From assembly GCA_903869265.1 (NCBI GenBank), contig CAIPYE010000015.1, forward strand, positions 248,001 to 312,000: a stretch of DNA of 64,000 nucleotides. The letters are read 5' to 3'. Below, one piece after another: positions 1-64,000 of this stretch (position 1 is the first letter of the stretch; every line of letters starts with the position of its first letter). Both the position numbers and the translations under genes were made by a program. The DNA is from an uncultured delta proteobacterium. Lineage in GTDB: Bacteria > Desulfobacterota > Desulfobulbia > Desulfobulbales > Desulfurivibrionaceae. Under the pieces are notes generated by a model. It worked only from the letters and a program-made list of their open reading frames with translations. It made no database searches and was not told the origin of the DNA.

Positions 1-2
1 TC

Positions 3-887
3 CGCTTTGCCTATCAGAACCGGATCGGCGACGCTGTTTCGATCATCGCGGTCAACAGGGATTTTTTTGCAGAGGAAGGGCTTCAGGTCAAGGGACTGCT
101 GTTCAACAACGGAGCCGCCTGTGCCGAGGCGATCTTTACCGGGGCCGTTGATGTCGCCACCATGGGCGACACCGCCGCCCTCTTGGCTGTATCGCGGGAA
201 CCCACCCTGCGCATCATCGCCAGCCATGGAGCCGGGGAAAAACGGCACCGGATCATCGTGCCCCAGGCCAGTCCGATCCGCAGTCTGAACGATTTGAAGG
301 GGAAACGAATCGGGGTCAAGAAAGGCACCTCCACCCACGGCGGTTTTCTGGCTCTGCTGGCGGCCAAGGGAATCAATTCCCTAGAGCTGAGGATCATTGA
401 CCTTGATCCGGCCATTATGCCCGATGCCCTGGCAGCAGGTTCGCTGGATGCCTTTGTGGCCAGCGAACCAACCCCTTCCCTGGCGGAACAAAAGGGAGGC
501 CGTGAGTTGGCCGACCTGGGCGGTTTGGGCAATAACTATCCGCTGCTGATTCTGGTAAAAAACAGCCTGATGAACAAGCGGGATGAGGAACTGCACCGTT
601 TTATGCGCGCCCTGGCTCGGGCTGAACAGTTTATCCACCGCTACCCTGAAGAAACCGCACGGCTGCTCAGCAAGGAAACCGGGCTGTCTCCCGAAATGAC
701 CGGCAAGGCCATGCAGCGGCATAGCTACCGTCTGCAGCTTGACGGTGTCACGGCGGCAAGTCTCGTTCAAACCGCGAAGTTTCTTAAGGAAGAGAATAAA
801 ATCAACCGGGTGCCGGAGCTGTCCAGGGTCATTACCACGCAATACCTGCAACAACTTGGACCGCCGCCGCCCAGCCTGGCCCGGTGA
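3..887 (+). CDS. ABC transporter substrate-binding protein, SsuA/NMT1-like (5' end missing)
   Basis: The frame is open from the first bases of the window, so the start and any signal peptide lie upstream. The visible 294 residues read like the NMT1/SsuA family of periplasmic solute-binding proteins (nitrate, sulfonate, taurine or thiamine-precursor type). Recognisable parts are the early 'FFAEEGLQV' segment, the 'DVATMGDTAALLA' ligand-pocket region, 'LKGKRIGVKKGTSTHG' and 'LDAFVASEPTPSLAE'. The protein ends in a short Pro-rich tail. No permease or ATPase gene is visible, and they may lie upstream. The ligand cannot be told from sequence. The gene converges on the GCS2-like ligase gene, with stops 10 bases apart. 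Confidence 0.8.
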   Translation, partial: RFAYQNRIGDAVSIIAVNRDFFAEEGLQVKGLLFNNGAACAEAIFTGAVDVATMGDTAALLAVSREPTLRIIASHGAGEKRHRIIVPQASPIRSLNDLKGKRIGVKKGTSTHGGFLALLAAKGINSLELRIIDLDPAIMPDALAAGSLDAFVASEPTPSLAEQKGGRELADLGGLGNNYPLLILVKNSLMNKRDEELHRFMRALARAEQFIHRYPEETARLLSKETGLSPEMTGKAMQRHSYRLQLDGVTAASLVQTAKFLKEENKINRVPELSRVITTQYLQQLGPPPPSLAR

Positions 888-896
888 GATCCGAGC

Positions 897-2135
897 CTAT
901 TGCAAAAAGAGCCGCCCCTGGGCCAGACATTGACCCAACTCGCGATACACTCCCAGGAACCGCTCCCGGTCTGGCTTGACGCCAAGCGCCCGGATAATCC
1001 GCCGGGACAACGGCCCCTGCGCAAGAATGGTCCCCACACTCTGCTTTATCCCTTGCCCAGCTGCGGCCAACTCCGGGGTGCAGTCCGCAGCCAGCTCCTG
1101 CCAAAGCTCCCCCGCAGTCATGGCCGCCTTATCCCCTTTGTCAAACAGGGAAAGGTAGCGCCTATCGTCGATCACCGCCTCTTCGCCATCCTTGACCGTG
1201 CCGACAAAAATCTCCGCCAACTTCCCGGTTTCCGCCGCCTCCTGCTTTTCCACCCCGGACCAGCGCTCGGCAATCAAAGTTTTCAACACCGCACAGATCA
1301 GCACAGCCAGGGACACATCGGCCAGCGGGCACTCCTGGATATCCAGCACCCGGATCTCAATGGCGTTGCGGTCGAAACGGGCAATGGCCCCACGGGAGTT
1401 AAGCCATTCCGGTTCCAGCACCCCGTCCGGATCAAAGGGGGCGATCTCGCGGCGTAGACGCTGGTAGATCTCCTGCTCATAGGCTGCTTCGCTAAAAACC
1501 GGCTCCGGGATGACCTGACCGGTGATGAAGGGAATCAGCTTTTGGTTGTTTCGATAATAATTCAGCCGGGTGTCCAGCCAGCCGGTGAGCGCGCCATCCG
1601 CGGCAGGCGAACTGGCGGCTATGGCCGGAAGGATGGGCAACAGCACCCGGATCGCCGCATGCAACCGGCCAAACTCATCGTCCGTGGTAAAGCCCAGGTT
1701 GAGATGGGTGGACTGCACGTTGGACCAGCCGTGGCCCTGGCAGTTGAAGATTCGGTTGTAGGTGTTGTAGATTTCCTTACTGCCGTGGGGCCAGAGCCTG
1801 GTTTCGCTATGGGGGTCCATCCAGGGATGCATGGCAGTGGGCAAGAGAATCGCCCCCTGTTCTGCTGCCACCAGGCCAAGCGCCTCAACCTCTTTCTGAA
1901 GTTTTTCCGCCAGCATGGGCAGTCCAGGGGCCGGGGTGCTGTTCTTGATCTCAATCACATGCAGGGCCAGTTCGTTGGACCAGGCCATGATGCCTCGTTC
2001 CACCTCATTGGTAATAACGCCCGCTGCCTGTTGCAGGATAGTGTCGGCAATGGGCGCCACATCCAGGGTGTCCTCAAGGACCAGCATGTATTCCAGCTCG
2101 ATGCCGAATTTCTGGAACAGCCCGTCCTGACTCAT
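897..2135 (-). CDS. GCS2-type carboxylate-amine ligase (glutamate-cysteine ligase-like)
   Basis: A 412-residue protein of the glutamate-cysteine ligase family 2 / COG2170-like amidoligases. These use ATP to join a carboxylate to an amine. The N-terminal 'FGIELEYMLV' matches the acidic metal-binding strand of the glutamine-synthetase-like fold. Later segments include 'HLNLGF' and 'AIEIRVLDIQECP', which also fit this fold. The chosen start overlaps the stop of the upstream RimK-like gene as ATGA, so translation is probably coupled; an in-frame ATG lies two codons upstream. It is the last gene of the PHP / C39-peptidase / ATP-grasp operon. It probably adds an amino acid to a small molecule or peptide, but the substrate is unknown. 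It is not a standard glutathione-pathway gene by context. Confidence 0.75.
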   Translation of the reverse strand: MSQDGLFQKFGIELEYMLVLEDTLDVAPIADTILQQAAGVITNEVERGIMAWSNELALHVIEIKNSTPAPGLPMLAEKLQKEVEALGLVAAEQGAILLPTAMHPWMDPHSETRLWPHGSKEIYNTYNRIFNCQGHGWSNVQSTHLNLGFTTDDEFGRLHAAIRVLLPILPAIAASSPAADGALTGWLDTRLNYYRNNQKLIPFITGQVIPEPVFSEAAYEQEIYQRLRREIAPFDPDGVLEPEWLNSRGAIARFDRNAIEIRVLDIQECPLADVSLAVLICAVLKTLIAERWSGVEKQEAAETGKLAEIFVGTVKDGEEAVIDDRRYLSLFDKGDKAAMTAGELWQELAADCTPELAAAGQGIKQSVGTILAQGPLSRRIIRALGVKPDRERFLGVYRELGQCLAQGRLFLQ

Positions 2136-3613
2136 GCCCACAATCCACCGCCCTTGCGCTCGTCAACCCTGCGGGCGAAAACCCGCATCAACCGCAGGTA
2201 CAGCTCGTCTTTCAGCACCTTGTCTTCCACGCCCGCATCGATATTGGGGTTGTCGTTGATCTCGATGAGATAGAAACGCTTGCCGACCTGTTTGATGTCC
2301 ACCCCGTAAAGGCCGTCGCCAATGAGGGCCGAACCCTTGAGCGCCAGTTTGATCAAGCCGGGCGGGCAATGCTCCACAGGCAGGGTTTCGGCCTCGCCAT
2401 CGGTGAGCTTGCGCCCATTCTGGTCGCGCTTGATGATCTGCCAATGCTTCGGGGCCATGAAATATTTGCAGACAAAGAGCGGCTGCCCATCAAAAATGCC
2501 GACCCGCCAGTCATAGGTGGTGGGCATGAACTCCTGGGCAATGACCAGCTCTGATTTTTGTAGCAGGGCCGGAAGCTCGCGAGCCAGCTCCGCCTCATTT
2601 TCCACCTTGACCACCCCTTGGGAAAAAGAGCTGTCCGGCCGCTTGAGCACGCAGGGGAAACCCAGTTCCTTGGCAAACTGCTGCCAATTGCCATGGTGGA
2701 CGATGCGGGTCTTGGGGATGGGTATCCGGTGCCGGGTCAGGATCTCCGCCAGAAACACCTTGTTTGTGCAGCGCAAAATCGACTCGGGATCATCGATCAC
2801 CACCAGCCCTTCGGCCACGGCTCTGCGTGCGAAACGGTAGGTGTGGTGGAGAACGCTGGTGGTTTCCCGGATAAACAGGGCGTCAAACTCAGCCAGCCTG
2901 CCGTAATCATCCTTCTCGATGAACTCCGTGGCAAAACCCACGGCCTCCGCCGCCTTGACCATGCGCTGCAAAGCCTTGGCATTGGAGGGCGGTTCCGCCT
3001 CCGTCGGGTCGTGGAGGATGGCCAGATCGTAGCGGGCAGTGCGCCGCCGATGAAAGATACGATGCCGCCCCTTGAAATATTCACGGGCCATATCCACGGC
3101 AAAATCGCGGTGATCTTCGGGGATATCGCTGGCCGCCATGGGGGTGATCCCGGCCAACTGCCATTTGCCCTCTTTGTCATTATGGCTAAAACTGGCGCGC
3201 AGGAAGGGGGCCTGGAAGATCTTGAACAGCTGTTGGGCGAGCTTTTCGTGCCGCTTGGCCACGTTATGGCCAAAATAGATGCTCACCACAAACTCCGGCG
3301 ACCTTATCTGCCCCAGGCTCTGCTGGATGATCTGGTCCAGGTCGTCGGAGGCGATGCGGATAATGGCCTGGGTCTTGAAATCCTGAATAGTAGCCACATC
3401 CGGCAGGGGCTTGTGCCCCCTGGCCGCAGCCAGCAGCGAGACATAATAGCCCGTGCTCTGGTAGCGATAGGATTTGCAGAGGTTGAACACCCTGGCCGAG
3501 GTCATCTCCGCATAGGCGGCATCGGTAAGATACGCGCGGGCCGGAACGATCTCCACGTCGCTGATGGCAAGAGGCCAGTCCTTGGGATCGTTGACGACAA
3601 TCAGCACCTTCAT
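2132..3613 (-). CDS. RimK-like ATP-grasp ligase with N-terminal RLAN domain
   Basis: A 493-residue protein. About the first 200 residues match the RimK-like ATP-grasp N-terminal (RLAN) domain. The C-terminal half is an ATP-grasp fold: 'CTNKVFLAEIL', 'PKTRIVHHG', 'FPCVLKRPDSSFSQGVVKV' (nucleotide-binding lysine and Gly/Ser-rich loop) and the terminal 'LIEINDNPNIDAG' that carries Mg-binding acidic and Asn residues. ATP-grasp enzymes form amide or peptide bonds through an acyl-phosphate. Start and stop overlap the neighbouring genes by a few bases (ATGA junctions), which indicates one translationally coupled operon with the C39-like peptidase and the GCS2 ligase. The acceptor is unknown. Confidence 0.85.
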   Translation of the reverse strand: MKVLIVVNDPKDWPLAISDVEIVPARAYLTDAAYAEMTSARVFNLCKSYRYQSTGYYVSLLAAARGHKPLPDVATIQDFKTQAIIRIASDDLDQIIQQSLGQIRSPEFVVSIYFGHNVAKRHEKLAQQLFKIFQAPFLRASFSHNDKEGKWQLAGITPMAASDIPEDHRDFAVDMAREYFKGRHRIFHRRRTARYDLAILHDPTEAEPPSNAKALQRMVKAAEAVGFATEFIEKDDYGRLAEFDALFIRETTSVLHHTYRFARRAVAEGLVVIDDPESILRCTNKVFLAEILTRHRIPIPKTRIVHHGNWQQFAKELGFPCVLKRPDSSFSQGVVKVENEAELARELPALLQKSELVIAQEFMPTTYDWRVGIFDGQPLFVCKYFMAPKHWQIIKRDQNGRKLTDGEAETLPVEHCPPGLIKLALKGSALIGDGLYGVDIKQVGKRFYLIEINDNPNIDAGVEDKVLKDELYLRLMRVFARRVDERKGGGLWA

Positions 3614-4353
3614 GCAATCACCGTATGATTCGCCCGACCATTTCCTTTTCTCCTGGTGGGCTCAATGATGAGCAGGTTGGCGTCGTAGGTGACGATGCCC
3701 AGCAGAATGGAGCAAATGACCCGGTCAATGGAGACCTCGTATTTCTGGCCATCGGCCATGGGGTTATCCATGTGCGGATCGGCGATGGCCACCAGCCGGT
3801 CGGGCCGGTTGTAGCCGCAGAGCAAAACAAAATGGCCGGAGACATGGCCGCGCACATCGTCATCCTCGCAGAGGTCGCCGTATTCCCGCATGCTCCGGTA
3901 GAGATAGGTGGAGCTCAGGCCGGTGAGCACCGGGATGGAGCGTTTCAGATATTTGCGGAGCAGGGAAGGGGTGAGATCGGCAAAGCGCAGCTCCCCGCCA
4001 AGGTTGAGAAAATCGAGATAGCCCCGGGTGGCAAGGTGGAGTTTTGCATCATCCTTGGCCTCCATCTGGGCCAGGAGCCGCTCCTCGATATAGTCCGGGT
4101 CATGGAGAAACCAGGTGGGGTCGAAGACCTGGAGGTTGTAGGTGTAAATCCGCGCCTTGTAGCCGCGCCGCAGGGCATGGCAGGCAAGGAAGACATCCAG
4201 GGTGCCGCCGGTTTCCAGGCTTTTCACCTCATCGATCACTTGAGCCAGCGGGATGTCGTCGCCGTAGTATTGGTACACGGCATGGAGACAGGTCGGGCCG
4301 CAGGTGGTGAGATCGGGCTGCGGCAGGATGGTGACGTCAAGGAAGGCTTCCAT
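3610..4353 (-). CDS. C39-like cysteine peptidase
   Basis: A 247-residue protein resembling the peptidase C39-like family. The N-terminus has the catalytic pattern 'LPQPDLTTCGPTCLHAV' (oxyanion Gln and nucleophile Cys). 'HFVLLCGY' supplies the His and 'AIADPH' the Asp. There is no signal peptide or ABC-exporter domain, so it should act in the cytoplasm. I chose the ATG at 4353 because a GGAGG ribosome-binding site lies seven bases upstream; a longer in-frame start at 4380 has none. The stop overlaps the RimK-like start as ATGA. Because it sits with two amide-bond forming ligases, the peptidase may process a peptide substrate or hydrolyse the ligation product. It could also be a non-catalytic transglutaminase-like protein. 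Confidence 0.75.
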   Translation of the reverse strand: MEAFLDVTILPQPDLTTCGPTCLHAVYQYYGDDIPLAQVIDEVKSLETGGTLDVFLACHALRRGYKARIYTYNLQVFDPTWFLHDPDYIEERLLAQMEAKDDAKLHLATRGYLDFLNLGGELRFADLTPSLLRKYLKRSIPVLTGLSSTYLYRSMREYGDLCEDDDVRGHVSGHFVLLCGYNRPDRLVAIADPHMDNPMADGQKYEVSIDRVICSILLGIVTYDANLLIIEPTRRKGNGRANHTVIA

Positions 4354-4386
4354 GGGGGTTCCTCCGGTCAGGGACGCCAAAAACGA

Positions 4387-5037
4387 TCAGGCTGTAACCT
4401 TCGCAACCAGCGCCGCCATGGCTTTGCGGATTTTGGCATATTCCTCGGGGGAAAGCCCGGCCCCGAGGGCCACCATCTCCGCCATTTTTGCGGTGAGAAA
4501 GTCGCCGGGGCCATGGGCGTCGGCGTTTACGGCTAAACCAGCGCCTGCGGCCAGAGCCATCTTGGCCACATGCCCGTTGGTGAGAGAGTGCCCCCTGCGG
4601 CCGGACAGCTCAAGAAGGATGCCCTTGTCCGCGGCCAGCTTGGCCTCTTCCAGGGTGATGAATCCGGGGTGGGCCAGAATATCGACGCCAGCCTCAAGGG
4701 TGGCCCGGTTGGTTCCAGGCCGCACCGGCTCCACCGGGGTTTCCCCGTGGCCAACCACAATCTTGGCCCCAAGTTGCCTGGCCCGACGGGTGAGTTCACC
4801 AATCTGCTCCAGCGGCACATGGGTCAGTTCGATCCCTGGCAGAAGCTGAGTCTTGGAGTACTTGTTCAAATCCGCCGCCGCCTGTACGATGCGGGGGATG
4901 ATGAAATCCAGATTGGAGGAGTCGGCGTGATCGGTTATGGCGATGGCGGAATAACCGAGGATTTCCACTCTCCGCAGATGCTCGGCCGGGACGAGTTCAC
5001 CGTCACTGAACAGGGAATGGGTATGTAGGTCGATCAT
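4387..5037 (-). CDS. PHP-domain metal-dependent hydrolase
   Basis: A 216-residue single-domain PHP protein. The metal ligands are visible in order: 'DLHTHSLFSDG' at the N-terminus, 'AITDHAD', 'PGIELTH', 'VVGHGET' and 'NADAHGPGD' near the C-terminus. The family includes histidinol phosphatases, nucleoside 3',5'-bisphosphate phosphatases and other phosphoesterases. A strong AGGAG ribosome-binding site precedes the ATG. It is the first gene of the minus-strand cassette with C39-like peptidase, ATP-grasp and GCS2 genes, 33 bases upstream of the peptidase start. Involvement in the same pathway is inferred from that linkage only. Confidence 0.8.
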   Translation of the reverse strand: MIDLHTHSLFSDGELVPAEHLRRVEILGYSAIAITDHADSSNLDFIIPRIVQAAADLNKYSKTQLLPGIELTHVPLEQIGELTRRARQLGAKIVVGHGETPVEPVRPGTNRATLEAGVDILAHPGFITLEEAKLAADKGILLELSGRRGHSLTNGHVAKMALAAGAGLAVNADAHGPGDFLTAKMAEMVALGAGLSPEEYAKIRKAMAALVAKVTA

Positions 5038-5073
5038 GGGAGGTCTCCTGAATTGCGTTGTTATAGGATTTTC

Positions 5074-5712
5074 TTATCCATATGGTTTCTGAGCAGGACG
5101 TTTGTAATACCCTCTCAAGTCTGAGGGAGACAAACAAAATAATTCAATGTTGTTGTATGCCTCTAGTTCGCTAAAATCTGCCAACCATATTTCACAAAAA
5201 CCATAATCTTTTAAATCTGGGAACATCTCCTCGGTAAGAGCGTCAGCCAATTCCCAAAGAGGTGACTCTTGAAGTTGCACTATGAGTATTGTGGAGTTTG
5301 GTAAATTCCAATTGTCTGAGTCACGTTTTTTCTCTTTTTCATATACGAGAGACGAGATAATGCCTAATGATTCTTCTGGGTGTATGTTTATGTTTTTATT
5401 AATAAATTTGTCGAAAAAAATATCGTTTTGGTGTCCTCTCCTGACTTGAACAATTTCAACCCCAACATGTGATCCATTACTGCGTTTACATATGAAATCT
5501 GGGCGTTCCGTGGCCTCGATAACTTCGAGGTAGTCGTTGGTTATCTCCTCATAGACGGGATTAAAATATTCAAGAACTTCAAGCTCAAGTTCTTTTTTGT
5601 AATTGTCATCGCCAATTTTTTTTACACCAGATGATGGTTTACCGTATAACGTAAAGTTGAGGGGCACCGCGCTGTTGCGGCGTCCCCGCTCGAACGACGG
5701 ATTATGCCTTGC
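5074..5712 (-). CDS. hypothetical protein, possible PD-(D/E)XK-like fold
   Basis: A 212-residue protein that I do not recognise. The start is placed at the ATG whose first bases overlap the stop region of the upstream gene. The central segment 'RPDFICKRSNGSHVGVEIVQ' has the spacing of a restriction-endonuclease-like core (Asp, then Glu-x-hydrophobic-Gln). This is only a suggestion from pattern, not a family assignment. The reading frame is rich in Lys, Asn, Ile and Asp. The DNA from about 5080 to 5620 is clearly AT-richer than its surroundings, which suggests acquisition from elsewhere. There is no signal peptide or membrane segment. Confidence 0.55.
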   Translation of the reverse strand, partial: ARHNPSFERGRRNSAVPLNFTLYGKPSSGVKKIGDDNYKKELELEVLEYFNPVYEEITNDYLEVIEATERPDFICKRSNGSHVGVEIVQVRRGHQNDIFFDKFINKNINIHPEESLGIISSLVYEKEKKRDSDNWNLPNSTILIVQLQESPLWELADALTEEMFPDLKDYGFCEIWLADFSELEAYNNIELFCLSPSDLRGYYKRPAQKPYG

Positions 5713-6118
5713 CATCGGTCTCGGTAAATTCAAGGACACGATGGCGAAAAGACTCTGTGTCAAAAAATGGCTCATTCCCACGAAGGAGAAGCGGCTCCAA
5801 TGCTGCAGCCTCAAATACGGACTCGCCGATCATGTACGAACCATCGGTGGATTGCGGTAGCACTCCAAGAGGCAAGATATTCTTGGCAATGAGTGCGGAC
5901 ATGGCCGTGAGGCGATAATCGGCTGCCATTGCGCGGTAGTGCTGCCTTGGGAAGTGCTTGGCAAGAAGAAACATCCTCCCCTCCCAATCTCGATACTCCT
6001 CTGGGAGGTCGTGGACAGCATCTGAAATTTCTAATAGATCATCGGCGGAAAAGCGCTCGGAGTTAAGGCGAGCGACCATATCTAGCTCTGTTTGGGTGAT
6101 CGGCTTCTTCTTAGGCAT
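5702..6118 (-). CDS. hypothetical protein paired with the downstream AT-rich gene
   Basis: A 138-residue, soluble, mostly helical-looking protein with no motif I recognise. Its end overlaps the start of the next gene by about 11 bases, so the two are probably co-translated as a functional pair. Its own composition is closer to the chromosome average than that of its partner. Upstream lie about 180 bases without a gene before miaB. A toxin-antitoxin or restriction-accessory role is possible but not shown by the sequence. Confidence 0.55.
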   Translation of the reverse strand: MPKKKPITQTELDMVARLNSERFSADDLLEISDAVHDLPEEYRDWEGRMFLLAKHFPRQHYRAMAADYRLTAMSALIAKNILPLGVLPQSTDGSYMIGESVFEAAALEPLLLRGNEPFFDTESFRHRVLEFTETDGKA

Positions 6119-6297
6119 AGGTCAGTTTCCGAAAGGCATAACATTAATATTATCCAGATTTCCTTATTCGCTCCTGCCTATAGCGGAATAAGGATAAATC
6201 CATAGGGTTATTTCTTCTCGCCGCCTTTTGCTGGCCCACAAGCTAACTTTATTGTCATCATAGCACAATCAAAGCCCGATGTTATGGGTTTTGCGGT

Positions 6298-7629
6298 CTA
6301 TATCATTTTCCCCCGCAAGGAGTTCTGGCAGGCACTTTCGATCTCGACCATAAGCAAATCCCCAGGAACCAGCTTGGCCTCGCAGGAAAAATTCACAATC
6401 TGATTACCACCGGTCCGGCCGCTCCATTGATTGGCTGGAGACTTGCTTGCCCCTTCCACCATAACTTCCACAGTTTTACCAATATCTGTCTGCTTAAGAG
6501 CCAGGGCAATCTCCTCCTGCCGCGCCTGCAACCGGGCGAGCCGCTCAGTCTTGACCGCTTCCGCGACCTTGTCGGGAAAATCAGCGGCCTTGGCATTGGG
6601 GCGGTCGGAATACTTGAAGGAATAGGAGCCGTGGTATTGCACTGTTTCCATCACCTGCATGGTGGCGGCAAAATCAGCCTCCGTTTCGCCGGGAAAACCA
6701 ACGATGATATCGGTGGTCAGGGCTATATCCGGTCGGTATTCCCGCAGCCTGGCCGCCTTGTCAAGATAGGCCTCGATGGTGTATTTGCGGTTCATGCGCT
6801 GCAAAATACTGTTTGAGCCGGACTGAACCGGAAGATGAAAATGTGGGCACAAAACTGGAATCTCGGCAAAACAACGCATCAGCTCTTCGGAAAGATCCTT
6901 GGGATGGGAAGAGGTGAAACGCAGCCGCTGCAAGCCGTCAATGGCGGCCACCGCACGGATAAGTTCGGGAAAACCCTGGCTCTGCTTGGTGTCGCAACTT
7001 TTTTGACCATAGGAATTGACATTCTGCCCGATGAGGGTGATCTCCTTGACCCCTTGGCCCACAAGATGGGTTGCCTCGGCCAGAATATCGCCAAAAATCC
7101 GGCTTATCTCACGGCCACGGGTATAGGGCACCACGCAGTAGGTACAGAAATTATCGCAGCCCTGCATGATGGTGATAAACCGTTTATGCGCAGAGCCCTC
7201 CGCCAGATTGGGGAGAAAAGGGGGGATGACAAAATCGGCGGAAAGCTCCGTGGCCACCAGGGATTTTCTGTCCCGGCGGAATGTCGCCACCAAAGAGGGC
7301 AGGGCGTAAATCGACTGCGGGCCCATGACGATATCGATGTAGGGCATCCGCTCCAGCAGGGCCGCGCCATCCTGCTGGGCCACGCAACCGGTCACAGCCA
7401 GGATAAAATCGTGGTGCTTCGCCTTGAGCTTCTTGTAGCGGCCAAAACAACTGTACGCCTTGTGCGCGGCCTTGCCACGGATACTACAGGTGTTGACCAC
7501 CACCACATCGGCCTGCTCGGGCTGATCGGTTTGAACATAGGAATGCTCGCCAAGAAGCTGGGCCATGATCTCGGAATCACGCTCATTCATCTGGCAGCCA
7601 AAGGTTTCCATGTAGAGAAGCTGGGTCAT
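6298..7629 (-). CDS. miaB: tRNA-2-methylthio-N6-dimethylallyladenosine synthase MiaB
   Basis: A 443-residue methylthiotransferase that adds a methylthio group to i6A37 in tRNAs reading UNN codons. The N-terminal UPF0004 domain has its three FeS cysteines ('ETFGCQMNERDSE', 'VVNTCSIRGKA', 'AVTGCVAQQDG'). The radical SAM motif is CX3CX2C in 'GCDNFCTYCVVPYTRG', and a TRAM domain follows at the C-terminus. Length and motif order fit MiaB, not MtaB or RimO. The window also encodes MiaA, which makes the substrate modification. Confidence 0.96.
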   Translation of the reverse strand: MTQLLYMETFGCQMNERDSEIMAQLLGEHSYVQTDQPEQADVVVVNTCSIRGKAAHKAYSCFGRYKKLKAKHHDFILAVTGCVAQQDGAALLERMPYIDIVMGPQSIYALPSLVATFRRDRKSLVATELSADFVIPPFLPNLAEGSAHKRFITIMQGCDNFCTYCVVPYTRGREISRIFGDILAEATHLVGQGVKEITLIGQNVNSYGQKSCDTKQSQGFPELIRAVAAIDGLQRLRFTSSHPKDLSEELMRCFAEIPVLCPHFHLPVQSGSNSILQRMNRKYTIEAYLDKAARLREYRPDIALTTDIIVGFPGETEADFAATMQVMETVQYHGSYSFKYSDRPNAKAADFPDKVAEAVKTERLARLQARQEEIALALKQTDIGKTVEVMVEGASKSPANQWSGRTGGNQIVNFSCEAKLVPGDLLMVEIESACQNSLRGKMI

Positions 7630-7690
7630 GCTTAATGCTTTACCTTAGGTGTTGATGGGCTCGAAAGGAATCAGAACTTGCATCAAATAG

Positions 7691-7772
7691 GTGCTTCGAC
7701 AGGCTCAGCACGAACAGAATGTCAAAATACATTACAAAATAAAATCCGTTCGTGCTGAGCCTGTCGAAGCAC
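7691..7772. repeat. REP-like inverted repeat, copy 1
   Basis: Two perfect 25-base arms (7691-7715 and 7748-7772), starting GTGCTTCGACAGGCTCAGCA, surround an AT-rich 32-base centre. The element lies between the DUF4911 and miaB genes. Related copies are at 16472-16548 and 31046-31123, so this is a dispersed palindromic element. It may act as a terminator or mRNA-stability element at the operon junction. Confidence 0.85.
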
Positions 7773-7781
7773 AGTTGTTGT

Positions 7782-8009
7782 CTAATCTAAATATTCCAGT
7801 TTGAGACGCTGGGCCATGCTCTGTAGCACCCCTTTCACATCCTGTTCCAACTCAGGAGGATACTTCAACTCCATCACCCCATCGATACGATCCACCGTGG
7901 ACATGATGGTCAGATTATCGTAACCTTCGAGAATAAATTTCAGGAAATAGATCTGTTCGGGATCAATGCGAATCCGAAAACTGGCCAGGGAACTTGTCAT
8001 AATCTCCAT
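7782..8009 (-). CDS. DUF4911 family small protein
   Basis: A 75-residue protein with the profile of DUF4911: 'FRIRIDPEQIYFLKFILEGYD' followed by a short strand and helix. The ATG overlaps the purB stop in a TGATG arrangement, which implies translational coupling to purB. The function is unknown. An ACT-like small-domain fold is plausible from its length and strand/helix pattern, but that is inference. Confidence 0.7.
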   Translation of the reverse strand: MEIMTSSLASFRIRIDPEQIYFLKFILEGYDNLTIMSTVDRIDGVMELKYPPELEQDVKGVLQSMAQRLKLEYLD

Positions 8010-9454
8010 CACACGGACAGGGCGGAATCGACCCCGCCGAGAATATCCTTGTACTTGGCAAGCCGGGGCAGAACGACCTCATCAAGAAATTCATCGGTCT
8101 GCTGGGGAGCCCGGCCGACAAAATCACTGCCGTCACCGACCAGCTCCTTGAGTTCCTGCACAGAAAATGGCACCGCCGGATCATTGGCAAGCCGAGTGAG
8201 CAGGTCGTTTTCCATGCCTTCTTCCTTAACCACCTTGCCTGCGGCCACGGAATGCACCTTAACCACCTCATGCATCTCCTGACGGCTCTTTCCTTTCTCC
8301 ACACAAGCCATGAGAATTTTCTCCGTGGCCATGAAGGGGAGCTCCTGAGCCAAATGGCGCGCAATTTGTTTCGGGTAAACAACCATTCCCTGTGAAACAT
8401 TGAGAAACAACTTTAAGATTGCATCGGTGAGTAAAAAGGCCTGGGGGATATCCATGCGCCGGATGGCCGAATCGTCCAGGGTGCGCTCAAACCACTGATT
8501 GGCGTAGGTTGCGCCAAAATTGCCTACCAGACCCATGAGCTTTCTCGCCAGGCCAGTCATGCGCTCGGAACGCATGGGGTTGCGCTTGTAGGCCATGGCC
8601 GAGCTTCCGACCTGATTCTTTTCAAAGGGCTCTTCCTGAACCTTGAGATTGCTGAGCAACCGAAGATCCACGGCAAACTTATGGGCAGTGGCGCCGATGC
8701 CGGCCAGGGTTTCCACGGTTTTCATGTCGAGCTTGCGGGTATATGTCTGGCCAGTAACCGAAAAAACATCGCTGAATCCAAGCCTTGCCGCGACAAGCTC
8801 ATCCATTTTACGCACCTTATCGTGATCTCCTTTGAAGAGTTCGATAAAGGTTGCCTGGGTGCCGACCGTACCCTTGGCTCCCCGCGCCTTAACCTGCGAT
8901 TCCAGATGCTCAATGTAGTCAAGGTCCATGAGCAGATCCTGAATATACAGGGTGTTCCGCTTGCCAACCGTGGTGGGCTGGGCCGCTTGATAGTGGGTGT
9001 ACCCCAGGGTTGCGAGCCCTTTGTGCTGGCGAGAAAAGGCCGCCAAGTTGGCAATGACATTGACCAAGCTCTTCTTAACGAGTTGCAGCCCCTTTTTTTG
9101 GAGCAGCAAATCGGTGTTGCACCCGACAAACTGCGAAGTTGCGCCAAGATGGATAATCGGCTCGGCAGTGGGGCACTTCAGGCCGTATGCGTAAACATGG
9201 GCCATAACATCATGGCGAATCTCTTTTTCCTTGGCCGAGGCCACCTCGAAATCAATATCCGTGGCATGGGCCCGCAACTCATCAAGCATACCGCTGGTCA
9301 CGAGATCGGTAAGGCCCAATTCATGCTGGGCCTCGGCCAGGGCGATCCAGCAACGGCGCCAGGTTTCAAACTTGGTACGCTCGGAAAAAAGCTCCTGCAT
9401 CTCGCGGCTGGTGTAGCGGCTGACCAAGGGCTCCTGATAGATATCACGATTCAT
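8009..9454 (-). CDS. purB: adenylosuccinate lyase
   Basis: A 481-residue enzyme of the fumarase/aspartase superfamily. It cleaves SAICAR and adenylosuccinate in purine synthesis. The superfamily signature loop 'GSSAMAYKRNPMRSE' is present, and so are 'LGATSQFVGCNTD' and 'TVGTQATF' active-site regions. I prefer the start 'MNRDIYQEPL' because it has a GGAG ribosome-binding site and matches the family N-terminus; another ATG lies four codons upstream. It is followed, with overlap, by the DUF4911 gene. Confidence 0.95.
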   Translation of the reverse strand: MNRDIYQEPLVSRYTSREMQELFSERTKFETWRRCWIALAEAQHELGLTDLVTSGMLDELRAHATDIDFEVASAKEKEIRHDVMAHVYAYGLKCPTAEPIIHLGATSQFVGCNTDLLLQKKGLQLVKKSLVNVIANLAAFSRQHKGLATLGYTHYQAAQPTTVGKRNTLYIQDLLMDLDYIEHLESQVKARGAKGTVGTQATFIELFKGDHDKVRKMDELVAARLGFSDVFSVTGQTYTRKLDMKTVETLAGIGATAHKFAVDLRLLSNLKVQEEPFEKNQVGSSAMAYKRNPMRSERMTGLARKLMGLVGNFGATYANQWFERTLDDSAIRRMDIPQAFLLTDAILKLFLNVSQGMVVYPKQIARHLAQELPFMATEKILMACVEKGKSRQEMHEVVKVHSVAAGKVVKEEGMENDLLTRLANDPAVPFSVQELKELVGDGSDFVGRAPQQTDEFLDEVVLPRLAKYKDILGGVDSALSV

Positions 9455-9653
9455 AACCATCTCCATCTCTCAATAATGTGATTCGGTACAATACAAATCC
9501 ACCCGGAATTATCGGCTTCATTAACAGGGAATTCTTTACCAAGAAAACAGAAAAAATGCTCGTGAAAGGGGGGCTCAACCAGCCTCAAGTTTCGCCTCAA
9601 TACATAACGTCGCATAATGTATATTATGTATACTAAAATAAAACCAAATAAAA

Positions 9654-11402
9654 TCAGGTGGATAATTGCTTGAAATCCACCGCCTCCACCTGCCAGCTGG
9701 TTTTATCGCGATACGTATTACGGCGAAGCCTGAAGGCCACATTCAGGGGCTGGCCAGCCTCAATGAGACCTTGAAAATCTCCGGCCAGACCAAATCCAAT
9801 GCCGTCCAGAATCGCACCGTTGAATCGCACGGTGAATTTTAAATGATTGACGCCAACCTCACGGGGTTTCTCCGCTAGCCCCTGGGCGCTGAAAACCGGT
9901 TCAGGATTCCCCATGCCAAATGGCGCCATCTTTTCATACATCCGCAGGAACTCCTGTTCAAAAATACTGTTATTTTCTTCATGCCAGGCAATGCCAATCT
10001 TTGGAGCAAGCATCGTATCCGTAATGATCTCGCCCAGTCGTTTCTGAAAATGCGCTTCCAGTTCCGGGAGGTTCTCCACAGACAGAGTCAACCCCACGGC
10101 GGCTTCATGCCCGCCAAAGGCCGCAAAAAGGTCATCTCTTTCCTTAAGTATTGCGTACAGATTCACCCCAGACACCGACCGCCCGGAACCTTTTGCCATG
10201 CCATCTTTAATAGTAAAAAACAGCGTGGGCAGGCTAAACTTTTCGACCATTCGGGCCGCGCCAATGCCGATCACCCCCGGATGCCAGCCTTCTCCGGTAA
10301 TAATCAGCCCTTTCTTCCCAGCCTTAACAGCCGTCTCAGCCAGAACAACCGCCTCCTGACACATTGCCTCAAGCACGGATTTCCTCAGTTCGTTTTCCGT
10401 GTTCAATTCCCGGGCAAGCTTCCTGGCGCGTTCCGTATCTTCCGAGATCAGCAATTCCAAAGCCCGACCGGCATCCCCCATTCGTCCGGCAGCATTGAGG
10501 CGAGGGCCGATCCGATAGCCGATATCCTCACAGGTTACCCCTGAGCCGCTGATGCCTGACACCCGGCTGAGTTCCGCAAGTCCGGGTCGAACAGAACCGG
10601 ACAATACCTCAAGCCCTGCTTTAACTAATATGCGATTTACACCTATTATCGGGACCATATCTGCCACTGTGCCAACAGCAACCAGGTCAAGATAGGACTT
10701 GAGATTGGGAATCTCCTGCCCTTCCTGAAAGAGCCCCTGCTCATGCAACGCCTTCCTGATTCCCATGGCCAGATAAAAGGCAACCCCCACCCCGGCCAGA
10801 TTCTTCTCCGGAAAACCACACTCTTTCTGTTGCGGATCCAACACCGCCTCAGCCTCGGGCAGTTCCTCAGGGGGTTGATGGTGATCCGTAACCACAACCG
10901 GGCATCCGAGATCCTGCAACTGCCGGACCTGAGTCTTGCTTGAGATGCCGCAATCAACGGTGATCACCAGAGGCGCCTGCTCCAAAACCCCTGATGGCAC
11001 GGCTCGCTTAATTGCCTCAAGATGCAGTCCATATCCCTCAAGTAAACGATGAGGTTGACATACGTATACATCTGAAAAACCGATATTTTTTAGAAAAATA
11101 AAAAGCAGCGCGGCCCCGGTGGTGCCATCCACATCGTAGTCGCCATAAACAATCACCGGAGTCTGCTTGGCAAGAGCCGACAAAACAACCGCCACCGCCT
11201 CTGCCATTCCCTTCATAAGAAAGGGCGAGGGCAGATCGGCAAGGGAAGATGAAAAAAACCGTTCTGCCTGGGCCCGGTTTTCCACACCTCTGCCCAAAAG
11301 AATCGCGGCAAGCGATTCTGGCAGATCCAATTCAGCCACCAGAAGGCTAACGCGTGCATGGTCAATAGGAGCTATCTCCCAGATTTTTTCAATTCTGGAC
11401 AC
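9654..11402 (-). CDS. recJ: single-stranded-DNA-specific exonuclease RecJ
   Basis: A 582-residue 5'-3' ssDNA exonuclease used in recombination and mismatch repair. DHH phosphoesterase motifs are present: 'YGDYDVDGTTGAAL', 'ITVDCGISS' and 'VVTDHHQPPEELP'. A DHHA1 domain follows with 'FGGHEAAVGL', and then an OB-like C-terminal domain. Length and motif order are typical. It is probably transcribed with pgsA and miaA, which continue downstream and upstream on the same strand. Confidence 0.95.
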   Translation of the reverse strand: MSRIEKIWEIAPIDHARVSLLVAELDLPESLAAILLGRGVENRAQAERFFSSSLADLPSPFLMKGMAEAVAVVLSALAKQTPVIVYGDYDVDGTTGAALLFIFLKNIGFSDVYVCQPHRLLEGYGLHLEAIKRAVPSGVLEQAPLVITVDCGISSKTQVRQLQDLGCPVVVTDHHQPPEELPEAEAVLDPQQKECGFPEKNLAGVGVAFYLAMGIRKALHEQGLFQEGQEIPNLKSYLDLVAVGTVADMVPIIGVNRILVKAGLEVLSGSVRPGLAELSRVSGISGSGVTCEDIGYRIGPRLNAAGRMGDAGRALELLISEDTERARKLARELNTENELRKSVLEAMCQEAVVLAETAVKAGKKGLIITGEGWHPGVIGIGAARMVEKFSLPTLFFTIKDGMAKGSGRSVSGVNLYAILKERDDLFAAFGGHEAAVGLTLSVENLPELEAHFQKRLGEIITDTMLAPKIGIAWHEENNSIFEQEFLRMYEKMAPFGMGNPEPVFSAQGLAEKPREVGVNHLKFTVRFNGAILDGIGFGLAGDFQGLIEAGQPLNVAFRLRRNTYRDKTSWQVEAVDFKQLST

Positions 11403-11468
11403 AGAATATCCCTCATTGTTTACTTTATGTTTTACTTGCAGTGATTTGGATGAGCGGAACTATTCTTG

Positions 11469-12029
11469 CTATTCGTTAGCCTGACGCGGGGTCGCTGCCT
11501 CGGGGTCGCCAAGAATGCCAAGCCCCCTGATGATGTAATGGACACCCGAGAGAACGGTGAACGCAGCAGTGGCATAAATCAGATAGATTCCCCCAGAGAA
11601 AATGGGCTGGAAATAGTCGTGGCCAAGAGAATACACCACCGTAAGCAACTGCAGGAAGGTGGTAACCTTGCTGACCAGGGACGGCTTTATCTTAAAGTCG
11701 CGATCATAAAGCATGAGAATGCCGATCCCGCCGCAGATGAGGACATCCCTGCTCACCACGATCACAGCCAGCCATTTCGGCAAAAAACCAAGGACGGCCA
11801 GGGTGATATAGGAGGTGATCAGCAGCAGTTTATCGGCAATGGGGTCGATAAAAGCGCCAAATTCTGTTTTCTGCTTCAGTACCCTGGCCAGGAAACCGTC
11901 CAAGGCATCGGTGACGCCAGCCAGGACAAAAACCCAGAAGGCCGCAAGCTCCTTGCCATCCAGGAGAAAGATGACCAGGAGGGGGATAAGCAGAATCCTG
12001 CCGATGGTGAGAAGATTTGGAATGTTCAT
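11469..12029 (-). CDS. pgsA: CDP-diacylglycerol-glycerol-3-phosphate 3-phosphatidyltransferase
   Basis: A 186-residue integral membrane enzyme of phosphatidylglycerol synthesis. The CDP-alcohol phosphotransferase signature is seen in 'DALDGFLARVLKQKTEFGAF' followed by 'IDPIADK'. Several hydrophobic helices are visible. The N-terminus 'MNIPNLLTIGRILLIPLLV' is typical of PgsA. The gene lies close to miaA (10 bases apart) and upstream of recJ on the same strand. Confidence 0.92.
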   Translation of the reverse strand: MNIPNLLTIGRILLIPLLVIFLLDGKELAAFWVFVLAGVTDALDGFLARVLKQKTEFGAFIDPIADKLLLITSYITLAVLGFLPKWLAVIVVSRDVLICGGIGILMLYDRDFKIKPSLVSKVTTFLQLLTVVYSLGHDYFQPIFSGGIYLIYATAAFTVLSGVHYIIRGLGILGDPEAATPRQANE

Positions 12030-12038
12030 GCGATACCT

Positions 12039-12995
12039 TTACTCCCCTTGTGCTCCGGCAAGAAATGATTCGATGCACTCGAAAATCGGCCCCGTATCGG
12101 TAGGCGCAAACCAACGGATATTCGGATCGTTGCCAAACCAGGTCATCTGCCGCTTGGCATAACGCCGGGTGTCCCTGGCCAGAAGAAAAAGGGTCTCGTC
12201 CCAATCCCATTCCCCCTGAAGAAGCTGGGCCATGTGCCGGTAGCCGATGGACTGCATGGCCTTGAGACCTGGATCATACCCCATGGCCAGTAATTTTTCC
12301 ACCTCAGCCAGCAAGCCCTCTCCAGCCATCTGCTCCACCCGCAGGTTGATCCGTTCGTAGAGCGCGGTCCGTTCGGCCTGTAGCCCAAGCTGTAGCACCT
12401 TGCTCAAGGCGGGTTGCGCCTTTTGCTCGCGGAGATGCTCGCTCCAGGTGCGTCCGGTGGCCTGGAAGATCTCCAGTGCCCGCAGCAACCGGTGGGTGTC
12501 GTTGGGATGGATGCGGCTAGCGGATTCGGGGTCGCATTGGCTCAGCTCACAAAAAAGCACCGCCCTCTCCTCCTCTGTCAACCGTTGCCGCAATGTGGCC
12601 CGTACCGCCTCGGGTACAGGGGGAATCTCGAACAGCCCTTCCAGCAAACCCTTGAGATAAAGGCCTGTGCCGCCCACCAGCAGCGGGCGGTTGCCCCGCG
12701 CGATGATCTGGCGGCACGCCTCGGTGGCGTCCGCCACATAGCGGGCCACATGGTACTCCTCATCGGGATTGACCACGTCGAGCAAATGATGGGGCACCCG
12801 GGCGCGTTCCTCCGCCGTGGCCTTGGCGGTGCCGATATCCATGTGCCTGTAGATCTGCATGGAATCGAGACCGACGATCTCGCAGGAAAAACGCTCGGCC
12901 AGGGCGAGGGAGAGCGCGGTCTTGCCCACGGCGGTGGGGCCGATGAGGATAAGCACGGGTTCGGAGAGGGGTGCTTCGATAGCAGAGCCAGCCAT
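12039..12995 (-). CDS. miaA: tRNA dimethylallyltransferase MiaA
   Basis: A 318-residue enzyme that transfers dimethylallyl to A37 of tRNA, which is the step before MiaB. The P-loop 'ILIGPTAVGKTALSLAL' is at the N-terminus. 'SMQIYRHMDIGTAKATAEE' and 'LVGGTGLYLKGL' are family signatures. I placed the start at the ATG at 12995, not at the far upstream TTG at 13076, because the latter would add a 27-residue tail unlike the family. miaA, pgsA and recJ run in the same direction. Confidence 0.94.
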   Translation of the reverse strand: MAGSAIEAPLSEPVLILIGPTAVGKTALSLALAERFSCEIVGLDSMQIYRHMDIGTAKATAEERARVPHHLLDVVNPDEEYHVARYVADATEACRQIIARGNRPLLVGGTGLYLKGLLEGLFEIPPVPEAVRATLRQRLTEEERAVLFCELSQCDPESASRIHPNDTHRLLRALEIFQATGRTWSEHLREQKAQPALSKVLQLGLQAERTALYERINLRVEQMAGEGLLAEVEKLLAMGYDPGLKAMQSIGYRHMAQLLQGEWDWDETLFLLARDTRRYAKRQMTWFGNDPNIRWFAPTDTGPIFECIESFLAGAQGE

Positions 12996-13200
12996 GTATT
13001 GCGGCGTATCCTTAATATATGACAAAGAAAAGAATTGTTCTTCAGGCTGGTTTCCGGTACAAATACAAGTTTGCAATCCGGCCGAAATCCCAGCGGTTCC
13101 GGGCCTGAAAAACCAGCATTATCAACGAATAAGACATCTATATACCATATATTTGTAACTATCCAACTTAAGGCGAACAAAAATCTAATAACCCAGAACT

Positions 13201-13264
13201 GTAACTGTTTATCAGCGCGACAGAGGCCGATAACAAAGCAGATGTGGTGCTGCTGAACAGTTAC
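13201..13264 (+). promoter_or_regulatory. stem-loop in the serC leader
   Basis: GTAACTGTT...CAGC at 13201-13216 can pair with GCTGAACAGTTAC at 13252-13264, leaving a small bulge. This forms a long-looped hairpin that ends just before the AAGGAG ribosome-binding site of serC. It could be a regulatory leader or a promoter-proximal operator. The role is not shown. Confidence 0.3.
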
Positions 13265-13288
13265 CTATATTTAATAAAGGAGAAGATC

Positions 13289-14371
13289 ATGCCCGAGAGA
13301 ATTTACAACTTCAGCGCCGGACCGTCCACCCTCCCCGAGGAGGTTCTCGCCCAGGCCGCCAAGGACATCGTCAACTTCAACAACAAGGGCATGGGCCTCA
13401 TCGAGATGAGCCACCGCTCCAAGGATTTCATCGCCGTGGTGGACGAGTGCGAGGCGAACCTGCGCGAGCTAATGAAGATCCCGGCCAACTACAAGGTGCT
13501 CTTCCTCCAGGGCGGCGCCTCCACCCAGTTCGCCATGATCCCCATGAACCTGCTGGGCGAGGGTAAAACCGCCACCTACCTCAACACCGGGGTCTGGGCC
13601 AAAAAGGCGATCAAGGAGGCGAAGCTCTTCGGCAAGGTGCAGGTTGCCTACTCCAGCGAGGAGTCCACCTTCAACCATGTGCCCAAGGATAGCGATTATA
13701 CCGTTGATCCGGCCTCGGAATACCTCTACTTCGTGACCAACAACACCATCTACGGCACCCAGTTTCCCACCATGCCGAAGAGCGAGAAGATGTTGATCGC
13801 CGACATGTCCTCGGACATCCTCTCCCGCGAGTTCGACATCACCCCCTTCGGCATCGTCTATGCCGGGGCCCAGAAGAACATGGGGCCTGCCGGCGTCACG
13901 GTGGTCATCATCCGCGAGGATCTGCTGGACCGCGCCCCGGAAAACCTGCCCACCATGTTCAAGTACAAGACCCACGCCGACAACGGCTCCATGTTCAATA
14001 CCCCGCCCTGCTTTTCCATCTATGTGGTGGGTCTGGTCCTCAAGTGGCTCAAGAAACTGGGCGGCGTTGCGGCCATGGAGAAGATCAATAAGGAAAAAGC
14101 AGCCATCCTCTACAACGCCATTGACTCCACCGATTTCTACCGGGGCCATGCCAAAGAAGGCTCCCGCTCCAACATGAACATCACCTTCAACCTCCCCACC
14201 CCGGAGCTGGAGGCCCAATTCATCAAGGAGTCCACGGCCAAGGGATTGGACGGCCTCAAGGGGCACCGCTCCGTGGGCGGCTGCCGGGCGTCGATCTACA
14301 ACGCCTTCCCCAAGGCCGGGGTCGAGGCGCTGGTTGCTTTCATGAAAGAATTCGAGAAGAAAAACAGCTGA
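13289..14371 (+). CDS. serC: phosphoserine aminotransferase
   Basis: A 360-residue PLP enzyme of class V that converts 3-phosphohydroxypyruvate to phosphoserine. The characteristic N-terminus 'RIYNFSAGPSTLPEEVL' follows an AAGGAGAAG ribosome-binding site. 'AGAQKNMGPAGVTVVI' contains the PLP lysine, and 'GHRSVGGCRASIYNA' matches the C-terminal signature. An in-frame earlier ATG at 13244 lacks a ribosome-binding site and was not used. No other serine-pathway gene is adjacent. Confidence 0.95.
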   Translation: MPERIYNFSAGPSTLPEEVLAQAAKDIVNFNNKGMGLIEMSHRSKDFIAVVDECEANLRELMKIPANYKVLFLQGGASTQFAMIPMNLLGEGKTATYLNTGVWAKKAIKEAKLFGKVQVAYSSEESTFNHVPKDSDYTVDPASEYLYFVTNNTIYGTQFPTMPKSEKMLIADMSSDILSREFDITPFGIVYAGAQKNMGPAGVTVVIIREDLLDRAPENLPTMFKYKTHADNGSMFNTPPCFSIYVVGLVLKWLKKLGGVAAMEKINKEKAAILYNAIDSTDFYRGHAKEGSRSNMNITFNLPTPELEAQFIKESTAKGLDGLKGHRSVGGCRASIYNAFPKAGVEALVAFMKEFEKKNS

Positions 14372-14376
14372 TTGAG

Positions 14377-14443
14377 ACAGCTGTCTGCTATAAGCTGATA
14401 GCCGTCAGCTGATGACTGAAAGTTGAAGGCTTATACCTGAAAA
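14377..14443. repeat. dispersed AGCTGATAGC repeat, copy 1
   Basis: A patchwork of AGCTGATAGC / GTCAGCTGAT units ends in GCTTATACCTGAAAA. The same ending (one base different) and the same units occur at 49580-49637 before acsB. This suggests a short intergenic repeat family. Confidence 0.5.
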
Positions 14444-14445
14444 CC

Positions 14446-15318
14446 ATGCACTACGAAGGCGCCCACATCATCCGCCCGCCCAGCGAGGCGGACAGCATCA
14501 TCCTCCAGGTAACGGTGGGCTGCTCCCATAATCGGTGCACCTTCTGCGGCACCTACAAGGAAGAGCGCTTCCGCATCAAGGACTGGGCAATAGTCGAGGC
14601 GGATCTTGATTTTGCCGCCCAGTACTGCCTCAGGCAATCCCGGGTTTTCCTGGCCGACGGCGATGTCTTGGCCCTGAGCCAATCTCGCTTGGTCGAACTG
14701 CTCACCAAGATTAAACAGAGGCTGCCCTGGATAAACCGGGTCAGCCTCTACGGCAATGCCAAGGCCATCCGCAACAAAAGCGTGGATCAGCTCCTGGAAC
14801 TGAAAGCACTCGGCTTGCACCGGGTGTACATGGGGTTGGAGAGCGGCTACGATCCCGTGCTTATTGCCATCGACAAGGGCGCCGATTCCGCAGCCATGAT
14901 CGAGGCAGGCCAGCGGGTGAAAGCGGCCAATCTTTTCCTCTCGGTCACCGCCCTGCTCGGCATCGGTGGCGCTGCCCTCTCCCAGGAGCATGCCAAAGCC
15001 ACCGGCCAGGTTCTCTCCGCCATGGAGCCCAACCAGACCGGCATCCTCACCCTGATGCTGCTTGAAAACACCCCGCTCTATCAGCTTGAACAAGAGGGAG
15101 AGTTCAAACTCCCCAGCCAACACGGCATGCTGGCCGAACTGCGCACCATGGTGGAGCATCTTGACCTGAAAAAAGGCCAGCTCCAGTCCAACCACGCCTC
15201 CAACTACCTGGCGATCAACGCCAGAATGCCCCGGGACAAAGAGGCGGTGCTTGCGGCCATCGACCAAGCCCTGGCCGGACATACCCGACTCAAACCCGAA
15301 TACCTGCGAGCTCTGTAA
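14446..15318 (+). CDS. radical SAM protein
   Basis: A 290-residue radical SAM enzyme. The cluster motif is 'GCSHNRCTFCGTYKEERF', a CX4CX2C spacing seen in a subfamily of uncharacterised radical SAM proteins, where the classical motif is CX3CX2C. The SAM-binding region 'MGLESGYDPVL' follows. No SPASM or other accessory cluster domain is visible. The stop overlaps the rlmN start (TAATG), so the two genes are coupled. The substrate is unknown, and a role in RNA or cofactor modification is speculation from the neighbour. Confidence 0.85.
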   Translation: MHYEGAHIIRPPSEADSIILQVTVGCSHNRCTFCGTYKEERFRIKDWAIVEADLDFAAQYCLRQSRVFLADGDVLALSQSRLVELLTKIKQRLPWINRVSLYGNAKAIRNKSVDQLLELKALGLHRVYMGLESGYDPVLIAIDKGADSAAMIEAGQRVKAANLFLSVTALLGIGGAALSQEHAKATGQVLSAMEPNQTGILTLMLLENTPLYQLEQEGEFKLPSQHGMLAELRTMVEHLDLKKGQLQSNHASNYLAINARMPRDKEAVLAAIDQALAGHTRLKPEYLRAL

Positions 15319-16364
15319 TGGACAAGATCGAACTGAAAAATCTCACCCTGCTCCAGATGCGCGATTGGGTCAAAACCCAGGGCTGGCCCGCCTTTAGAGC
15401 CCAGCAAATCTTTGCCTGGCTCTACCGGACCGGAATCAGCGAATTCTCCCAGATGACCGACATCTCCAAGGAGGTCCGGGGGAAGCTTGCCCAAATCGCG
15501 ACCATCAGCCGGTTCATCCCGACCATGGAAGAACGCTCCCAGGACGGCAGCGTCAAATACGGCTTTCGTCTGGCCGACGGGGCGGTTATCGAATCCGTGC
15601 TCATCCCCGAGGGGGAACGGTTGACCCTCTGTGTCTCCTCCCAGGTGGGCTGCGCCATGGGGTGCAACTTCTGCCTCACCGGCACCATGGGCTTTGTCCG
15701 CAACCTGACCGCCGCCGAGATCGTGGGCCAGGTCCAGGCGATCACCGAAATTGTCCAGGCCTCAGGCAAAAACCGGATCAACAATCTGGTCTTCATGGGC
15801 ATGGGTGAGCCGTTGGCCAACTTCGACAACCTGATCGACGGACTCAACATCCTCATGGAGCAGACCGGCCTCGATTTCTCCAGCCGGAGGATCACCATCT
15901 CCACCTGCGGCATTATCCCCAAACTGAAAGAATTGGGTGAGGCGGTGACGGTAAATCTCGCCATTTCCCTGCACGCGGCGGATGATGAAACCCGCACCCA
16001 GCTCATGCCCATCAACAAGACCTACCCGGTGGACGAACTGTTGGCCGCCTGTCGCGCCTATCCCCTGCCCAGCCGCCGCAAGGTCATGATCGAGTACATC
16101 ATGATCAAGGATCTCAACGATTCCGTTCGCCATGCCCGGCTGTTGATCAAAAAGCTGCACGGGTTGAGCTGCAAGGTCAACCTCCTGCCCTACAACGAGA
16201 ACAAAACCTTCCCCTACCAGAGCCCGCCGCGAGACCAGGTGGAGCTCTTCCAAAAAACCCTGCGCGATTCCGGCATCACCGCCCTGATCCGCGAGTCCCG
16301 AGGCGGGGATATCTCCGCGGCCTGCGGTCAGTTGGCGGCCGAGGCTGACGAAGAGGAAGAATAG
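15318..16364 (+). CDS. rlmN: 23S rRNA (adenine-C2)-methyltransferase RlmN
   Basis: A 348-residue radical SAM enzyme that methylates A2503 of 23S rRNA, and A37 of some tRNAs in E. coli. The cluster motif 'CAMGCNFCLTGTMGF' has CX3CX2C spacing. 'NNLVFMGMGEPLANFDN' is the SAM-binding GGE-type region. 'SLHAADDETR' and the C-terminal catalytic Cys in 'GDISAACGQLA' are present. The stop of the preceding radical SAM gene overlaps its start. Confidence 0.96.
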   Translation: MDKIELKNLTLLQMRDWVKTQGWPAFRAQQIFAWLYRTGISEFSQMTDISKEVRGKLAQIATISRFIPTMEERSQDGSVKYGFRLADGAVIESVLIPEGERLTLCVSSQVGCAMGCNFCLTGTMGFVRNLTAAEIVGQVQAITEIVQASGKNRINNLVFMGMGEPLANFDNLIDGLNILMEQTGLDFSSRRITISTCGIIPKLKELGEAVTVNLAISLHAADDETRTQLMPINKTYPVDELLAACRAYPLPSRRKVMIEYIMIKDLNDSVRHARLLIKKLHGLSCKVNLLPYNENKTFPYQSPPRDQVELFQKTLRDSGITALIRESRGGDISAACGQLAAEADEEEE

Positions 16365-16400
16365 CTCCTGCCCCCCTCACCGCCCTTTCAGGTTTTTCCA

Positions 16401-16430
16401 TTGACTTCCCCACCCCATTGGGCATAACAT
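16401..16430 (+). promoter_or_regulatory. possible sigma70-like promoter
   Basis: TTGACT at 16401-16406 and TAACAT at 16425-16430 are separated by 18 bases. It would read towards the lipoprotein gene about 200 bases downstream, through a REP-like element. The -10 match is weak. Confidence 0.25.
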
Positions 16431-16471
16431 TCCGATGAAGAAAGAGTTATATGATGGCGTTGTGAAATAGC

Positions 16472-16548
16472 CCTTCGACAGGCTCAGGGCGAACGGAGAT
16501 GTTCTTCTAACCTATTAGATTTCCGCTCGTGCTGAGCCTGTCGAAGCA
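16472..16548. repeat. REP-like inverted repeat, copy 2
   Basis: Imperfect arms related to copy 1: CCTTCGACAGGCTCAGGGCG on the left, and the reverse complement of a TGCTTCGACAGGCTCAGCAC-type arm on the right. It lies between rlmN and the lipoprotein gene. Confidence 0.8.
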
Positions 16549-16637
16549 CTGCTTGCACCAGTTTCCCAAACCCAGAAAATATACATTGCCGGGCTCTTCC
16601 GGCACAGAAAATAAGAGAACACCCTAAGGAGAACCTC

Positions 16638-17249
16638 ATGACCCACTTCACCTCTCGCCGTCGCAACCTGCTGGCCCTTGGCCTTATGGCCCTGCTTATT
16701 CTTGGGGGCTGCGCCACCTACACCCGCCAAGTCGTACTGCGCTACGATCCCATCACCACCACCCGCTTCGGCGGCGGCGACCTCTATCTCATTAACGCCG
16801 AGCTGCAGCCGCCAACAGCCTCTGGAGCCTGGGCCATCGGCAACACCAAGAATGGTGACGGCGTGATGGTCGATACCCTGTGGAGCGGCGTTTCCCCTGC
16901 CGGCCTGGTGCAGAGTGCCTTGCAGCGCGAGTTGAGCCAGACCGGCTATGCAGTGATCCCGGCAAAAAAAGCCCCGGATCTGTATAGCAAGGTGGTGGAG
17001 ATCACCGAGGCAACGGTGAATGTTGATCAGATCACCAAGATCCCGCAGGTCGACGCCACCTGCACCGTCAGCGTTTCTCTCACGGTGATGAAAAACGGCA
17101 CCCCGGTGCGCAAGCTCCACTACGAGGCAAAGGGGAGCGACCTGGCGATCAAAGACCGCGACCGGCTGGCAGAAACCATGCTTCGCACCACCATGCAGGA
17201 TATGATGAAACAGGCAATTCCGGATATTGTTTCTAATCTGGAGCAGTAA
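16638..17249 (+). CDS. outer-membrane-type lipoprotein, YajG-like
   Basis: A 203-residue lipoprotein. The signal peptide has an Arg-rich start, a Leu-rich core and the lipobox 'LILGGC', so the mature protein starts at the Cys near residue 31. The rest resembles YajG-like or similar periplasmic lipoproteins of unknown role, including 'SGVSPAGLVQSALQRELSQTGY'. An AAGGAG ribosome-binding site lies upstream. A degraded copy of its 3' part occurs at 18761-18828. Confidence 0.75.
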   Translation: MTHFTSRRRNLLALGLMALLILGGCATYTRQVVLRYDPITTTRFGGGDLYLINAELQPPTASGAWAIGNTKNGDGVMVDTLWSGVSPAGLVQSALQRELSQTGYAVIPAKKAPDLYSKVVEITEATVNVDQITKIPQVDATCTVSVSLTVMKNGTPVRKLHYEAKGSDLAIKDRDRLAETMLRTTMQDMMKQAIPDIVSNLEQ

Positions 17250-17271
17250 CAGAAGGTCTGGTTTTATCCGC

Positions 17272-17307
17272 TGCCACTACTCCCGAGGATAAGCGGGGGC
17301 AGTGGCA
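17272..17307 (+). terminator. stem-loop after the lipoprotein gene
   Basis: TGCCACT (17272-17278) pairs with AGTGGCA (17301-17307), with an inner CCC/GGG pairing. It lies 23 bases after the stop. No T-run follows directly, so termination is only probable. Confidence 0.4.
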
Positions 17308-17363
17308 AGCAAGTTCGAGAAGCAGTCGTTTTTGCCTTGGCAGGGCTCAACAACCTTACACTA

Positions 17364-17380
17364 GGGAGTGTCCCTCTTTA
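17364..17380. repeat. 17-base direct repeat, left copy
   Basis: GGGAGTGTCCCTCTTTA is identical to 19315-19331. The core AGGGA-GTG-TCCCT is itself palindromic in this copy. The two copies bracket the hexaheme cytochrome and AhpD-like genes. Confidence 0.7.
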
Positions 17381-17469
17381 CTCCAGCCTCTTCAATTATC
17401 CGGAGATTATCACAACCATTTGCCTTGCTGCTCTTGGACATAACCACATGTGTGGGGGGGAGACAAGCT

Positions 17470-18696
17470 ATGAACAGATTGAGGTCATACGTTCATCTTT
17501 TCGTTTTTACGGCATTTTTGCCTTTTGCCCCATTGGTTTATGGAGAAGAAATTTTTCATCACGGCGGAACAGGCGACTGCCAGGGATGCCACACCACACC
17601 GCCGGATTTGCTCGGCAGCGATGCCAGTTCAACCTGCCTCAGGTGTCATCAGGCCAAAATCGGCATCTCTCCCCCGGATCAATACTATGTCGCCACCGAC
17701 CCGGTCACCTCTACGCTCTGTGTGCAACTCCCCCCTGGCGGAGACTTCTGCTGGCTGAAAAAAAATTACAGCTGGACTCCGAGCGGAACTCGCATAACCC
17801 AGCGCAGTGACGGATACAGCCATGGCCACAATATCGTTGCCCTTGATTACGGCTATATGCCTGACAGCGTCTTTTCCATGGCACCGGGCGGAACCTATCC
17901 CAGCGCCAGCCTTTCCTGCATCAGTTGCCATGATCCCCACGGCAATTATCGAAGGCTTGAAGATGGCTCAATCGCGACCAGCGGCCCGCCTGTGGTTGCA
18001 TCCGGCTCTTACGCCAGCAGTCCGGAGCCGAGTGCCAGCGGAGCGATCGGGGTATACCGCCTGCTGGCGGGAGTAGGGTATCAGCCAAAAAATGCGCCGG
18101 GAGCACCGGTATTCGTGGCCGACCCGCCCCTTGCCGTGGCCCCTTCGCTCTATAATCGGGCCGAGACAACAAGCAATACCCGGGTGGTATACGGCAGCGG
18201 CATGTCGGAGTGGTGCCAGAACTGTCATCCCCTGTTTAATGATGCACACATGCACCCGGTGGGGAAACGCGCCTCCTTCTCCCATACGACGATCAATAAT
18301 TACAACAGCTATATTGCCTCGGGGAATATAACCGGCAGTCCGGCCTCATCCTATTCATCCCTCGTTCCCTATGAACTTGGCTCAACGGACTATGCCCAGG
18401 TAAAAATGATGGCCAAAATCGCCGACAGCAGCGGTCCCTCCGGAACAGCGAATGTGATGTGTCTTTCCTGCCACCGGGCGCATGCTTCCGGTTGGGACAA
18501 AATACTCAGGTGGAATATGGCCTCAGATTTTATCATTTATGAAGGGATGTATCCCGGAATCGACAACAACTCCCCGCCACAATTCGCACAAGGGCGAACC
18601 GCCGCCGAAACCCGGAAAACCTTTTATGACCGGCTGGTCAACAGCTTTGCCAGGTACCAGAAAAGTTTCTGCAACAAGTGCCATATCAAGGATTGA
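17470..18696 (+). CDS. hexaheme c-type cytochrome, periplasmic
   Basis: A 408-residue protein with a signal peptide ('FVFTAFLPFAPLVYGEE') and six CXXCH haem c motifs: CQGCH, CLRCH, CISCH, CQNCH, CLSCH and CNKCH. Several distal His residues follow, such as CHDPH and CHRAH. The spacing is wide and the long middle section has no haem sites, unlike compact tetrahaem cytochromes. The start is at the ATG after a GGGGGGAGA ribosome-binding site. The protein probably carries electrons in the periplasm. No partner oxidoreductase is adjacent, and its block is framed by direct repeats. Confidence 0.8.
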   Translation: MNRLRSYVHLFVFTAFLPFAPLVYGEEIFHHGGTGDCQGCHTTPPDLLGSDASSTCLRCHQAKIGISPPDQYYVATDPVTSTLCVQLPPGGDFCWLKKNYSWTPSGTRITQRSDGYSHGHNIVALDYGYMPDSVFSMAPGGTYPSASLSCISCHDPHGNYRRLEDGSIATSGPPVVASGSYASSPEPSASGAIGVYRLLAGVGYQPKNAPGAPVFVADPPLAVAPSLYNRAETTSNTRVVYGSGMSEWCQNCHPLFNDAHMHPVGKRASFSHTTINNYNSYIASGNITGSPASSYSSLVPYELGSTDYAQVKMMAKIADSSGPSGTANVMCLSCHRAHASGWDKILRWNMASDFIIYEGMYPGIDNNSPPQFAQGRTAAETRKTFYDRLVNSFARYQKSFCNKCHIKD

Positions 18697-18731
18697 GCCT
18701 GTGGGGAAATTGCTATACAGGTATTCCCTGA

Positions 18732-18835
18732 AGCGATACTATGGCATTGATAAGCGAATAAGGGAGCGGCCCTGGCAACCAAAGACCGCGACCGGCTGAC
18801 AGAGACCATGCCCTCACCTACCATGTAGTATCGCT
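18732..18835. repeat. inverted repeat enclosing a gene remnant
   Basis: AGCGATACTATGG at 18732-18744 is nearly the reverse complement of CCATGTAGTATCGCT at 18821-18835 (two extra bases). The lipoprotein gene remnant lies between the arms. It could be a small non-autonomous element or simply a stable hairpin. Confidence 0.4.
18761..18828 (+). pseudogene. remnant of the lipoprotein gene 3' region
   Basis: The bases correspond closely to about 17145-17210 of the lipoprotein gene. Its translation contains 'KDRDRLTETM', while the intact gene has 'KDRDRLAETM'. The reading then meets a stop at 'TM*'. Only this short piece is conserved, so it is a decayed partial duplication. Confidence 0.65.
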
Positions 18836-18883
18836 GAAAAACTCGATAAACAACGGGATACAAAAAAAAGGGGGACAAGAAGC

Positions 18884-18922
18884 CCGGCGGTGCTGACATA
18901 GCTAGTTGAGACGGACCGCCGG
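18884..18922 (+). promoter_or_regulatory. hairpin upstream of the AhpD-like gene
   Basis: CCGGCGGT (18884-18891) and ACCGCCGG (18915-18922) form perfect 8-base arms around a 23-base loop. The hairpin ends 38 bases before the start codon. It could be a leader structure; I do not recognise a known riboswitch. Confidence 0.35.
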
Positions 18923-18960
18923 TGATGCAGGTCATTCGACAAATACACAGGAGGATTTAT

Positions 18961-19285
18961 GACAAAAGACAATCCGCAACTTCCGCATCATTATAAGTCA
19001 ATACAACAGAGATACCCCAATGTCAGCGCCGCACTTGAAGATCTCGGCACTGCAGTGCGAGAAGCCGGTCCGATCGACATCAAGACAGGCCACCTGATCC
19101 AGCTTGCAGGCGCGGCAGGGATTCGCTCAGAAGGGTCTGTTCACAGTCACACTCGACGTGCCATCGAAGCTGGTGCGACACCCGAGGAAATAAAGCACGC
19201 TGTACTTCTGCTCACTAGCACGATAGGCTTTCCAACGGTTGCTGCCGCATTGAGTTGGGTCGATGAAGAGTTGGAGAGAAGTTAA
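18961..19285 (+). CDS. carboxymuconolactone decarboxylase / AhpD-like protein without cysteines
   Basis: A protein of about 108 residues whose ATG follows an AGGAGG ribosome-binding site. It has the alpha-helical CMD/AhpD fold signature 'EGSVHSHTRRAIEAGATPEEIKHAVLL'. The redox CXXC pair of AhpD is absent: Ser and His occupy that region. Peroxidase-type disulfide chemistry is therefore unlikely, and it belongs to a cysteine-free CMD subgroup of unknown activity. It sits alone in a repeat-bounded block with the hexaheme cytochrome. Confidence 0.75.
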
Positions 19286-19314
19286 AATAAACACGAAACA
19301 GATTAGTAAATATG

Positions 19315-19331
19315 GGGAGTGTCCCTCTTTA
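19315..19331. repeat. 17-base direct repeat, right copy
   Basis: Identical to 17364-17380. It lies between the AhpD-like gene and the convergent methyltransferase gene. Confidence 0.7.
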
Positions 19332-19379
19332 TTAAGGAAATCTCCTTGAGCAGTTGGCTCGGGCTGTGCGATCCTTGGG

Positions 19380-20363
19380 TTACCGTATCCCCGCCATAAT
19401 TCCGGCACCATTAGGGAGATTGATCGGTAACCGCTTCAGATCGCGCAGTCCGGCCCTGGCCAACATGTCGCACAATTCCCCTTCCGAATATGCTTGTCCG
19501 GACGGGGTGCCGATCAGCATGTTGAGCGAGAAAAGGGCTGGTTGAAGCGGCGCGGTCCGGCTGTCTTCAAGAATGAATTCCTGAATCAGGAGCAGTCCGC
19601 CTTTGTTAAGGGCCGCAGCAGCCTTGGCAACGATGGCGGCGCATGTTTCCGCCCCCTCGCTGTGCAGCAGGTGGGATATCCACGCCACGTCAAAATCGGA
19701 GCCAATGGGATCGTCGATGATGTTTCCCGCCCGGAACACGATCCGGTCGGAAAGAGCGAAACGCCCCACCGTCTGCTCGGCAAAAGGGCAGGTGGTCGGG
19801 AGATCATAGATAACCGCGGACAATTCCGGATTCTTCCTGCAAAAATGGATGGCATAGGTTCCTGGCCCTCCCGCCAGATCGAGCAGCCGGCGGCGACCGC
19901 CCAGGTCGATCTCCTCGGCAATCTGAGGAGCGAGCCGGGACGCCAAATTGAACATCCCCATCAAAAAACTTTCCCGCTCCGAATCAGAGGTATCGTGGCT
20001 TGAACGTTTACGAACCGGAACGCCGTGACGCACCGCCTGATCCAGCTTGCTCCAGCCATCCACCAGATAGTGATGGTGCATGATGATATGCCCAGCGTAA
20101 GCTGGAGAATTTTTGGAGAGATACTCGGCGCTGAACGCGGTTGTGGAGAAACCCTCGCCTTGCTTTTCCAAAAGTTCCATGGCGGTTAGGGCATTCAGAA
20201 GCATTTCAAGCCCACGCCGGTCCGCGTTGATGATCCGCGCCAGTTCCGACGCCGTCAGCGGCGCTTCGGCAAGATGGGTAAACACCTCCAGCTTGACGCC
20301 GGCATGCAGGGCGCAAGGGCTCCAGTAATTGCCGGCAAGCAGCAACAATTCGGACAATGTCAT
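19380..20363 (-). CDS. SAM-dependent O-methyltransferase (plant-type/acetylserotonin family)
   Basis: A 327-residue methyltransferase. The N-terminal winged-helix dimerisation domain contains 'LELLLLAGNYWSPCALHAGVKLEVF'-like sequence, of which the second half 'GVKLEVFTHLAEAPLTASEL' is typical. The Rossmann SAM site is 'LLDLAGGPGTYAIHFC', and the catalytic-helix region contains 'SHLLHSEG'. This architecture is shared with hydroxyindole and polyketide O-methyltransferases. The substrate is unknown. The neighbouring M16 peptidase gene lies 58 bases upstream on the same strand. Confidence 0.82.
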   Translation of the reverse strand: MTLSELLLLAGNYWSPCALHAGVKLEVFTHLAEAPLTASELARIINADRRGLEMLLNALTAMELLEKQGEGFSTTAFSAEYLSKNSPAYAGHIIMHHHYLVDGWSKLDQAVRHGVPVRKRSSHDTSDSERESFLMGMFNLASRLAPQIAEEIDLGGRRRLLDLAGGPGTYAIHFCRKNPELSAVIYDLPTTCPFAEQTVGRFALSDRIVFRAGNIIDDPIGSDFDVAWISHLLHSEGAETCAAIVAKAAAALNKGGLLLIQEFILEDSRTAPLQPALFSLNMLIGTPSGQAYSEGELCDMLARAGLRDLKRLPINLPNGAGIMAGIR

Positions 20364-20420
20364 TTGGCAGCTCCTTTTTTAAGCAGGCAATGGCAACCTT
20401 CGCTTGATAAACTCCCAGGA

Positions 20421-23087
20421 TCAATGCGGCTCAGGCCCGCTGGTGACCTGAACAAACCCCCTTGGCCTGATCCATTTTGAAAAAGCGGCCTTCACCTGGG
20501 CCGCGGTGATATCTTGGTACTTGCGCGTTGCGCGAAGGGGTTCGTCCAGGGGCAAATCCATCTGCGAAAGATGGATCAACTCCTGTCCAATCCCGGAGGT
20601 GCTGGTCTCGGACAGCACTATCTGGTGGACGATGAGATTTTTTGCCTGGGCCAGCTCCCGCGCGGTCACCAGGGAGGTCTGCATGTCCGCGAGATCCCGG
20701 GCTATGATTGCCTGGGCCTTTGAAACATTTCCGGGATTGCAGCCGTAATCCACCCCAAAGAGGGAGCGGGTTTTGCCCGCATCGAGAAAGGCATCAACCG
20801 CATAGACCAAGCCATTGGTCTCGCGGAGATCGCGATAGAGCCTGGTTGCGTAAAATGCGCCGGTCAGGACATGGAGGCCGGTTTGCAGGGCATAGTAGTC
20901 GGGGTCCGAGCGGGTCAGGCCAAGGGTCTGCGCAAGCCGCACCTCATCCTGAACCCTGCTTGTGTTGGGGACCACCACCGCCATGGGCTTATTCTCGGCT
21001 ATGGGCTGAAACTCGGTTTCAGGCTTGGGCCCCTCTGCTTTCCAGTCGCCGAAATATTTTTCAGCTTCGGCTTTCGCCTCTTCGGGCGTAATGTTGCCGA
21101 CCACCACGATCGTCGTCAGGTCGGGCCTGAAAACCCTGTGATAATACTCCCGGACATCGGCAAGGGTGAGCTTGTCCACGGTTTCCGGCCTGGGATACCG
21201 GAGAGCCGGGTCATCCTTCGGGTAGAGCGCTGTGGTGAGCGCCCGGCTGACCAGCCATTTCGGGCTCTTCTCCTGGCCGGCGAGCAGGGAGGAAGTTTCC
21301 TGCTGGACAACCTTGAACGCCTCCTCAGGAAAGGCCGGATGCAGCAGGTTGTCTGCGATGAGCGATACGCCGTGGCCGAAATGCTCCTTCATGACCTGGA
21401 GCGAGAAGGAGGTTCCCACTACGGCGTCGGCGCCAATTTCATCCAGGGCCGTATGAAAGGCCAGGCGATCCAGATCATTGCTGCCATAGGAAAAAAGATC
21501 ACCGAGCATCGCGGACACCCCTTCCTTGCCGGGAAGTTCTTCGAGACCGGGATTGTTTTTTACCTGACCGTAAAGGGTTATTGCCTCGCTAGTTCTGGTT
21601 GTTTTCACGATCAGCCGCAACCCGTTTTTCAGGGTCATATCGGCGGGTTGAACTTTTGCCGCCGCAACCAGGCGGGACTTTGTGACGTTTTTCGCCCAGG
21701 CCGGGAGTTTTACCTGCCTGACCTGCTTGGGGGTGAATGATTCATTGGTGCGACCGAACCCTTTGGCCTCAACCGGGGTGCCGGATTGCCTGGGGGTCAT
21801 GACCGCGGTGATTGCGGTGTCGTTGCGCAGATACTGTCGGGCCACCCGATTCACATCGTTAATGGTAACCGCCCGAATGGCCACGATATCGTCGTCGGGG
21901 GACGAATGGCCTTCCAGGGCCAGAGCCTGCGACCAGGCAGAGGCCAATCCCTCGATGGAATTCTTTTGAAACTCAGCCTGGGCGATTTCATGCCTTTTGA
22001 CTGCTTCAACCAGTTCCTCGGGCACGCCGCCTTCCGCATACCCCTGGATGATTTTCCGCAGGGTTTCCACCAGCAAATGCCCGTCTCCGCCTTGGGGAAA
22101 GGCGGCCATGGCAAAGCCGTACCCCATTTTCGGCAAGGCATAGCTTTCAAAGTCCGCGGAGAGCGCCTTGCCTTCCGGGACAAGCCCATAGAGATTTCCG
22201 CGCTGACTGGAAAGAATATCCGACAAAACCATACCTGCGGCAAAATCAGGACTCTCCAACCCCGGAAACCGATAGGCAACCACACTCATCCCATAGGAGA
22301 GATCCGAATCAAGGGCAAGCACGGCGGGCTTGAGGGGAGACAAGTCGATGGGAGCGCGGGCAGGGATTTTTTTGCCGGGGATGGCGGCAAACAGCCGTTT
22401 GACCATGGCCAGGGTCGGTTCAGGGGCAACGTCGCCGACGATGACCAGGATCGCATTGTTGGGCGCGTACCAGGTGTCGTAAAATTTCTTGAGCATGGCG
22501 CCGGTTGTCTTATCAAAGGAGGGGATGGTGCCGAGGGCGTCATGCGCATAGGGCGAGCCGGCAAAGAGTTTGTCCAGTAACCGACTGCCCAGGATATACA
22601 TCGGGTTGGACAAATCCTGAACCACCTCCTGCTCTATGGCCCCGCGCTCCTCGCGCCAGGATTTCTCGGAGTCGAGGATTCCATGCATTCTCAACGCCTC
22701 CACGTGCAGGGCGGTTTCCATGTCCGCAACCGGGACGGTGAAGAAATATTGGGTCAGGGTCTGCTGGGTCTGGGCATTGAAATTTCCCCCCAACCCGGCG
22801 ATGATGGCGGAGAGCTGATCCGGGCTGAGCCCCGGATTCCCCCGGAACATCATGTGCTCCTGCGCATGGGCCATGCCGGGAAAGCCCGGAGGAGCCTCAT
22901 TGGAACCAACCAGATAATTAACCTGGATGGTGACGACCGGAGCCAGGGAATTGCGCACGATGACAACCCGCAGGCCGTTTTTCAGAGTAGCCCTGGTGAC
23001 CTCGGAGGAGAGAGCTGGATGAACCCCAACAACGAGAAATATCGGCAGACAAACAGCTAACCGGAGATAGTAATTGATTTTTCCCAT
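20421..23087 (-). CDS. M16 family zinc metallopeptidase, two-repeat, secreted
   Basis: An 888-residue protein with a signal peptide ('RLAVCLPIFLVVGVHPALSS'). The inverted zinc motif HXXEH is in 'MAHAQEHMMFRG', and the third ligand region is 'ERGAIEQEVVQ'. A second M16-like domain follows ('YYHRVFRPDLTTIVVVGNI'). It lacks an HXXEH and is presumably structural, as in pitrilysin or PqqF-like pairs. It probably degrades peptides in the periplasm. I chose the ATG at 23087 because it puts the signal peptide at the N-terminus; a longer in-frame start exists at 23126. Confidence 0.88.
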   Translation of the reverse strand: MGKINYYLRLAVCLPIFLVVGVHPALSSEVTRATLKNGLRVVIVRNSLAPVVTIQVNYLVGSNEAPPGFPGMAHAQEHMMFRGNPGLSPDQLSAIIAGLGGNFNAQTQQTLTQYFFTVPVADMETALHVEALRMHGILDSEKSWREERGAIEQEVVQDLSNPMYILGSRLLDKLFAGSPYAHDALGTIPSFDKTTGAMLKKFYDTWYAPNNAILVIVGDVAPEPTLAMVKRLFAAIPGKKIPARAPIDLSPLKPAVLALDSDLSYGMSVVAYRFPGLESPDFAAGMVLSDILSSQRGNLYGLVPEGKALSADFESYALPKMGYGFAMAAFPQGGDGHLLVETLRKIIQGYAEGGVPEELVEAVKRHEIAQAEFQKNSIEGLASAWSQALALEGHSSPDDDIVAIRAVTINDVNRVARQYLRNDTAITAVMTPRQSGTPVEAKGFGRTNESFTPKQVRQVKLPAWAKNVTKSRLVAAAKVQPADMTLKNGLRLIVKTTRTSEAITLYGQVKNNPGLEELPGKEGVSAMLGDLFSYGSNDLDRLAFHTALDEIGADAVVGTSFSLQVMKEHFGHGVSLIADNLLHPAFPEEAFKVVQQETSSLLAGQEKSPKWLVSRALTTALYPKDDPALRYPRPETVDKLTLADVREYYHRVFRPDLTTIVVVGNITPEEAKAEAEKYFGDWKAEGPKPETEFQPIAENKPMAVVVPNTSRVQDEVRLAQTLGLTRSDPDYYALQTGLHVLTGAFYATRLYRDLRETNGLVYAVDAFLDAGKTRSLFGVDYGCNPGNVSKAQAIIARDLADMQTSLVTARELAQAKNLIVHQIVLSETSTSGIGQELIHLSQMDLPLDEPLRATRKYQDITAAQVKAAFSKWIRPRGFVQVTSGPEPH

Positions 23088-23220
23088 GATGTTTTGTGCA
23101 TCCTTTTTCTGCGCGGTTAAAATCAAAAATGACCTTGTATCTCTTGGTAATTATAATTATCACGATATACAAAGAGGCAAGAAAACAGCTTCCTCATTTT
23201 TCTGATACCGGAAAGATATT

Positions 23221-23658
23221 ATGGAATTTTTCGAATTCGCCGACATTCTGACCACCCAAGAGGAAATCCAGAACAAAGTCTCCATGGACACCCTCCCCTT
23301 CTTTTGCGAAGAGATTGAGGCGGTGGATGTAGCGGAGGAATTGGGCCGGGTCATTTACTTCCGCCACTGGGGGCGGTTTCACCTCCGGCAAGAAGATGTT
23401 ATGGGCGGGGTCCGTTTTTCCGTGCCGGACTGCCCGAACGCTTTGGCCTGGACCGTGACCACCGGCTATCCCCCCTACCCCGAGAAGATTGTCCTGCATG
23501 CCACCATCAACAGGCTTGCGCACGATGCTGGATTTATTGAAGCGACTCAGACGCTCCTGACTACGTTAAAATCCGGGTTGGAAGCAAATCTCCCCAACGA
23601 ATCCGCTCAAACGGGACCACGCCCCTTTCTCGTGCCCGACCTGCGCAACAATCTCTAA
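23221..23658 (+). CDS. hypothetical protein
   Basis: A 145-residue soluble protein that I do not recognise. It has no signal peptide, membrane helix or metal motif. The composition is chromosome-like and a GGAAAG sequence precedes the ATG. It stands alone between the divergently read M16 peptidase gene and the convergent MFS gene. Confidence 0.55.
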   Translation: MEFFEFADILTTQEEIQNKVSMDTLPFFCEEIEAVDVAEELGRVIYFRHWGRFHLRQEDVMGGVRFSVPDCPNALAWTVTTGYPPYPEKIVLHATINRLAHDAGFIEATQTLLTTLKSGLEANLPNESAQTGPRPFLVPDLRNNL

Positions 23659-23713
23659 CTATTTTCCCAGTGCGGACCCTGGCATGGCAAACCATGTCCC
23701 AACCCCACACTAA

Positions 23714-24967
23714 TCACTGAGCCCCACCAGTAGCCAATCGCCGCCGCTGCCTGGTTTCCGTTTCCAACGGCGGCAGGAAAATGGCCAGCAAGCCGATAGC
23801 GGGCAGATACGAGCAGAGGTGATACACGTAGCCAAGGCTGGTTGCATCAGCGAGATGCCCGAGCACCGCAGCGCCAATCCCGCCCATGCCGAAGGCAAAA
23901 CCAAACGACATCCCGGCCACCGTGCCGACCCTGGCCGGGAGCAGTTCCTGGGCATAGACCACAATGGCCGGAAAGGCGGAGGCGAGGATCACCCCGATGA
24001 ACACGCTGAGCACCCCGGTCCAGAACAGGTTGGCATAGGGAAGGGCCAGGGTAAAGGGCAGCACCCCCAGAATCGACACCCAGATCACCACCTTGCGGCC
24101 AAAGCGGTCGCCAATCGGCCCGCCGACCAGGGTGCCGGTCGCCACCGCGCCGAAGAAGACAAAAAGATGGAGCTGCGCGCTCTGCACCGGGAGATGGAAC
24201 CTGTCCATCAGATAAAAGATATAGTAGCTGGAGATACTGGCCATATAAAAGAACTTGGAAAACATCAGGGCCAGCAGCACCGCCAGGGTAAGGGCCACCC
24301 TGCCCCGGGGCAGCTCCATCTGAGGCGCCGTAGCACCGGCCCGGGAGATGAGGCGCATCAGCCCATGCCCCTTGTACCAGTGCCCGACCCGGATCAGGAG
24401 ATAGATGCCGAGCAGGGCGGCGAGGGAAAACCAGGCCAGGCTTGTTTGCCCGTGGCGCAAGACGATGAGCGCGGCAAGCAAGGGGCCGATGGCCGAACCG
24501 GCATTGCCCCCCACCTGAAACAACGACTGCGCCAAGCCGTGCCGACCCCCAGAGGCCATCCGCGCCACCCGTGAAGATTCGGGATGAAAAACCGAGGAGC
24601 CAGTCCCCACCAGGGCAGCGGCCAGCAAGAGCACCGGATAACTCCCTGCCTGGGAAAAGAGCACCAGCCCTGCCAGGGTTAAGCCCATGCCCACAGCCAG
24701 GGAATAGGGCCTGGGATTGCGGTCGATGAAAAAACCGACCATGGGCTGAAGGATCGAGGCGGTGCCCTGGAAGGTGAGGGTGATCATGCCGATCTGGGCA
24801 AAGCTCAAGCCATAGTTGCTCTGGAGCAGCGGATAGATCGCGGACAACAGGGTCTGCATCATGTCGTTGAGCAGATGACAGACACTGATGATGATCAGGA
24901 TGATAAAGGCTGTTTTTTCAGCGGGCGGCTGAGCGCTTGCAGCGGGCGAATTCACTGGGCTTTCCAT
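23714..24967 (-). CDS. MFS transporter, fosmidomycin-resistance (Fsr) type
   Basis: A 417-residue membrane protein with about twelve hydrophobic segments. The N-terminal part 'SVCHLLNDMMQTLLSAIYPLL' and 'GTGSSVFHPESSRVARMAS' are characteristic of the Fsr-like MFS exporters. 'IGDRFGRKVVIW' is the MFS loop 8-9 motif. It probably exports a drug or metabolite, but the substrate cannot be assigned from sequence. Confidence 0.85.
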   Translation of the reverse strand: MESPVNSPAASAQPPAEKTAFIILIIISVCHLLNDMMQTLLSAIYPLLQSNYGLSFAQIGMITLTFQGTASILQPMVGFFIDRNPRPYSLAVGMGLTLAGLVLFSQAGSYPVLLLAAALVGTGSSVFHPESSRVARMASGGRHGLAQSLFQVGGNAGSAIGPLLAALIVLRHGQTSLAWFSLAALLGIYLLIRVGHWYKGHGLMRLISRAGATAPQMELPRGRVALTLAVLLALMFSKFFYMASISSYYIFYLMDRFHLPVQSAQLHLFVFFGAVATGTLVGGPIGDRFGRKVVIWVSILGVLPFTLALPYANLFWTGVLSVFIGVILASAFPAIVVYAQELLPARVGTVAGMSFGFAFGMGGIGAAVLGHLADATSLGYVYHLCSYLPAIGLLAIFLPPLETETRQRRRLATGGAQ

Positions 24968-25049
24968 AATGGCGGCTTCGTGAATTCCCCGCTCAAGGCC
25001 GCATCAAGAGAGAGTAACAAATACGCACAGCGAGGGTTGAGCCGAAGCC

Positions 25050-25505
25050 TTACCGATCGTGGCCGTGCCCTTTATCTTTACCGTGACCTTTGCCGTTCTT
25101 CCCATGCTCATCATCCCGGCCCTCGTCGCGGCGGTCATCGCGACGATCATCTTGGTGATCACGATGCCTTTCCTGATAACGCGGAACATACTCGTGCTCG
25201 TACCAGTCGTCATGCACAAAGAAAACCCGCTCGCCGCAGGCGTTGTACTCGCGACAGTGCTTTTTCCAATGTTTGGCATGACCCGGGGGCACGTGCAGAT
25301 ATATCGGCGGGCGGTCCATCCGTACTCCCCGCTCAACGACGATCGGACGACGATAGATCACTCGGGGCTGCGGGAAGTCGCCGATGTCAATGTGACCATA
25401 GAAACCGGGTTGGCCGATGCTCACCGAAACGCCAACATCGCTAGCGAGTACTGGGGTAGCGACAGTGGCAGCGGCTATCGCTGCGGCAATGAGAAAACGT
25501 TTCAT
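25050..25505 (-). CDS. secreted His/Asp/Arg-rich small protein
   Basis: A 151-residue protein with a clear signal peptide ('MKRFLIAAAIAAATVATPVLA'-type; cleavage after about residue 21). The mature part has Pro- and Tyr-rich segments like periplasmic YXWGXW-type proteins. The last 45 residues are almost only Asp, Arg, His, Lys and Gly, a charged tail that may bind metals or nucleic acid. The function is unknown. Confidence 0.6.
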   Translation of the reverse strand: MKRFLIAAAIAAATVATPVLASDVGVSVSIGQPGFYGHIDIGDFPQPRVIYRRPIVVERGVRMDRPPIYLHVPPGHAKHWKKHCREYNACGERVFFVHDDWYEHEYVPRYQERHRDHQDDRRDDRRDEGRDDEHGKNGKGHGKDKGHGHDR

Positions 25506-25684
25506 TCTGAATCTCCTTGGGTTGGGGATTTATGAAAGCAATATACCATTTCTCCCAAAAAAGAGAATATTGTTGTTTGCGTGACGTACACTCGGAGTAG
25601 ACATGAGCAAGCGCCGGATTGACACCGTGCGGTTTCAGGGATAAACTGCCACCAAGACAAACGCTTCCCCTGGAGCCTCCAACC

Positions 25685-26182
25685 ATGCCCGTGTTCGACC
25701 CTTTCACCTCGATCTTCTGGCAGCGCATCTTCGTTGCCCTTCTCTGTGGCGGCGTCATCGGCTTGGAGCGTCAGCTGCGCGGCAAACCGGCGGGCATCCG
25801 CACCAGCATCCTCATCTGCCTCGGCACCGAAGTGTTTGTCGCCCTGGGCGCCATGCTCACCACGGAACCCGGCGGCGACCCAAGCCGGGTGGTGGGCCAG
25901 GTGGTCACCGGTATCGGCTTCCTCGGCGCCGGCGTCATCATGGCCAAGGAAGGGCTGCTGCAGGGGGTTACCTCGGCGGCGGTAATCTGGATGCTGGCAG
26001 CCATAGGCTCGGTCATCGGTCTGGGTTATGAGCGTGGCGCTTTGGCCTTGGCCGTGCTTACGGTCGGTGTGCTGACCGGAGTCGAGCTTCTCGAAACCAG
26101 TTTTCTCATGCTGCGCGAAGGGGTACACCCCCCGCATCTGCCTTTTAGACGGCGCGGCGATGATAACCCAGACCAGCAATAA
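25685..26182 (+). CDS. MgtC/SapB family membrane protein
   Basis: A 165-residue membrane protein. The MgtC signature 'GGVIGLERQLRGKPAGIRTSI' and 'GIGFLGAGVIMAKEG' are present, along with about four transmembrane segments. The ACT-like C-terminal domain of virulence MgtC is absent. Its role in Mg2+ or membrane-potential homeostasis is inferred from the family. I chose the ATG at 25685, since upstream codons do not match the family. Confidence 0.88.
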   Translation: MPVFDPFTSIFWQRIFVALLCGGVIGLERQLRGKPAGIRTSILICLGTEVFVALGAMLTTEPGGDPSRVVGQVVTGIGFLGAGVIMAKEGLLQGVTSAAVIWMLAAIGSVIGLGYERGALALAVLTVGVLTGVELLETSFLMLREGVHPPHLPFRRRGDDNPDQQ

Positions 26183-26385
26183 CTCCACCACGATCAAAAA
26201 AAATCCGTACATCCCGCCGGGCAAACCAGCCCATCGCCCATGGTCCCGTGGCACATTGCGCATCCCCCAATTATGGTTTTTCCCCACGATGTGATATCGT
26301 GAGTAAATTGCACAGTCCGTAACCAAGCAAATGGCGAAACCGCTCTGTCCTGGCGGCCTGCGCCAGACCGCCAGGAGGTGCGTTT

Positions 26386-26859
26386 GTGAAAAACCATGTG
26401 TGGCGACCACTCTACCTGGTCTTGGGGTTCATTGCCCTTTTTCTGGTGATCAGACATTTTCTCGTGCCCAAAGATTTCGGGGTGCATGGAAAAAATTTCA
26501 CCTACGGCTTCCACCGGGCCGGGAACATCCAAGAGTGGCAGGCGGTGCCGATCAAATACCACGGCCGGGAATCCTGCAATGAATGCCACCCGGAAAATGT
26601 CGCGGCCAACGCCTCCTCCAAACACGCCCCCATCCAGTGCGAGAACTGCCACGGCCCGGCCATGAATCACCCGGATAGCCCGGAAAAACTCCCCATCGAC
26701 ACCAGCCGGGAGCTCTGCCTGCGTTGCCATGGTGCCCTTTCCACCCCCGGCAGCCAGCGCTCCCGGATCAAGGGCATTGCTCCGGACAGCCACAACCCGG
26801 GAACGCCTTGCACAGATTGCCATAATCCCCACAAACCCGACCTGGAGGGCATACGATGA
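26386..26859 (+). CDS. membrane-anchored tetraheme cytochrome c
   Basis: A 157-residue protein with an N-terminal membrane anchor (about residues 8-25) and four CXXCH motifs at residues 64, 85, 111 and 142. The GTG start has an exact AGGAGG ribosome-binding site seven bases upstream. Its stop overlaps the start of the FeS protein gene as ATGA. With the FeS and NrfD genes it forms a cytochrome/FeS/NrfD menaquinone oxidoreductase module, similar in layout to Dsr-JOP or Nrf-BCD-type complexes. The direction of electron flow is not determined. Confidence 0.85.
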   Translation: MKNHVWRPLYLVLGFIALFLVIRHFLVPKDFGVHGKNFTYGFHRAGNIQEWQAVPIKYHGRESCNECHPENVAANASSKHAPIQCENCHGPAMNHPDSPEKLPIDTSRELCLRCHGALSTPGSQRSRIKGIAPDSHNPGTPCTDCHNPHKPDLEGIR

Positions 26860-27626
26860 AATGTTCCCGCAGGGATTTATTGACAACGGCACTCAAGGCA
26901 ACAGTGGCTGCGGCCTTGCCCATTGCCGCCTTCCGTTTCTTGAGCCCGGCGGAAGTCAGGGCCGCCGTGGCTGATCCTGCCCTCCGGTGGGGTTTTCTGG
27001 TTGACACCGAAAAATGCGTGGGCTGCGGATTCTGCGTCAAGGCCTGCAAGCTGGAAAACGAAGTTCCCTACGACACGCCGGTCAGCCGCACCTGGGTGGA
27101 ACGCTACATCGTCACCAGGGATGGTCAGACGCATATCGATTCGCCCATGGCAGGCCGGGACGGCTTTACTGACCCCAAGGTCCGGGACGAGGCCGTTGAC
27201 CCGGCCGAAATCACCAAATCCTTTTTCGTGCCCAAGCTCTGCAACCAGTGCGACAACCCGGCCTGCGTGCAGGTGTGCCCGGTGGGCGCCACCTACCAGA
27301 CCAAGGACGGCGTGGTCCTGGTGGACCGCGACTGGTGCATCGGCTGCGGCTACTGCATCATGGCCTGCCCCTATGGCGTGCGTTTTTTTCATCCGGTTTA
27401 CAAGGTGGCAGAGAAATGTAATTTCTGCTACCACCGCATCAGTAAAGGGTTGAAACCCGCCTGCGTGGAGGCCTGCCCCTTCGAAGCCCGACAAATCGGC
27501 AACCTCAAAGACCCTGAGGACCCGGTGACCCGCATCGTCATGACCCAGAGGGTGGCTGTTCTCAAGGACGAATACGGCACCAAACCGCAGGTTTTCTACA
27601 TCGGCCTGGACAGAAACGTGAGGTAA
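26856..27626 (+). CDS. Tat-exported 4x[4Fe-4S] ferredoxin subunit (NrfC/HybA/DsrO-like)
   Basis: A 256-residue FeS subunit. The twin-arginine leader 'CSRRDLLTTALKATVA' targets the folded protein to the periplasm. Four cluster motifs are visible: 'CVGCGFCVKACKLE', 'CNQCDNPACVQVCP', 'CIGCGYCIMACPYG' and 'CNFCYHRI...CVEACP'. It should pass electrons between the tetraheme cytochrome and the NrfD-type membrane subunit. It overlaps the cytochrome gene and is 4 bases from the NrfD gene. Confidence 0.92.
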   Translation: MKCSRRDLLTTALKATVAAALPIAAFRFLSPAEVRAAVADPALRWGFLVDTEKCVGCGFCVKACKLENEVPYDTPVSRTWVERYIVTRDGQTHIDSPMAGRDGFTDPKVRDEAVDPAEITKSFFVPKLCNQCDNPACVQVCPVGATYQTKDGVVLVDRDWCIGCGYCIMACPYGVRFFHPVYKVAEKCNFCYHRISKGLKPACVEACPFEARQIGNLKDPEDPVTRIVMTQRVAVLKDEYGTKPQVFYIGLDRNVR

Positions 27627-27630
27627 GACC

Positions 27631-28863
27631 ATGGAACCCATAATCGTGCACGGCCTGGAATGGACCACCAAGGAACTCTTCGTCTATCCCAACGAATTCA
27701 TTTACTGGTCCATCCAGATCGTCATGTACCCTTACATGACCGGCCTGGTGGCCGGGGCCTTCGTGCTCTCCTCGCTGTACCACGTCTTTGACCAAAAGGA
27801 TCTCAAGGAGCTGGCCCGCTTCTCCCTGGTCTTTTCCCTGGCCCTCTTGCCCACGGCCCTCATGCCGCTGCTCTTTCATCTCCAGCAGCCGTTGCGCGGG
27901 CCAAACGTCATGCTGACCCCCCATTTCACCTCGGCCATCGCCGCTTTCGGCATTGTCTTTTCCACCTACGGGGCCATCGTTTTGAGCGAAATCTGGTTTG
28001 TGTACCGGGAGTATTTTGTCGCGCAAACCGTGGCCTTGCGCGGCCAGCAAGGCGTCGGCCTCGCAGCGAAGCGGTTGCTCTATCATGCCCTCACCCTGGG
28101 CGCCTATGATACCAGCGCGCCAGCCCTGGCCAAGGACAAAAAAGCGGTCCGAATCCTGGCAGGGGCGGGCATCCCGGTGGCTTGCTTCCTCCACGGCTAC
28201 GCCGGTTTTATCTTCGGTTCGGTCAAGGCCAATGCCCTGTGGATGTCGCCGCTCATGCCGGTCATCTTCATCATGTCCGCAGTGGTGTCGGGCATTGCCC
28301 TCTGCATGCTCACCTACATCGCCATCATGGAGTGGCGGAAATTCCGTTCCCCTCTGGCGCAGGTGATAGACGGAGTGGCGTTGGAGGATATCATCGGCAA
28401 GGCCTCCCGCTATCTCCTCGGTTTTCTGGTGGCTGCCATCTCCCTGGAGCTGCTCGACCTCATCTTCCGCGGCTACACGGCCATGAAGTCCTGGGATATC
28501 CTGCGTTCCGTCCTCTACCACAAGGATTTCGTCAACATCTTCGTCCTGCAATACGGCGTCGGCAATCTGCTGCCTTTTATTCTCCTGCTCCTGCCCCGGT
28601 TGATCATCCGCCGCACCGTCTTCGCCCTGATTTTCATTCTCTATGGCGTCTTTATGATGCGGTGGAACGTCGTCATCGGCGGACAGGCCTTCTCGCTTTC
28701 CTTTGCCGGGTTCATGCAGTATCACCTGCCAGTCCTGCCGCACAATCTGGACACCTACAAAGAAGGACTCCTGGGCGCCCTGACCGTTGCCGTCACGCCC
28801 TTTATTCTCTTCTGGCTCATCAACAAAATCGTTCCCAGCCTGAAGTTTGAGGGAGGCAAATAA
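27631..28863 (+). CDS. NrfD/HybB/DsrP-like quinone-interacting membrane subunit
   Basis: A 410-residue integral membrane protein with about ten hydrophobic helices. The N-terminal part 'FIYWSIQIVMYPYMTGLVAGAF' is typical of NrfD-family quinol oxidoreductase subunits. It follows the FeS subunit directly and completes a cytochrome-FeS-NrfD complex. The molybdopterin catalytic subunit usual for such complexes is not in the cluster as a periplasmic protein: the following formate dehydrogenase lacks a Tat leader. Confidence 0.9.
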   Translation: MEPIIVHGLEWTTKELFVYPNEFIYWSIQIVMYPYMTGLVAGAFVLSSLYHVFDQKDLKELARFSLVFSLALLPTALMPLLFHLQQPLRGPNVMLTPHFTSAIAAFGIVFSTYGAIVLSEIWFVYREYFVAQTVALRGQQGVGLAAKRLLYHALTLGAYDTSAPALAKDKKAVRILAGAGIPVACFLHGYAGFIFGSVKANALWMSPLMPVIFIMSAVVSGIALCMLTYIAIMEWRKFRSPLAQVIDGVALEDIIGKASRYLLGFLVAAISLELLDLIFRGYTAMKSWDILRSVLYHKDFVNIFVLQYGVGNLLPFILLLLPRLIIRRTVFALIFILYGVFMMRWNVVIGGQAFSLSFAGFMQYHLPVLPHNLDTYKEGLLGALTVAVTPFILFWLINKIVPSLKFEGGK

Positions 28864-28893
28864 TTTAAGGAGGTTTCCGCGAGATTATCCCTT

Positions 28894-28922
28894 TTGATCC
28901 CCGGCTGTTTCTCTGCTACTAT
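28894..28922 (+). promoter_or_regulatory. sigma70-like promoter of the formate dehydrogenase operon
   Basis: TTGATC (28894-28899) and TACTAT (28917-28922) are separated by 17 bases and lie 60 bases before the fdhA start. The spacing is ideal and the -10 has five of six consensus bases. It would allow fdhA-hydB-hydG transcription apart from the cytochrome/NrfD genes. Confidence 0.45.
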
Positions 28923-28981
28923 TGTTACAGGGTATCCGGACGAATCGCTATCCCGGCCTGAGTCAAACAGGAGAAACGGTA

Positions 28982-31021
28982 ATGCATGATGTGCTGACCA
29001 CCTGTGTTTACTGCGGCTGCGGCTGCGGCCTGTATCTGCACGTGGAGGATGGCCAAGTCTGCGGCAGCCAGCCCAGCCGGCATCATCCGGTCTCCCGGGA
29101 CAATCTCTGCGTCAAGGGCTGGCACATCCACGAATCCGTCACTCATCCCGACCGGCTCACCACCCCGCTCATTCGCAAAAACGGCACCCTCACTCCGGCC
29201 ACTTGGGAGGAGGCTCTTGATTTCACCGCGCAACAGCTTGGCCGCATCCGCGACCAGCATACCGGCAAAGCCATCGGCGTGCTGACCTCGGCCAAATGCA
29301 CCAACGAAGAAAACTACCTGCTGCAAAAATTCGCCCGCACCGCGCTGAACACCAACAACGTGGACCATTGCGCGCGACTCTGACACGCTCCCACGGTGGC
29401 AGGTCTTGCCACCACCTTCGGCAGCGGGGCCATGACCAACTCCATCAACGAGATCGAAAACGCAGAAGTGATCCTGGTTTCCGGTTCCAACACCACCGAG
29501 GCCCACCCCCAGGTGGCCCGCAGAATGCTCGCTGCGGTGGACCGGGGCGCAAGGCTGATCGTCATCGACCCGCGCCGCACCCGCTTGGCCGAGTACAGTC
29601 ATCTCCACCTGGCCCTGCGCCCCGGCACCGACATTCCCCTGCTCAATGCCATGATGCGGGTGTTGCTGGACGAGGGGCTGGCCGACGATCTGTTCATCGA
29701 AATGCGCACCGAGAATTTTCTGGCCCTGCGCGACATGCTCAACCGCCTCGACCTTACAGAGACCGCCGAACTCACCGGCGTGCCCCTGCCCCTGATCAAC
29801 CAGGCCGCCCAGCTCTATGGCCGGGCCCGCAAGGCGGTGATCTGCTACTGCCTGGGCGTCACCCAGCATGTCTGCGGCACCGAGAACGTGCAGACCATCG
29901 CCAACCTTGCCATGCTGGCCGGGCACATCGAAAAGGAAGACACCGGAGTCGACCCGCTCCGGGGCCAAAACAACGTGCAGGGCGCCTGCGACATGGGGGC
30001 GCTGCCCAACATGCTGCCCAGCTACCAGGCCGTGGCCAATCAGGATTATCGGGAGAAATTCGAGCGGACCTGGGGGACGCGTCTGCCGGAAGCCCCCGGC
30101 AGAACCCTGGTGGAGATGACCCACGGCGGCGCGCAAGGGTCGATCCGAGGCATGTACATCATGGGCGAGAACCCCATGCTCAGCGACCCCACCCTAAAAA
30201 AGGTTGAAGAAACCATACGGGGGTTGGATTTTCTGGCAGTGAGCGATATCTTCCTCACCGAGACGGCGCAGCTTGCCCAGGTGGTCTTTCCAGCCGCCTG
30301 TTTTGCCGAGAAGAGCGGGACCTTTACCAACTCGGAGCGGCGGGTGCAGATGGTGCGCCAGGCCGTGGCCCCGCCGGGCGAGTGCCGCGCCGACAGCGAG
30401 ATCATCATGGCGCTGTCCGGCCGCTTGGGCTATGCCATGAAATACGACTCCAGCGCCGAAGTGATGGAGGAGATCGCCCTGCTCTCCCCCATCTACGGCG
30501 GCATGCACCACGACCGCCTGGACCAAAGCTGGGGATTGCAGTGGCCCTGCTGGGACCGAGGCCATGCAGGCACTCCCTTTTTGCACAAGTATTATTTCAC
30601 CCGAGGCAGGGGCCACTTCATGCCGTCCAACCACACCGAGCCCGGTGAGCTGCCAGACCGGGAGTATCCCCTCCTGCTGATGACCGGCCGCATTTACCAT
30701 CACTACCACACTGGCACCATGACCCGCAAAAGCGAGCGGCTGAACAGGGAATGCGACCACGCCGTGCTCCAGATAAACCCGGAGGACGCCAAAGCCCTCG
30801 GTCTGCGCCAGGGTGAGACGGTACGGCTGCTCTCCCGGCGCGGGGAAATCACCCTGGCCGCATCCATCACCGACCAGGTGGCCACCGGCATGGTCTACAC
30901 CGCCTTCCACTTCCGCGAAGCGCCCATCAATCTGCTCACCAACGACGCCTTTGACGTCGGCTCTGGCTGCCCCGAGTACAAGGTCTGCGCGGTGCGGGTG
31001 GCAAAAATGATGTCATCATAA
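28982..31021 (+). CDS. fdhA: formate dehydrogenase catalytic subunit, selenocysteine-containing (Sec134)
   Basis: A 679-residue molybdopterin oxidoreductase of the FdhF family. The N-terminal [4Fe-4S] site is 'CVYCGCGCG...CVKG'. In 'NNVDHCARL-U-HAPTVAGLA' (my reading), TGA at 29381-29383 replaces the Cys/Sec ligand of Mo/W. The frame stays open and homologous for 546 more codons, so it is not a stop. A SECIS-like hairpin follows 11 bases later. No Tat leader is present, so the enzyme should be cytoplasmic. The next genes encode HydB- and HydG-like subunits, which suggests electron transfer to NAD(P) or ferredoxin. The ATG follows an AGGAG ribosome-binding site. Confidence 0.93.
29395..29413 (+). 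promoter_or_regulatory. SECIS element of fdhA
   Basis: GGTGGCA (29395-29401) and TGCCACC (29407-29413) form a perfect 7-base stem with loop GGTCT, 11 bases after the TGA. The GGTCT loop is the one I recall for the E. coli fdhF SECIS, the SelB binding site. Confidence 0.9.
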
Positions 31022-31045
31022 TAACGCAGAATATGCTTCAAACAG

Positions 31046-31123
31046 GTGCTTCGACAAGCTCAGCACGAGCGGAATATCAATATGATAGAACAATTTCCGT
31101 CCACCCTGAGCCTGTCGAAGGGC
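31046..31123. repeat. REP-like inverted repeat, copy 3
   Basis: Arms of the same family as 7691-7772 (GTGCTTCGACAAGCTCAGCA on the left), imperfectly paired across about 28 bases. It lies between fdhA and the hydB-like gene and may uncouple their expression. Confidence 0.8.
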
Positions 31124-31152
31124 AATTTTAATAGTTTCGTGAAGGAAATACC

Positions 31153-32214
31153 ATGCCCCACACAGCCACCACCACCTCCAGCCACCTCCTGAAAAAGGAT
31201 CACCTGAAGGGCTTCCTGCGCAAGCTCGCCAAGGAGTACCGGTTGGTGGCGCCGGTGCGAAACCGTCACTCCGATGTGCTGTTCACCGTGATCGACGACC
31301 TGGACGCAGTGGAGATTGAGCTGTGCGAACCGCCGCAGAACTCGCTCAAGCAATTCTTCCTGCCCCAGCAGGAACAGATCTCCACCTATACCATTACCTT
31401 GGAAGGCTATGATTTCCGCCCCACCCAGACACACATCCCGCCCACCGTCTACTTCGGGGTGCATCCCTGCGATCTCTCCGGGGTGCTCTACATGGATGTG
31501 GTCTTCTCCCGCCAGCAGCGCGACCCCTTTTACCTGCGGCGGCGTCAAGGTTCGGTGCTGATAGGGGTCAACTGCAACTCCCCTGCCCCAAACTGCTTCT
31601 GCAACGCCACCGGCTCCGGCCCCTTTCTGGAAATGGGCAGCGACCTGCAACTCACCGACCTGGGAGACCGCTTTCTGGTGGAGGCTGGACGGACATCGGG
31701 CCATGCCCTGATCGAGCGCTGGCAGGGCTTTTTTTCTCCCTCCGCCGACAAGGATCGCGCCGCCCATTACCAAACTTTCTTGGAGGCACGCGGCCGCTTC
31801 AGCCGTCAGGTGCATGTGGAACAGGCCATCCGGCGGCTGGAAGCAGGCACGGTGCCGGATGAGGTTTTTGCAGAGTTGTCCCTGCGCTGCCAGGATTGCG
31901 GCGGCTGCGCCTATCTCTGCCCCACCTGCACCTGCTTCACCATCAGCGACCAGCAACTCGACGCCACCAGCGGCCAGCGGCTACGCAGTTGGGACGCCTG
32001 CACCTTTGCAGGCTTCACCGGTATGGCCGGAGGCCACAATCCGGTGCAGGCCAAAACCGGGGCCATCCGCCAGCGGTTTATCCACAAGCTCCGTGACGAC
32101 GTGCGCCTCAATGGTCGCCCAAGCTGTGTGGGCTGCGGCCGCTGCGTGTCCATCTGCTTCGGCGGCACCGACATCGTTCGCTTTGTGGAGCGTGCCTGCC
32201 AGGGCAGCCTGTAG
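31153..32214 (+). CDS. 4Fe-4S dicluster subunit, HydB/AsrA-like
   Basis: A 353-residue protein resembling the beta subunit of cytoplasmic sulfhydrogenases and AsrA. The N-terminal half is the family-specific domain ('YFGVHPCDLSGVLYMD'). The C-terminal half has two cluster motifs, 'CQDCGGCAYLCPTCTC' and 'CVGCGRCVSICFGG'. It should relay electrons between the formate dehydrogenase and the flavoprotein encoded next. The gap to the HydG-like gene is 33 bases. Confidence 0.88.
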   Translation: MPHTATTTSSHLLKKDHLKGFLRKLAKEYRLVAPVRNRHSDVLFTVIDDLDAVEIELCEPPQNSLKQFFLPQQEQISTYTITLEGYDFRPTQTHIPPTVYFGVHPCDLSGVLYMDVVFSRQQRDPFYLRRRQGSVLIGVNCNSPAPNCFCNATGSGPFLEMGSDLQLTDLGDRFLVEAGRTSGHALIERWQGFFSPSADKDRAAHYQTFLEARGRFSRQVHVEQAIRRLEAGTVPDEVFAELSLRCQDCGGCAYLCPTCTCFTISDQQLDATSGQRLRSWDACTFAGFTGMAGGHNPVQAKTGAIRQRFIHKLRDDVRLNGRPSCVGCGRCVSICFGGTDIVRFVERACQGSL

Positions 32215-32247
32215 ACAAGACAATCGTAACTCAACCGGGAAATTACC

Positions 32248-33093
32248 ATGCCCCAGACCATTACCGATATTTACCTGCCCAGGCAGGCCAGAGTGAAACA
32301 GGTCGTTGTCGAAAACTCCCAGATATCCACCTTTGTGCTCGTCTTCAGTGACAGCCAGTACAACGAAGCCTTCCGCTACCAACCTGGCCAGTTCATGATG
32401 GTCTCCCTGCCCCATTGCGGTGAGGCGCCCATCTCCATCTCTTCACCCCCCACCCGGCCCGGAACCATCCACCTCAGCGTCCGGCGGGCCGGAAAGCTCA
32501 CCAACGCCATGCACGGTTTGCGGGTCGGGGACAGCATCGGTTTGCGCGGCCCATACGGACGGCCATTTCCAATGAAACAGCTCAGGGAACGGGATCTGCT
32601 TTTCGTGGCAGGCGGTATCGGCTTAGCGCCCCTGCGGGCGGTGATCAACGGATGCCTGGATCAGCGGGACCAATTCGGGACGATCACCGTACTCTACGGC
32701 AGCCGCAACCCCTCGGACATCGCCTTTCAGGATGATCTTGCACTGTGGCAAAAACAGGGGGTGGATTGCCGTCTCACCGTGGATACGGCTGAGACAGGAT
32801 GGGATGGCGCGGTGGGATTGGTCACCTCCTTGATGGATGAATTGAAGCCGGAGTTGAGCCGCAGCACCGCCCTGATCTGCGGCCCGCCCCTGATGTTTCG
32901 GGCGGTGCTCGGCAGACTGACCACCATGGGCTTTCGCGACGAACAGGTGCTCACCACCATGGAACGCCACATGAAATGCGGGGTGGGAATCTGCCGCCAC
33001 TGTCACATGGACGGAAAACTAGCCTGCGTGGATGGCCCGGTCTTCAGCCTGGCCGAGCTGCGCCAGCTGAAAATCCTGGAGCTGGCCGAATGA
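32248..33093 (+). CDS. FAD/NAD(P)-binding oxidoreductase subunit, HydG/AsrB-like
   Basis: A 281-residue flavoprotein of the ferredoxin-NADP reductase family. It has the FAD-binding barrel ('RYQPGQFMMVSLP', 'PISISSPP'), the NAD(P) domain ('LLFVAGGIGLAPLRAV') and a C-terminal [2Fe-2S] site 'CGVGICRHCHMDG...CVDGPVF'. It matches the gamma subunit of sulfhydrogenases and AsrB. It should make the formate dehydrogenase react with NAD(P)+. A role in sulfur reduction cannot be excluded. Confidence 0.9.
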   Translation: MPQTITDIYLPRQARVKQVVVENSQISTFVLVFSDSQYNEAFRYQPGQFMMVSLPHCGEAPISISSPPTRPGTIHLSVRRAGKLTNAMHGLRVGDSIGLRGPYGRPFPMKQLRERDLLFVAGGIGLAPLRAVINGCLDQRDQFGTITVLYGSRNPSDIAFQDDLALWQKQGVDCRLTVDTAETGWDGAVGLVTSLMDELKPELSRSTALICGPPLMFRAVLGRLTTMGFRDEQVLTTMERHMKCGVGICRHCHMDGKLACVDGPVFSLAELRQLKILELAE

Positions 33094-33217
33094 AGGCCCA
33101 CCCCTGAAAGAAATCAGGAACATAATTCCTTTTTGAGATATTTCTTCCCCTTTATTGTTCGATGCCGCACCGAAATATTTACAAAGGACAACCCAATATG
33201 ATAGGAGAAAAGAAGCG

Positions 33218-33310
33218 ATGAGACAAAAAGACAAAAGCAGGGTGAAATGCGAGCGGGTTTCAAAAAGAATTATTTCTTACCATCCCCTCCATCTGCTCGG
33301 CTCCCTCTGA
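33218..33310 (+). CDS. possible 30-residue leader ORF
   Basis: The ATG is preceded by AGGAGAAAAGAAGC, a good ribosome-binding site, and the 30-codon frame is Arg/Lys-rich at its start. It ends 60 bases before the decaheme cytochrome gene. It could be a leader peptide or chance. Confidence 0.2.
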   Translation: MRQKDKSRVKCERVSKRIISYHPLHLLGSL

Positions 33311-33372
33311 TGACACGTTTTTTCTTGCAAAGAAATACCTCTGCCAAGCAGAAGATATTTAAGGAGACAATT

Positions 33373-34398
33373 ATGTCTGTAAGAGGACATTATCGCGTAA
33401 ACAGATCATGCCTGGTCATGATGGTACTCTTTGCGTTCATCAACGGTTGCACCAGTTTAAAAGAATCAAGACCGATTCTGCCAATCCGCGCATATGAAAA
33501 AATGATCGTCGGCAACCTTGATGCTGATTATGTCGGCACCCAAAATTGTCTCGCTGCCTGCCATGCCCACGACATGCTGAAACGGTTCTTTGACGCCAGC
33601 ACAATGGGGGCCCAGCTCAAAAAAGAATCGGGCATGCCCCTGGTGGATTGCGAATCCTGTCATGGCCCCGGAAGCCTGGCGATCAAAGGCTTAACCAAAG
33701 AACGGGTCGAAAAAGACGCCCAGCAAGGCATCAAGACCAAATGTGATTTCAAGATGCTGATTGACTTAAAGAACCTTCCTGGCACGGCGCAATCGCTCAT
33801 CTGCCTCAAATGCCACACTGCCAATGCCACGTTCAACCTGCATAACTGGAACGCCGGAGTCCATGCCATCAACGAAGTCTCCTGCTTTAATTGCCACAAT
33901 ATACATGCCGGTCCGGACTTGAAAGTCACCCCCCGGGCTTCGGGCAAACTTTGCGTTACCTGCCATCAATCCGCCCAAGCGCAATTTTCCCTGCCAAGCC
34001 ATCATCCCCTCAAAGAGGGTCGGGTATTTTGCGTAGACTGTCACAATCCGCACGGAGGATTCGCCGAATCGAGCCTGCTTCAGGACACGGTCAAGGAAAC
34101 CTGTGTCCAATGTCATCCCGACAAGAGAGGCCCATTCCTTTATGAACATGGCGATGTCGGCGAGAACTGCACCACCTGCCACAACGCGCACGGCTCGGTC
34201 AACAATCGGCTGCTCAACGCGCGGGAGCCCTTCCTCTGCCTCCAGTGCCATGAGGGCCACCGCTTAAACCAAGCGGCTGGCGGAAGTATTACTGCCGAAC
34301 GGGCCAGGGCTTTGTATACGCGATGCACGGATTGCCACTCCAGAATCCATGGATCCGATGTTCCGTCAACATCAGGAGGGGGAAGATTTATCCGATGA
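33373..34398 (+). CDS. decaheme c-type cytochrome lipoprotein, MtrA/DmsE-like
   Basis: A 341-residue protein with nine CXXCH motifs (CESCH, CLKCH, CFNCH, CVTCH, CVDCH, CVQCH, CTTCH, CLQCH, CTDCH). An N-terminal CLAACH (CX3CH) would make ten haem sites, the number expected for MtrA. The signal peptide ends in 'FAFINGC', a plausible lipobox. This implies a lipid anchor that is unusual for the periplasmic MtrA family. The start has an AAGGAG ribosome-binding site. The stop overlaps the MtrB-like gene (ATGA), which supports a porin-cytochrome electron conduit. Confidence 0.85.
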   Translation: MSVRGHYRVNRSCLVMMVLFAFINGCTSLKESRPILPIRAYEKMIVGNLDADYVGTQNCLAACHAHDMLKRFFDASTMGAQLKKESGMPLVDCESCHGPGSLAIKGLTKERVEKDAQQGIKTKCDFKMLIDLKNLPGTAQSLICLKCHTANATFNLHNWNAGVHAINEVSCFNCHNIHAGPDLKVTPRASGKLCVTCHQSAQAQFSLPSHHPLKEGRVFCVDCHNPHGGFAESSLLQDTVKETCVQCHPDKRGPFLYEHGDVGENCTTCHNAHGSVNNRLLNAREPFLCLQCHEGHRLNQAAGGSITAERARALYTRCTDCHSRIHGSDVPSTSGGGRFIR

Positions 34399-36407
34399 GA
34401 TACAAAAAAATGCATTGTATCTTGAGTGTCTTCGTTCTTTTGCTTATTCTCTGCGGTGGCGTTTCAAGGAGTATGGGGGCAGAAGACCAGGAACCGCAAT
34501 CCCCTGCGGCTGAGGGAAATTGCCCCCTAATACAGGAAGAACCTGCCGCCGATTGCCATGTGAAGGGGAACTATTTCCTGGGATACAGATGGGTAACCCA
34601 GAAGGATACACTGAAAGCGGCGGAATATATCTATCCCCATTCATCGGTCACTTTTGGCCTTGACTTGGTGGCCTGCCCCCTCCCCTACCGGTATCACGTG
34701 AATTCCGAGTTCCTCAGCAGTTATGATTTCTACACAGATGCCGGGTTCGCCTATAAGGATATCGTGCTCTTCCGAGACATCCTGGTGGGAGCGCATCACA
34801 ATCTGGAACATTTCAATTATCACTTGAATGACGAACTCCCCGTCATCCACACTGACAATAACGCGGGAGACAAATATTATACCGACTTTACCAGCAACCT
34901 GGTAACACTCAGGCTCAAATACCCGGATTTCCCCCTCCACGCCTTTTTCGTTAATCGCTCCATCGAACAGGAGGGAAGGATTCAGCAGAGGTTTTTACTG
35001 GGGACCATCACGGACCCAAACAAGATTTCGGAATCACGGGACATTGATTGGGACTCAAATGCGATGAAGCTTGGGGCCAACAGCCACCTCGGTCCACTTG
35101 AGCTCGAATACGCCTACGACCAGGCCAAGTTCAAACCAGGATCCAACAACATTCTGTATGATTCTTATCCTCTTTCTAGCTCAGGACAGCCTGCCGACAT
35201 ATATCCACACAATGTCATTGCCGAAACGGAATCATCGGCTCACACCCTGAAACTGCATTCCTCCTATACCGGTGGCATCGTTACGGCAGCCACCCTCAGC
35301 AACCTCTACCAGAAAAACAATTACAGCCTCACGGAATCCACCACCTGGAAGGGCGCCTTTGATCTCACCTGGATACCCGATCCGCTCGTTGGTGTCTTCT
35401 TCAAGTACAGGCACAGAAATGTAACCATGGACACCCCTGATGTTGCAACACTCAGCGGGTTGAGCAATACCTTAACTATCCCGGTCCGGGATGGCGTTTC
35501 CTATGATAAGGATGTCTTTTCCCTGTCAACGAGATACCGGTCGCTGAATTTTCTTTCCCTCCTGGCATCCTATGAGTTTTCCCATCTTGAACGGAAAGAT
35601 GTTGCAGAATGGGGCATTCTGCCCGGGCAAACCAATATCCACACCATCAATTTCACAACCCATGTCAAGCCCCTTGATCGGGTCAAGGTAACAGGAAGTT
35701 ATGAAGTTAAAATGTATGATCAGCCAGAATATAACAGCACTCCGGACAGCGCCAACAAGTTACGGTTGACAACCACTTACACGCCGACACCCTGGCTCAA
35801 CGTCTACCTTGAATACCTCCTGGCCATGACGGAGCGAAATGCTCTGCATTACATCAACAATGATCCTTCCCTGTCGGTGCTGGAACTTGGCGAAAGAGAC
35901 GGCCGACATGACCAATTTCTTGCAAGCCTGACAACCGAGCTTTCCGCCAAGCTCTCCATGACAACAAGCTGGTTCTATCAACGCTGGGATGTGAAACAAG
36001 ATTTGACGTACAACAAATGGAACGCAGCGGGGACTGCTGGCGCATCCTGGCCTGAGGGCCCCTATCTTGATTTCGGGGTGCCTTATACCGATGAGTCCAA
36101 CTCCTTCTCCCTTTCCTTTCATTACCTGCCAACGGAAGATATTACTTGCTTTGCCGGAGCGACCTACACCGTCGCCAAGGGAGATGCCGGCTACACTGAT
36201 GTTGTGGGCGGGGCGCCATTTTCTCTCCCCTCCTTTTCATCCTTAAAAACATCTGAAACCCTGTTCTCTCTTGGAATTACCAAAAAACTTTCCAAGGAGT
36301 GGGAGGTCGGGATAAATTCCTCCCTCGGGATCTATAATGACAAGGCATACGATCTGTTGGACGGATACGTAGTAACCACCATCTGCAATTTAAAAAGGTA
36401 TTTTTAA
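34395..36407 (+). CDS. MtrB/PioB-like outer membrane beta-barrel porin
   Basis: A 670-residue protein with a signal peptide (cleavage near 'SRSMGAED'). Many alternating, aromatic-rich beta strands are visible and the C-terminal residue is Phe ('CNLKRYF'), as in outer membrane barrels. It is translationally coupled to the MtrA-like decaheme gene, so it should form the sheath through which the cytochrome passes electrons across the outer membrane. No outer-surface MtrC-type cytochrome gene follows in the window. Confidence 0.85.
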   Translation: MRYKKMHCILSVFVLLLILCGGVSRSMGAEDQEPQSPAAEGNCPLIQEEPAADCHVKGNYFLGYRWVTQKDTLKAAEYIYPHSSVTFGLDLVACPLPYRYHVNSEFLSSYDFYTDAGFAYKDIVLFRDILVGAHHNLEHFNYHLNDELPVIHTDNNAGDKYYTDFTSNLVTLRLKYPDFPLHAFFVNRSIEQEGRIQQRFLLGTITDPNKISESRDIDWDSNAMKLGANSHLGPLELEYAYDQAKFKPGSNNILYDSYPLSSSGQPADIYPHNVIAETESSAHTLKLHSSYTGGIVTAATLSNLYQKNNYSLTESTTWKGAFDLTWIPDPLVGVFFKYRHRNVTMDTPDVATLSGLSNTLTIPVRDGVSYDKDVFSLSTRYRSLNFLSLLASYEFSHLERKDVAEWGILPGQTNIHTINFTTHVKPLDRVKVTGSYEVKMYDQPEYNSTPDSANKLRLTTTYTPTPWLNVYLEYLLAMTERNALHYINNDPSLSVLELGERDGRHDQFLASLTTELSAKLSMTTSWFYQRWDVKQDLTYNKWNAAGTAGASWPEGPYLDFGVPYTDESNSFSLSFHYLPTEDITCFAGATYTVAKGDAGYTDVVGGAPFSLPSFSSLKTSETLFSLGITKKLSKEWEVGINSSLGIYNDKAYDLLDGYVVTTICNLKRYF

Positions 36408-36408
36408 A

Positions 36409-37347
36409 TTGAATACGTTATCGCGCCCATTGCTGAGCATGCTGCTCGCCGTTTTTTTTGTTTTTGCAGCCGCGCCCGATTCGCAGGCAGCAAAACAAAT
36501 CGGCGTTATCCTGACCGGCGATGTCCCTTACTATCGTGCAATGCACGAAACCTTTGTCGCTGAACTCCACAAGAGATTTACCGGGGCAGAAAAAATAGAG
36601 ATTATCGTCCAAAAACCTTTCCCAGACCCTATATCCTGGAGTAATGCCGCCCGGAAGCTCATAGCCTTCGATGTGGATCTCATCGTGAGCTATGGTTCGC
36701 CAGCCACCCAGGCGGTTCTCCAGGAAAAAAGCAATATCCCGATACTCTATGTCGGACTCTACGAACCCGACCAGGCTGTCGTCACCGGAAAAAATGTGAC
36801 AGGATGCGGTTTCAAGCTGCCCCTCTCAAGCATTATCAGATATTTCAGACATCTCAAACCCGTCAACACCCTCGGTATCGTCTTCACCAGCGCAGAAGAA
36901 GATTCGGTTCGTCAGTACAAAACAATGGCTGCGCTCGCAGCGCAGCAGAACATAAAGACCGAAAAAATCGATATCGGCTCATACGCTGACCTCAGTAAAC
37001 TCAAGACGGGAAATACGGATGCCGTCTTCATCACGGGCAGTTCCCTCGCCCATCTGTGGCTCAAGGATATCGTGTCGATTCTGAAAAAAAGACGGATTCC
37101 GACTGCGGATATCTTCCCAGACGATGAAGAATCAGGAGGGTTGATAAATCTGTTTCACCCCCCTCTTCCGCAGGGAAAAATGGCCGCAGAAATGGCCGCG
37201 CAGATTCTGCTCAACAAGAAGATCGACAGCATACCCCCATATACCTCGCGGGATACAGAACTGGTGTACAATCTTGTGGAGGCCCGGCAGCTCGGCATCA
37301 CTATCCCCATCGATCAGTTGATTGAAGCGAGTAGGGTAATTAAATGA
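36409..37347 (+). CDS. periplasmic ABC-type substrate-binding protein (PF04392/TrpX-like)
   Basis: A 312-residue protein with a signal peptide and two alpha/beta lobes of the ABC_sub_bind type ('LIVSYGSPATQAVLQ', 'NIPILYVGLYEP', 'GGLINLFHPP'). The TTG start is two bases after the MtrB-like stop. No permease or ATPase is encoded nearby, so a sensory role is likelier than transport. Its stop overlaps the next binding-protein gene. Confidence 0.82.
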   Translation: MNTLSRPLLSMLLAVFFVFAAAPDSQAAKQIGVILTGDVPYYRAMHETFVAELHKRFTGAEKIEIIVQKPFPDPISWSNAARKLIAFDVDLIVSYGSPATQAVLQEKSNIPILYVGLYEPDQAVVTGKNVTGCGFKLPLSSIIRYFRHLKPVNTLGIVFTSAEEDSVRQYKTMAALAAQQNIKTEKIDIGSYADLSKLKTGNTDAVFITGSSLAHLWLKDIVSILKKRRIPTADIFPDDEESGGLINLFHPPLPQGKMAAEMAAQILLNKKIDSIPPYTSRDTELVYNLVEARQLGITIPIDQLIEASRVIK

Positions 37348-38258
37348 GCCGCCATTCTTTCCCGGCATTTAGATTCCTGCAAAGGCTTGTGGCCTGCCTG
37401 CTCATATGCCTGAGCACCGCAATCGCTCTCCCTGTTTTCGCCGCGGAACAACCAACGGAACTGCTCATCGGCATTGAACCTGAGCACAACATTTTTGACC
37501 AGATGCAACGCTATCGTTATTTGGCCAGCTATCTTTCCGATCAGCTTGGCGTAAAAGTAACTCTCACCATAATGAGCCGTTACGGTGAAGTAATCAAACG
37601 GTTTAAATCCCGAAAGCTGGATGGGGCGTTTCTCACCTCCTACACGGCAAGTATGGGCATCAAGGATTTAAATTTGGAACCCATAGCCAACCCTGTCAAT
37701 CTGAACGGGGAGTTCACTTCGCAGGGATATCTTTTTGTCCGCAAAGACAGCGAGATACGTACCGTTCAAGATATGGCGGGAAAACGCATCATCTTTGTAG
37801 ACCCGGCCACAATGGAAGGATACCTCTTCCCCCTGGCATATTTGGAGCAACACGGCATCAGGAATATTAATAAGTTCTTCACTCGATTTGATTTTTCCGG
37901 CAGCGATGCCTCCTCAATTTTTGCGGTACTCGACGGGAGGGCTGATATTGGTTCGGCGAAAAATACGGTTTTCAATAACTTGATCCACAATGACCCCTCA
38001 ATTCGACAGGAACTGGATATCCTTGCCCAATCTCCCAGAATCCCAGAAATCACCCTCTGCATAAGAAATGAAATTGACCTGTATTTGCAGGCAAAGCTGG
38101 TTAACGTTCTGCTGCAGATGGACAAAACGGCTCAAGGCAGAAAAGTTCTCGAACAGTTCAAGGCTCTTCGCTTCGTCAAATCTAAGAAAACAGACTTTGC
38201 TGTAATAGAAGAGATGGCGCAGGACGCCAGGGCCGCCATAGCGGAACACGGGAAATAA
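37344..38258 (+). CDS. periplasmic PhnD-like phosphonate/phosphite-type binding protein
   Basis: A 304-residue protein with a signal peptide ('CLLICLSTAIALPVFAAE') and PhnD-like features: 'LDGAFLTSYTAS', 'DMAGKRIIFVDPATMEGYLFP' and 'GRADIGSAKNTVF'. The start overlaps the previous stop, and the sensor kinase gene begins 3 bases downstream. In this context it probably presents a ligand to the kinase and does not import it. Confidence 0.85.
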   Translation: MSRHSFPAFRFLQRLVACLLICLSTAIALPVFAAEQPTELLIGIEPEHNIFDQMQRYRYLASYLSDQLGVKVTLTIMSRYGEVIKRFKSRKLDGAFLTSYTASMGIKDLNLEPIANPVNLNGEFTSQGYLFVRKDSEIRTVQDMAGKRIIFVDPATMEGYLFPLAYLEQHGIRNINKFFTRFDFSGSDASSIFAVLDGRADIGSAKNTVFNNLIHNDPSIRQELDILAQSPRIPEITLCIRNEIDLYLQAKLVNVLLQMDKTAQGRKVLEQFKALRFVKSKKTDFAVIEEMAQDARAAIAEHGK

Positions 38259-38261
38259 CCG

Positions 38262-39734
38262 ATGAAGAAGAAGATCATTATTTCCTTTCTCGTGTTATTC
38301 CTGCTGTTTCTCACAGGAATCGTCACCACTCTGCACATTATCAACAAGACAACCTCAAATCTTTCCTCCCTGCTTTTGCTGCACAAGGTAGAGGTCATCC
38401 GTCAAGATCTGGTCATCAACGTTCAGACAGTACAGTCGAATCTTTATACCACCGGGACATCCTTTGGCAAGGAACTGGACACAATTGTGGACAATGTCCT
38501 CAGGCTTGACGATAGGGCAAAAACATGTACGGACTGTCATCATGAACCAGCGGTGGAAAAAGAAATTCTTCAGCTGCAGGGGCTGGTTGCGCAGTACAAG
38601 GATGCCCTGAGTTTTTTCATGACTTCTACGGCAGATGCGGAACGGATCAAGAGACTCCAGGTTTTCGCGGTCGATATCGGGGACAGGATCATCGCCAAGT
38701 CGCAGTGGATGGCCATAGACGCCAACGAGGCCCTGCGAAAGAAAACAACTGCGGCAATGACCGAGGTGGTCTATTCAAAAAGAATATTGATAGGCACCCT
38801 TGCCTTTTCATTTATTGTAGGAGTGCTCATCTCCTTGTATTTTATCAAAAGCATTACCGGTCCAGTGGCAAAACTTTTGGCCGCCACCAGAAAAATCAAG
38901 TCAGGCAAGCTGGAATACCGGATAGAGGAAAAACTCAAAGACGAGTTTGGAGAACTGGCTGAGTCGTTCAATGAAATGGCCGTTTCCCTGAAAAACCAAT
39001 GTAATCAACTGCAAGCAACGGAACGACTTGTCGTGGTGGGCGAACTTGCCGCCGGCATGGCCCATGAAATAAAAAACCCCATGGCAGGGATCAAAGTGGC
39101 CATGGAGGTCCTCTATCGGGAGGCTTCCCTTGACCAGGAAGACAAAGAAGTTCTTTCCCGGGTCATCAACGAAATTGACAGAATCACTGCGCTGCTCAAA
39201 GGCTTGCTCAATTATGCCCGCCCCCCCAAACCCGAGATGGTTTCCTTGGATGTCAACCAACTCCTTGAGTTAACCATTAAATCTGCCAGATATGCCCTGC
39301 AAAACCAAAAAAACAAGGGCAAGGAATCAGACAAGCAAGTCCAATTTGTCAGAGACTTCAATCCCGACCTTCCTCATATCATTGCTGATCCAGGCCAGTT
39401 GCAACAAATATTCCTGAACCTGATTCTCAACGCCATAGACGCCATCTCCTCCATTACAGATCGACAAGGCGTTATAACCCTGCAAACTAAAAGAACTTCG
39501 GACGATTTGGTGCAAATCTCCATAACCGATAATGGCAAAGGAATAGAGAGCAGTTCACTTGAAAAAATATTCAACCCGTTTTTTACCACCAAACCCCAAG
39601 GAACCGGCCTGGGTCTCGCTATCACCAAGCGACTCATCGAACAGCATCATGGTGGCAGGATCGTGGTCGCTAATAATCCGGAAGGGAAAGGGGTAACCTT
39701 TACTATCAGCTTGCCTGTACACCACATAGAATAG
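38262..39734 (+). CDS. sensor histidine kinase with haem c motif in its periplasmic domain
   Basis: A 490-residue kinase. Its first membrane segment is at about 4-22, followed by a helical periplasmic domain (about 25-172), a second membrane segment (about 174-195), HAMP, HisKA with His268 ('GMAHEIKNPMAGIK') and HATPase_c ('NAIDAI', 'DNGKGI', 'GTGLGLAI'). The periplasmic domain contains CTDCH at residues 89-93, a covalent haem c site. It may sense redox state or a haem ligand. No response regulator is adjacent. The kinase is the last gene of the mtrA-like operon. Confidence 0.88.
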   Translation: MKKKIIISFLVLFLLFLTGIVTTLHIINKTTSNLSSLLLLHKVEVIRQDLVINVQTVQSNLYTTGTSFGKELDTIVDNVLRLDDRAKTCTDCHHEPAVEKEILQLQGLVAQYKDALSFFMTSTADAERIKRLQVFAVDIGDRIIAKSQWMAIDANEALRKKTTAAMTEVVYSKRILIGTLAFSFIVGVLISLYFIKSITGPVAKLLAATRKIKSGKLEYRIEEKLKDEFGELAESFNEMAVSLKNQCNQLQATERLVVVGELAAGMAHEIKNPMAGIKVAMEVLYREASLDQEDKEVLSRVINEIDRITALLKGLLNYARPPKPEMVSLDVNQLLELTIKSARYALQNQKNKGKESDKQVQFVRDFNPDLPHIIADPGQLQQIFLNLILNAIDAISSITDRQGVITLQTKRTSDDLVQISITDNGKGIESSSLEKIFNPFFTTKPQGTGLGLAITKRLIEQHHGGRIVVANNPEGKGVTFTISLPVHHIE

Positions 39735-40133
39735 CCTCTTGATGCTGGCGCAATCAAAAAGCTGTAAGGTTGCTCTGTTTCCTGTTATAAAAAAAGAGTC
39801 GCGAACAACTCTCTCAGCTTCCAATCGATCATTGCGCAAGAGCCTTATCCACCCGCCCCAATAGACAACGGCCTCTTTTTTCAGCTAAAGGGGCTACGGC
39901 ATTCTTGCTCGGCTCTTCCGGATTATCGAAAATCTGGTGAAAAGTAACCCAATATTTCGCCAGAATAACGGCCTCAAACGCAGGTCAGTCATAGGGTCAG
40001 ATTAGAATTTCTGATACACGCCCAGCCGGGGTGACCTTCCACCCTTCGCATTCCCCCTGGATAAAAAACGGGAGGTGCGGACAACTGCCCGCGCCTCCCG
40101 TTGGATCATCTTCTTCCGTACTGCTTACAAACG
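39735..40133. other. intergenic region between convergent operons
   Basis: This 399-base stretch has no credible gene. Its only clear element is the minus-strand terminator at 40061-40102. No terminator with a T-run was found for the plus-strand kinase operon. Confidence 0.6.
40061..40102 (-). terminator. rho-independent terminator of the mvhD operon
   Basis: On the minus strand AACGGGAGG (reverse complement of 40094-40102) pairs with CCTCCCGTT (from 40067-40075) and continues into a T-run. An inner GCG/CGC stretch adds pairing. It lies 31 bases after the mvhD stop. Confidence 0.9.
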
Positions 40134-40766
40134 TTATTTCTTGGCCGCAACCTCCGCCCCACCGCCTTCCAGCCCAGCGGTGATGGTTTTCGCCAGCTTA
40201 TCTTCGATCAGAGCGGTGATGCCGTCCTGGGTAAAAATCGCCTCCTTGCGGATGGTCTTGGTGGCGTTGCCCAGAGCAATCCGCAGCTTGCGGTCGCTCA
40301 CCAAGGCAAGGGCCTTGTCGATCCGGACCTTCAATTCCTCGGAGCTCAAGCCTTCGGTCTGACCGATTGGACCGAGATCCTTGGTTTTCATGGTGAAATC
40401 GGTGATCAATTTGACAAAGCGCGGCGCTTCCGCCGCAGAAGCCCACTGCAGACCAAACCTATCAGGATTGATCCCGACCTCGGCCAGAACCTTTTTCACC
40501 AATGCACTCACACCCATCGCGTCGTAATTACCAACCTGGTAATGGCATTCACCGAGTTGTCAGCCACCGGAGAAGATGGCGTCGGCACCTTCGGCAAATC
40601 CACGCAGAACAAAAGCCGGATCGAGGCGTCCGGTACACATTACCCGGATGGTCCTCAAATTCGGCGGATACTGGTAACGGGAAACCCCGGCACTGTCCGC
40701 TGCGGCATAGCAGCACCAGTTGCAGAGAAAACCCAGAATCTTCGGGTTGAAATCTTTTTGACTCAT
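40134..40766 (-). CDS. mvhD: MvhD-family [2Fe-2S] hydrogenase iron-sulfur subunit, selenoprotein (Sec69)
   Basis: A 210-residue protein of the MvhD/HdrA-associated FeS family. Cluster cysteines are seen in '[12 protein letters not shown]' and 'VMCTGRLD'. The key reading is '[18 protein letters not shown]', where TGA at 40560-40562 stands for the Cys of the GCxxGxCHY motif. Both halves are in one frame and match the family on each side. A hairpin follows 16 bases downstream. A GAGGAG ribosome-binding site precedes the ATG. MvhD normally hands electrons from a dehydrogenase to HdrA, the gene just upstream. It is the last gene of the operon. Confidence 0.93.
40527..40543 (-). promoter_or_regulatory. 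SECIS-like hairpin of mvhD
   Basis: On the minus strand ATTACC (17-22 bases after the TGA) pairs with GGTAAT around the loop AGGTT. The loop contains GGT, as expected for bacterial SECIS elements. Confidence 0.8.
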
Positions 40767-40779
40767 AACCACGACTCCT

Positions 40780-43700
40780 CTATTTTGCACCAAAGGCGGT
40801 GATTTGCGCGTTTATCTGTTCATCGGTGAAGCCGCCCATGGAGATGGCAAATACCGGGCAATGCGAGGCGCAGATGCCGCAGCCCTTGCATGAGGCGGTG
40901 ATGGTTTCGGCCTTGCGCTTGCCGTTTTCGTCCTTGGTGATCCGGATGGACTGATACGGGCAGAGCGATTCACATAAGCCGCAGCCGATGCAGGTCTCCT
41001 TGTCCACGCAGGAAATGGTGGGCTCAACCGAAACAAAGCCCTTGCAGAGCGGGATGGATGCCTTGGCTGCCGCTGCCTGCGCCTGGACGATGATCTCCTC
41101 AACCGGCTTGGGCGAATGGGCCAGGCCGCAGACATAGACCCCGCTCACCGGCAATTCCACCGGACGCAGCTTGACATGGGCCTCAAGGAAGAACTTGTCC
41201 TCGTTGACCGGCACCTTCAAAAGCTTGCTGATCTCCTCGGTGCCTTCGGCAACAATGCCAACGCTCAGGGCCAGCACCTCGGGGTTCATGGTGACCTCGT
41301 CGCGGAGGATCGGATCGTAAAAAGTGACGCTGGTCTTCTTGCCGCTGCTCTTGAACTTCGGCTTGTTGTCCATGGTGTAAGGGATGAAGACCACCCCTTG
41401 TTCCCTGGCCTGGCGGTAGCTATCCTCGGCAAAGCCATAGGTGCGCATATCGCGGTAGAGCACGATCACCTGGGATGCCGGGTCGAGCGCTTTTATCTTG
41501 AGGGCGTTTTTCACCGCATGATTACAGCACACCTTGCTGCAGTAGTTGAGATCATCCCCCCGGGAACCGGCGCACTGCACCATGACCACCGACTTGGGCG
41601 CCAGGTTCTTGCCTTTGCCGGAGAGCCGCTTCTCCAACTCGCGCTGGGTAACTATTGCTTCGGAATACTCGACCGGGTTGCCCAGCACCACCTCGGGCCG
41701 ATGCTCGCGGCCGCCGGTGGCGATGATGATCACCCCATGATCGATGGTGGTTTCCGTGGTCTTCTTGCCCTTGGTGGTGGTAAGCACCGAGCTGAAGTTG
41801 CCGACAAAACCGTTGACCTGGGTCAGTTCGGTATTGGTCAGCACCTCGATCTTCTTGTTCTTCTTCACCGTGTCGGTCAGGTTGCCCAGAACCGTGCTCA
41901 CCGTGTCGCCCTGCAGGGTGAAGGAAAGATGCTGGAGATGTCCGCCCAGGGTATCCTCTTTTTCCACCACCGTGGTATGGAATCCCTGCTCAGCTAAGGT
42001 AAGGGCGGCGGTGAGTCCTGCCACGCCGCCGCCCAACACCAGGGCCTTGGCGGTAACCGGCACGGTCTGCTCGGGCAGGGGCTGGATATGGCGGGCCTTG
42101 GCAATGCCCATCCGCACCAGATCCATGGATTTTTGCGTTGCGGCCGCAGGCTCGTTGGCATGCACCCAGGAACAATGGTCGCGGATATTGACCATCTCGA
42201 AAAGGCAACGGTTCAGGCCTGCATCCTTCAGGGTTTCCTGGAAGAGCGGCTCATGGGTTCTCGGAGAACAGGCGGCAATAACCACCCGGTTCAGGTTGTG
42301 CTCCTTGATCTTGGCCTTAAGCACCTCCTGGGCATCCTGGGAACAGCTGTACAGGCTCTGAGCATGGTAGACAACGCCTTCCATCCCTTCCGTATACTGC
42401 TCAACCGACGCCACATCAACCACACTGGAGATGTTGATCCCGCAATGGCAGACAAAAACTCCGATCCGAACTTCTTCATCCGTGCCGGTTTTCTGCTCTT
42501 TGGGATAGGTCTTGTGCACCAAAGCCTTGCCGCGATCCTTGACGATAAGCCCGGCCGCTAAACCAGCAGCAGCGCTGGACTGGGTGACACTTTCCGGAAT
42601 ATCCTTGGGCCCTTGGAAAGCACCGGCGACAAAAACGCCCGGCTTGGTGGTGAGCAACGGGGCAAAGGTCTCGGTTTTGCAGAAATCGTACTCGTTCAGG
42701 GCGAATCCAGCGATCTCGCCGAGGTTCTTGGCATCGGCCGGAGCATCGAGCCCCACGGAAAGGACGACGATATCGTAGGGCTCGAAACTGTGCTTCCCGT
42801 CCATGGTGGAGTAGGTCAGCTTGAGATTTTTGTCCCAGGGCATGACGTCGGCCACCCGAGCCCGGACAAACTTGATCCCCATGGACTCCGCTTTCTTCTG
42901 GGCGGCATCGAAGCCCTTGCCCTGGGTCCGCATATCCATATAGTAGATGGTGATCTCCACCTCGGGATCATGTTCCTTGGCAACCATGGCTTCTTTAATC
43001 GCATACATACAGCAAACCGAAGAGCAATAGCCGTTGTTGCAGCCAAGATCCCGGGAACCCACGCACTGGATAAAGGCTATTCTTTTGGGATGCCTGCGGT
43101 CGGAGAGGCACTTCACCTCGCCCTCAAAGGGGCCGGAGGCGCAGAGCAACCGCTCGAACTCCAGACTGGTCATAACATCGGGATGCTGTCCATAGCTGTA
43201 CTTGGCCAGGGTTGCATCCGGAACACGACCAAAACCCGGAGCCATGATCACCGCACCGATGTGCAACTCTTTTTCCTCGGGCTTCTGGCTGAAGTCAATG
43301 GCCTTGCTTTGACAGGTGCAGACGCAAATCTGACAAGTACCGTGCTTGAGGTACAGGCAGGCCTCGGGATCGATAAAGTAGGTGGCAGGCACTGCCTGGG
43401 CATAATCGATGTGGATGGGCCGCGTAATTGCCAACCCTTCATTGTACTGATCCACCAGATGCCTGGGGCAATACTTGGTGCACAGCCCGCAGGCCGTACA
43501 CTTGTCCGCATCGATATAGCGCGGACGCATCCGCAGTTTGGCGGTAAAATTGCCCGGCTTTCCGTCCAGAGAAAGAAAATCGGCGTTGCTTAAGATTTCG
43601 ATATTGGGAGACCGACCGGCCTCTACCAGCTTAGGCGCGAGTATTCAAAGCGAACAGTCGTTGGTAGGAAAGGTTTTATCCAGCTGGGCCATGGCGCCGC

Positions 43701-43833
43701 CAATGGCTGCAGACTTTTCTACCAGATAGACATAGTAGCCAAGCTCGGTTAAATCAAGAGCCGCCTGGACCCCGGCAATACCGCCGCCGACGACCATTAC
43801 CGTCCCTGATTTTTTATCTTTTGCTTGTCCCAT
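40780..43833 (-). CDS. hdrA: HdrA, duplicated FAD-FeS form, selenoprotein (Sec63)
   Basis: A 1017-residue protein with two HdrA-like FAD halves. The first FAD site is '[15 protein letters not shown]', then '[19 protein letters not shown]' where TGA at 43645-43647 replaces the usual Cys, and then a ferredoxin pair ('[12 protein letters not shown]'). The second FAD site is '[15 protein letters not shown]'. Two YCSxVCC-type motifs and a C-terminal 2x[4Fe-4S] domain ('[12 protein letters not shown]', '[12 protein letters not shown]') follow. HdrA is the flavin-bifurcating subunit of heterodisulfide-reductase complexes. No HdrB or HdrC is encoded beside it. MvhD lies 13 bases downstream and the GltD-FdhA fusion is upstream. 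Confidence 0.93.
43619..43636 (-). promoter_or_regulatory. SECIS-like hairpin of hdrA
   Basis: On the minus strand GCCT and AGGC close an imperfect stem that starts 8 bases after the TGA. An inner CT/AG pair exposes GGT in the loop. It is weaker than the other SECIS candidates. Confidence 0.6.
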
Positions 43834-43977
43834 CGTGTAACTCCACTCAAAAATAAAAAGTTAGGAGCCGTACGAAATGACTATTTCGTTACGGACCCTT
43901 ATGCCGATCATGGCATTCCAATATTACAATTAGTTTTCAACGACGACTTAACTGCCAAAACCAGCACCCCGAAAAGG

Positions 43978-46900
43978 TCAGCCCGGCAACTCATCACCCA
44001 ATACTGCAACCTTGATGGCGCACAGCTTGTATTCTGGCGTCCGCGAAAGACGATCCAGGGCATCCAGGGTCAGCATGTTCACCAGTGCCTTCAGGTGATT
44101 GTACGTGCTGAAAATGGTGCCCTCCTGGGTCCGGTCGGTGATGATTGCCCGCATCTCCACCGAACCGCGCCGCGAGGTGAGTCGTACCCAGTTTTTCTCC
44201 TTGATCCCCAGACGCTCGGCATCGTTCGGATTGACCTCGGCAAAGCACTCCGGGCTGACTTCATCGATTTCCGTGGTCTTGCCGGTCATGCTGCTGAAGT
44301 TATACCGGGCAATATCGCGACCGGTGGTGAAGAGGAGCGGATATTCCTCATCGGGCAGCTCAACCGGGGGGATATAATCCTCGGGAATGAACAGCCCCCT
44401 GCCCCGGGTGAACTTGCCAACATGCAAAACCGTAGTGCCGGGATGATGCTGATCCGGCACCGGCCACTGCAACCCGACCTTTTCCAGACGCTCGTAGGAG
44501 AGACCCTTGTACTGCGGCAAGAGCTGGCAGATCTCGTCAAAGATTTCCGAAGCGGAATTATAATGCATGGGATAACCCATCCGCTGGGAAAGCAGGGAGA
44601 TGATCTGCCAATCGGGCTTAGCCTCGCCCGGCGGCTCAACCGCCTTGCGAATCCTTTGGACTCGCCGTTCCGTGCAGGTAAAGGTGCCGTCTTTTTCAGC
44701 ATAGCAGGCGGCAGGCAACACCACATCCGCCATCTTGGCGGTGTCGGTCAGGAAGATATCCTGGACCACCATAAAATCGACCTTTTCCAGGGCCGCCTGA
44801 ACATGGGCGATATTGGCATCGGCCACCGCCGGGTCTTCCCCAAAGATATAGAGGCCGCGGATATCACCCTTAAAGACATTTTCCCATACCTCGGTGGCCG
44901 GCTTGCCAGGACGCCGGGGCAGCTTGATGCCCCAGTGCTTTTCATACTTGTCAAAGAGATCATCGGTTTCAAGGCCGCCATAGCCAGGCAGGGTATTGAA
45001 CAATGCCCCCATGTCGCAGGCGCCCTGAACATTGTTCTGACCACGAAGCGGGTTGCAGCCCGTGCCTTCCAAGCCGATCTTGCCGCAGAGCATGGCCAGA
45101 TTGGCAATGGACTTCACCCTGTCCGTGCCGGTGACATAATGAGTAATACCCATGCCCCAGAAAGCAGCGTTCCTGCCTTCCGCGGCATACATCCGGGCGG
45201 CCTGGCGCAGCTGATCTTCCTTGATGCCGGTGATCTTTTCCACCATCTCCGGGGTATATTTCTTGACCAGCCGGACCAGCTCGTCAAAATCCTCGGTGCG
45301 CTCCTCGACAAACTTCTTGTCCCAGAGCTCTTCCTCGAGGATTACCTGCATCATGCCGTTTAAAAAGGCGACGTCGGTCCCCGGCTGGATGCGCAGCCAG
45401 AGATCGGCCCGCTCGGCCAGCTTGGTCCGGCGGGGATCCACCACCACCAGTTTTGCCCCGCGGTCCACGGCCTGATGGATGCGCAAGCCAATGGTGGGAT
45501 GGCTGGTGTCCGGGTTGCTGCCGACCATGAAGAAGAGATCGGTTTTCTTTGTGTCCGCAATGGAGTTGGTCATTGCGCCGCTGCCGAAGGTGAGGGCCAA
45601 ACTGGCCACCGTAGGAGCGTGTCAGAGTCGGGCACAGTGATCGATATTATTCGTTCCGATCGCTGTCCGCATGAATTTTTGCATCAGATAGTTTTCTTCG
45701 TTGCTGGCCCTGGCGCAACTGAAACCCGAGATGGAGTCAGGCCCGTACATGGCCTTGATATCAAAGAATCTTTTAGACACCACGTTCAGGGCATCTTCCC
45801 AGCTTGTCTCAACCAGTTGGGAGCCCCGTCGCACCAAGGGCTTGGTCAGACGGTCCTTGTGCTGAACAAAGTTATGGCCAAACCTTCCCTTGACGCACAG
45901 CGCCCCGTAATTGGGCGCCAGGTCAGGATCGGCGGTGACTTCCATCAGGGTATTGCCCTTCACCTTGAGGATGATCTGGCAGCCTGCCCCGCAGTATGGG
46001 CAGGTGGAGCGCACCTCGCGAATCTCTTCGTTGATCACCGGCACCAATGCATCTTTTTTGTTCAGTGCCCCGGTTGAGCAGTTGTCCACGCAGGCACCGC
46101 AGTTGACGCAGTTCTCCTTGAACCTGAAGCGCAAGCCAAGCGGGCGACCCTTGTCATCAACAGAATCGGCGCTGATTTCCAGGGCATTGTATTCGCAGCT
46201 GTTCTGGCAACGCTTGCAATAGATGCACTTGTTCAGGTCCACCTGAATCATGGGATGGTCTATCTTTTCGGTATAGATCGGTTTTGCCGCCATCCCGGTC
46301 CGGGTTGGATCGAGGCCGAAGTCCGTGGCCAATTTTTTCAGATCACAACGGTCAAAGGCCCGACAGCCACAGGAGAGACAACGCTTGGCCTCGGTGATCG
46401 CCATCTGTTCGGAAAATCCGAGCTTGATTTCACTGAAATCCTGGGTGGCGATCTGAGGGGGCCGGGTGGGCATCTTCTCCCGCAGTTTAATGTTGATCCC
46501 CTCGAAATTGCGGAGATCCACGTCATCGAAACCCTTGCCCCGGGTGAAGTTGAACCGGCTTTCGGTCACGGTCTTGGTGATGCCCATGACCTGGGTATGG
46601 ATATTTTCCGCAGCCCGCCGGGCCGCGACCACGGCCTGGATCACCGAACGGGGACCGCTGGTCACGTCACCGGCCGCGTAGATGCCAGGATGGTTGGTCA
46701 GCGAGGTTCTGGGATTGGCCTTGATATTGCATTTCGGGGTCAGCTCCAGACTCGCTTCCAGTTCGCCGCCCTCGAATTTCTCCAGGCAAGCGCTTAAGCC
46801 CTGGGCAACAATAACGGTATCGGCAGTGATGTTCACCGTGGAACCGGGAATCGCCTCAGGGTACCGGATACCTTTCTCATCGGGCTCCCCGAGCTTGGTC

Positions 46901-48093
46901 CGAATCAACTGCACGGCAATGCCGTTGCTGGTGTCGCTGAAATTCACCGGCGCGGCCATGAGCAGGAACTGGACGCCCTCTTTTTCCGCCACCCGGATAT
47001 TACGCTGGTTGGCAGGCATCTCAGTCTGGGCCCGAGGGTAGATGATGGTGACCTGACCGACCTCGTTGCGCAACAGGGAGCGGGCAACCTCCATGGCCAC
47101 GTTGTTGCCGCCGAAAACCACGGCGGAACGGCCATAATTGCCAACCTTGCCCTCGGACATGTTCCGCAGAAATTTCGTGGCCGGGATTACCTTGGGCAGG
47201 GCACAGCCAGGGATATCCAGACTTTCGTCCACCGGAGTGCCGGTGGCGATGAGAATGGCCTCGTAGCCCTGATCCTTGAGGGATTGCAGGGTGAAATCCT
47301 CACCCCATTTCTGACTCAAACGGACATTGATCCCCATGCGCAGAATGGTGCTGATCTCGTAATCAAGAACATCCTGGGGGATCTTATAGTCGGGGATGCC
47401 GTAGCGCAACATGCCGCCAAGCTTTGGGGCGGACTCGAACACCGTGACATCGTGACCCTTGCGGGCAAGATAATAAGCGCCGGTCAGGCCGGATGGCCCG
47501 CCGCCGATAACGGCGATTTTTTTGCCGGTGGATGCATCGCGGGGAATGCGCAATTCGATCTTGTGGGCCATGCACCAGTCGGCGACAAAGCGCTTGAGAT
47601 GGTTGATGGACACCGGCTCATCAACAAGAATCCGGCGGCAGCGGGTTTCGCAGAACCTGGGGCACACCCTCCCCACGGAAAAAGGAAAGGGGTTTCGCTC
47701 CATGACCAAGCGCAGGGCCTCTTCGTACTGGCCTTTGGCCACATGGGCGATATAGCCCTGCACGTTAATCTGCCCGGGACAGGTGAGATTGCAAGGAGCC
47801 TTGCAGTCGCCGAAATGGGTCTCCATCAGGAGGGTCATGCGCTCAACGCGCTTGGCCTGCAATTCTTTGGACTCGGTGGTGATCCGCATCCCTTCGCTTA
47901 CAGGGGTTATACAGGAACGTACCGGCGCCTCCACCCCTTCCACGCTGACCACGCAGATCTCGCACGGAATATCCGAAGTCCCCTTGTTCACATAACACAG
48001 GGTGGGGATATGGATATCTGCCCGCTTTGCCGCTTCCAGGATGGTGATCCCTTCCTCGGCAACAATTTCATAACCGTTGATTGTGATATTCAT
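43978..48093 (-). CDS. formate dehydrogenase fused to NuoG-like and GltD/NfnB-like modules, selenoprotein (Sec824)
   Basis: A 1371-residue fusion. Residues 1-80 form a [2Fe-2S] domain (C33, C44, C47, C60). About 90-550 is a GltD/NfnB-like flavoprotein with FAD site 'IAVIGGGPSGLTGAYYL', NADPH-type site 'VVFGGNNVAMEVARSLL' and 'YPRAQTEMPA'. A ferredoxin domain follows ('CIYCKRCQNSCEYNA', 'CVNCGACVDNCSTGA'), and then an FdhF-type molybdopterin domain ('CPYCGAGCQ'). TGA at 45622-45624 lies in 'NNIDHCARL-U-HAPTVASLA'; the frame continues for 547 codons. The protein should couple formate/CO2 to NAD(P)H and ferredoxin, and through MvhD/HdrA to other carriers. Reading it as two genes would be wrong. 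Confidence 0.92.
45595..45607 (-). promoter_or_regulatory. SECIS-like hairpin of the fdh fusion
   Basis: On the minus strand GGCCA and TGGCC form a 5-base stem with loop GTT, 14 bases after the TGA. Outer GGTG/CACC pairing with a bulge extends it. Confidence 0.7.
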
Positions 48094-48173
48094 AGCCGGT
48101 TCTGTCGGTGTGTATGGTTATGGTACGGCCGCACAAAAAAACGCTGTAAGCCGATGAATATGCAACTTCTCCG

Positions 48174-49529
48174 TTATGCCGCGGGCTTCCATTCTTTCAG
48201 GAAGGCGGGCAGATGTCCGGCTTCACGGGGACCGATGGTAATGGTCCAACCGGCCAGCTCTTCCTCAAGCTCGCCTTTCATGGAGGCAAGGTAGCCAGGG
48301 ATGATAATTTCCCGATGCTTGACCTTGGACTCGATCCCGGACTTTTTCATGAACGCCGCGATCATGTCCGCGCCGAACTTGCCCGCCGCCCAAGCGGTGA
48401 GGACCGAAAGACCTTCCGTGTCCTTGATCAACAGCCAGGAAGGCACCTTGCTTCCCTCGATCTCGCCGGACACAATAAAATAGGTGAGCGAGAAGTTGCA
48501 GGTGATGAGCACCGGGGAATCCTCGGTGGGACCGTTGATGTTGTAGACATCTTCCTGCACCACCATGGGCCGCTGCGGATCGGTGAAGATGTTCAACCGC
48601 TCCAGGAGCAAGGGGAAGAGAATATCGCCCTGCAGGTCGGAAAGCACGACGATGCCTGCGTATTTGGCAATCAACACCGAGGCGACCATGGCCTCCATCA
48701 GCGGATCAGCGGAGATCTCGCAGGGGAAGGTGATGGTCGGAAAGCCCAGGGGTTTGAATTTGGCGCGGATGGCGGAACGACGGCCAACCACACTGTCTTC
48801 CAAGGCGGCACGGATCGTGCGGGCACCGGAGTCGAGCATCAGATCCTTGAGGCCTGCGGCAAGAAGTTTTTCAGAAATTGCCACGGTATCGTCGAGGTTT
48901 GTTCCCCTGGCAACCAGAGGGCAACCGATCTCCTTGGCAAGAGCAGCCATGGCCTCAGCATTCTCAGCAGTGGCTCCATAAAGCAGAGGCTTGCGCTCCC
49001 CGCAGGCGGCAGCGGCAGCCTTGAGATTGTCGGGTTTGTCGCTCATCAGGATGAGACCGGCATCGGCTGCGCCGTCCAGTACCTTTTTGGTCAGAGCGGT
49101 GAAGGCACCACCGTCGCCTTTGGTGTCTTTGATCGCGATCAGGTCGGCTTTGAGCAGCACCCCGACCCGCTCGTAGCGAAGATTCTTGAACCGGGTGATA
49201 CGACCATCGACATCGGCTTCGTTCATGTCGGTGGTGACCAGCACCGCAATGCCGGTGGGGTTCTCAAAACGTTTTTCATGGCGAAACAGACAGGTCTCAC
49301 CGCCGGTGGTATAGGCGCTGTCCCCGGAGCCGAGCTTAATGGTACGGATCGGAGGGGCAGAGGCTTCGCCGATCTGCTCCTTGACCTCCTCGCTCACATA
49401 AGGACATTCGCCGATCTCGGTCTGTCCGGCTGCCACTTTCATGGCAAAGGCAAGACAGGTAGGGATGCCGCACTCACCGCAGTTCTTCTTGGGGAGCATT
49501 TTGAGGATTTGAATACCTGTTAAAGCCAT
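48174..49529 (-). CDS. acsC: corrinoid iron-sulfur protein large subunit
   Basis: A 451-residue gamma subunit (AcsC/CdhE) that carries the corrinoid and a [4Fe-4S] cluster for methyl transfer to acetyl-CoA synthase. The N-terminal cluster site is 'KKNCGECGIPTC...GECPY'. The TIM-barrel core has 'CEISADPLMEAMVAS', and the C-terminal corrinoid domain is present ('SGEIEGSKVPSWLLIKDTEG', 'AAGKFGADMIAAFM'). It lies downstream of acsB and upstream of the fdh fusion. Its partner AcsD is encoded in the metF-acsD fusion. Confidence 0.95.
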   Translation of the reverse strand: MALTGIQILKMLPKKNCGECGIPTCLAFAMKVAAGQTEIGECPYVSEEVKEQIGEASAPPIRTIKLGSGDSAYTTGGETCLFRHEKRFENPTGIAVLVTTDMNEADVDGRITRFKNLRYERVGVLLKADLIAIKDTKGDGGAFTALTKKVLDGAADAGLILMSDKPDNLKAAAAACGERKPLLYGATAENAEAMAALAKEIGCPLVARGTNLDDTVAISEKLLAAGLKDLMLDSGARTIRAALEDSVVGRRSAIRAKFKPLGFPTITFPCEISADPLMEAMVASVLIAKYAGIVVLSDLQGDILFPLLLERLNIFTDPQRPMVVQEDVYNINGPTEDSPVLITCNFSLTYFIVSGEIEGSKVPSWLLIKDTEGLSVLTAWAAGKFGADMIAAFMKKSGIESKVKHREIIIPGYLASMKGELEEELAGWTITIGPREAGHLPAFLKEWKPAA

Positions 49530-49579
49530 CTGTCTGTTCCTCCCGTATAAGGCAAGCTGTAAATTATAAGCTCTCAGCT

Positions 49580-49637
49580 TAAATTAATCTTGAATCGTCT
49601 CGCTGATAGCTGATAGCTGACAGCTTATATCTGAAAA
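49580..49637. repeat. dispersed AGCTGATAGC repeat, copy 2
   Basis: GCTGATAGCTGATAGCTGAC followed by GCTTATATCTGAAAA resembles 14377-14443. It fills the gap between acsB and acsC. Confidence 0.5.
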
Positions 49638-51842
49638 TTAAACAAGCGCTTCCATCTCAAGGGCCGGATGACCAACCTTTTTCATGAAGGCAAGGATTTC
49701 CTCCTCCGTGGTCCCGTTCTCCTCGGTGGCGATCATATCGTAAAACTCCGGCATGCCGATTTCCTTGCAACGCTCCATGAGTTTATCCTTGATCTCTTCC
49801 TTCATCATCTTGGGCAACCAGACCATCCGCGTAAGCCCGCCCTCGGCAACAAAAAGCTTGGGGCTGGTCATGAAATGCTTGGAAACCCCGATAAAGCCAG
49901 GGGTCTGCGCGCCACCCCCAGCCATACCGGCCAAAGAAGTGAACTTCATCCCGGAAGGCGTCATGCCACTGTAGTCACGGTTGACCACCATGATTCCGTT
50001 ACACTGGGGCAGCATGGCGGCAATGGCTTCGAAACAGCCGCAAGCAGTCATCGGGCTGTTCATCAGAGAGTACAAAGCAAGATCGGTTACAGCCCCGCGG
50101 GAGGTCTGATCGACAAAATCGTTGATCCCCTTGAAGCGGCCGAGTTTTTCATCCAGACAGTCGCCTTTCTGAATCGGCTGGTTGGGGCCGGTGGGGTTGA
50201 TCTGGTAGGAGGCCTTGCCATCCAGCCAGTTATAGGCGCCGCACATGCCGATCCGCTCCGGGGTAATAACGCAGACATGACTCGGAGCAAAGGATTGGCA
50301 CAGGGTGCAGGAGTAGAAGACCTCTTCGGTCTCGTCGGTCATGGAGCCCAACCGCTCATCGCGCTCTGCGTATACCTTGCGGGCAAGCTCCTGCACCTCT
50401 TCCACCTTGTCCAACTCGGTGTAGATTTTGACCTGGATCTTGTCGACAATGGCGCCGAACTCCTGATGCAGTTTGCCGTGCAACACCTTGCCGATATGGG
50501 TGAGGGAAAAACCCTTTTCCACCGCAGCCTTGCCGATCCGGAGCCACATGATGTTCCGCTGGCCCATGTGCATGATGCCTTGGATATAATTGATCAGGTG
50601 GTGAAACTGACGCTCAAGGATGGGCTCGAAATCCGACTGCATGCCACGTCCGGCAACCTCGACCAGGATACCGAGGGGCAAATTCTGGCCCACCTGGATG
50701 TCCTTGATGTCCGGCCCTTCGATGGTGACCTTGCCATCCTCAACCTCGGACATATCCTTGGAAACCAACACCTCAACCCCAGAAGTCCGACCGCCGCCGC
50801 ATTCCATGAAGAGATCGTCCTTGCGGATACGCTCACCCTCAAAGGCCGGGCCAAAGGACAAGGGGATATCGATCTTGGTGACGTTGACCTTGAGGCCGCG
50901 AACCTCAATGGCCTTCTGGACGATCTCGTCGTGGGGCACCTGGCTGACCACGTGCTCGTAGGTGCAAATCCCGGTGGGCAGCACCTGGGGAATGTCGTAG
51001 TCGGAGATGGTGGGGAAACCCCAGTTGATGGCGCCGGCAGCATTGGCGTACCACTCGTCGGAAACCGGGCCAAAGGCCATGACAAAGGCGAAGGTCCGGT
51101 CCTTGTTGTAGATCAGGTTGCCCTTATAGTCGCCGGGCTTGATACCGCCGAAGGCCATGGCCACGCGGCAGGCAAAGCCGATGGCAAAGACCGCGGAGGT
51201 GTAGCTCTTGCCAAAGGGCACCAGCCGGGTGTTCCAGCCGACCTGCACCTTGTTTTCCACCAGACGCTCGGCCATGTTCTTGCCGTTGGACTGATCGTGC
51301 ATGAAGATATAGAGGTTTTTCTCCTGAAGTTCCAAAGCGATCCGCGAGGCAACCTCATTATCGTCCGGGGTGCCCATGATGGCGGCAAAACCGGGCGCCG
51401 TGCCATCCACGAACTCAACGCCGCGTTTGCGGAAGATAACGTCATCGGCAGCGCCCAGCCAGATATTGTTCTCCAGCGGATCTTCGGTCTTGGTATAAAA
51501 ATCAGGGGTCTCCAGATACCGGATGGCCTCGTACATCTCCTCGACAAAAAAGGTGGCCATGCCCGCATCAAGAGCCGGGGCGAGGTACGGCAACCAAATA
51601 TTCTCGCTCACCAGTTCCGGCAGAAGGGTGCGGCACTCTTTAAAGATATCCTTCATGTCGCCCAGATTCTGCACCTTGGCGCCCAGCATACTGTAAATAA
51701 CCGGCAGGAAGTAGGCGGTGTTCGGAAAATGCACCTCTTGCTCGGGGCCATACTTCTTGATGGCCTCCTCGAACTTCGCTTCCGCCATATCAACTATCTT
51801 GTGAGCCCCACGGATGGCGGCCGAACAGATGATCTTAGACAT
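49638..51842 (-). CDS. acsB: acetyl-CoA synthase catalytic subunit
   Basis: A 734-residue alpha subunit of CODH/ACS (AcsB/CdhC) that condenses CO, a methyl group and CoA at the A-cluster. Cluster ligands are visible in 'YSCTLCQSFAPSHVC' and 'GMCGAYNWLDG' for the [4Fe-4S] part. 'TACGCFEAIAAM' holds the Cys-Gly-Cys that binds the distal Ni. The length is the full bacterial form with the N-terminal CODH-contacting domain. acsB lies between metF-acsD and acsC. Confidence 0.96.
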   Translation of the reverse strand: MSKIICSAAIRGAHKIVDMAEAKFEEAIKKYGPEQEVHFPNTAYFLPVIYSMLGAKVQNLGDMKDIFKECRTLLPELVSENIWLPYLAPALDAGMATFFVEEMYEAIRYLETPDFYTKTEDPLENNIWLGAADDVIFRKRGVEFVDGTAPGFAAIMGTPDDNEVASRIALELQEKNLYIFMHDQSNGKNMAERLVENKVQVGWNTRLVPFGKSYTSAVFAIGFACRVAMAFGGIKPGDYKGNLIYNKDRTFAFVMAFGPVSDEWYANAAGAINWGFPTISDYDIPQVLPTGICTYEHVVSQVPHDEIVQKAIEVRGLKVNVTKIDIPLSFGPAFEGERIRKDDLFMECGGGRTSGVEVLVSKDMSEVEDGKVTIEGPDIKDIQVGQNLPLGILVEVAGRGMQSDFEPILERQFHHLINYIQGIMHMGQRNIMWLRIGKAAVEKGFSLTHIGKVLHGKLHQEFGAIVDKIQVKIYTELDKVEEVQELARKVYAERDERLGSMTDETEEVFYSCTLCQSFAPSHVCVITPERIGMCGAYNWLDGKASYQINPTGPNQPIQKGDCLDEKLGRFKGINDFVDQTSRGAVTDLALYSLMNSPMTACGCFEAIAAMLPQCNGIMVVNRDYSGMTPSGMKFTSLAGMAGGGAQTPGFIGVSKHFMTSPKLFVAEGGLTRMVWLPKMMKEEIKDKLMERCKEIGMPEFYDMIATEENGTTEEEILAFMKKVGHPALEMEALV

Positions 51843-51907
51843 TTTGTTTTCTCCTCTTTACCCTGTGAGCCTTTTCAGTATCACAATAACTTCGTAATTT
51901 CAGACAA

Positions 51908-54556
51908 TTAACCCATGAGACCGTTGATCAGCGATTTGGTCAGAGAAACAGCTCTCGGATGCCGCATGATCATCAACTCACCACCTGCCATCAACATACA
52001 AGAAGCGGTGACAGCCTCCATGAGAATGCCCCGGGTTTCCTGATCACCGATCATCGCATCGGAGGGCAACCGGCACTCCTTGGCCTTCCAGACCTCACGA
52101 CCCAGGTTGCAGATAAAAGGCACCTGGAGCTTCTCGTCTTTTTGGGTCAACGCCGCAAGGCGGATTCGCTCCATGACCGAGTAGCTGTATTCAATCCCGT
52201 AGCCGAGTGCGCCGATGGAAGGGTCGATCAACACGGAATCCAGGGATACGCCCAGATTCTCAAGCAGAATATTGAGCTGTTTGGCCAGATTCACGTCAAT
52301 GGGCGAAGCAGCAACCATGGGATACTGGAAGGCCATGGCCGTGGCCCCGATTGCTCGGTAGTTGCTGTCGGACAACGGCGCCAGACAAACCTTCTTGTCG
52401 CCGATCAGGGAAGTGATCTCCCGCAGGGTCTCGGTATCTTTTTCGCCGTTGCCGCAGCCCCAGACAATCACCGGCACCTCGATGCTTTTAACCACCTCGG
52501 CTGCCGCCTTGGCAGCCTCGCCGGAAGGCTTGTTCAACCCGTTGGGGTCGGTGCTGACCATGGAGATACAGATAGCATCCGCGCCATATTCCTTGACACA
52601 TTTCTGGGCCCAGGCCACAGGATTGTCCATAACGTCCTGATAATGACGGGCCAAGGAATCGGGCCACTCGTCGGGTTTCACATCAAGTACGTCAAAGGCG
52701 ATCATGGGCTTGTTGGGCATGGCCCCTTCAAAAAGATGGAACGGCAGGGTGCTTTCCCCGCCCACCTTAATGCCGCTCGCCCCGTCGCCCAAAATCGTCT
52801 GGCGAATAGCGCCGGTGTATGCCTGCTTGTAAGAGGCTTCGGGCACCTTGGTAGCACGCTCGGCCAAAGAAGTTTTCTCAATGGCGAGTTCAGCTGCGCC
52901 AACAGCGGAAGTCACCGGAGCAGAAGCTGCCGGTGCTTTCTTTTCAACAGGGGCGGCGGATTTCTTGGTCGCTTCCGCAGCCTTGCTCTCGGCGGCTTTC
53001 TTGGCTGCCTCAATCTTCTTGGCCTCTTCCGCAGCGGCAACTTCGGCAGCCTTTTTCGCAGCTTCGGCTTTCTTAGCCTCTTCCGCAGCCTTCTCACCTG
53101 CTGCTTTCTTTGCGGCCTCAGCCTTCTTGGCCTCTTCGACCGCCGCAGCCTCGGCAGCTTTTTTGGCTGCGCTCTCATCCTTTACTGGAGCAGGAGCAGC
53201 CGGGGCAACAACCGGAGCTGCCGCCGGTAAAACAGGAGCAGCAAGTACCGGCTCACGTTTGAGAATAGCTTCTGCACCGGCAAATTTCACCAACGCATCA
53301 AACTGCTCGTCCGACAAGCCATAGGCCTTTTTCAGCGCATCAAGACCGAGACGTACTGACTCAAGCGCCATTTGACGTTCTTTTTCGTTCATCGCATCCT
53401 CTCCTGCTTCATCTATTTCAATCCTTGCCTGAGCAACCGCACCGGCCCCACTGCCGCCACTGACGTTGCTGGCTGACGCACGGAACTGAGCCGCTTCCGC
53501 CCTGGCTGCGGCGATAATCTTTTCCGCCTCAGCCTTGGCTGCCGCCAGGACAGCATCACTTTCCTCACTCCCGACCACCGTGGTCCGAACCTCGATTGCC
53601 GAAACCGGCACCGCAAGGACAACAGACTCATCGGCAAAGACCGGACGGGTGGCAAGCCCTGCCCGGCTGACAATCTCCGGCACAGCGCTCTCCCATTCAA
53701 TGGCCATGATATGCACCCCGGCCACCCCTTCTATCTCCCGGACCTGACGGATGATATCAACACAGATGTTGATGCCCTCGTCTTCCTTGTCCTTGGCTCC
53801 TTGCATCCGCTTGATCACCTCATCGGTGACATCCATGCCGGGCACGGAACTCTTCATGTACCGGGCCATGCCCACGGATTTCGGCGGGGTTACCCCGGCC
53901 AGGATGTGCACCTTTTTGTGGAGACCGAGATCACGGACCGCCTGCATGAATTTGGCAAACCGTTCCACATTATAAATGATCTGGGTCTGGACGAAATCAG
54001 CGCCGTTGGCAACCTTTTTTGCCAGCCGTACGGCCCGGAACTGCTCGGACGGTCCGGCAAAAGGGTTTGCCGCCGCGCCGAGAAAAAGCCTGGGCTCGTG
54101 CGACTTGATCAATTCGCCGCACTGGAATTTCTTCTCGTCGCGCATAGTCTTGACCATCCCGAGCAGCTGGATGGAATCCATGTCAAAGACACCCTTGGAG
54201 CCGGGATGGTTGCCGAACTTCTGATGATCGCCGGTGAGACAGAGCAGATTCTTGAGCCCCAAAGCGGCAGCGCCCAGGATATCGCTCTGCATCCCGATCC
54301 GGTTCCGGTCGCGGCAGGTCATCTGGATGACCGGTTCCACCCCTTCGGCCAGGGTCAACAGACCGGCGCTGATGCTGGACATGCGGACGATGGCGGTCTG
54401 GCAGTCGGTGATGTTGACCGCGTCAACACTCCCTTTGAGCAGACGGGCCTTCTCCCGCACCAGTTCGGCATTGCCGTTCTTGGGTGGCCCCAGCTCGCCG
54501 GTGACTGCGAACTCTCCTGATGTTAAAATCCGTTCTAAACGACTTCCCGATTTCAT
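51908..54556 (-). CDS. MetF-AcsD fusion: methylene-THF reductase joined to corrinoid protein small subunit
   Basis: One 882-codon frame. Residues 1 to about 310 are a MetF-type flavoprotein TIM barrel ('VTGELGPPKNGN', 'DAVNITDCQTA', 'LCLTGDHQKFGNHPG'). Next come a helical Ala/Glu stretch, an Ala/Pro linker and a Lys/Ala/Glu-rich coiled region (about 465-541). About 560-882 is AcsD/CdhD, the small corrinoid FeS protein subunit ('LPFHLFEGAMPNKP', 'VIVWGCGNGEKDTETL', 'DPSIGALGYGIEYSYSVMERI'). An internal ATG at codon 389 has its own AGGAGAGG site, so a separate AcsD may also be made. A fusion would hold the reductase next to the methyl carrier. AcsE, which joins these steps, is absent here. Confidence 0.88.
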   Translation of the reverse strand: MKSGSRLERILTSGEFAVTGELGPPKNGNAELVREKARLLKGSVDAVNITDCQTAIVRMSSISAGLLTLAEGVEPVIQMTCRDRNRIGMQSDILGAAALGLKNLLCLTGDHQKFGNHPGSKGVFDMDSIQLLGMVKTMRDEKKFQCGELIKSHEPRLFLGAAANPFAGPSEQFRAVRLAKKVANGADFVQTQIIYNVERFAKFMQAVRDLGLHKKVHILAGVTPPKSVGMARYMKSSVPGMDVTDEVIKRMQGAKDKEDEGINICVDIIRQVREIEGVAGVHIMAIEWESAVPEIVSRAGLATRPVFADESVVLAVPVSAIEVRTTVVGSEESDAVLAAAKAEAEKIIAAARAEAAQFRASASNVSGGSGAGAVAQARIEIDEAGEDAMNEKERQMALESVRLGLDALKKAYGLSDEQFDALVKFAGAEAILKREPVLAAPVLPAAAPVVAPAAPAPVKDESAAKKAAEAAAVEEAKKAEAAKKAAGEKAAEEAKKAEAAKKAAEVAAAEEAKKIEAAKKAAESKAAEATKKSAAPVEKKAPAASAPVTSAVGAAELAIEKTSLAERATKVPEASYKQAYTGAIRQTILGDGASGIKVGGESTLPFHLFEGAMPNKPMIAFDVLDVKPDEWPDSLARHYQDVMDNPVAWAQKCVKEYGADAICISMVSTDPNGLNKPSGEAAKAAAEVVKSIEVPVIVWGCGNGEKDTETLREITSLIGDKKVCLAPLSDSNYRAIGATAMAFQYPMVAASPIDVNLAKQLNILLENLGVSLDSVLIDPSIGALGYGIEYSYSVMERIRLAALTQKDEKLQVPFICNLGREVWKAKECRLPSDAMIGDQETRGILMEAVTASCMLMAGGELMIMRHPRAVSLTKSLINGLMG
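53390..53405 (-). promoter_or_regulatory. internal ribosome-binding site and start within metF-acsD
   Basis: AGGAGAGG (53398-53405, minus) lies five bases before ATG (53390-53392), in frame at residue 389. Restart here would give a 494-residue AcsD product, while read-through gives the fusion. Confidence 0.55.
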
Positions 54557-54614
54557 CGGATATGATCCTTATCCTTATTCTTGCTTCTTAAAAAGCACGT
54601 TTTCTCAAAAAAAA

Positions 54615-56609
54615 TCAAGAAGCGCTCGGGCCATGGCAGCCAACGTCTTTCAGACCACCGCCGCCAAGGTCACGACGCATGTCCATATCAAAAAGGACAC
54701 GCTCTTTCTTCTTGTTTATCCCCAGGGCGTCACGCTTTGCCTCGATCTTTTCGATCATGATTCTGGCGATCTCCATGGGCTCCGAAGCGATATTCCAATG
54801 AGCGCCCACCTGGTCCATCAACCCTTCGGTGAGATATTTATTGAAATTCTTGGCCCCGGTGATGGGCAGATTCTGGAACACGACCTGGGCGCCGCTGGCC
54901 ACGAAATATTGGCCGATGGCCACGGCCTTTTCACTCATCCACAGAGGAGCGGTGCCGATGGCGGGCAAATCGGAGATGTCATCGCCCAAACCACCTTGGC
55001 GCACCATTTCGGTGGCAGCGATGAGAATCCGGGAGTTGTCAACGCAAGAGCCCATGTGCAAAACCGGCGGCATGCCCACGGTCTCACAAACCTCCCGCAG
55101 GCTGTCACCGCAGAAACGGGCCGCCTCGGGGTTGAGCAAACCGGCCTTGCCGAGAGAGGTTGCAGCGCAGCCCGTGGCCAGAACCAGGATGTTGTTTTTC
55201 AACAACTCCCTGACGATGGTTTCATGGGTGTCGTCCGCCAGCTTAAAGTTATCGCAACCGACAATGGCAGCCACTCCGCGGATGCGGCCATTGATGATGT
55301 TGTCGTTGAGCGGCCGGTAACTGGCGCGAAAACGCCCGCCCAGCATGGTATTGATGGTTTCGTGACTGAAACCAACCACCACGTCCATCTTGGTTTCCTG
55401 GGGGATAAAGCATTTTCCCCGCTTCTTGAAATTCTTGATGGCGTGGGTCAGTATCTGTTTGGCGGAATTGAGCGCCTCGTGCTCCTCGAACTGGATATGA
55501 ATACCGCCGGGCATCTTGGCCCGATAGTTGGTGGTGATGATGTCGGTGTGGAAATTTTTTGCCACCTCGGCCACGGACTGCATGACGCACTGGACATCAA
55601 CCACCATCGCCTCCACCGCGCCGGTGGCCAAGACCATCTCCTGCTGGACAAAACCTCCGGCCACCGGAATCCCGCGGCGCATGAGAATCTCGTTGCCTGT
55701 GCAGCAAACGCCGGCAAGGTTGATGCCTTTGGCTCCCTGCTTCTTGGCCAGCTCCAGCATTTCCGGATCCTGGGCCGCGATGCACAAGGCCTCGGCCAGC
55801 AAAGGCTCATGCCCATGCACGGTGATGTTGACCTGATCGAGCCGCAACACCCCGAGGTCAACAATGGCGCGCCGGGGCACCGGAGTGCCGAACATGATGT
55901 CGGTCAACTCGGTGGAAAGCATGGAAGCTCCCCAGCCGTCGGACAAGGCGGTGCGAGAGGCCTGGAGCATGATGTTCTGGTATTCCTGATCAACGCCCAT
56001 GTGGGTGCGGTGCATCATCTCCACTACCTCACGGTCAATGCCGCGGGGCGCGATACCCAGTTTTTTCCAAAGGGCCTGGCGCTTGGGCGTGGCCCGTTTC
56101 AACATGGAAAGGGGCGCGTCATCCTGTTTGCCGAATTCGGCCAGAGCCTTCTCGCCGAGTTCAACCGCAATATCCTTCACCTCACGGTCTTCGGTGACGA
56201 TGCCGAACACCTCGGCCAGCTTTTTCAGCTTGGGTACATCCTTGATCTGGTGCGGGCCTTCCCCCTTGGCTGCCTCGAGGAAGCCCTTGACCATTTCCCG
56301 GGCATGATCGGTGTGCGCAGCGGAACCAGCGGCCACGGTACGGGCGAAATTCCTGGCTGCCACGGTGTCGGCGGTGGCGCCGCAGATGCCGAGCATGTCT
56401 TCCACGCCATCGATGATCTGGCAAGGCCCCATGTTGCAGTTGCGGCAGCAAGTTCCGCCGGAGCCGAAAAGACAGGCCGACATGCCCCGCGCTTTAACGC
56501 GGTCATAGGCGGTTCTGACGTTCTTGGCTATGTCCTGGGAGAGAATCTGTTGCGTGGAAACGCAGGTGATATCCGCGCATCCTTCACATCCATTTCGTTT
56601 GATCGCCAT
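54615..56609 (-). CDS. cooS: anaerobic carbon monoxide dehydrogenase catalytic subunit
   Basis: A 664-residue Ni-Fe CO dehydrogenase (CooS/AcsA). N-terminal cluster ligands are seen in 'NGCEGCADITC' and 'GGTCCRNCNMGPC'. C-cluster region residues appear in 'LAGVCCTGNEIL' and 'VLHMGSCVDNSRI'. In this operon it supplies CO to AcsB, and it can run in reverse to oxidise acetyl-CoA-derived CO. It lies between folD and metF-acsD. No CooC or other Ni-insertion gene is in the window. Confidence 0.96.
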   Translation of the reverse strand: MAIKRNGCEGCADITCVSTQQILSQDIAKNVRTAYDRVKARGMSACLFGSGGTCCRNCNMGPCQIIDGVEDMLGICGATADTVAARNFARTVAAGSAAHTDHAREMVKGFLEAAKGEGPHQIKDVPKLKKLAEVFGIVTEDREVKDIAVELGEKALAEFGKQDDAPLSMLKRATPKRQALWKKLGIAPRGIDREVVEMMHRTHMGVDQEYQNIMLQASRTALSDGWGASMLSTELTDIMFGTPVPRRAIVDLGVLRLDQVNITVHGHEPLLAEALCIAAQDPEMLELAKKQGAKGINLAGVCCTGNEILMRRGIPVAGGFVQQEMVLATGAVEAMVVDVQCVMQSVAEVAKNFHTDIITTNYRAKMPGGIHIQFEEHEALNSAKQILTHAIKNFKKRGKCFIPQETKMDVVVGFSHETINTMLGGRFRASYRPLNDNIINGRIRGVAAIVGCDNFKLADDTHETIVRELLKNNILVLATGCAATSLGKAGLLNPEAARFCGDSLREVCETVGMPPVLHMGSCVDNSRILIAATEMVRQGGLGDDISDLPAIGTAPLWMSEKAVAIGQYFVASGAQVVFQNLPITGAKNFNKYLTEGLMDQVGAHWNIASEPMEIARIMIEKIEAKRDALGINKKKERVLFDMDMRRDLGGGGLKDVGCHGPSAS

Positions 56610-56690
56610 CTTGTGTCCTCAGCATCTTGGGTTCGCTATGTAACAGAAAAGCAGATGCCTTCTGATTACTTGATCGCCTGCGGCAGCCGC

Positions 56691-57578
56691 TTATTTCTGG
56701 GCTGCACGCTGCCTAGCCGCCTGTACGGTGTTTTTCATGAGCATGGTGATGGTCATGGGTCCGACCCCACCCGGAACAGGGGTAATATACGAGGCTTTTT
56801 CCTTTACCGCATCAAAATCCACGTCACCGGCGAGAATGGCCTTGCCTTCTGCGGTTTTGCCGATCCGGTTCACACCGACATCGATTATAACCACCCCATC
56901 TTTGACCATGTCGGCGGTCACCATTTTCGGTACGCCAACCGCGGCGATGATGATATCGGCCCGCTTGCAATGGGCAGCCATGTCCTTGGTGCGGGTATGG
57001 CACAAGGTGACAGTGGCATTGCCGCCTTTGCGCTTCTGGAGCATCAGGTTGGCGATGGGCTTGCCGACGATGTTGCTGCGACCAATAACCACAACCTCGG
57101 CGCCGCTGGTCTCTACGCCGCTACGGGTCAGAAGCTCGAGAATACCATGGGGCGTGCAGGGCAGAAAGCACTCTTCGCCCACCACCATCTTGCCCACATT
57201 CACCGGATGAAAGCCATCCACGTCCTTGGCCGGATCAATGGCATACAGCACATTGGTCTCATTGATATGCTTGGGCAGGGGCAATTGCACGAGAATGCCG
57301 TGGATGTTCTTGTCCTTGTTATATTTCTCGACAATGGCGAGCAGATCCTGCTCACTGGTATCGGCGGGAAGGGTAACCTGCTCGGAATGAATGCCAAGCG
57401 CATGGGCGGTCTTGTTCTTGGCGCTCACATACGATTGAGAGGCCGGGTCTTCTCCCACCAAAATCGTGACAAGACCGGGAACAACATTGTGCTTTTCCTT
57501 AAGTTCCGCAACCTCGGTCTTCAACTCTTCACGAATGGCTTTTGCAACTTCCGTCCCGCTGATAATCTTGGCACTCAT
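56691..57578 (-). CDS. folD: bifunctional methylene-THF dehydrogenase/cyclohydrolase
   Basis: A 295-residue enzyme that interconverts formyl-, methenyl- and methylene-tetrahydrofolate. The catalytic Lys region is 'SYVSAKNKTAHALG', the NADP site is 'VVIGRSNIVGKPIANL', and the C-terminal 'TPVPGGVGPMTITMLMKNT' is the family signature. An AAGGAG ribosome-binding site precedes the ATG. It provides the middle step between fhs and metF in the methyl branch. Confidence 0.96.
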   Translation of the reverse strand: MSAKIISGTEVAKAIREELKTEVAELKEKHNVVPGLVTILVGEDPASQSYVSAKNKTAHALGIHSEQVTLPADTSEQDLLAIVEKYNKDKNIHGILVQLPLPKHINETNVLYAIDPAKDVDGFHPVNVGKMVVGEECFLPCTPHGILELLTRSGVETSGAEVVVIGRSNIVGKPIANLMLQKRKGGNATVTLCHTRTKDMAAHCKRADIIIAAVGVPKMVTADMVKDGVVIIDVGVNRIGKTAEGKAILAGDVDFDAVKEKASYITPVPGGVGPMTITMLMKNTVQAARQRAAQK

Positions 57579-57988
57579 TTATTTTCTCCTTATATCAAAA
57601 AGTGATGGGCTCGCAAAAAGGGGACACCAGTCACATGTCCATGGCACAACCTGAAAATGTTTACAGCAGCGAAGCAGCAACCGTTGCAATCGCGGCTTCT
57701 TTGCGATTTCAACAAAAAGTTATAGATATCTCTATCAATGCGCCTAACGCCGTCAAAACGACCTGCCGCCTCATCTCCCAGGCAGAAATCACCTTCGGAT
57801 GATGGCCCCGGCAAGGCAAAAATGGGGATCAGAGCTTACAAAACTACCCAATTTAACAACACATTTCAATAGGTAGATATACTTGCAAAAAGCCCTGTAC
57901 TATACATTTTCCGGCAGAAAATAGAAGAAAAAAACGGGGGAAATGAATAATTGTGATGGGGGTGGGAAGAAAGAAAGCTATTGCCTTG
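57579..57988. other. 410-base intergenic region before folD
   Basis: I see no credible gene. A 74-codon open frame at 57590-57814 (minus) has no ribosome-binding site and odd composition. The folD promoter may lie here, but no convincing -35/-10 pair was found. T-rich DNA follows the GspE/PilB-like stop without a hairpin. Confidence 0.55.
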
Positions 57989-60205
57989 TCATTCCGGTTT
58001 TTTTGCCCGATCGTTCGCCAGTTTGACAATAATATTGTTCGCCTGACTCAAACGGTTGACCACGGTTTTAAAAAGGTGGTTGGCCACATCGGGATATTTT
58101 TGGATAACCTCCTGGAGCTTGTCGCCAGGAAACCGTTTTACCTTGGACCGTCCCTTGGAGGTGATGGAGGCGGAACGGGGCTCGCCAGAAATGGCGCTCA
58201 TCTCGCCGAAATATTCGCCCGGCTCTGTGATCTCGGCGATCTTTTTACCATCCTTCACCACGGATACGGCGCCGATGACCAGTTTAAAGAAATCACTGTC
58301 GTTGTTGTTCTGCCGGATGATGAAATCCCCATCCTCGTATTCCTCGATATCCGGATGGACCAGATAGGCGGGCAGACTCTCTTCGGTGATAACGGTTCTC
58401 TTCAGAATCTCTTCAATGCTGGTGGCGCCTTCGATAACCTTTTTTATCCCTGCCCGCCGCAGGGGGGTCATCCCCTCTTGCACGGCAATCTTGCGCAACT
58501 GATCTTCCGGCACTTCTGCACTGATCGCCTTGGCCACCTCATCGGTGATCTCCATCAGCTCAAAAAGACCGACCCTCCCCTTGTAGCCGCCGCCGTTGCA
58601 TTTCTGGCACCCCTTGGCGCGATAGATAACAAAATCTTTCTCAAGATCATTCTCTGTAAAACCAAGGGCGAGAAGCTCTTCCTTCGGCGGTCGGGGCACC
58701 TCCTCCTTGCAATGGACGCAAAGCTTTCTCGCCAACCTCTGGGAAAGGACCATGGTAACAGCCGAGGCCAGCATGAAGGGCGGAATGCCGATATCCACCA
58801 GACGACCGATGGTGGCGGGACAGTCATTGGTGTGGAGGGTACTGAAAACAAGATGCCCGGTCATGGCCGCTTTGATGGCAATCTCTGCGGTTTCCATATC
58901 CCGAATCTCGCCGACCATGATGATGTCGGGGTCCTGCCGGAGAAAGGCCTTGAGCGCCGCGGGAAAGGTCATCCCCACTTCTTTCTTGACATTGACCTGG
59001 TTGATCCCCTTGAAGTTGAACTCCACCGGATCTTCGGCGGTGAGGATCTTGGTGTCTTCGCTGTTGAGCGAATTGAGCACCGAATAGAGGGTTACCGTCT
59101 TGCCGCTGCCCGTGGGACCGGTAACGAGCAGCAGCCCCTGGGGCCGCTCGATACAGCGCTGGAGGGTGGCAAAGGTCTCCTTCTCAAAACCGAGCTTGGT
59201 GAGATCGACATTGAGACTGCCCTTGTCGAGGATACGCAGAACAATACTCTCCCCGAACAGGGTGGGCAGGGTGGAAACCCGGAAGTCAACGGCCCGGGTC
59301 CGCCCCAGCTTGATCCGGATACGACCGTCCTGGGGCACCCGACGCTCGGTGATATCAAGCTGGGACATGATTTTTATCCGTGAATTCAGGGCGTTCTTGA
59401 TCGAAAGGGGCAGATTCATGGACTTGTACAGGGAGCCATCCATGCGGTAGCGCACCTGGAGTGTTTTTTCGTAAGGCTCGATGTGAATATCGCTCACTCC
59501 ATCGTTGACCGCCTTGAGCAGGATGCCGTTCACCAGCTTGATAATGGGAGCGTCCGAAGCGGAATACTGATCACCGCCCGCCTCATCTTCCAGCGAGGCA
59601 ATCTCCATGCCATCGGCCGCCTCGGAGGCCAGGGTGCCAAAATCGTCGATCTGGGTAACAGGCTCCTCATCTTTTTCTTCTGCGCCCACCGAGGTGAAGA
59701 AAGACTGATGCTCCTCATCGCTGATCTTGTAATAGGTCTTGTAGGCGTCGACGATGTCCTTTTCGGTGGCGACGCAGACGGTCAGCGGCATTTTGACCGC
59801 GGCCTGCAAGCTTTCCACCGCGCCGGTATCCGTGGGCTCAGCCATGGCGACCTGGAGAGATTTACCTATCTGCCGCAAAGGAAACGCCAGATATTTCTTG
59901 GCAATCTCGTAGGGCAGGAGCGCCAATGCATCGGGTTTGGGCGGTTCCCTGCTGATGACAACGGATTGATAGTTGTGCAGGCGGCTTAAAAAGTTGAGGA
60001 TGGTGGATTCTTCAATATGACCAAGCCGCAGGAGGATGCTGCTCAGTCTCCCCCCGGATTTTTTCTGGGCGGCAAGGGCATCATCGAGCTGGTAGCTGCT
60101 GATCTGCCCGGCCTTGCGCAGCAGTTCGCCTATTTTGATCTTTCCGGCCCCGGATTGATCTTTTACCGTGGACCGCAAATTTGATTTATTGTCTGCTACG
60201 GCCAT
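57989..60205 (-). CDS. GspE/PilB-like secretion ATPase with C-terminal cNMP-binding domain
   Basis: A 738-residue ATPase of the type II secretion/type IV pilus assembly family. The N-terminal MshEN-type domain ('IGELLRKAGQISSYQLDDAL') is followed by the motor with Walker A 'GPTGSGKT', an Asp box, Walker B and the tetra-Cys zinc site ('CVHCKEE', 'CQKCNGGG'). The last 130 residues are a CRP-like cyclic-nucleotide-binding fold ('GDFIIRQNNNDSDFF', 'PGEYFGEMSAISGEPRSASI'), which is not part of usual GspE or PilB. No other pilus genes are adjacent, and it lies between fhs and folD. Second-messenger control of the motor is a reasonable inference. Confidence 0.88.
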   Translation of the reverse strand: MAVADNKSNLRSTVKDQSGAGKIKIGELLRKAGQISSYQLDDALAAQKKSGGRLSSILLRLGHIEESTILNFLSRLHNYQSVVISREPPKPDALALLPYEIAKKYLAFPLRQIGKSLQVAMAEPTDTGAVESLQAAVKMPLTVCVATEKDIVDAYKTYYKISDEEHQSFFTSVGAEEKDEEPVTQIDDFGTLASEAADGMEIASLEDEAGGDQYSASDAPIIKLVNGILLKAVNDGVSDIHIEPYEKTLQVRYRMDGSLYKSMNLPLSIKNALNSRIKIMSQLDITERRVPQDGRIRIKLGRTRAVDFRVSTLPTLFGESIVLRILDKGSLNVDLTKLGFEKETFATLQRCIERPQGLLLVTGPTGSGKTVTLYSVLNSLNSEDTKILTAEDPVEFNFKGINQVNVKKEVGMTFPAALKAFLRQDPDIIMVGEIRDMETAEIAIKAAMTGHLVFSTLHTNDCPATIGRLVDIGIPPFMLASAVTMVLSQRLARKLCVHCKEEVPRPPKEELLALGFTENDLEKDFVIYRAKGCQKCNGGGYKGRVGLFELMEITDEVAKAISAEVPEDQLRKIAVQEGMTPLRRAGIKKVIEGATSIEEILKRTVITEESLPAYLVHPDIEEYEDGDFIIRQNNNDSDFFKLVIGAVSVVKDGKKIAEITEPGEYFGEMSAISGEPRSASITSKGRSKVKRFPGDKLQEVIQKYPDVANHLFKTVVNRLSQANNIIVKLANDRAKKPE

Positions 60206-60392
60206 GGATGCGAGGCTACCCCTGAGATGTTGTTCTGTGCGAAAAAAGTCACCTTCTATTCAATACTATATCCAGACTCCCACTGACAAGCATATCTGTC
60301 CCTCCCAAACAAAAAAAGGGTATCGGAATCGGGACGGTGCCATGTCAGTTAAGGGCCACCTGTAAGCAATTACATTTTTTCTGCCTGCACTG

Positions 60393-60436
60393 AAAAAAAG
60401 CACTGGTCAAAAGACGTGCGTCCTTTGACCAGTGCT
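60393..60436 (-). terminator. rho-independent terminator after fhs
   Basis: Perfect 13-base arms AGCACTGGTCAAA (60399-60411) and TTTGACCAGTGCT (60424-60436) are followed on the minus strand by seven T. It lies 26 bases after the fhs stop and separates fhs from the GspE/PilB-like gene. Confidence 0.93.
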
Positions 60437-60462
60437 GGATGAGAAAGTGTGTAAACGGTTAT

Positions 60463-62226
60463 TTAGAACAGCCCTGAAACCTTCCCTGTTTCCGGGTCGA
60501 CATCAATACGTCGGAAAGCCGGATTCGAGCTGGTGCCGGGCATCAGGCTGATCGTTCCCGCACACGGGCAGAGGAACTTGGCGCCGGAATAAATCAGCAC
60601 GTCACGAACAGGCAACCGCCATCCCTTGGGCACGCCTTTGAGGGTCGGATCATGCGTCAGGCTCAAGTGGCTCTTGACCATCATGGTGGCATAGTCGGCA
60701 TATTGAGGATCGCTCTCCAGCATCTTGACCTTGGCCAAAGCTTCAGCAGACCAATCAACACCGTCGCCGCCGTATACTTCCTTGGTGATCATCTCAACCC
60801 GGTCGCGCAGTTTCATCTCCAACGGGTAGAGGAACTTGAAGTCGTTTTCTTCGTTGCAGGCGTCGATTACCGCATCGGCGAACTCGAGCGCTCCGTCGCC
60901 CCCTTTTTCCCAATGCTTGGATTCGGCGCAACGAGCCCCGGCAGCCTCGGCGATCCGGCGGACAACCTTGCACTCTGCGTCGGTGTCGGAGTAAAAGCGG
61001 TTGATGCAGACCACCGGGTTGATGCCGGCCTTGCGGATGACATTGATCAGATGGACCATGTTCTCGCAGCCCTTCTCGACCAGCTCGATGTTCTCCTTGG
61101 TATAGGCGTCATCGAGAGGCTTGCCCGGAACAACCTTCGGTCCGCCGCCGTGCATCTTCAGGGCGCGGATGGTTGCGGTGAGAACGGAAACATGCGGCTT
61201 GAGGCCGGAGTAGCGGCATTTCACGTTCCAGAATTTCTCAAAGCCGATGTCAGCGGCAAAGCCGGACTCGGTGATGTTGTAGTCAAAGAGCTTCAGGGCA
61301 ACCCGGTCGGCGATGATGGAAGACTGGCCGACCGCGATGTTGGCGAAAGGTCCGGCGTGGACCAGGCAGGGGTTGTACTCGGCGGTGCACATCAGGGTCG
61401 GGTTGATGGTGTTGCGCATGAAAGCGGCCATGGCGTTGCCGACTTCCAGGTCGCGGCAGGTAACCGGCTTGCCGCTCTTGTCAAAGGCCACGGTGATGTT
61501 GTTGATCCGTTCCTTCAAATCCGCCAGGTCAGTGGCGATGGACAGGATGGCCATCAGCTCGGAGCCCACGGCGATGCCGAATTTGGACTGCATGGTGTAC
61601 CCGTCTGTACGGCCGCCGAGGCCGATGACGATGTTGCGCAGCGCCTGGGCACAGAAATCGATGATCCAGCCGAATTCCACCCGGGTGGGGTCGATGTCAA
61701 GCCGCCGCATGCCGGTCAGTCTGGCCAGCTGCTCATCGTTATAGTTCCGCTCATGCTGCATGCGGGCGGTCATGGCCACCATGCCCAGGTTGTGGGCGTT
61801 CATGATGTCGTTGATATCTCCGGTAAGCCCCAGAGAGAACTCGGTCATCGGGATCAAGAGGGAGTTGCCGCCACCTGCCGCAGTCCCCTTGACGTTCATG
61901 GTCGGGCCGCCGGAAGGTTGACGCAGGGCGCCGCCGACATTCTTGCCGCGCTTGCCCAACCCTTCCATCAGGCCGCAGGAAGTAGTGCTTTTCCCTTCCC
62001 CAAGAGGCGTTGGGGTAATCGCTGTTACCTCAATGTACTTGCCGTCCGGCTTGTCTTTGAGGCGATTCATAATTTTAAGGAAATCGAGCTTGGCCAACCT
62101 GCCCATGGGGAGAATTTCGTCTTTCTCAAGTCCTAATTTGTCTCGCCATTCCTCAGGGGTGGGCATGTTCTTTTCGGCAGCCTCGGAAATCTGCCAATCT
62201 GCCATATTCACCGCATCAAAAGCCAT
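60463..62226 (-). CDS. fhs: formate-tetrahydrofolate ligase
   Basis: A 587-residue enzyme that makes 10-formyl-THF from formate, ATP and THF, the first C1-carrier step of the methyl branch. The P-loop '[16 protein letters not shown]' is present, and so are '[20 protein letters not shown]' and '[11 protein letters not shown]'. An AAGGAGAACG ribosome-binding site is upstream. The gene is about 100 bases after thyX and may be cotranscribed with it. A strong terminator follows. Confidence 0.97.
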
Positions 62227-62326
62227 TTCGTTCTCCTTCTTAAATAAGTTGTTCTCGATTCCACTGTATCAACAAAAACATGGGGCCCAGGCTCCAGCTC
62301 GCACCCCGGATTTTCCCATCCTTACC

Positions 62327-63283
62327 CTATTCCGTGGCAAAGGAGGCATCCGCAAAAACAGCCGGAAATCGCTCCTGGAAAGCCTTGGCCAGCGGGATCA
62401 TTACCTCGCGCATGGAAGGCTCGGCATTCTTGGGGGTGCGCAGCTTAAAGATGTGCAGCCACTCCAGCAGATTGGCAAAGACGATGATCTCGGTCTTGCA
62501 GGAGTTGGGCAGCACGGTGCGGGCGGCCTGGGGCGAAGAGGTGGCCAGGAGCTTGAGATAGATCTTCTCCGTCTCCAGCATGGCTTTTTCCCAGAGCTTG
62601 TATTCCTTGCTCCCCTCGGCAAAAAACATGGGGCTGATAAAGGTGATCTCGTTGCCGAACTTGTCATCGGCATAGCGGCAATAGCGCTGGCTTTCCTGCA
62701 AAAAGGAACAGGGCCGGTGCCGGACGATCTCGTGGGTCACCGCCCGATTGGTGATAAAGCGCACCGCCACATAGCGGTGTTTGGCCAACAGATCCGCGGA
62801 CAGACCCTCGACCTCGTCCAGCGAAAGCCGGGTGACGACAACCCCGTCCTGGGGGAGCCAGCCGCGTTTCGGCGCCAGATCGGAGAAAAAGAGCGGATAC
62901 AGTTCGGCAAGATAGCCGGCCATCCCCTTGATCACCTTGACCTTGCCGTAATCGCGGGCCAGTTCCCGGAAAGCCCGGATCGTCCCGGTGATGAGCAGCG
63001 CCTTTTTCTCCAGCCGGTCAAACTGGATGAATTTGGGGATCACGCTCAAAAACTGGGCCACCAGGGATTCGCTGTCGATCTCAACCCGCAGGGTCAAGGC
63101 CGCCATCTCCAAGACCGAATTGTGCCCATGCTTGACGATCCCCTTCACAAAAGGGACAGCCGAGTCCTCTGTGATCTTGTCCTCGGATTTGTAGCACAGG
63201 CGGCCGCACGCCTCGATGCGCACAGCCAGGGACTGATGGTCCAGTTCCTCAAGGATCTGAAACGAAGCCGGTATAACCTTCAT
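62327..63283 (-). CDS. thyX: FAD-dependent thymidylate synthase
   Basis: A 318-residue ThyX. The signature RHRX7S is present as 'VRHRPCSFLQESQRYCRY', and 'VKHGHNSVLEMAALTL' is the conserved N-terminal region. ThyX makes dTMP from dUMP and methylene-THF and regenerates THF, not dihydrofolate. This fits a genome block rich in THF-dependent C1 enzymes. The stop-to-start gap to the cysteine desulfurase gene upstream is 24 bases. Confidence 0.95.
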   Translation of the reverse strand: MKVIPASFQILEELDHQSLAVRIEACGRLCYKSEDKITEDSAVPFVKGIVKHGHNSVLEMAALTLRVEIDSESLVAQFLSVIPKFIQFDRLEKKALLITGTIRAFRELARDYGKVKVIKGMAGYLAELYPLFFSDLAPKRGWLPQDGVVVTRLSLDEVEGLSADLLAKHRYVAVRFITNRAVTHEIVRHRPCSFLQESQRYCRYADDKFGNEITFISPMFFAEGSKEYKLWEKAMLETEKIYLKLLATSSPQAARTVLPNSCKTEIIVFANLLEWLHIFKLRTPKNAEPSMREVMIPLAKAFQERFPAVFADASFATE

Positions 63284-63307
63284 GTTGTTATCCTTATCGC
63301 GTTTCTA

Positions 63308-64000
63308 TTAGGAACAGCTGCACTTGCATTGACTGGAGCCGACCTTGCCCTTATGTTCGCTCTTCCAAAACGGCGACATCTCGCGGAGCTGGGCAATGAC
63401 CGGGGGCAACTTCTCCAGGACAAAGTCCACCTCGGCCTCGGTGTTGTACACGCTGAGGCTCAGGCGGATCGAGCCGTGCGCCGCGGTAAAGGGTACGCCC
63501 ATGGCCCGCATCACATGCGAAGGCTCAAGCGACCCGGAGGTGCAGGCGGACCCGGAAGAAGCGCAGATACCGAAGCGGTCGAGATGGAGCAAAATCGCCT
63601 CGCCTTCCACATACTCAAAGCTGATATTGGTCGTATTGGGCAGACGCAGGGTCTTGTGCCCATTAAGCAACGAGCTTGGGATGCTGGCCAGCAGCCCATC
63701 TTCCAGCTTGTCCCGCAGACCCTTCACCCTGGTATTTTCATCCTGCATCTGCTGGGCCGCCATCTCACAGGCCTTGCCCAGGCCGACGATGGCGGCCACG
63801 TTTTCCGTGCCGCCCCGGCGGCCATGCTCCTGGTGTCCGCCAATGATAAAGGGGACAAAAGGCGTGCCCTTGCGAACATAGAGAACACCGATCCCCTTGG
63901 GAGCATGTAATTTATGCCCGGAAAGCGAGAGGAAATCAATCGGTACTTGTGACAGGTTTATGGGAATTTTTCCCACCGCCTGCACCGCATCGGTATGGAA
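63308..64000 (-). CDS. cysteine desulfurase (NifS/IscS family), N-terminal part outside window
   Basis: The frame is open to the window edge, and about 231 C-terminal residues are visible. The PLP Lys is in 'SLSGHKLHAPKGIGVLY', the substrate-binding region is 'GTENVAAIVGLGKA', and the catalytic Cys is in 'CASSGSACTSG'. The tail ends in 'SSQCKCSCS', an unusual Cys-rich end that may pass sulfur or bind metal. The enzyme mobilises sulfur from cysteine for FeS clusters. Selenium supply to the selenoproteins is also conceivable but unproven. Confidence 0.92.
   Translation of the reverse strand, partial: FHTDAVQAVGKIPINLSQVPIDFLSLSGHKLHAPKGIGVLYVRKGTPFVPFIIGGHQEHGRRGGTENVAAIVGLGKACEMAAQQMQDENTRVKGLRDKLEDGLLASIPSSLLNGHKTLRLPNTTNISFEYVEGEAILLHLDRFGICASSGSACTSGSLEPSHVMRAMGVPFTAAHGSIRLSLSVYNTEAEVDFVLEKLPPVIAQLREMSPFWKSEHKGKVGSSQCKCSCS

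Follow-up and report, generated by a model that had tools for sequence, protein, structure and literature searches.

The closest described counterpart of the gene presented here is found in the 2016 genome account of Desulfurivibrio alkaliphilus AHT2 (PMC5016858). Its figure abbreviations include an 'mthfr/acsD fusion', spelled out as methylene-H4folate reductase/CFeSP small subunit, and its main text calls the gene simply methylene-THF reductase and cites Pierce et al. 2008 for the MLMS-1 cluster. The neighbouring genes given in that text fit those of our locus; internal start, conserved island, distribution and partner are not discussed in the available parts of the account. Given this abbreviation, the fusion itself is not new; the author of the preliminary description of the locus did not know it as a described protein. 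The available parts of the papers on T. dismutans, Dissulfurimicrobium, D. rimicarensis, cable-bacteria nickel, Seep-SRB and HRM2 mention no such fusion, and the open-licence literature returned no match for metF-acsD or similar wording. Neither did we find there any mention of the conserved internal start.

Three other systems resemble parts of the gene. Pull-downs in Sporomusa, according to the available parts of PMC9430772, show MetVF interacting with Hdr and MvhD proteins; this acetogen HdrCBA-MvhD-MetVF arrangement shares with our case an MTHFR-family MetF and, in relatives, the linkage of metV, mvhD and hdr genes. The acetogen MetF, however, is a stand-alone protein encoded beside metV; the present one is joined to AcsD, with metV at another place in the genome. 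The CFeSP small subunit (AcsD/CdhD; PDB 2h9a_B, 4djd_D) has the same TIM barrel, 42-43% identical in structural alignment, to which our AcsD adds an N-terminal island, a linker and MetF. Finally, the Rpn gene-within-gene systems, as described in the accessible parts of PMC10327210, likewise have a separately translated C-terminal product; there the pair is toxin and antitoxin, whereas here, as predicted from sequence, it would be a metabolic fusion and one of its own subunits.

The fused frame and its neighbours

The window, meaning the whole 64,000-nucleotide stretch analysed, holds at 51908-54556 on the minus strand a single open frame of 882 residues plus stop, which unites two steps of carbon fixation. 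Its reading as MetF joined in frame to AcsD, made originally with the strand missing, is borne out by Pfam for both halves. PF02219 identifies residues 6-300 as MTHFR (E 1.4e-37, 130.1 bits against a cut-off of 24) and PF03599 (CdhD) covers residues 588-827 (E 1.3e-42, 146.4 bits against 24.8). On the AcsD half the PRK04452.1-2 profile reaches 371.9 (cut-off 280), and two other profile scores stay below their cut-offs, namely NCBIfam WLP_AcsD (299.3 against 430) and TIGR00381 cdhD (224.9 against 252.9). PDB 2h9a_B matches residues 577-875 by sequence (E 3.4e-81). Nothing else in the genome matches the AcsD half, and the MetF part alone is covered by two further matches of 27% and 29% identity.

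An AlphaFold2 model built from 31 sequences (mean pLDDT 74, pTM 0.46) contains two TIM barrels, a helix at 330-363, a helical hairpin at 391-432 and a long helix at 462-529, the mutual placement of which is of low confidence. Foldseek matches to the model are CFeSP small subunits and MTHFRs, the MetF domain matching T. thermophilus MTHFR (8eac_A, E 6.6e-14). Between MetF and AcsD the sequence is hypervariable linker except for an island of ~50 residues beginning AGE(D/H)xMNE, over which the hairpin is modelled. The features are as follows, in window coordinates:

60463-62226, minus strand: fhs, formate-THF ligase
56691-57578, minus strand: folD
54615-56609, minus strand: CODH catalytic subunit
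51908-54556, minus strand: fused metF-acsD gene, 882 aa
53657-54541, minus strand: MetF (MTHFR, PF02219) domain, residues 6-300, TIM barrel (Pfam, AlphaFold2 model, Foldseek)
53408-53656, minus strand: first variable linker, residues 301-383, with predicted helix 330-363
53401-53405, minus strand: internal Shine-Dalgarno AGGAG, its GGA being the Gly385 codon
53390-53392, minus strand: internal ATG, Met389, predicted start of a 494-aa AcsD and acsD start in two split relatives
53255-53407, minus strand: conserved island AGExxMNEKERQMALESV...FAGAEAILKREP, residues 384-434, predicted helical hairpin 391-411 and 416-432
51908-53392, minus strand: putative second product, 494 aa, unfused AcsD with island and linker
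52832-53254, minus strand: second linker, Pro/Ala then Ala/Lys/Glu rich, with predicted long helix 462-529
51914-52831, minus strand: AcsD (CFeSP small subunit, PF03599) domain, about residues 576-881 (Pfam, PDB match)
49638-51842, minus strand: acsB, acetyl-CoA synthase
48174-49529, minus strand: acsC, CFeSP large subunit, partner of AcsD
43978-48093, minus strand: formate dehydrogenase-like gene with in-frame TGA at 45622-45624
40780-43530, minus strand: HdrA-like FAD/4Fe-4S protein, with a homologue that other fused lineages keep in one run with mvhD, hdrC and metV

All of these genes lie on one strand, as does a pilB-like gene between folD and fhs.

The same architecture was found in 41 of 58 relatives (the window's genome counted) and in nine or more further families of the phylum. 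Both halves fall into a single match in 37 of these 41 (a contig end truncates one) and into two matches within one open frame in the other four. At the scale of the class, the central island was matched in 142 of 257 genomes, of which 141 were read (G038 is not among them): the frame is intact on both sides in 116, cut by a contig end only in 14 and broken in 11. The breaks lie inside MetF (seven), in the second linker (two), inside the island (one, G078) and inside AcsD (one); in the stretch that leads from MetF to the internal start, none of the 141 genomes has a stop or a break. An assembly or sequencing error hiding a stop between two genes could point to those 11 frames broken elsewhere in the gene, but the frame is intact in 116 of the 141 genomes, and several carriers are single-contig assemblies (G019, G115, G122, G123, G127). 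With the fusion in frame in 41 of 58 relatives as well, we reject the artefact at the junction and give it practically no probability.

Outside the class, stop-free fused linkers were read in nine families (f42, f43, f62, f69, f75, f78, f91, f96, f105). Families f79 and f113 were called fused from the reported open frame alone, among the matches listed. Only families with a linker sequence read are counted as certainly fused, because one genome of f42 (G353) had a reported open frame of 715 and yet its sequence has a TAA after MetF. This genome and G588, also of f42, have a stop at the junction. Intact linkers are carried by, among others, a Desulfurivibrio, a Desulfocapsa, Candidatus Electronema aureum and Thermosulfurimonas dismutans S95; Candidatus Electrothrix aarhusensis (L250) has a frameshift inside MetF. 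Several groups, f43, f62, f91 and f96 among them (e.g. L178-L190), have longer MetF-AcsD linkers of ~370-460 aa with TPR-like repeats by eye.

Judged by comparison of the sequences, the in-frame MetF-AcsD fusion is genuine, old and conserved. Maximum-likelihood trees were made for 46 MetF domains and 34 AcsD domains, the latter with only four unfused rows outside. The fused and unfused labels need three changes on these trees, and the unfused forms group separately from the fused ones, with the exception of G353, placed within the fused clade in both. We read this as one fusion that was later re-split, bearing in mind that the drawn roots are midpoints, that the G353 MetF branch is long and that G588 is not in the trees. 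The joining into one polypeptide of MetF and AcsD, the latter part of the methyl carrier that supplies acetyl-CoA synthase, apparently predates the separation of the window's class from the other fused families of the phylum.

Separate genes in a comparable order are found in two Desulfobacterales loci (L261, L262), which read hdrA, mvhD, hdrC, mvhD, metV, metF, acsD, acsB, acsC, followed in L262 by acsE and fdhA. Six of the seven fused loci read outside the class keep this order with metF-acsD fused, and the seventh (L205, f42) keeps metV adjacent. Stand-alone MetF and AcsD also occur in genera g45-g60 of family f12, which belongs to the same order as the window (14 genomes: L307, L308, L310-L321). 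Their AcsD has an open frame of roughly 500-550 residues, three read cases measuring 525-535 with no fused MetF, and the two included in the tree lie apart from the clade of fused forms. These stand-alone genes hint at pathway-gene replacement in g45-g60.

A predicted internal start between the two domains

The start of the island coincides with a translation initiation motif, at the DNA level mostly GCA GGA GAR NNN NNN ATG AAY GAA. The site is readable in 138 of the 141 genomes, spanning 13 families (G241 and G117 are truncated at this point; G078 has a frameshift within the island but the same start motif). ATG, the glycine codon GGA and the upstream GGAG core are each present in 138 of 138, such order-wide conservation being phylogenetically correlated. 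The spacing from GGAG to ATG is eight bases in 137 of them, as counted, and G034 has the same plus a second GGAG abutting the ATG.

This goes beyond what the protein sequence demands of the Shine-Dalgarno and the start codon. Among the 116 intact genes, GGA encodes Gly385 in every one; at the other 42 conserved Gly columns its share averages 11.7% and peaks at 32%. Gly385 ranks first in codon conservation among 383 conserved columns. GGAG likewise precedes Met389 in all 116; at the other 14 conserved internal Met columns it does so in at most 14% of genomes. Local folding around Met389 is weaker than at other in-frame ATGs (-9.1 vs -15.1 kcal/mol), and codons 2-7 after it are A-rich, with 39% GC in genes of 55% GC. 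In the window's genome the internal Shine-Dalgarno (-7.4) is stronger than that of the first start (-6.0). Ranked by Shine-Dalgarno energy alone, Met389 comes first in 37, second in 39 and third in 32 of the 116 genes, that is, in the top three in 108. The preliminary reading of the gene as a fusion holds, but it missed this conserved ribosome-binding site, from which an additional, unfused AcsD is predicted.

Outside the class a strong internal ATG site is found in three f42 loci and in f75. Among fused f42 members, G430, of the same genus as G353 and G588, has GGAG, eight bases and ATG at the homologous place, and both loci read in f43 have GGAGG, eight bases and GTG instead of ATG. By eye, no clear internal ATG site is seen in the fused f62, f69, f78, f96, f105 and most f91 loci, and the f42 fusions L205 and L343 have neither island nor internal start.

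The two split genomes of that single f42 genus are informative. In G353 and G588 a stop directly follows MetF and acsD begins, at the homologous place, with SD-ATGCAAAATGAAAAAGA. A helical-looking stretch comes next, similar to that in fused f42 members, which have an internal Met behind GGAGG at this place; in G588 metF and acsD are also out of frame. In close relatives of the fused forms, then, the homologous place serves as a start codon. Taken together, the conserved internal start and the split relatives that begin acsD there suggest that the gene most likely makes two proteins.

Could the motif instead be the relic of a former separate acsD gene, in a gene that now makes full-length fusion only? 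A former start is to be expected, since unfused metF directly before acsD exists (L261, L262), and several fused families lack a clear ATG site. A relic would drift, however, and GGA is kept at all 138 sites in genes that use it for ~10% of glycines; moreover, the acsD of L261 and L262 lacks the island, and the linkers flanking the island are both hypervariable. We consider a relic unlikely. Ribosome pausing at the Shine-Dalgarno, giving MetF time to fold with no initiation, would suit a site that the structural model places between two folded domains. Pausing, however, needs no ATG at fixed spacing, no A-rich codons and no open structure, all of which are present, and the split relatives use this very place as a start, so pausing without initiation strikes us as very unlikely.

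Two predicted products and their partners

On balance we think it probable that this ancient metF-acsD fusion is a two-in-one gene, yielding the fusion and a 494-aa AcsD, with a MetF arm of MetVF/Hdr type and with AcsE still needed. Ribosomes entering at the first ATG would make MetF-linker-AcsD, and those entering at the internal AGGAG, eight bases ahead of the Met389 ATG, would make a shorter AcsD led by the helical-hairpin island. Internal initiation would in this way supply AcsD beyond the MetF-bearing form. AcsD and AcsC are both needed to hold the corrinoid. Both AcsD forms could pair with AcsC into the corrinoid iron-sulfur protein, so that part of the pool would carry a MetF arm and part would not. 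The MetF arm would take electrons from MetV-MvhD-HdrC/HdrA, and the transfer of the methyl group from methyl-THF to the corrinoid would still require AcsE.

The last point bears on a suggestion made when the locus was first described, namely that the fusion could channel the methyl group. AcsE is the only step between the roles of the two domains and acsE is indeed outside the cluster, as noted then, which could favour a direct passage from MetF to the corrinoid protein by-passing AcsE. The genome nevertheless encodes one AcsE homologue on another contig (match to PDB 1f6y, E 1.3e-45), so the fusion need not replace AcsE. Among the 141 island-bearing genomes, AcsE is found in 131 and MetV in 128; ten have no AcsE and 13 no MetV, many of the genomes being drafts (249 of the 257 class genomes were searched, AcsE at E 1e-60). 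In other fused lineages acsE lies beside acsC, and the linker is long and variable. Judged from gene content, replacement of AcsE is rejected, and we regard a by-pass as highly improbable. Rigid channelling in particular finds no support, because ~270 residues of mostly variable linker join the two barrels. Recruitment of MetF to CODH/ACS by simple tethering, the other role proposed at the outset, is conceivable and might speed methyl flow.

The electron partner is suggested by gene context. In other fused lineages hdrC-mvhD-metV lies directly upstream of metF-acsD, an order that points to the partners seen in the Sporomusa pull-downs. In the window's class the trio lies elsewhere in all 15 genomes looked at (the window's own and 14 more), with no close MetF homologue beside it in any of them (tblastn, E 1e-5); in the own genome MetV (PF12225) is on another contig, so metV is not next to metF. 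The trio is likely the redox partner of the fusion, and the MetF arm, of MetVF/Hdr type by context, might have ferredoxin- or Hdr-linked rather than NADH-linked activity. MetV has no relatives in the PDB at E 0.01. Also in the own genome, at L036 12892-14520 (C14), a different MTHFR gene is fused to a MetV-type C-terminal domain (542 aa). It stands ~2.9 kb away from the trio, so that the lone MetV might act with a MetF other than the fused one.

More tentatively, we speculate that the gene is a stoichiometry device. One transcript would give MetF-tethered and free CFeSP small subunits, the MetF arm with MetV-MvhD-Hdr would dock the electron-handling methyl branch onto CODH/ACS, and the helical island would act as docking module, an arrangement perhaps common to cable bacteria, Desulfurivibrio, Desulfocapsa and relatives. 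How a cell balances fused against free subunit can be tested on this gene, in which selection would have preserved a means of making one half separately. The gene may also help to establish whether cable bacteria and sulfur disproportionators have a methyl-branch assembly. In such organisms, size may be a misleading guide to the identity of AcsD or MetF.

Two neighbours deserve a remark of their own. The formate dehydrogenase-like gene probably encodes a selenoprotein (HCARL-TGA-HAPT), and the N-terminal part of its product is GltD/NuoG-like. Between folD and fhs, on the same strand at 57989-60205, lies a PilB-type ATPase with a C-terminal cyclic-nucleotide-binding domain.
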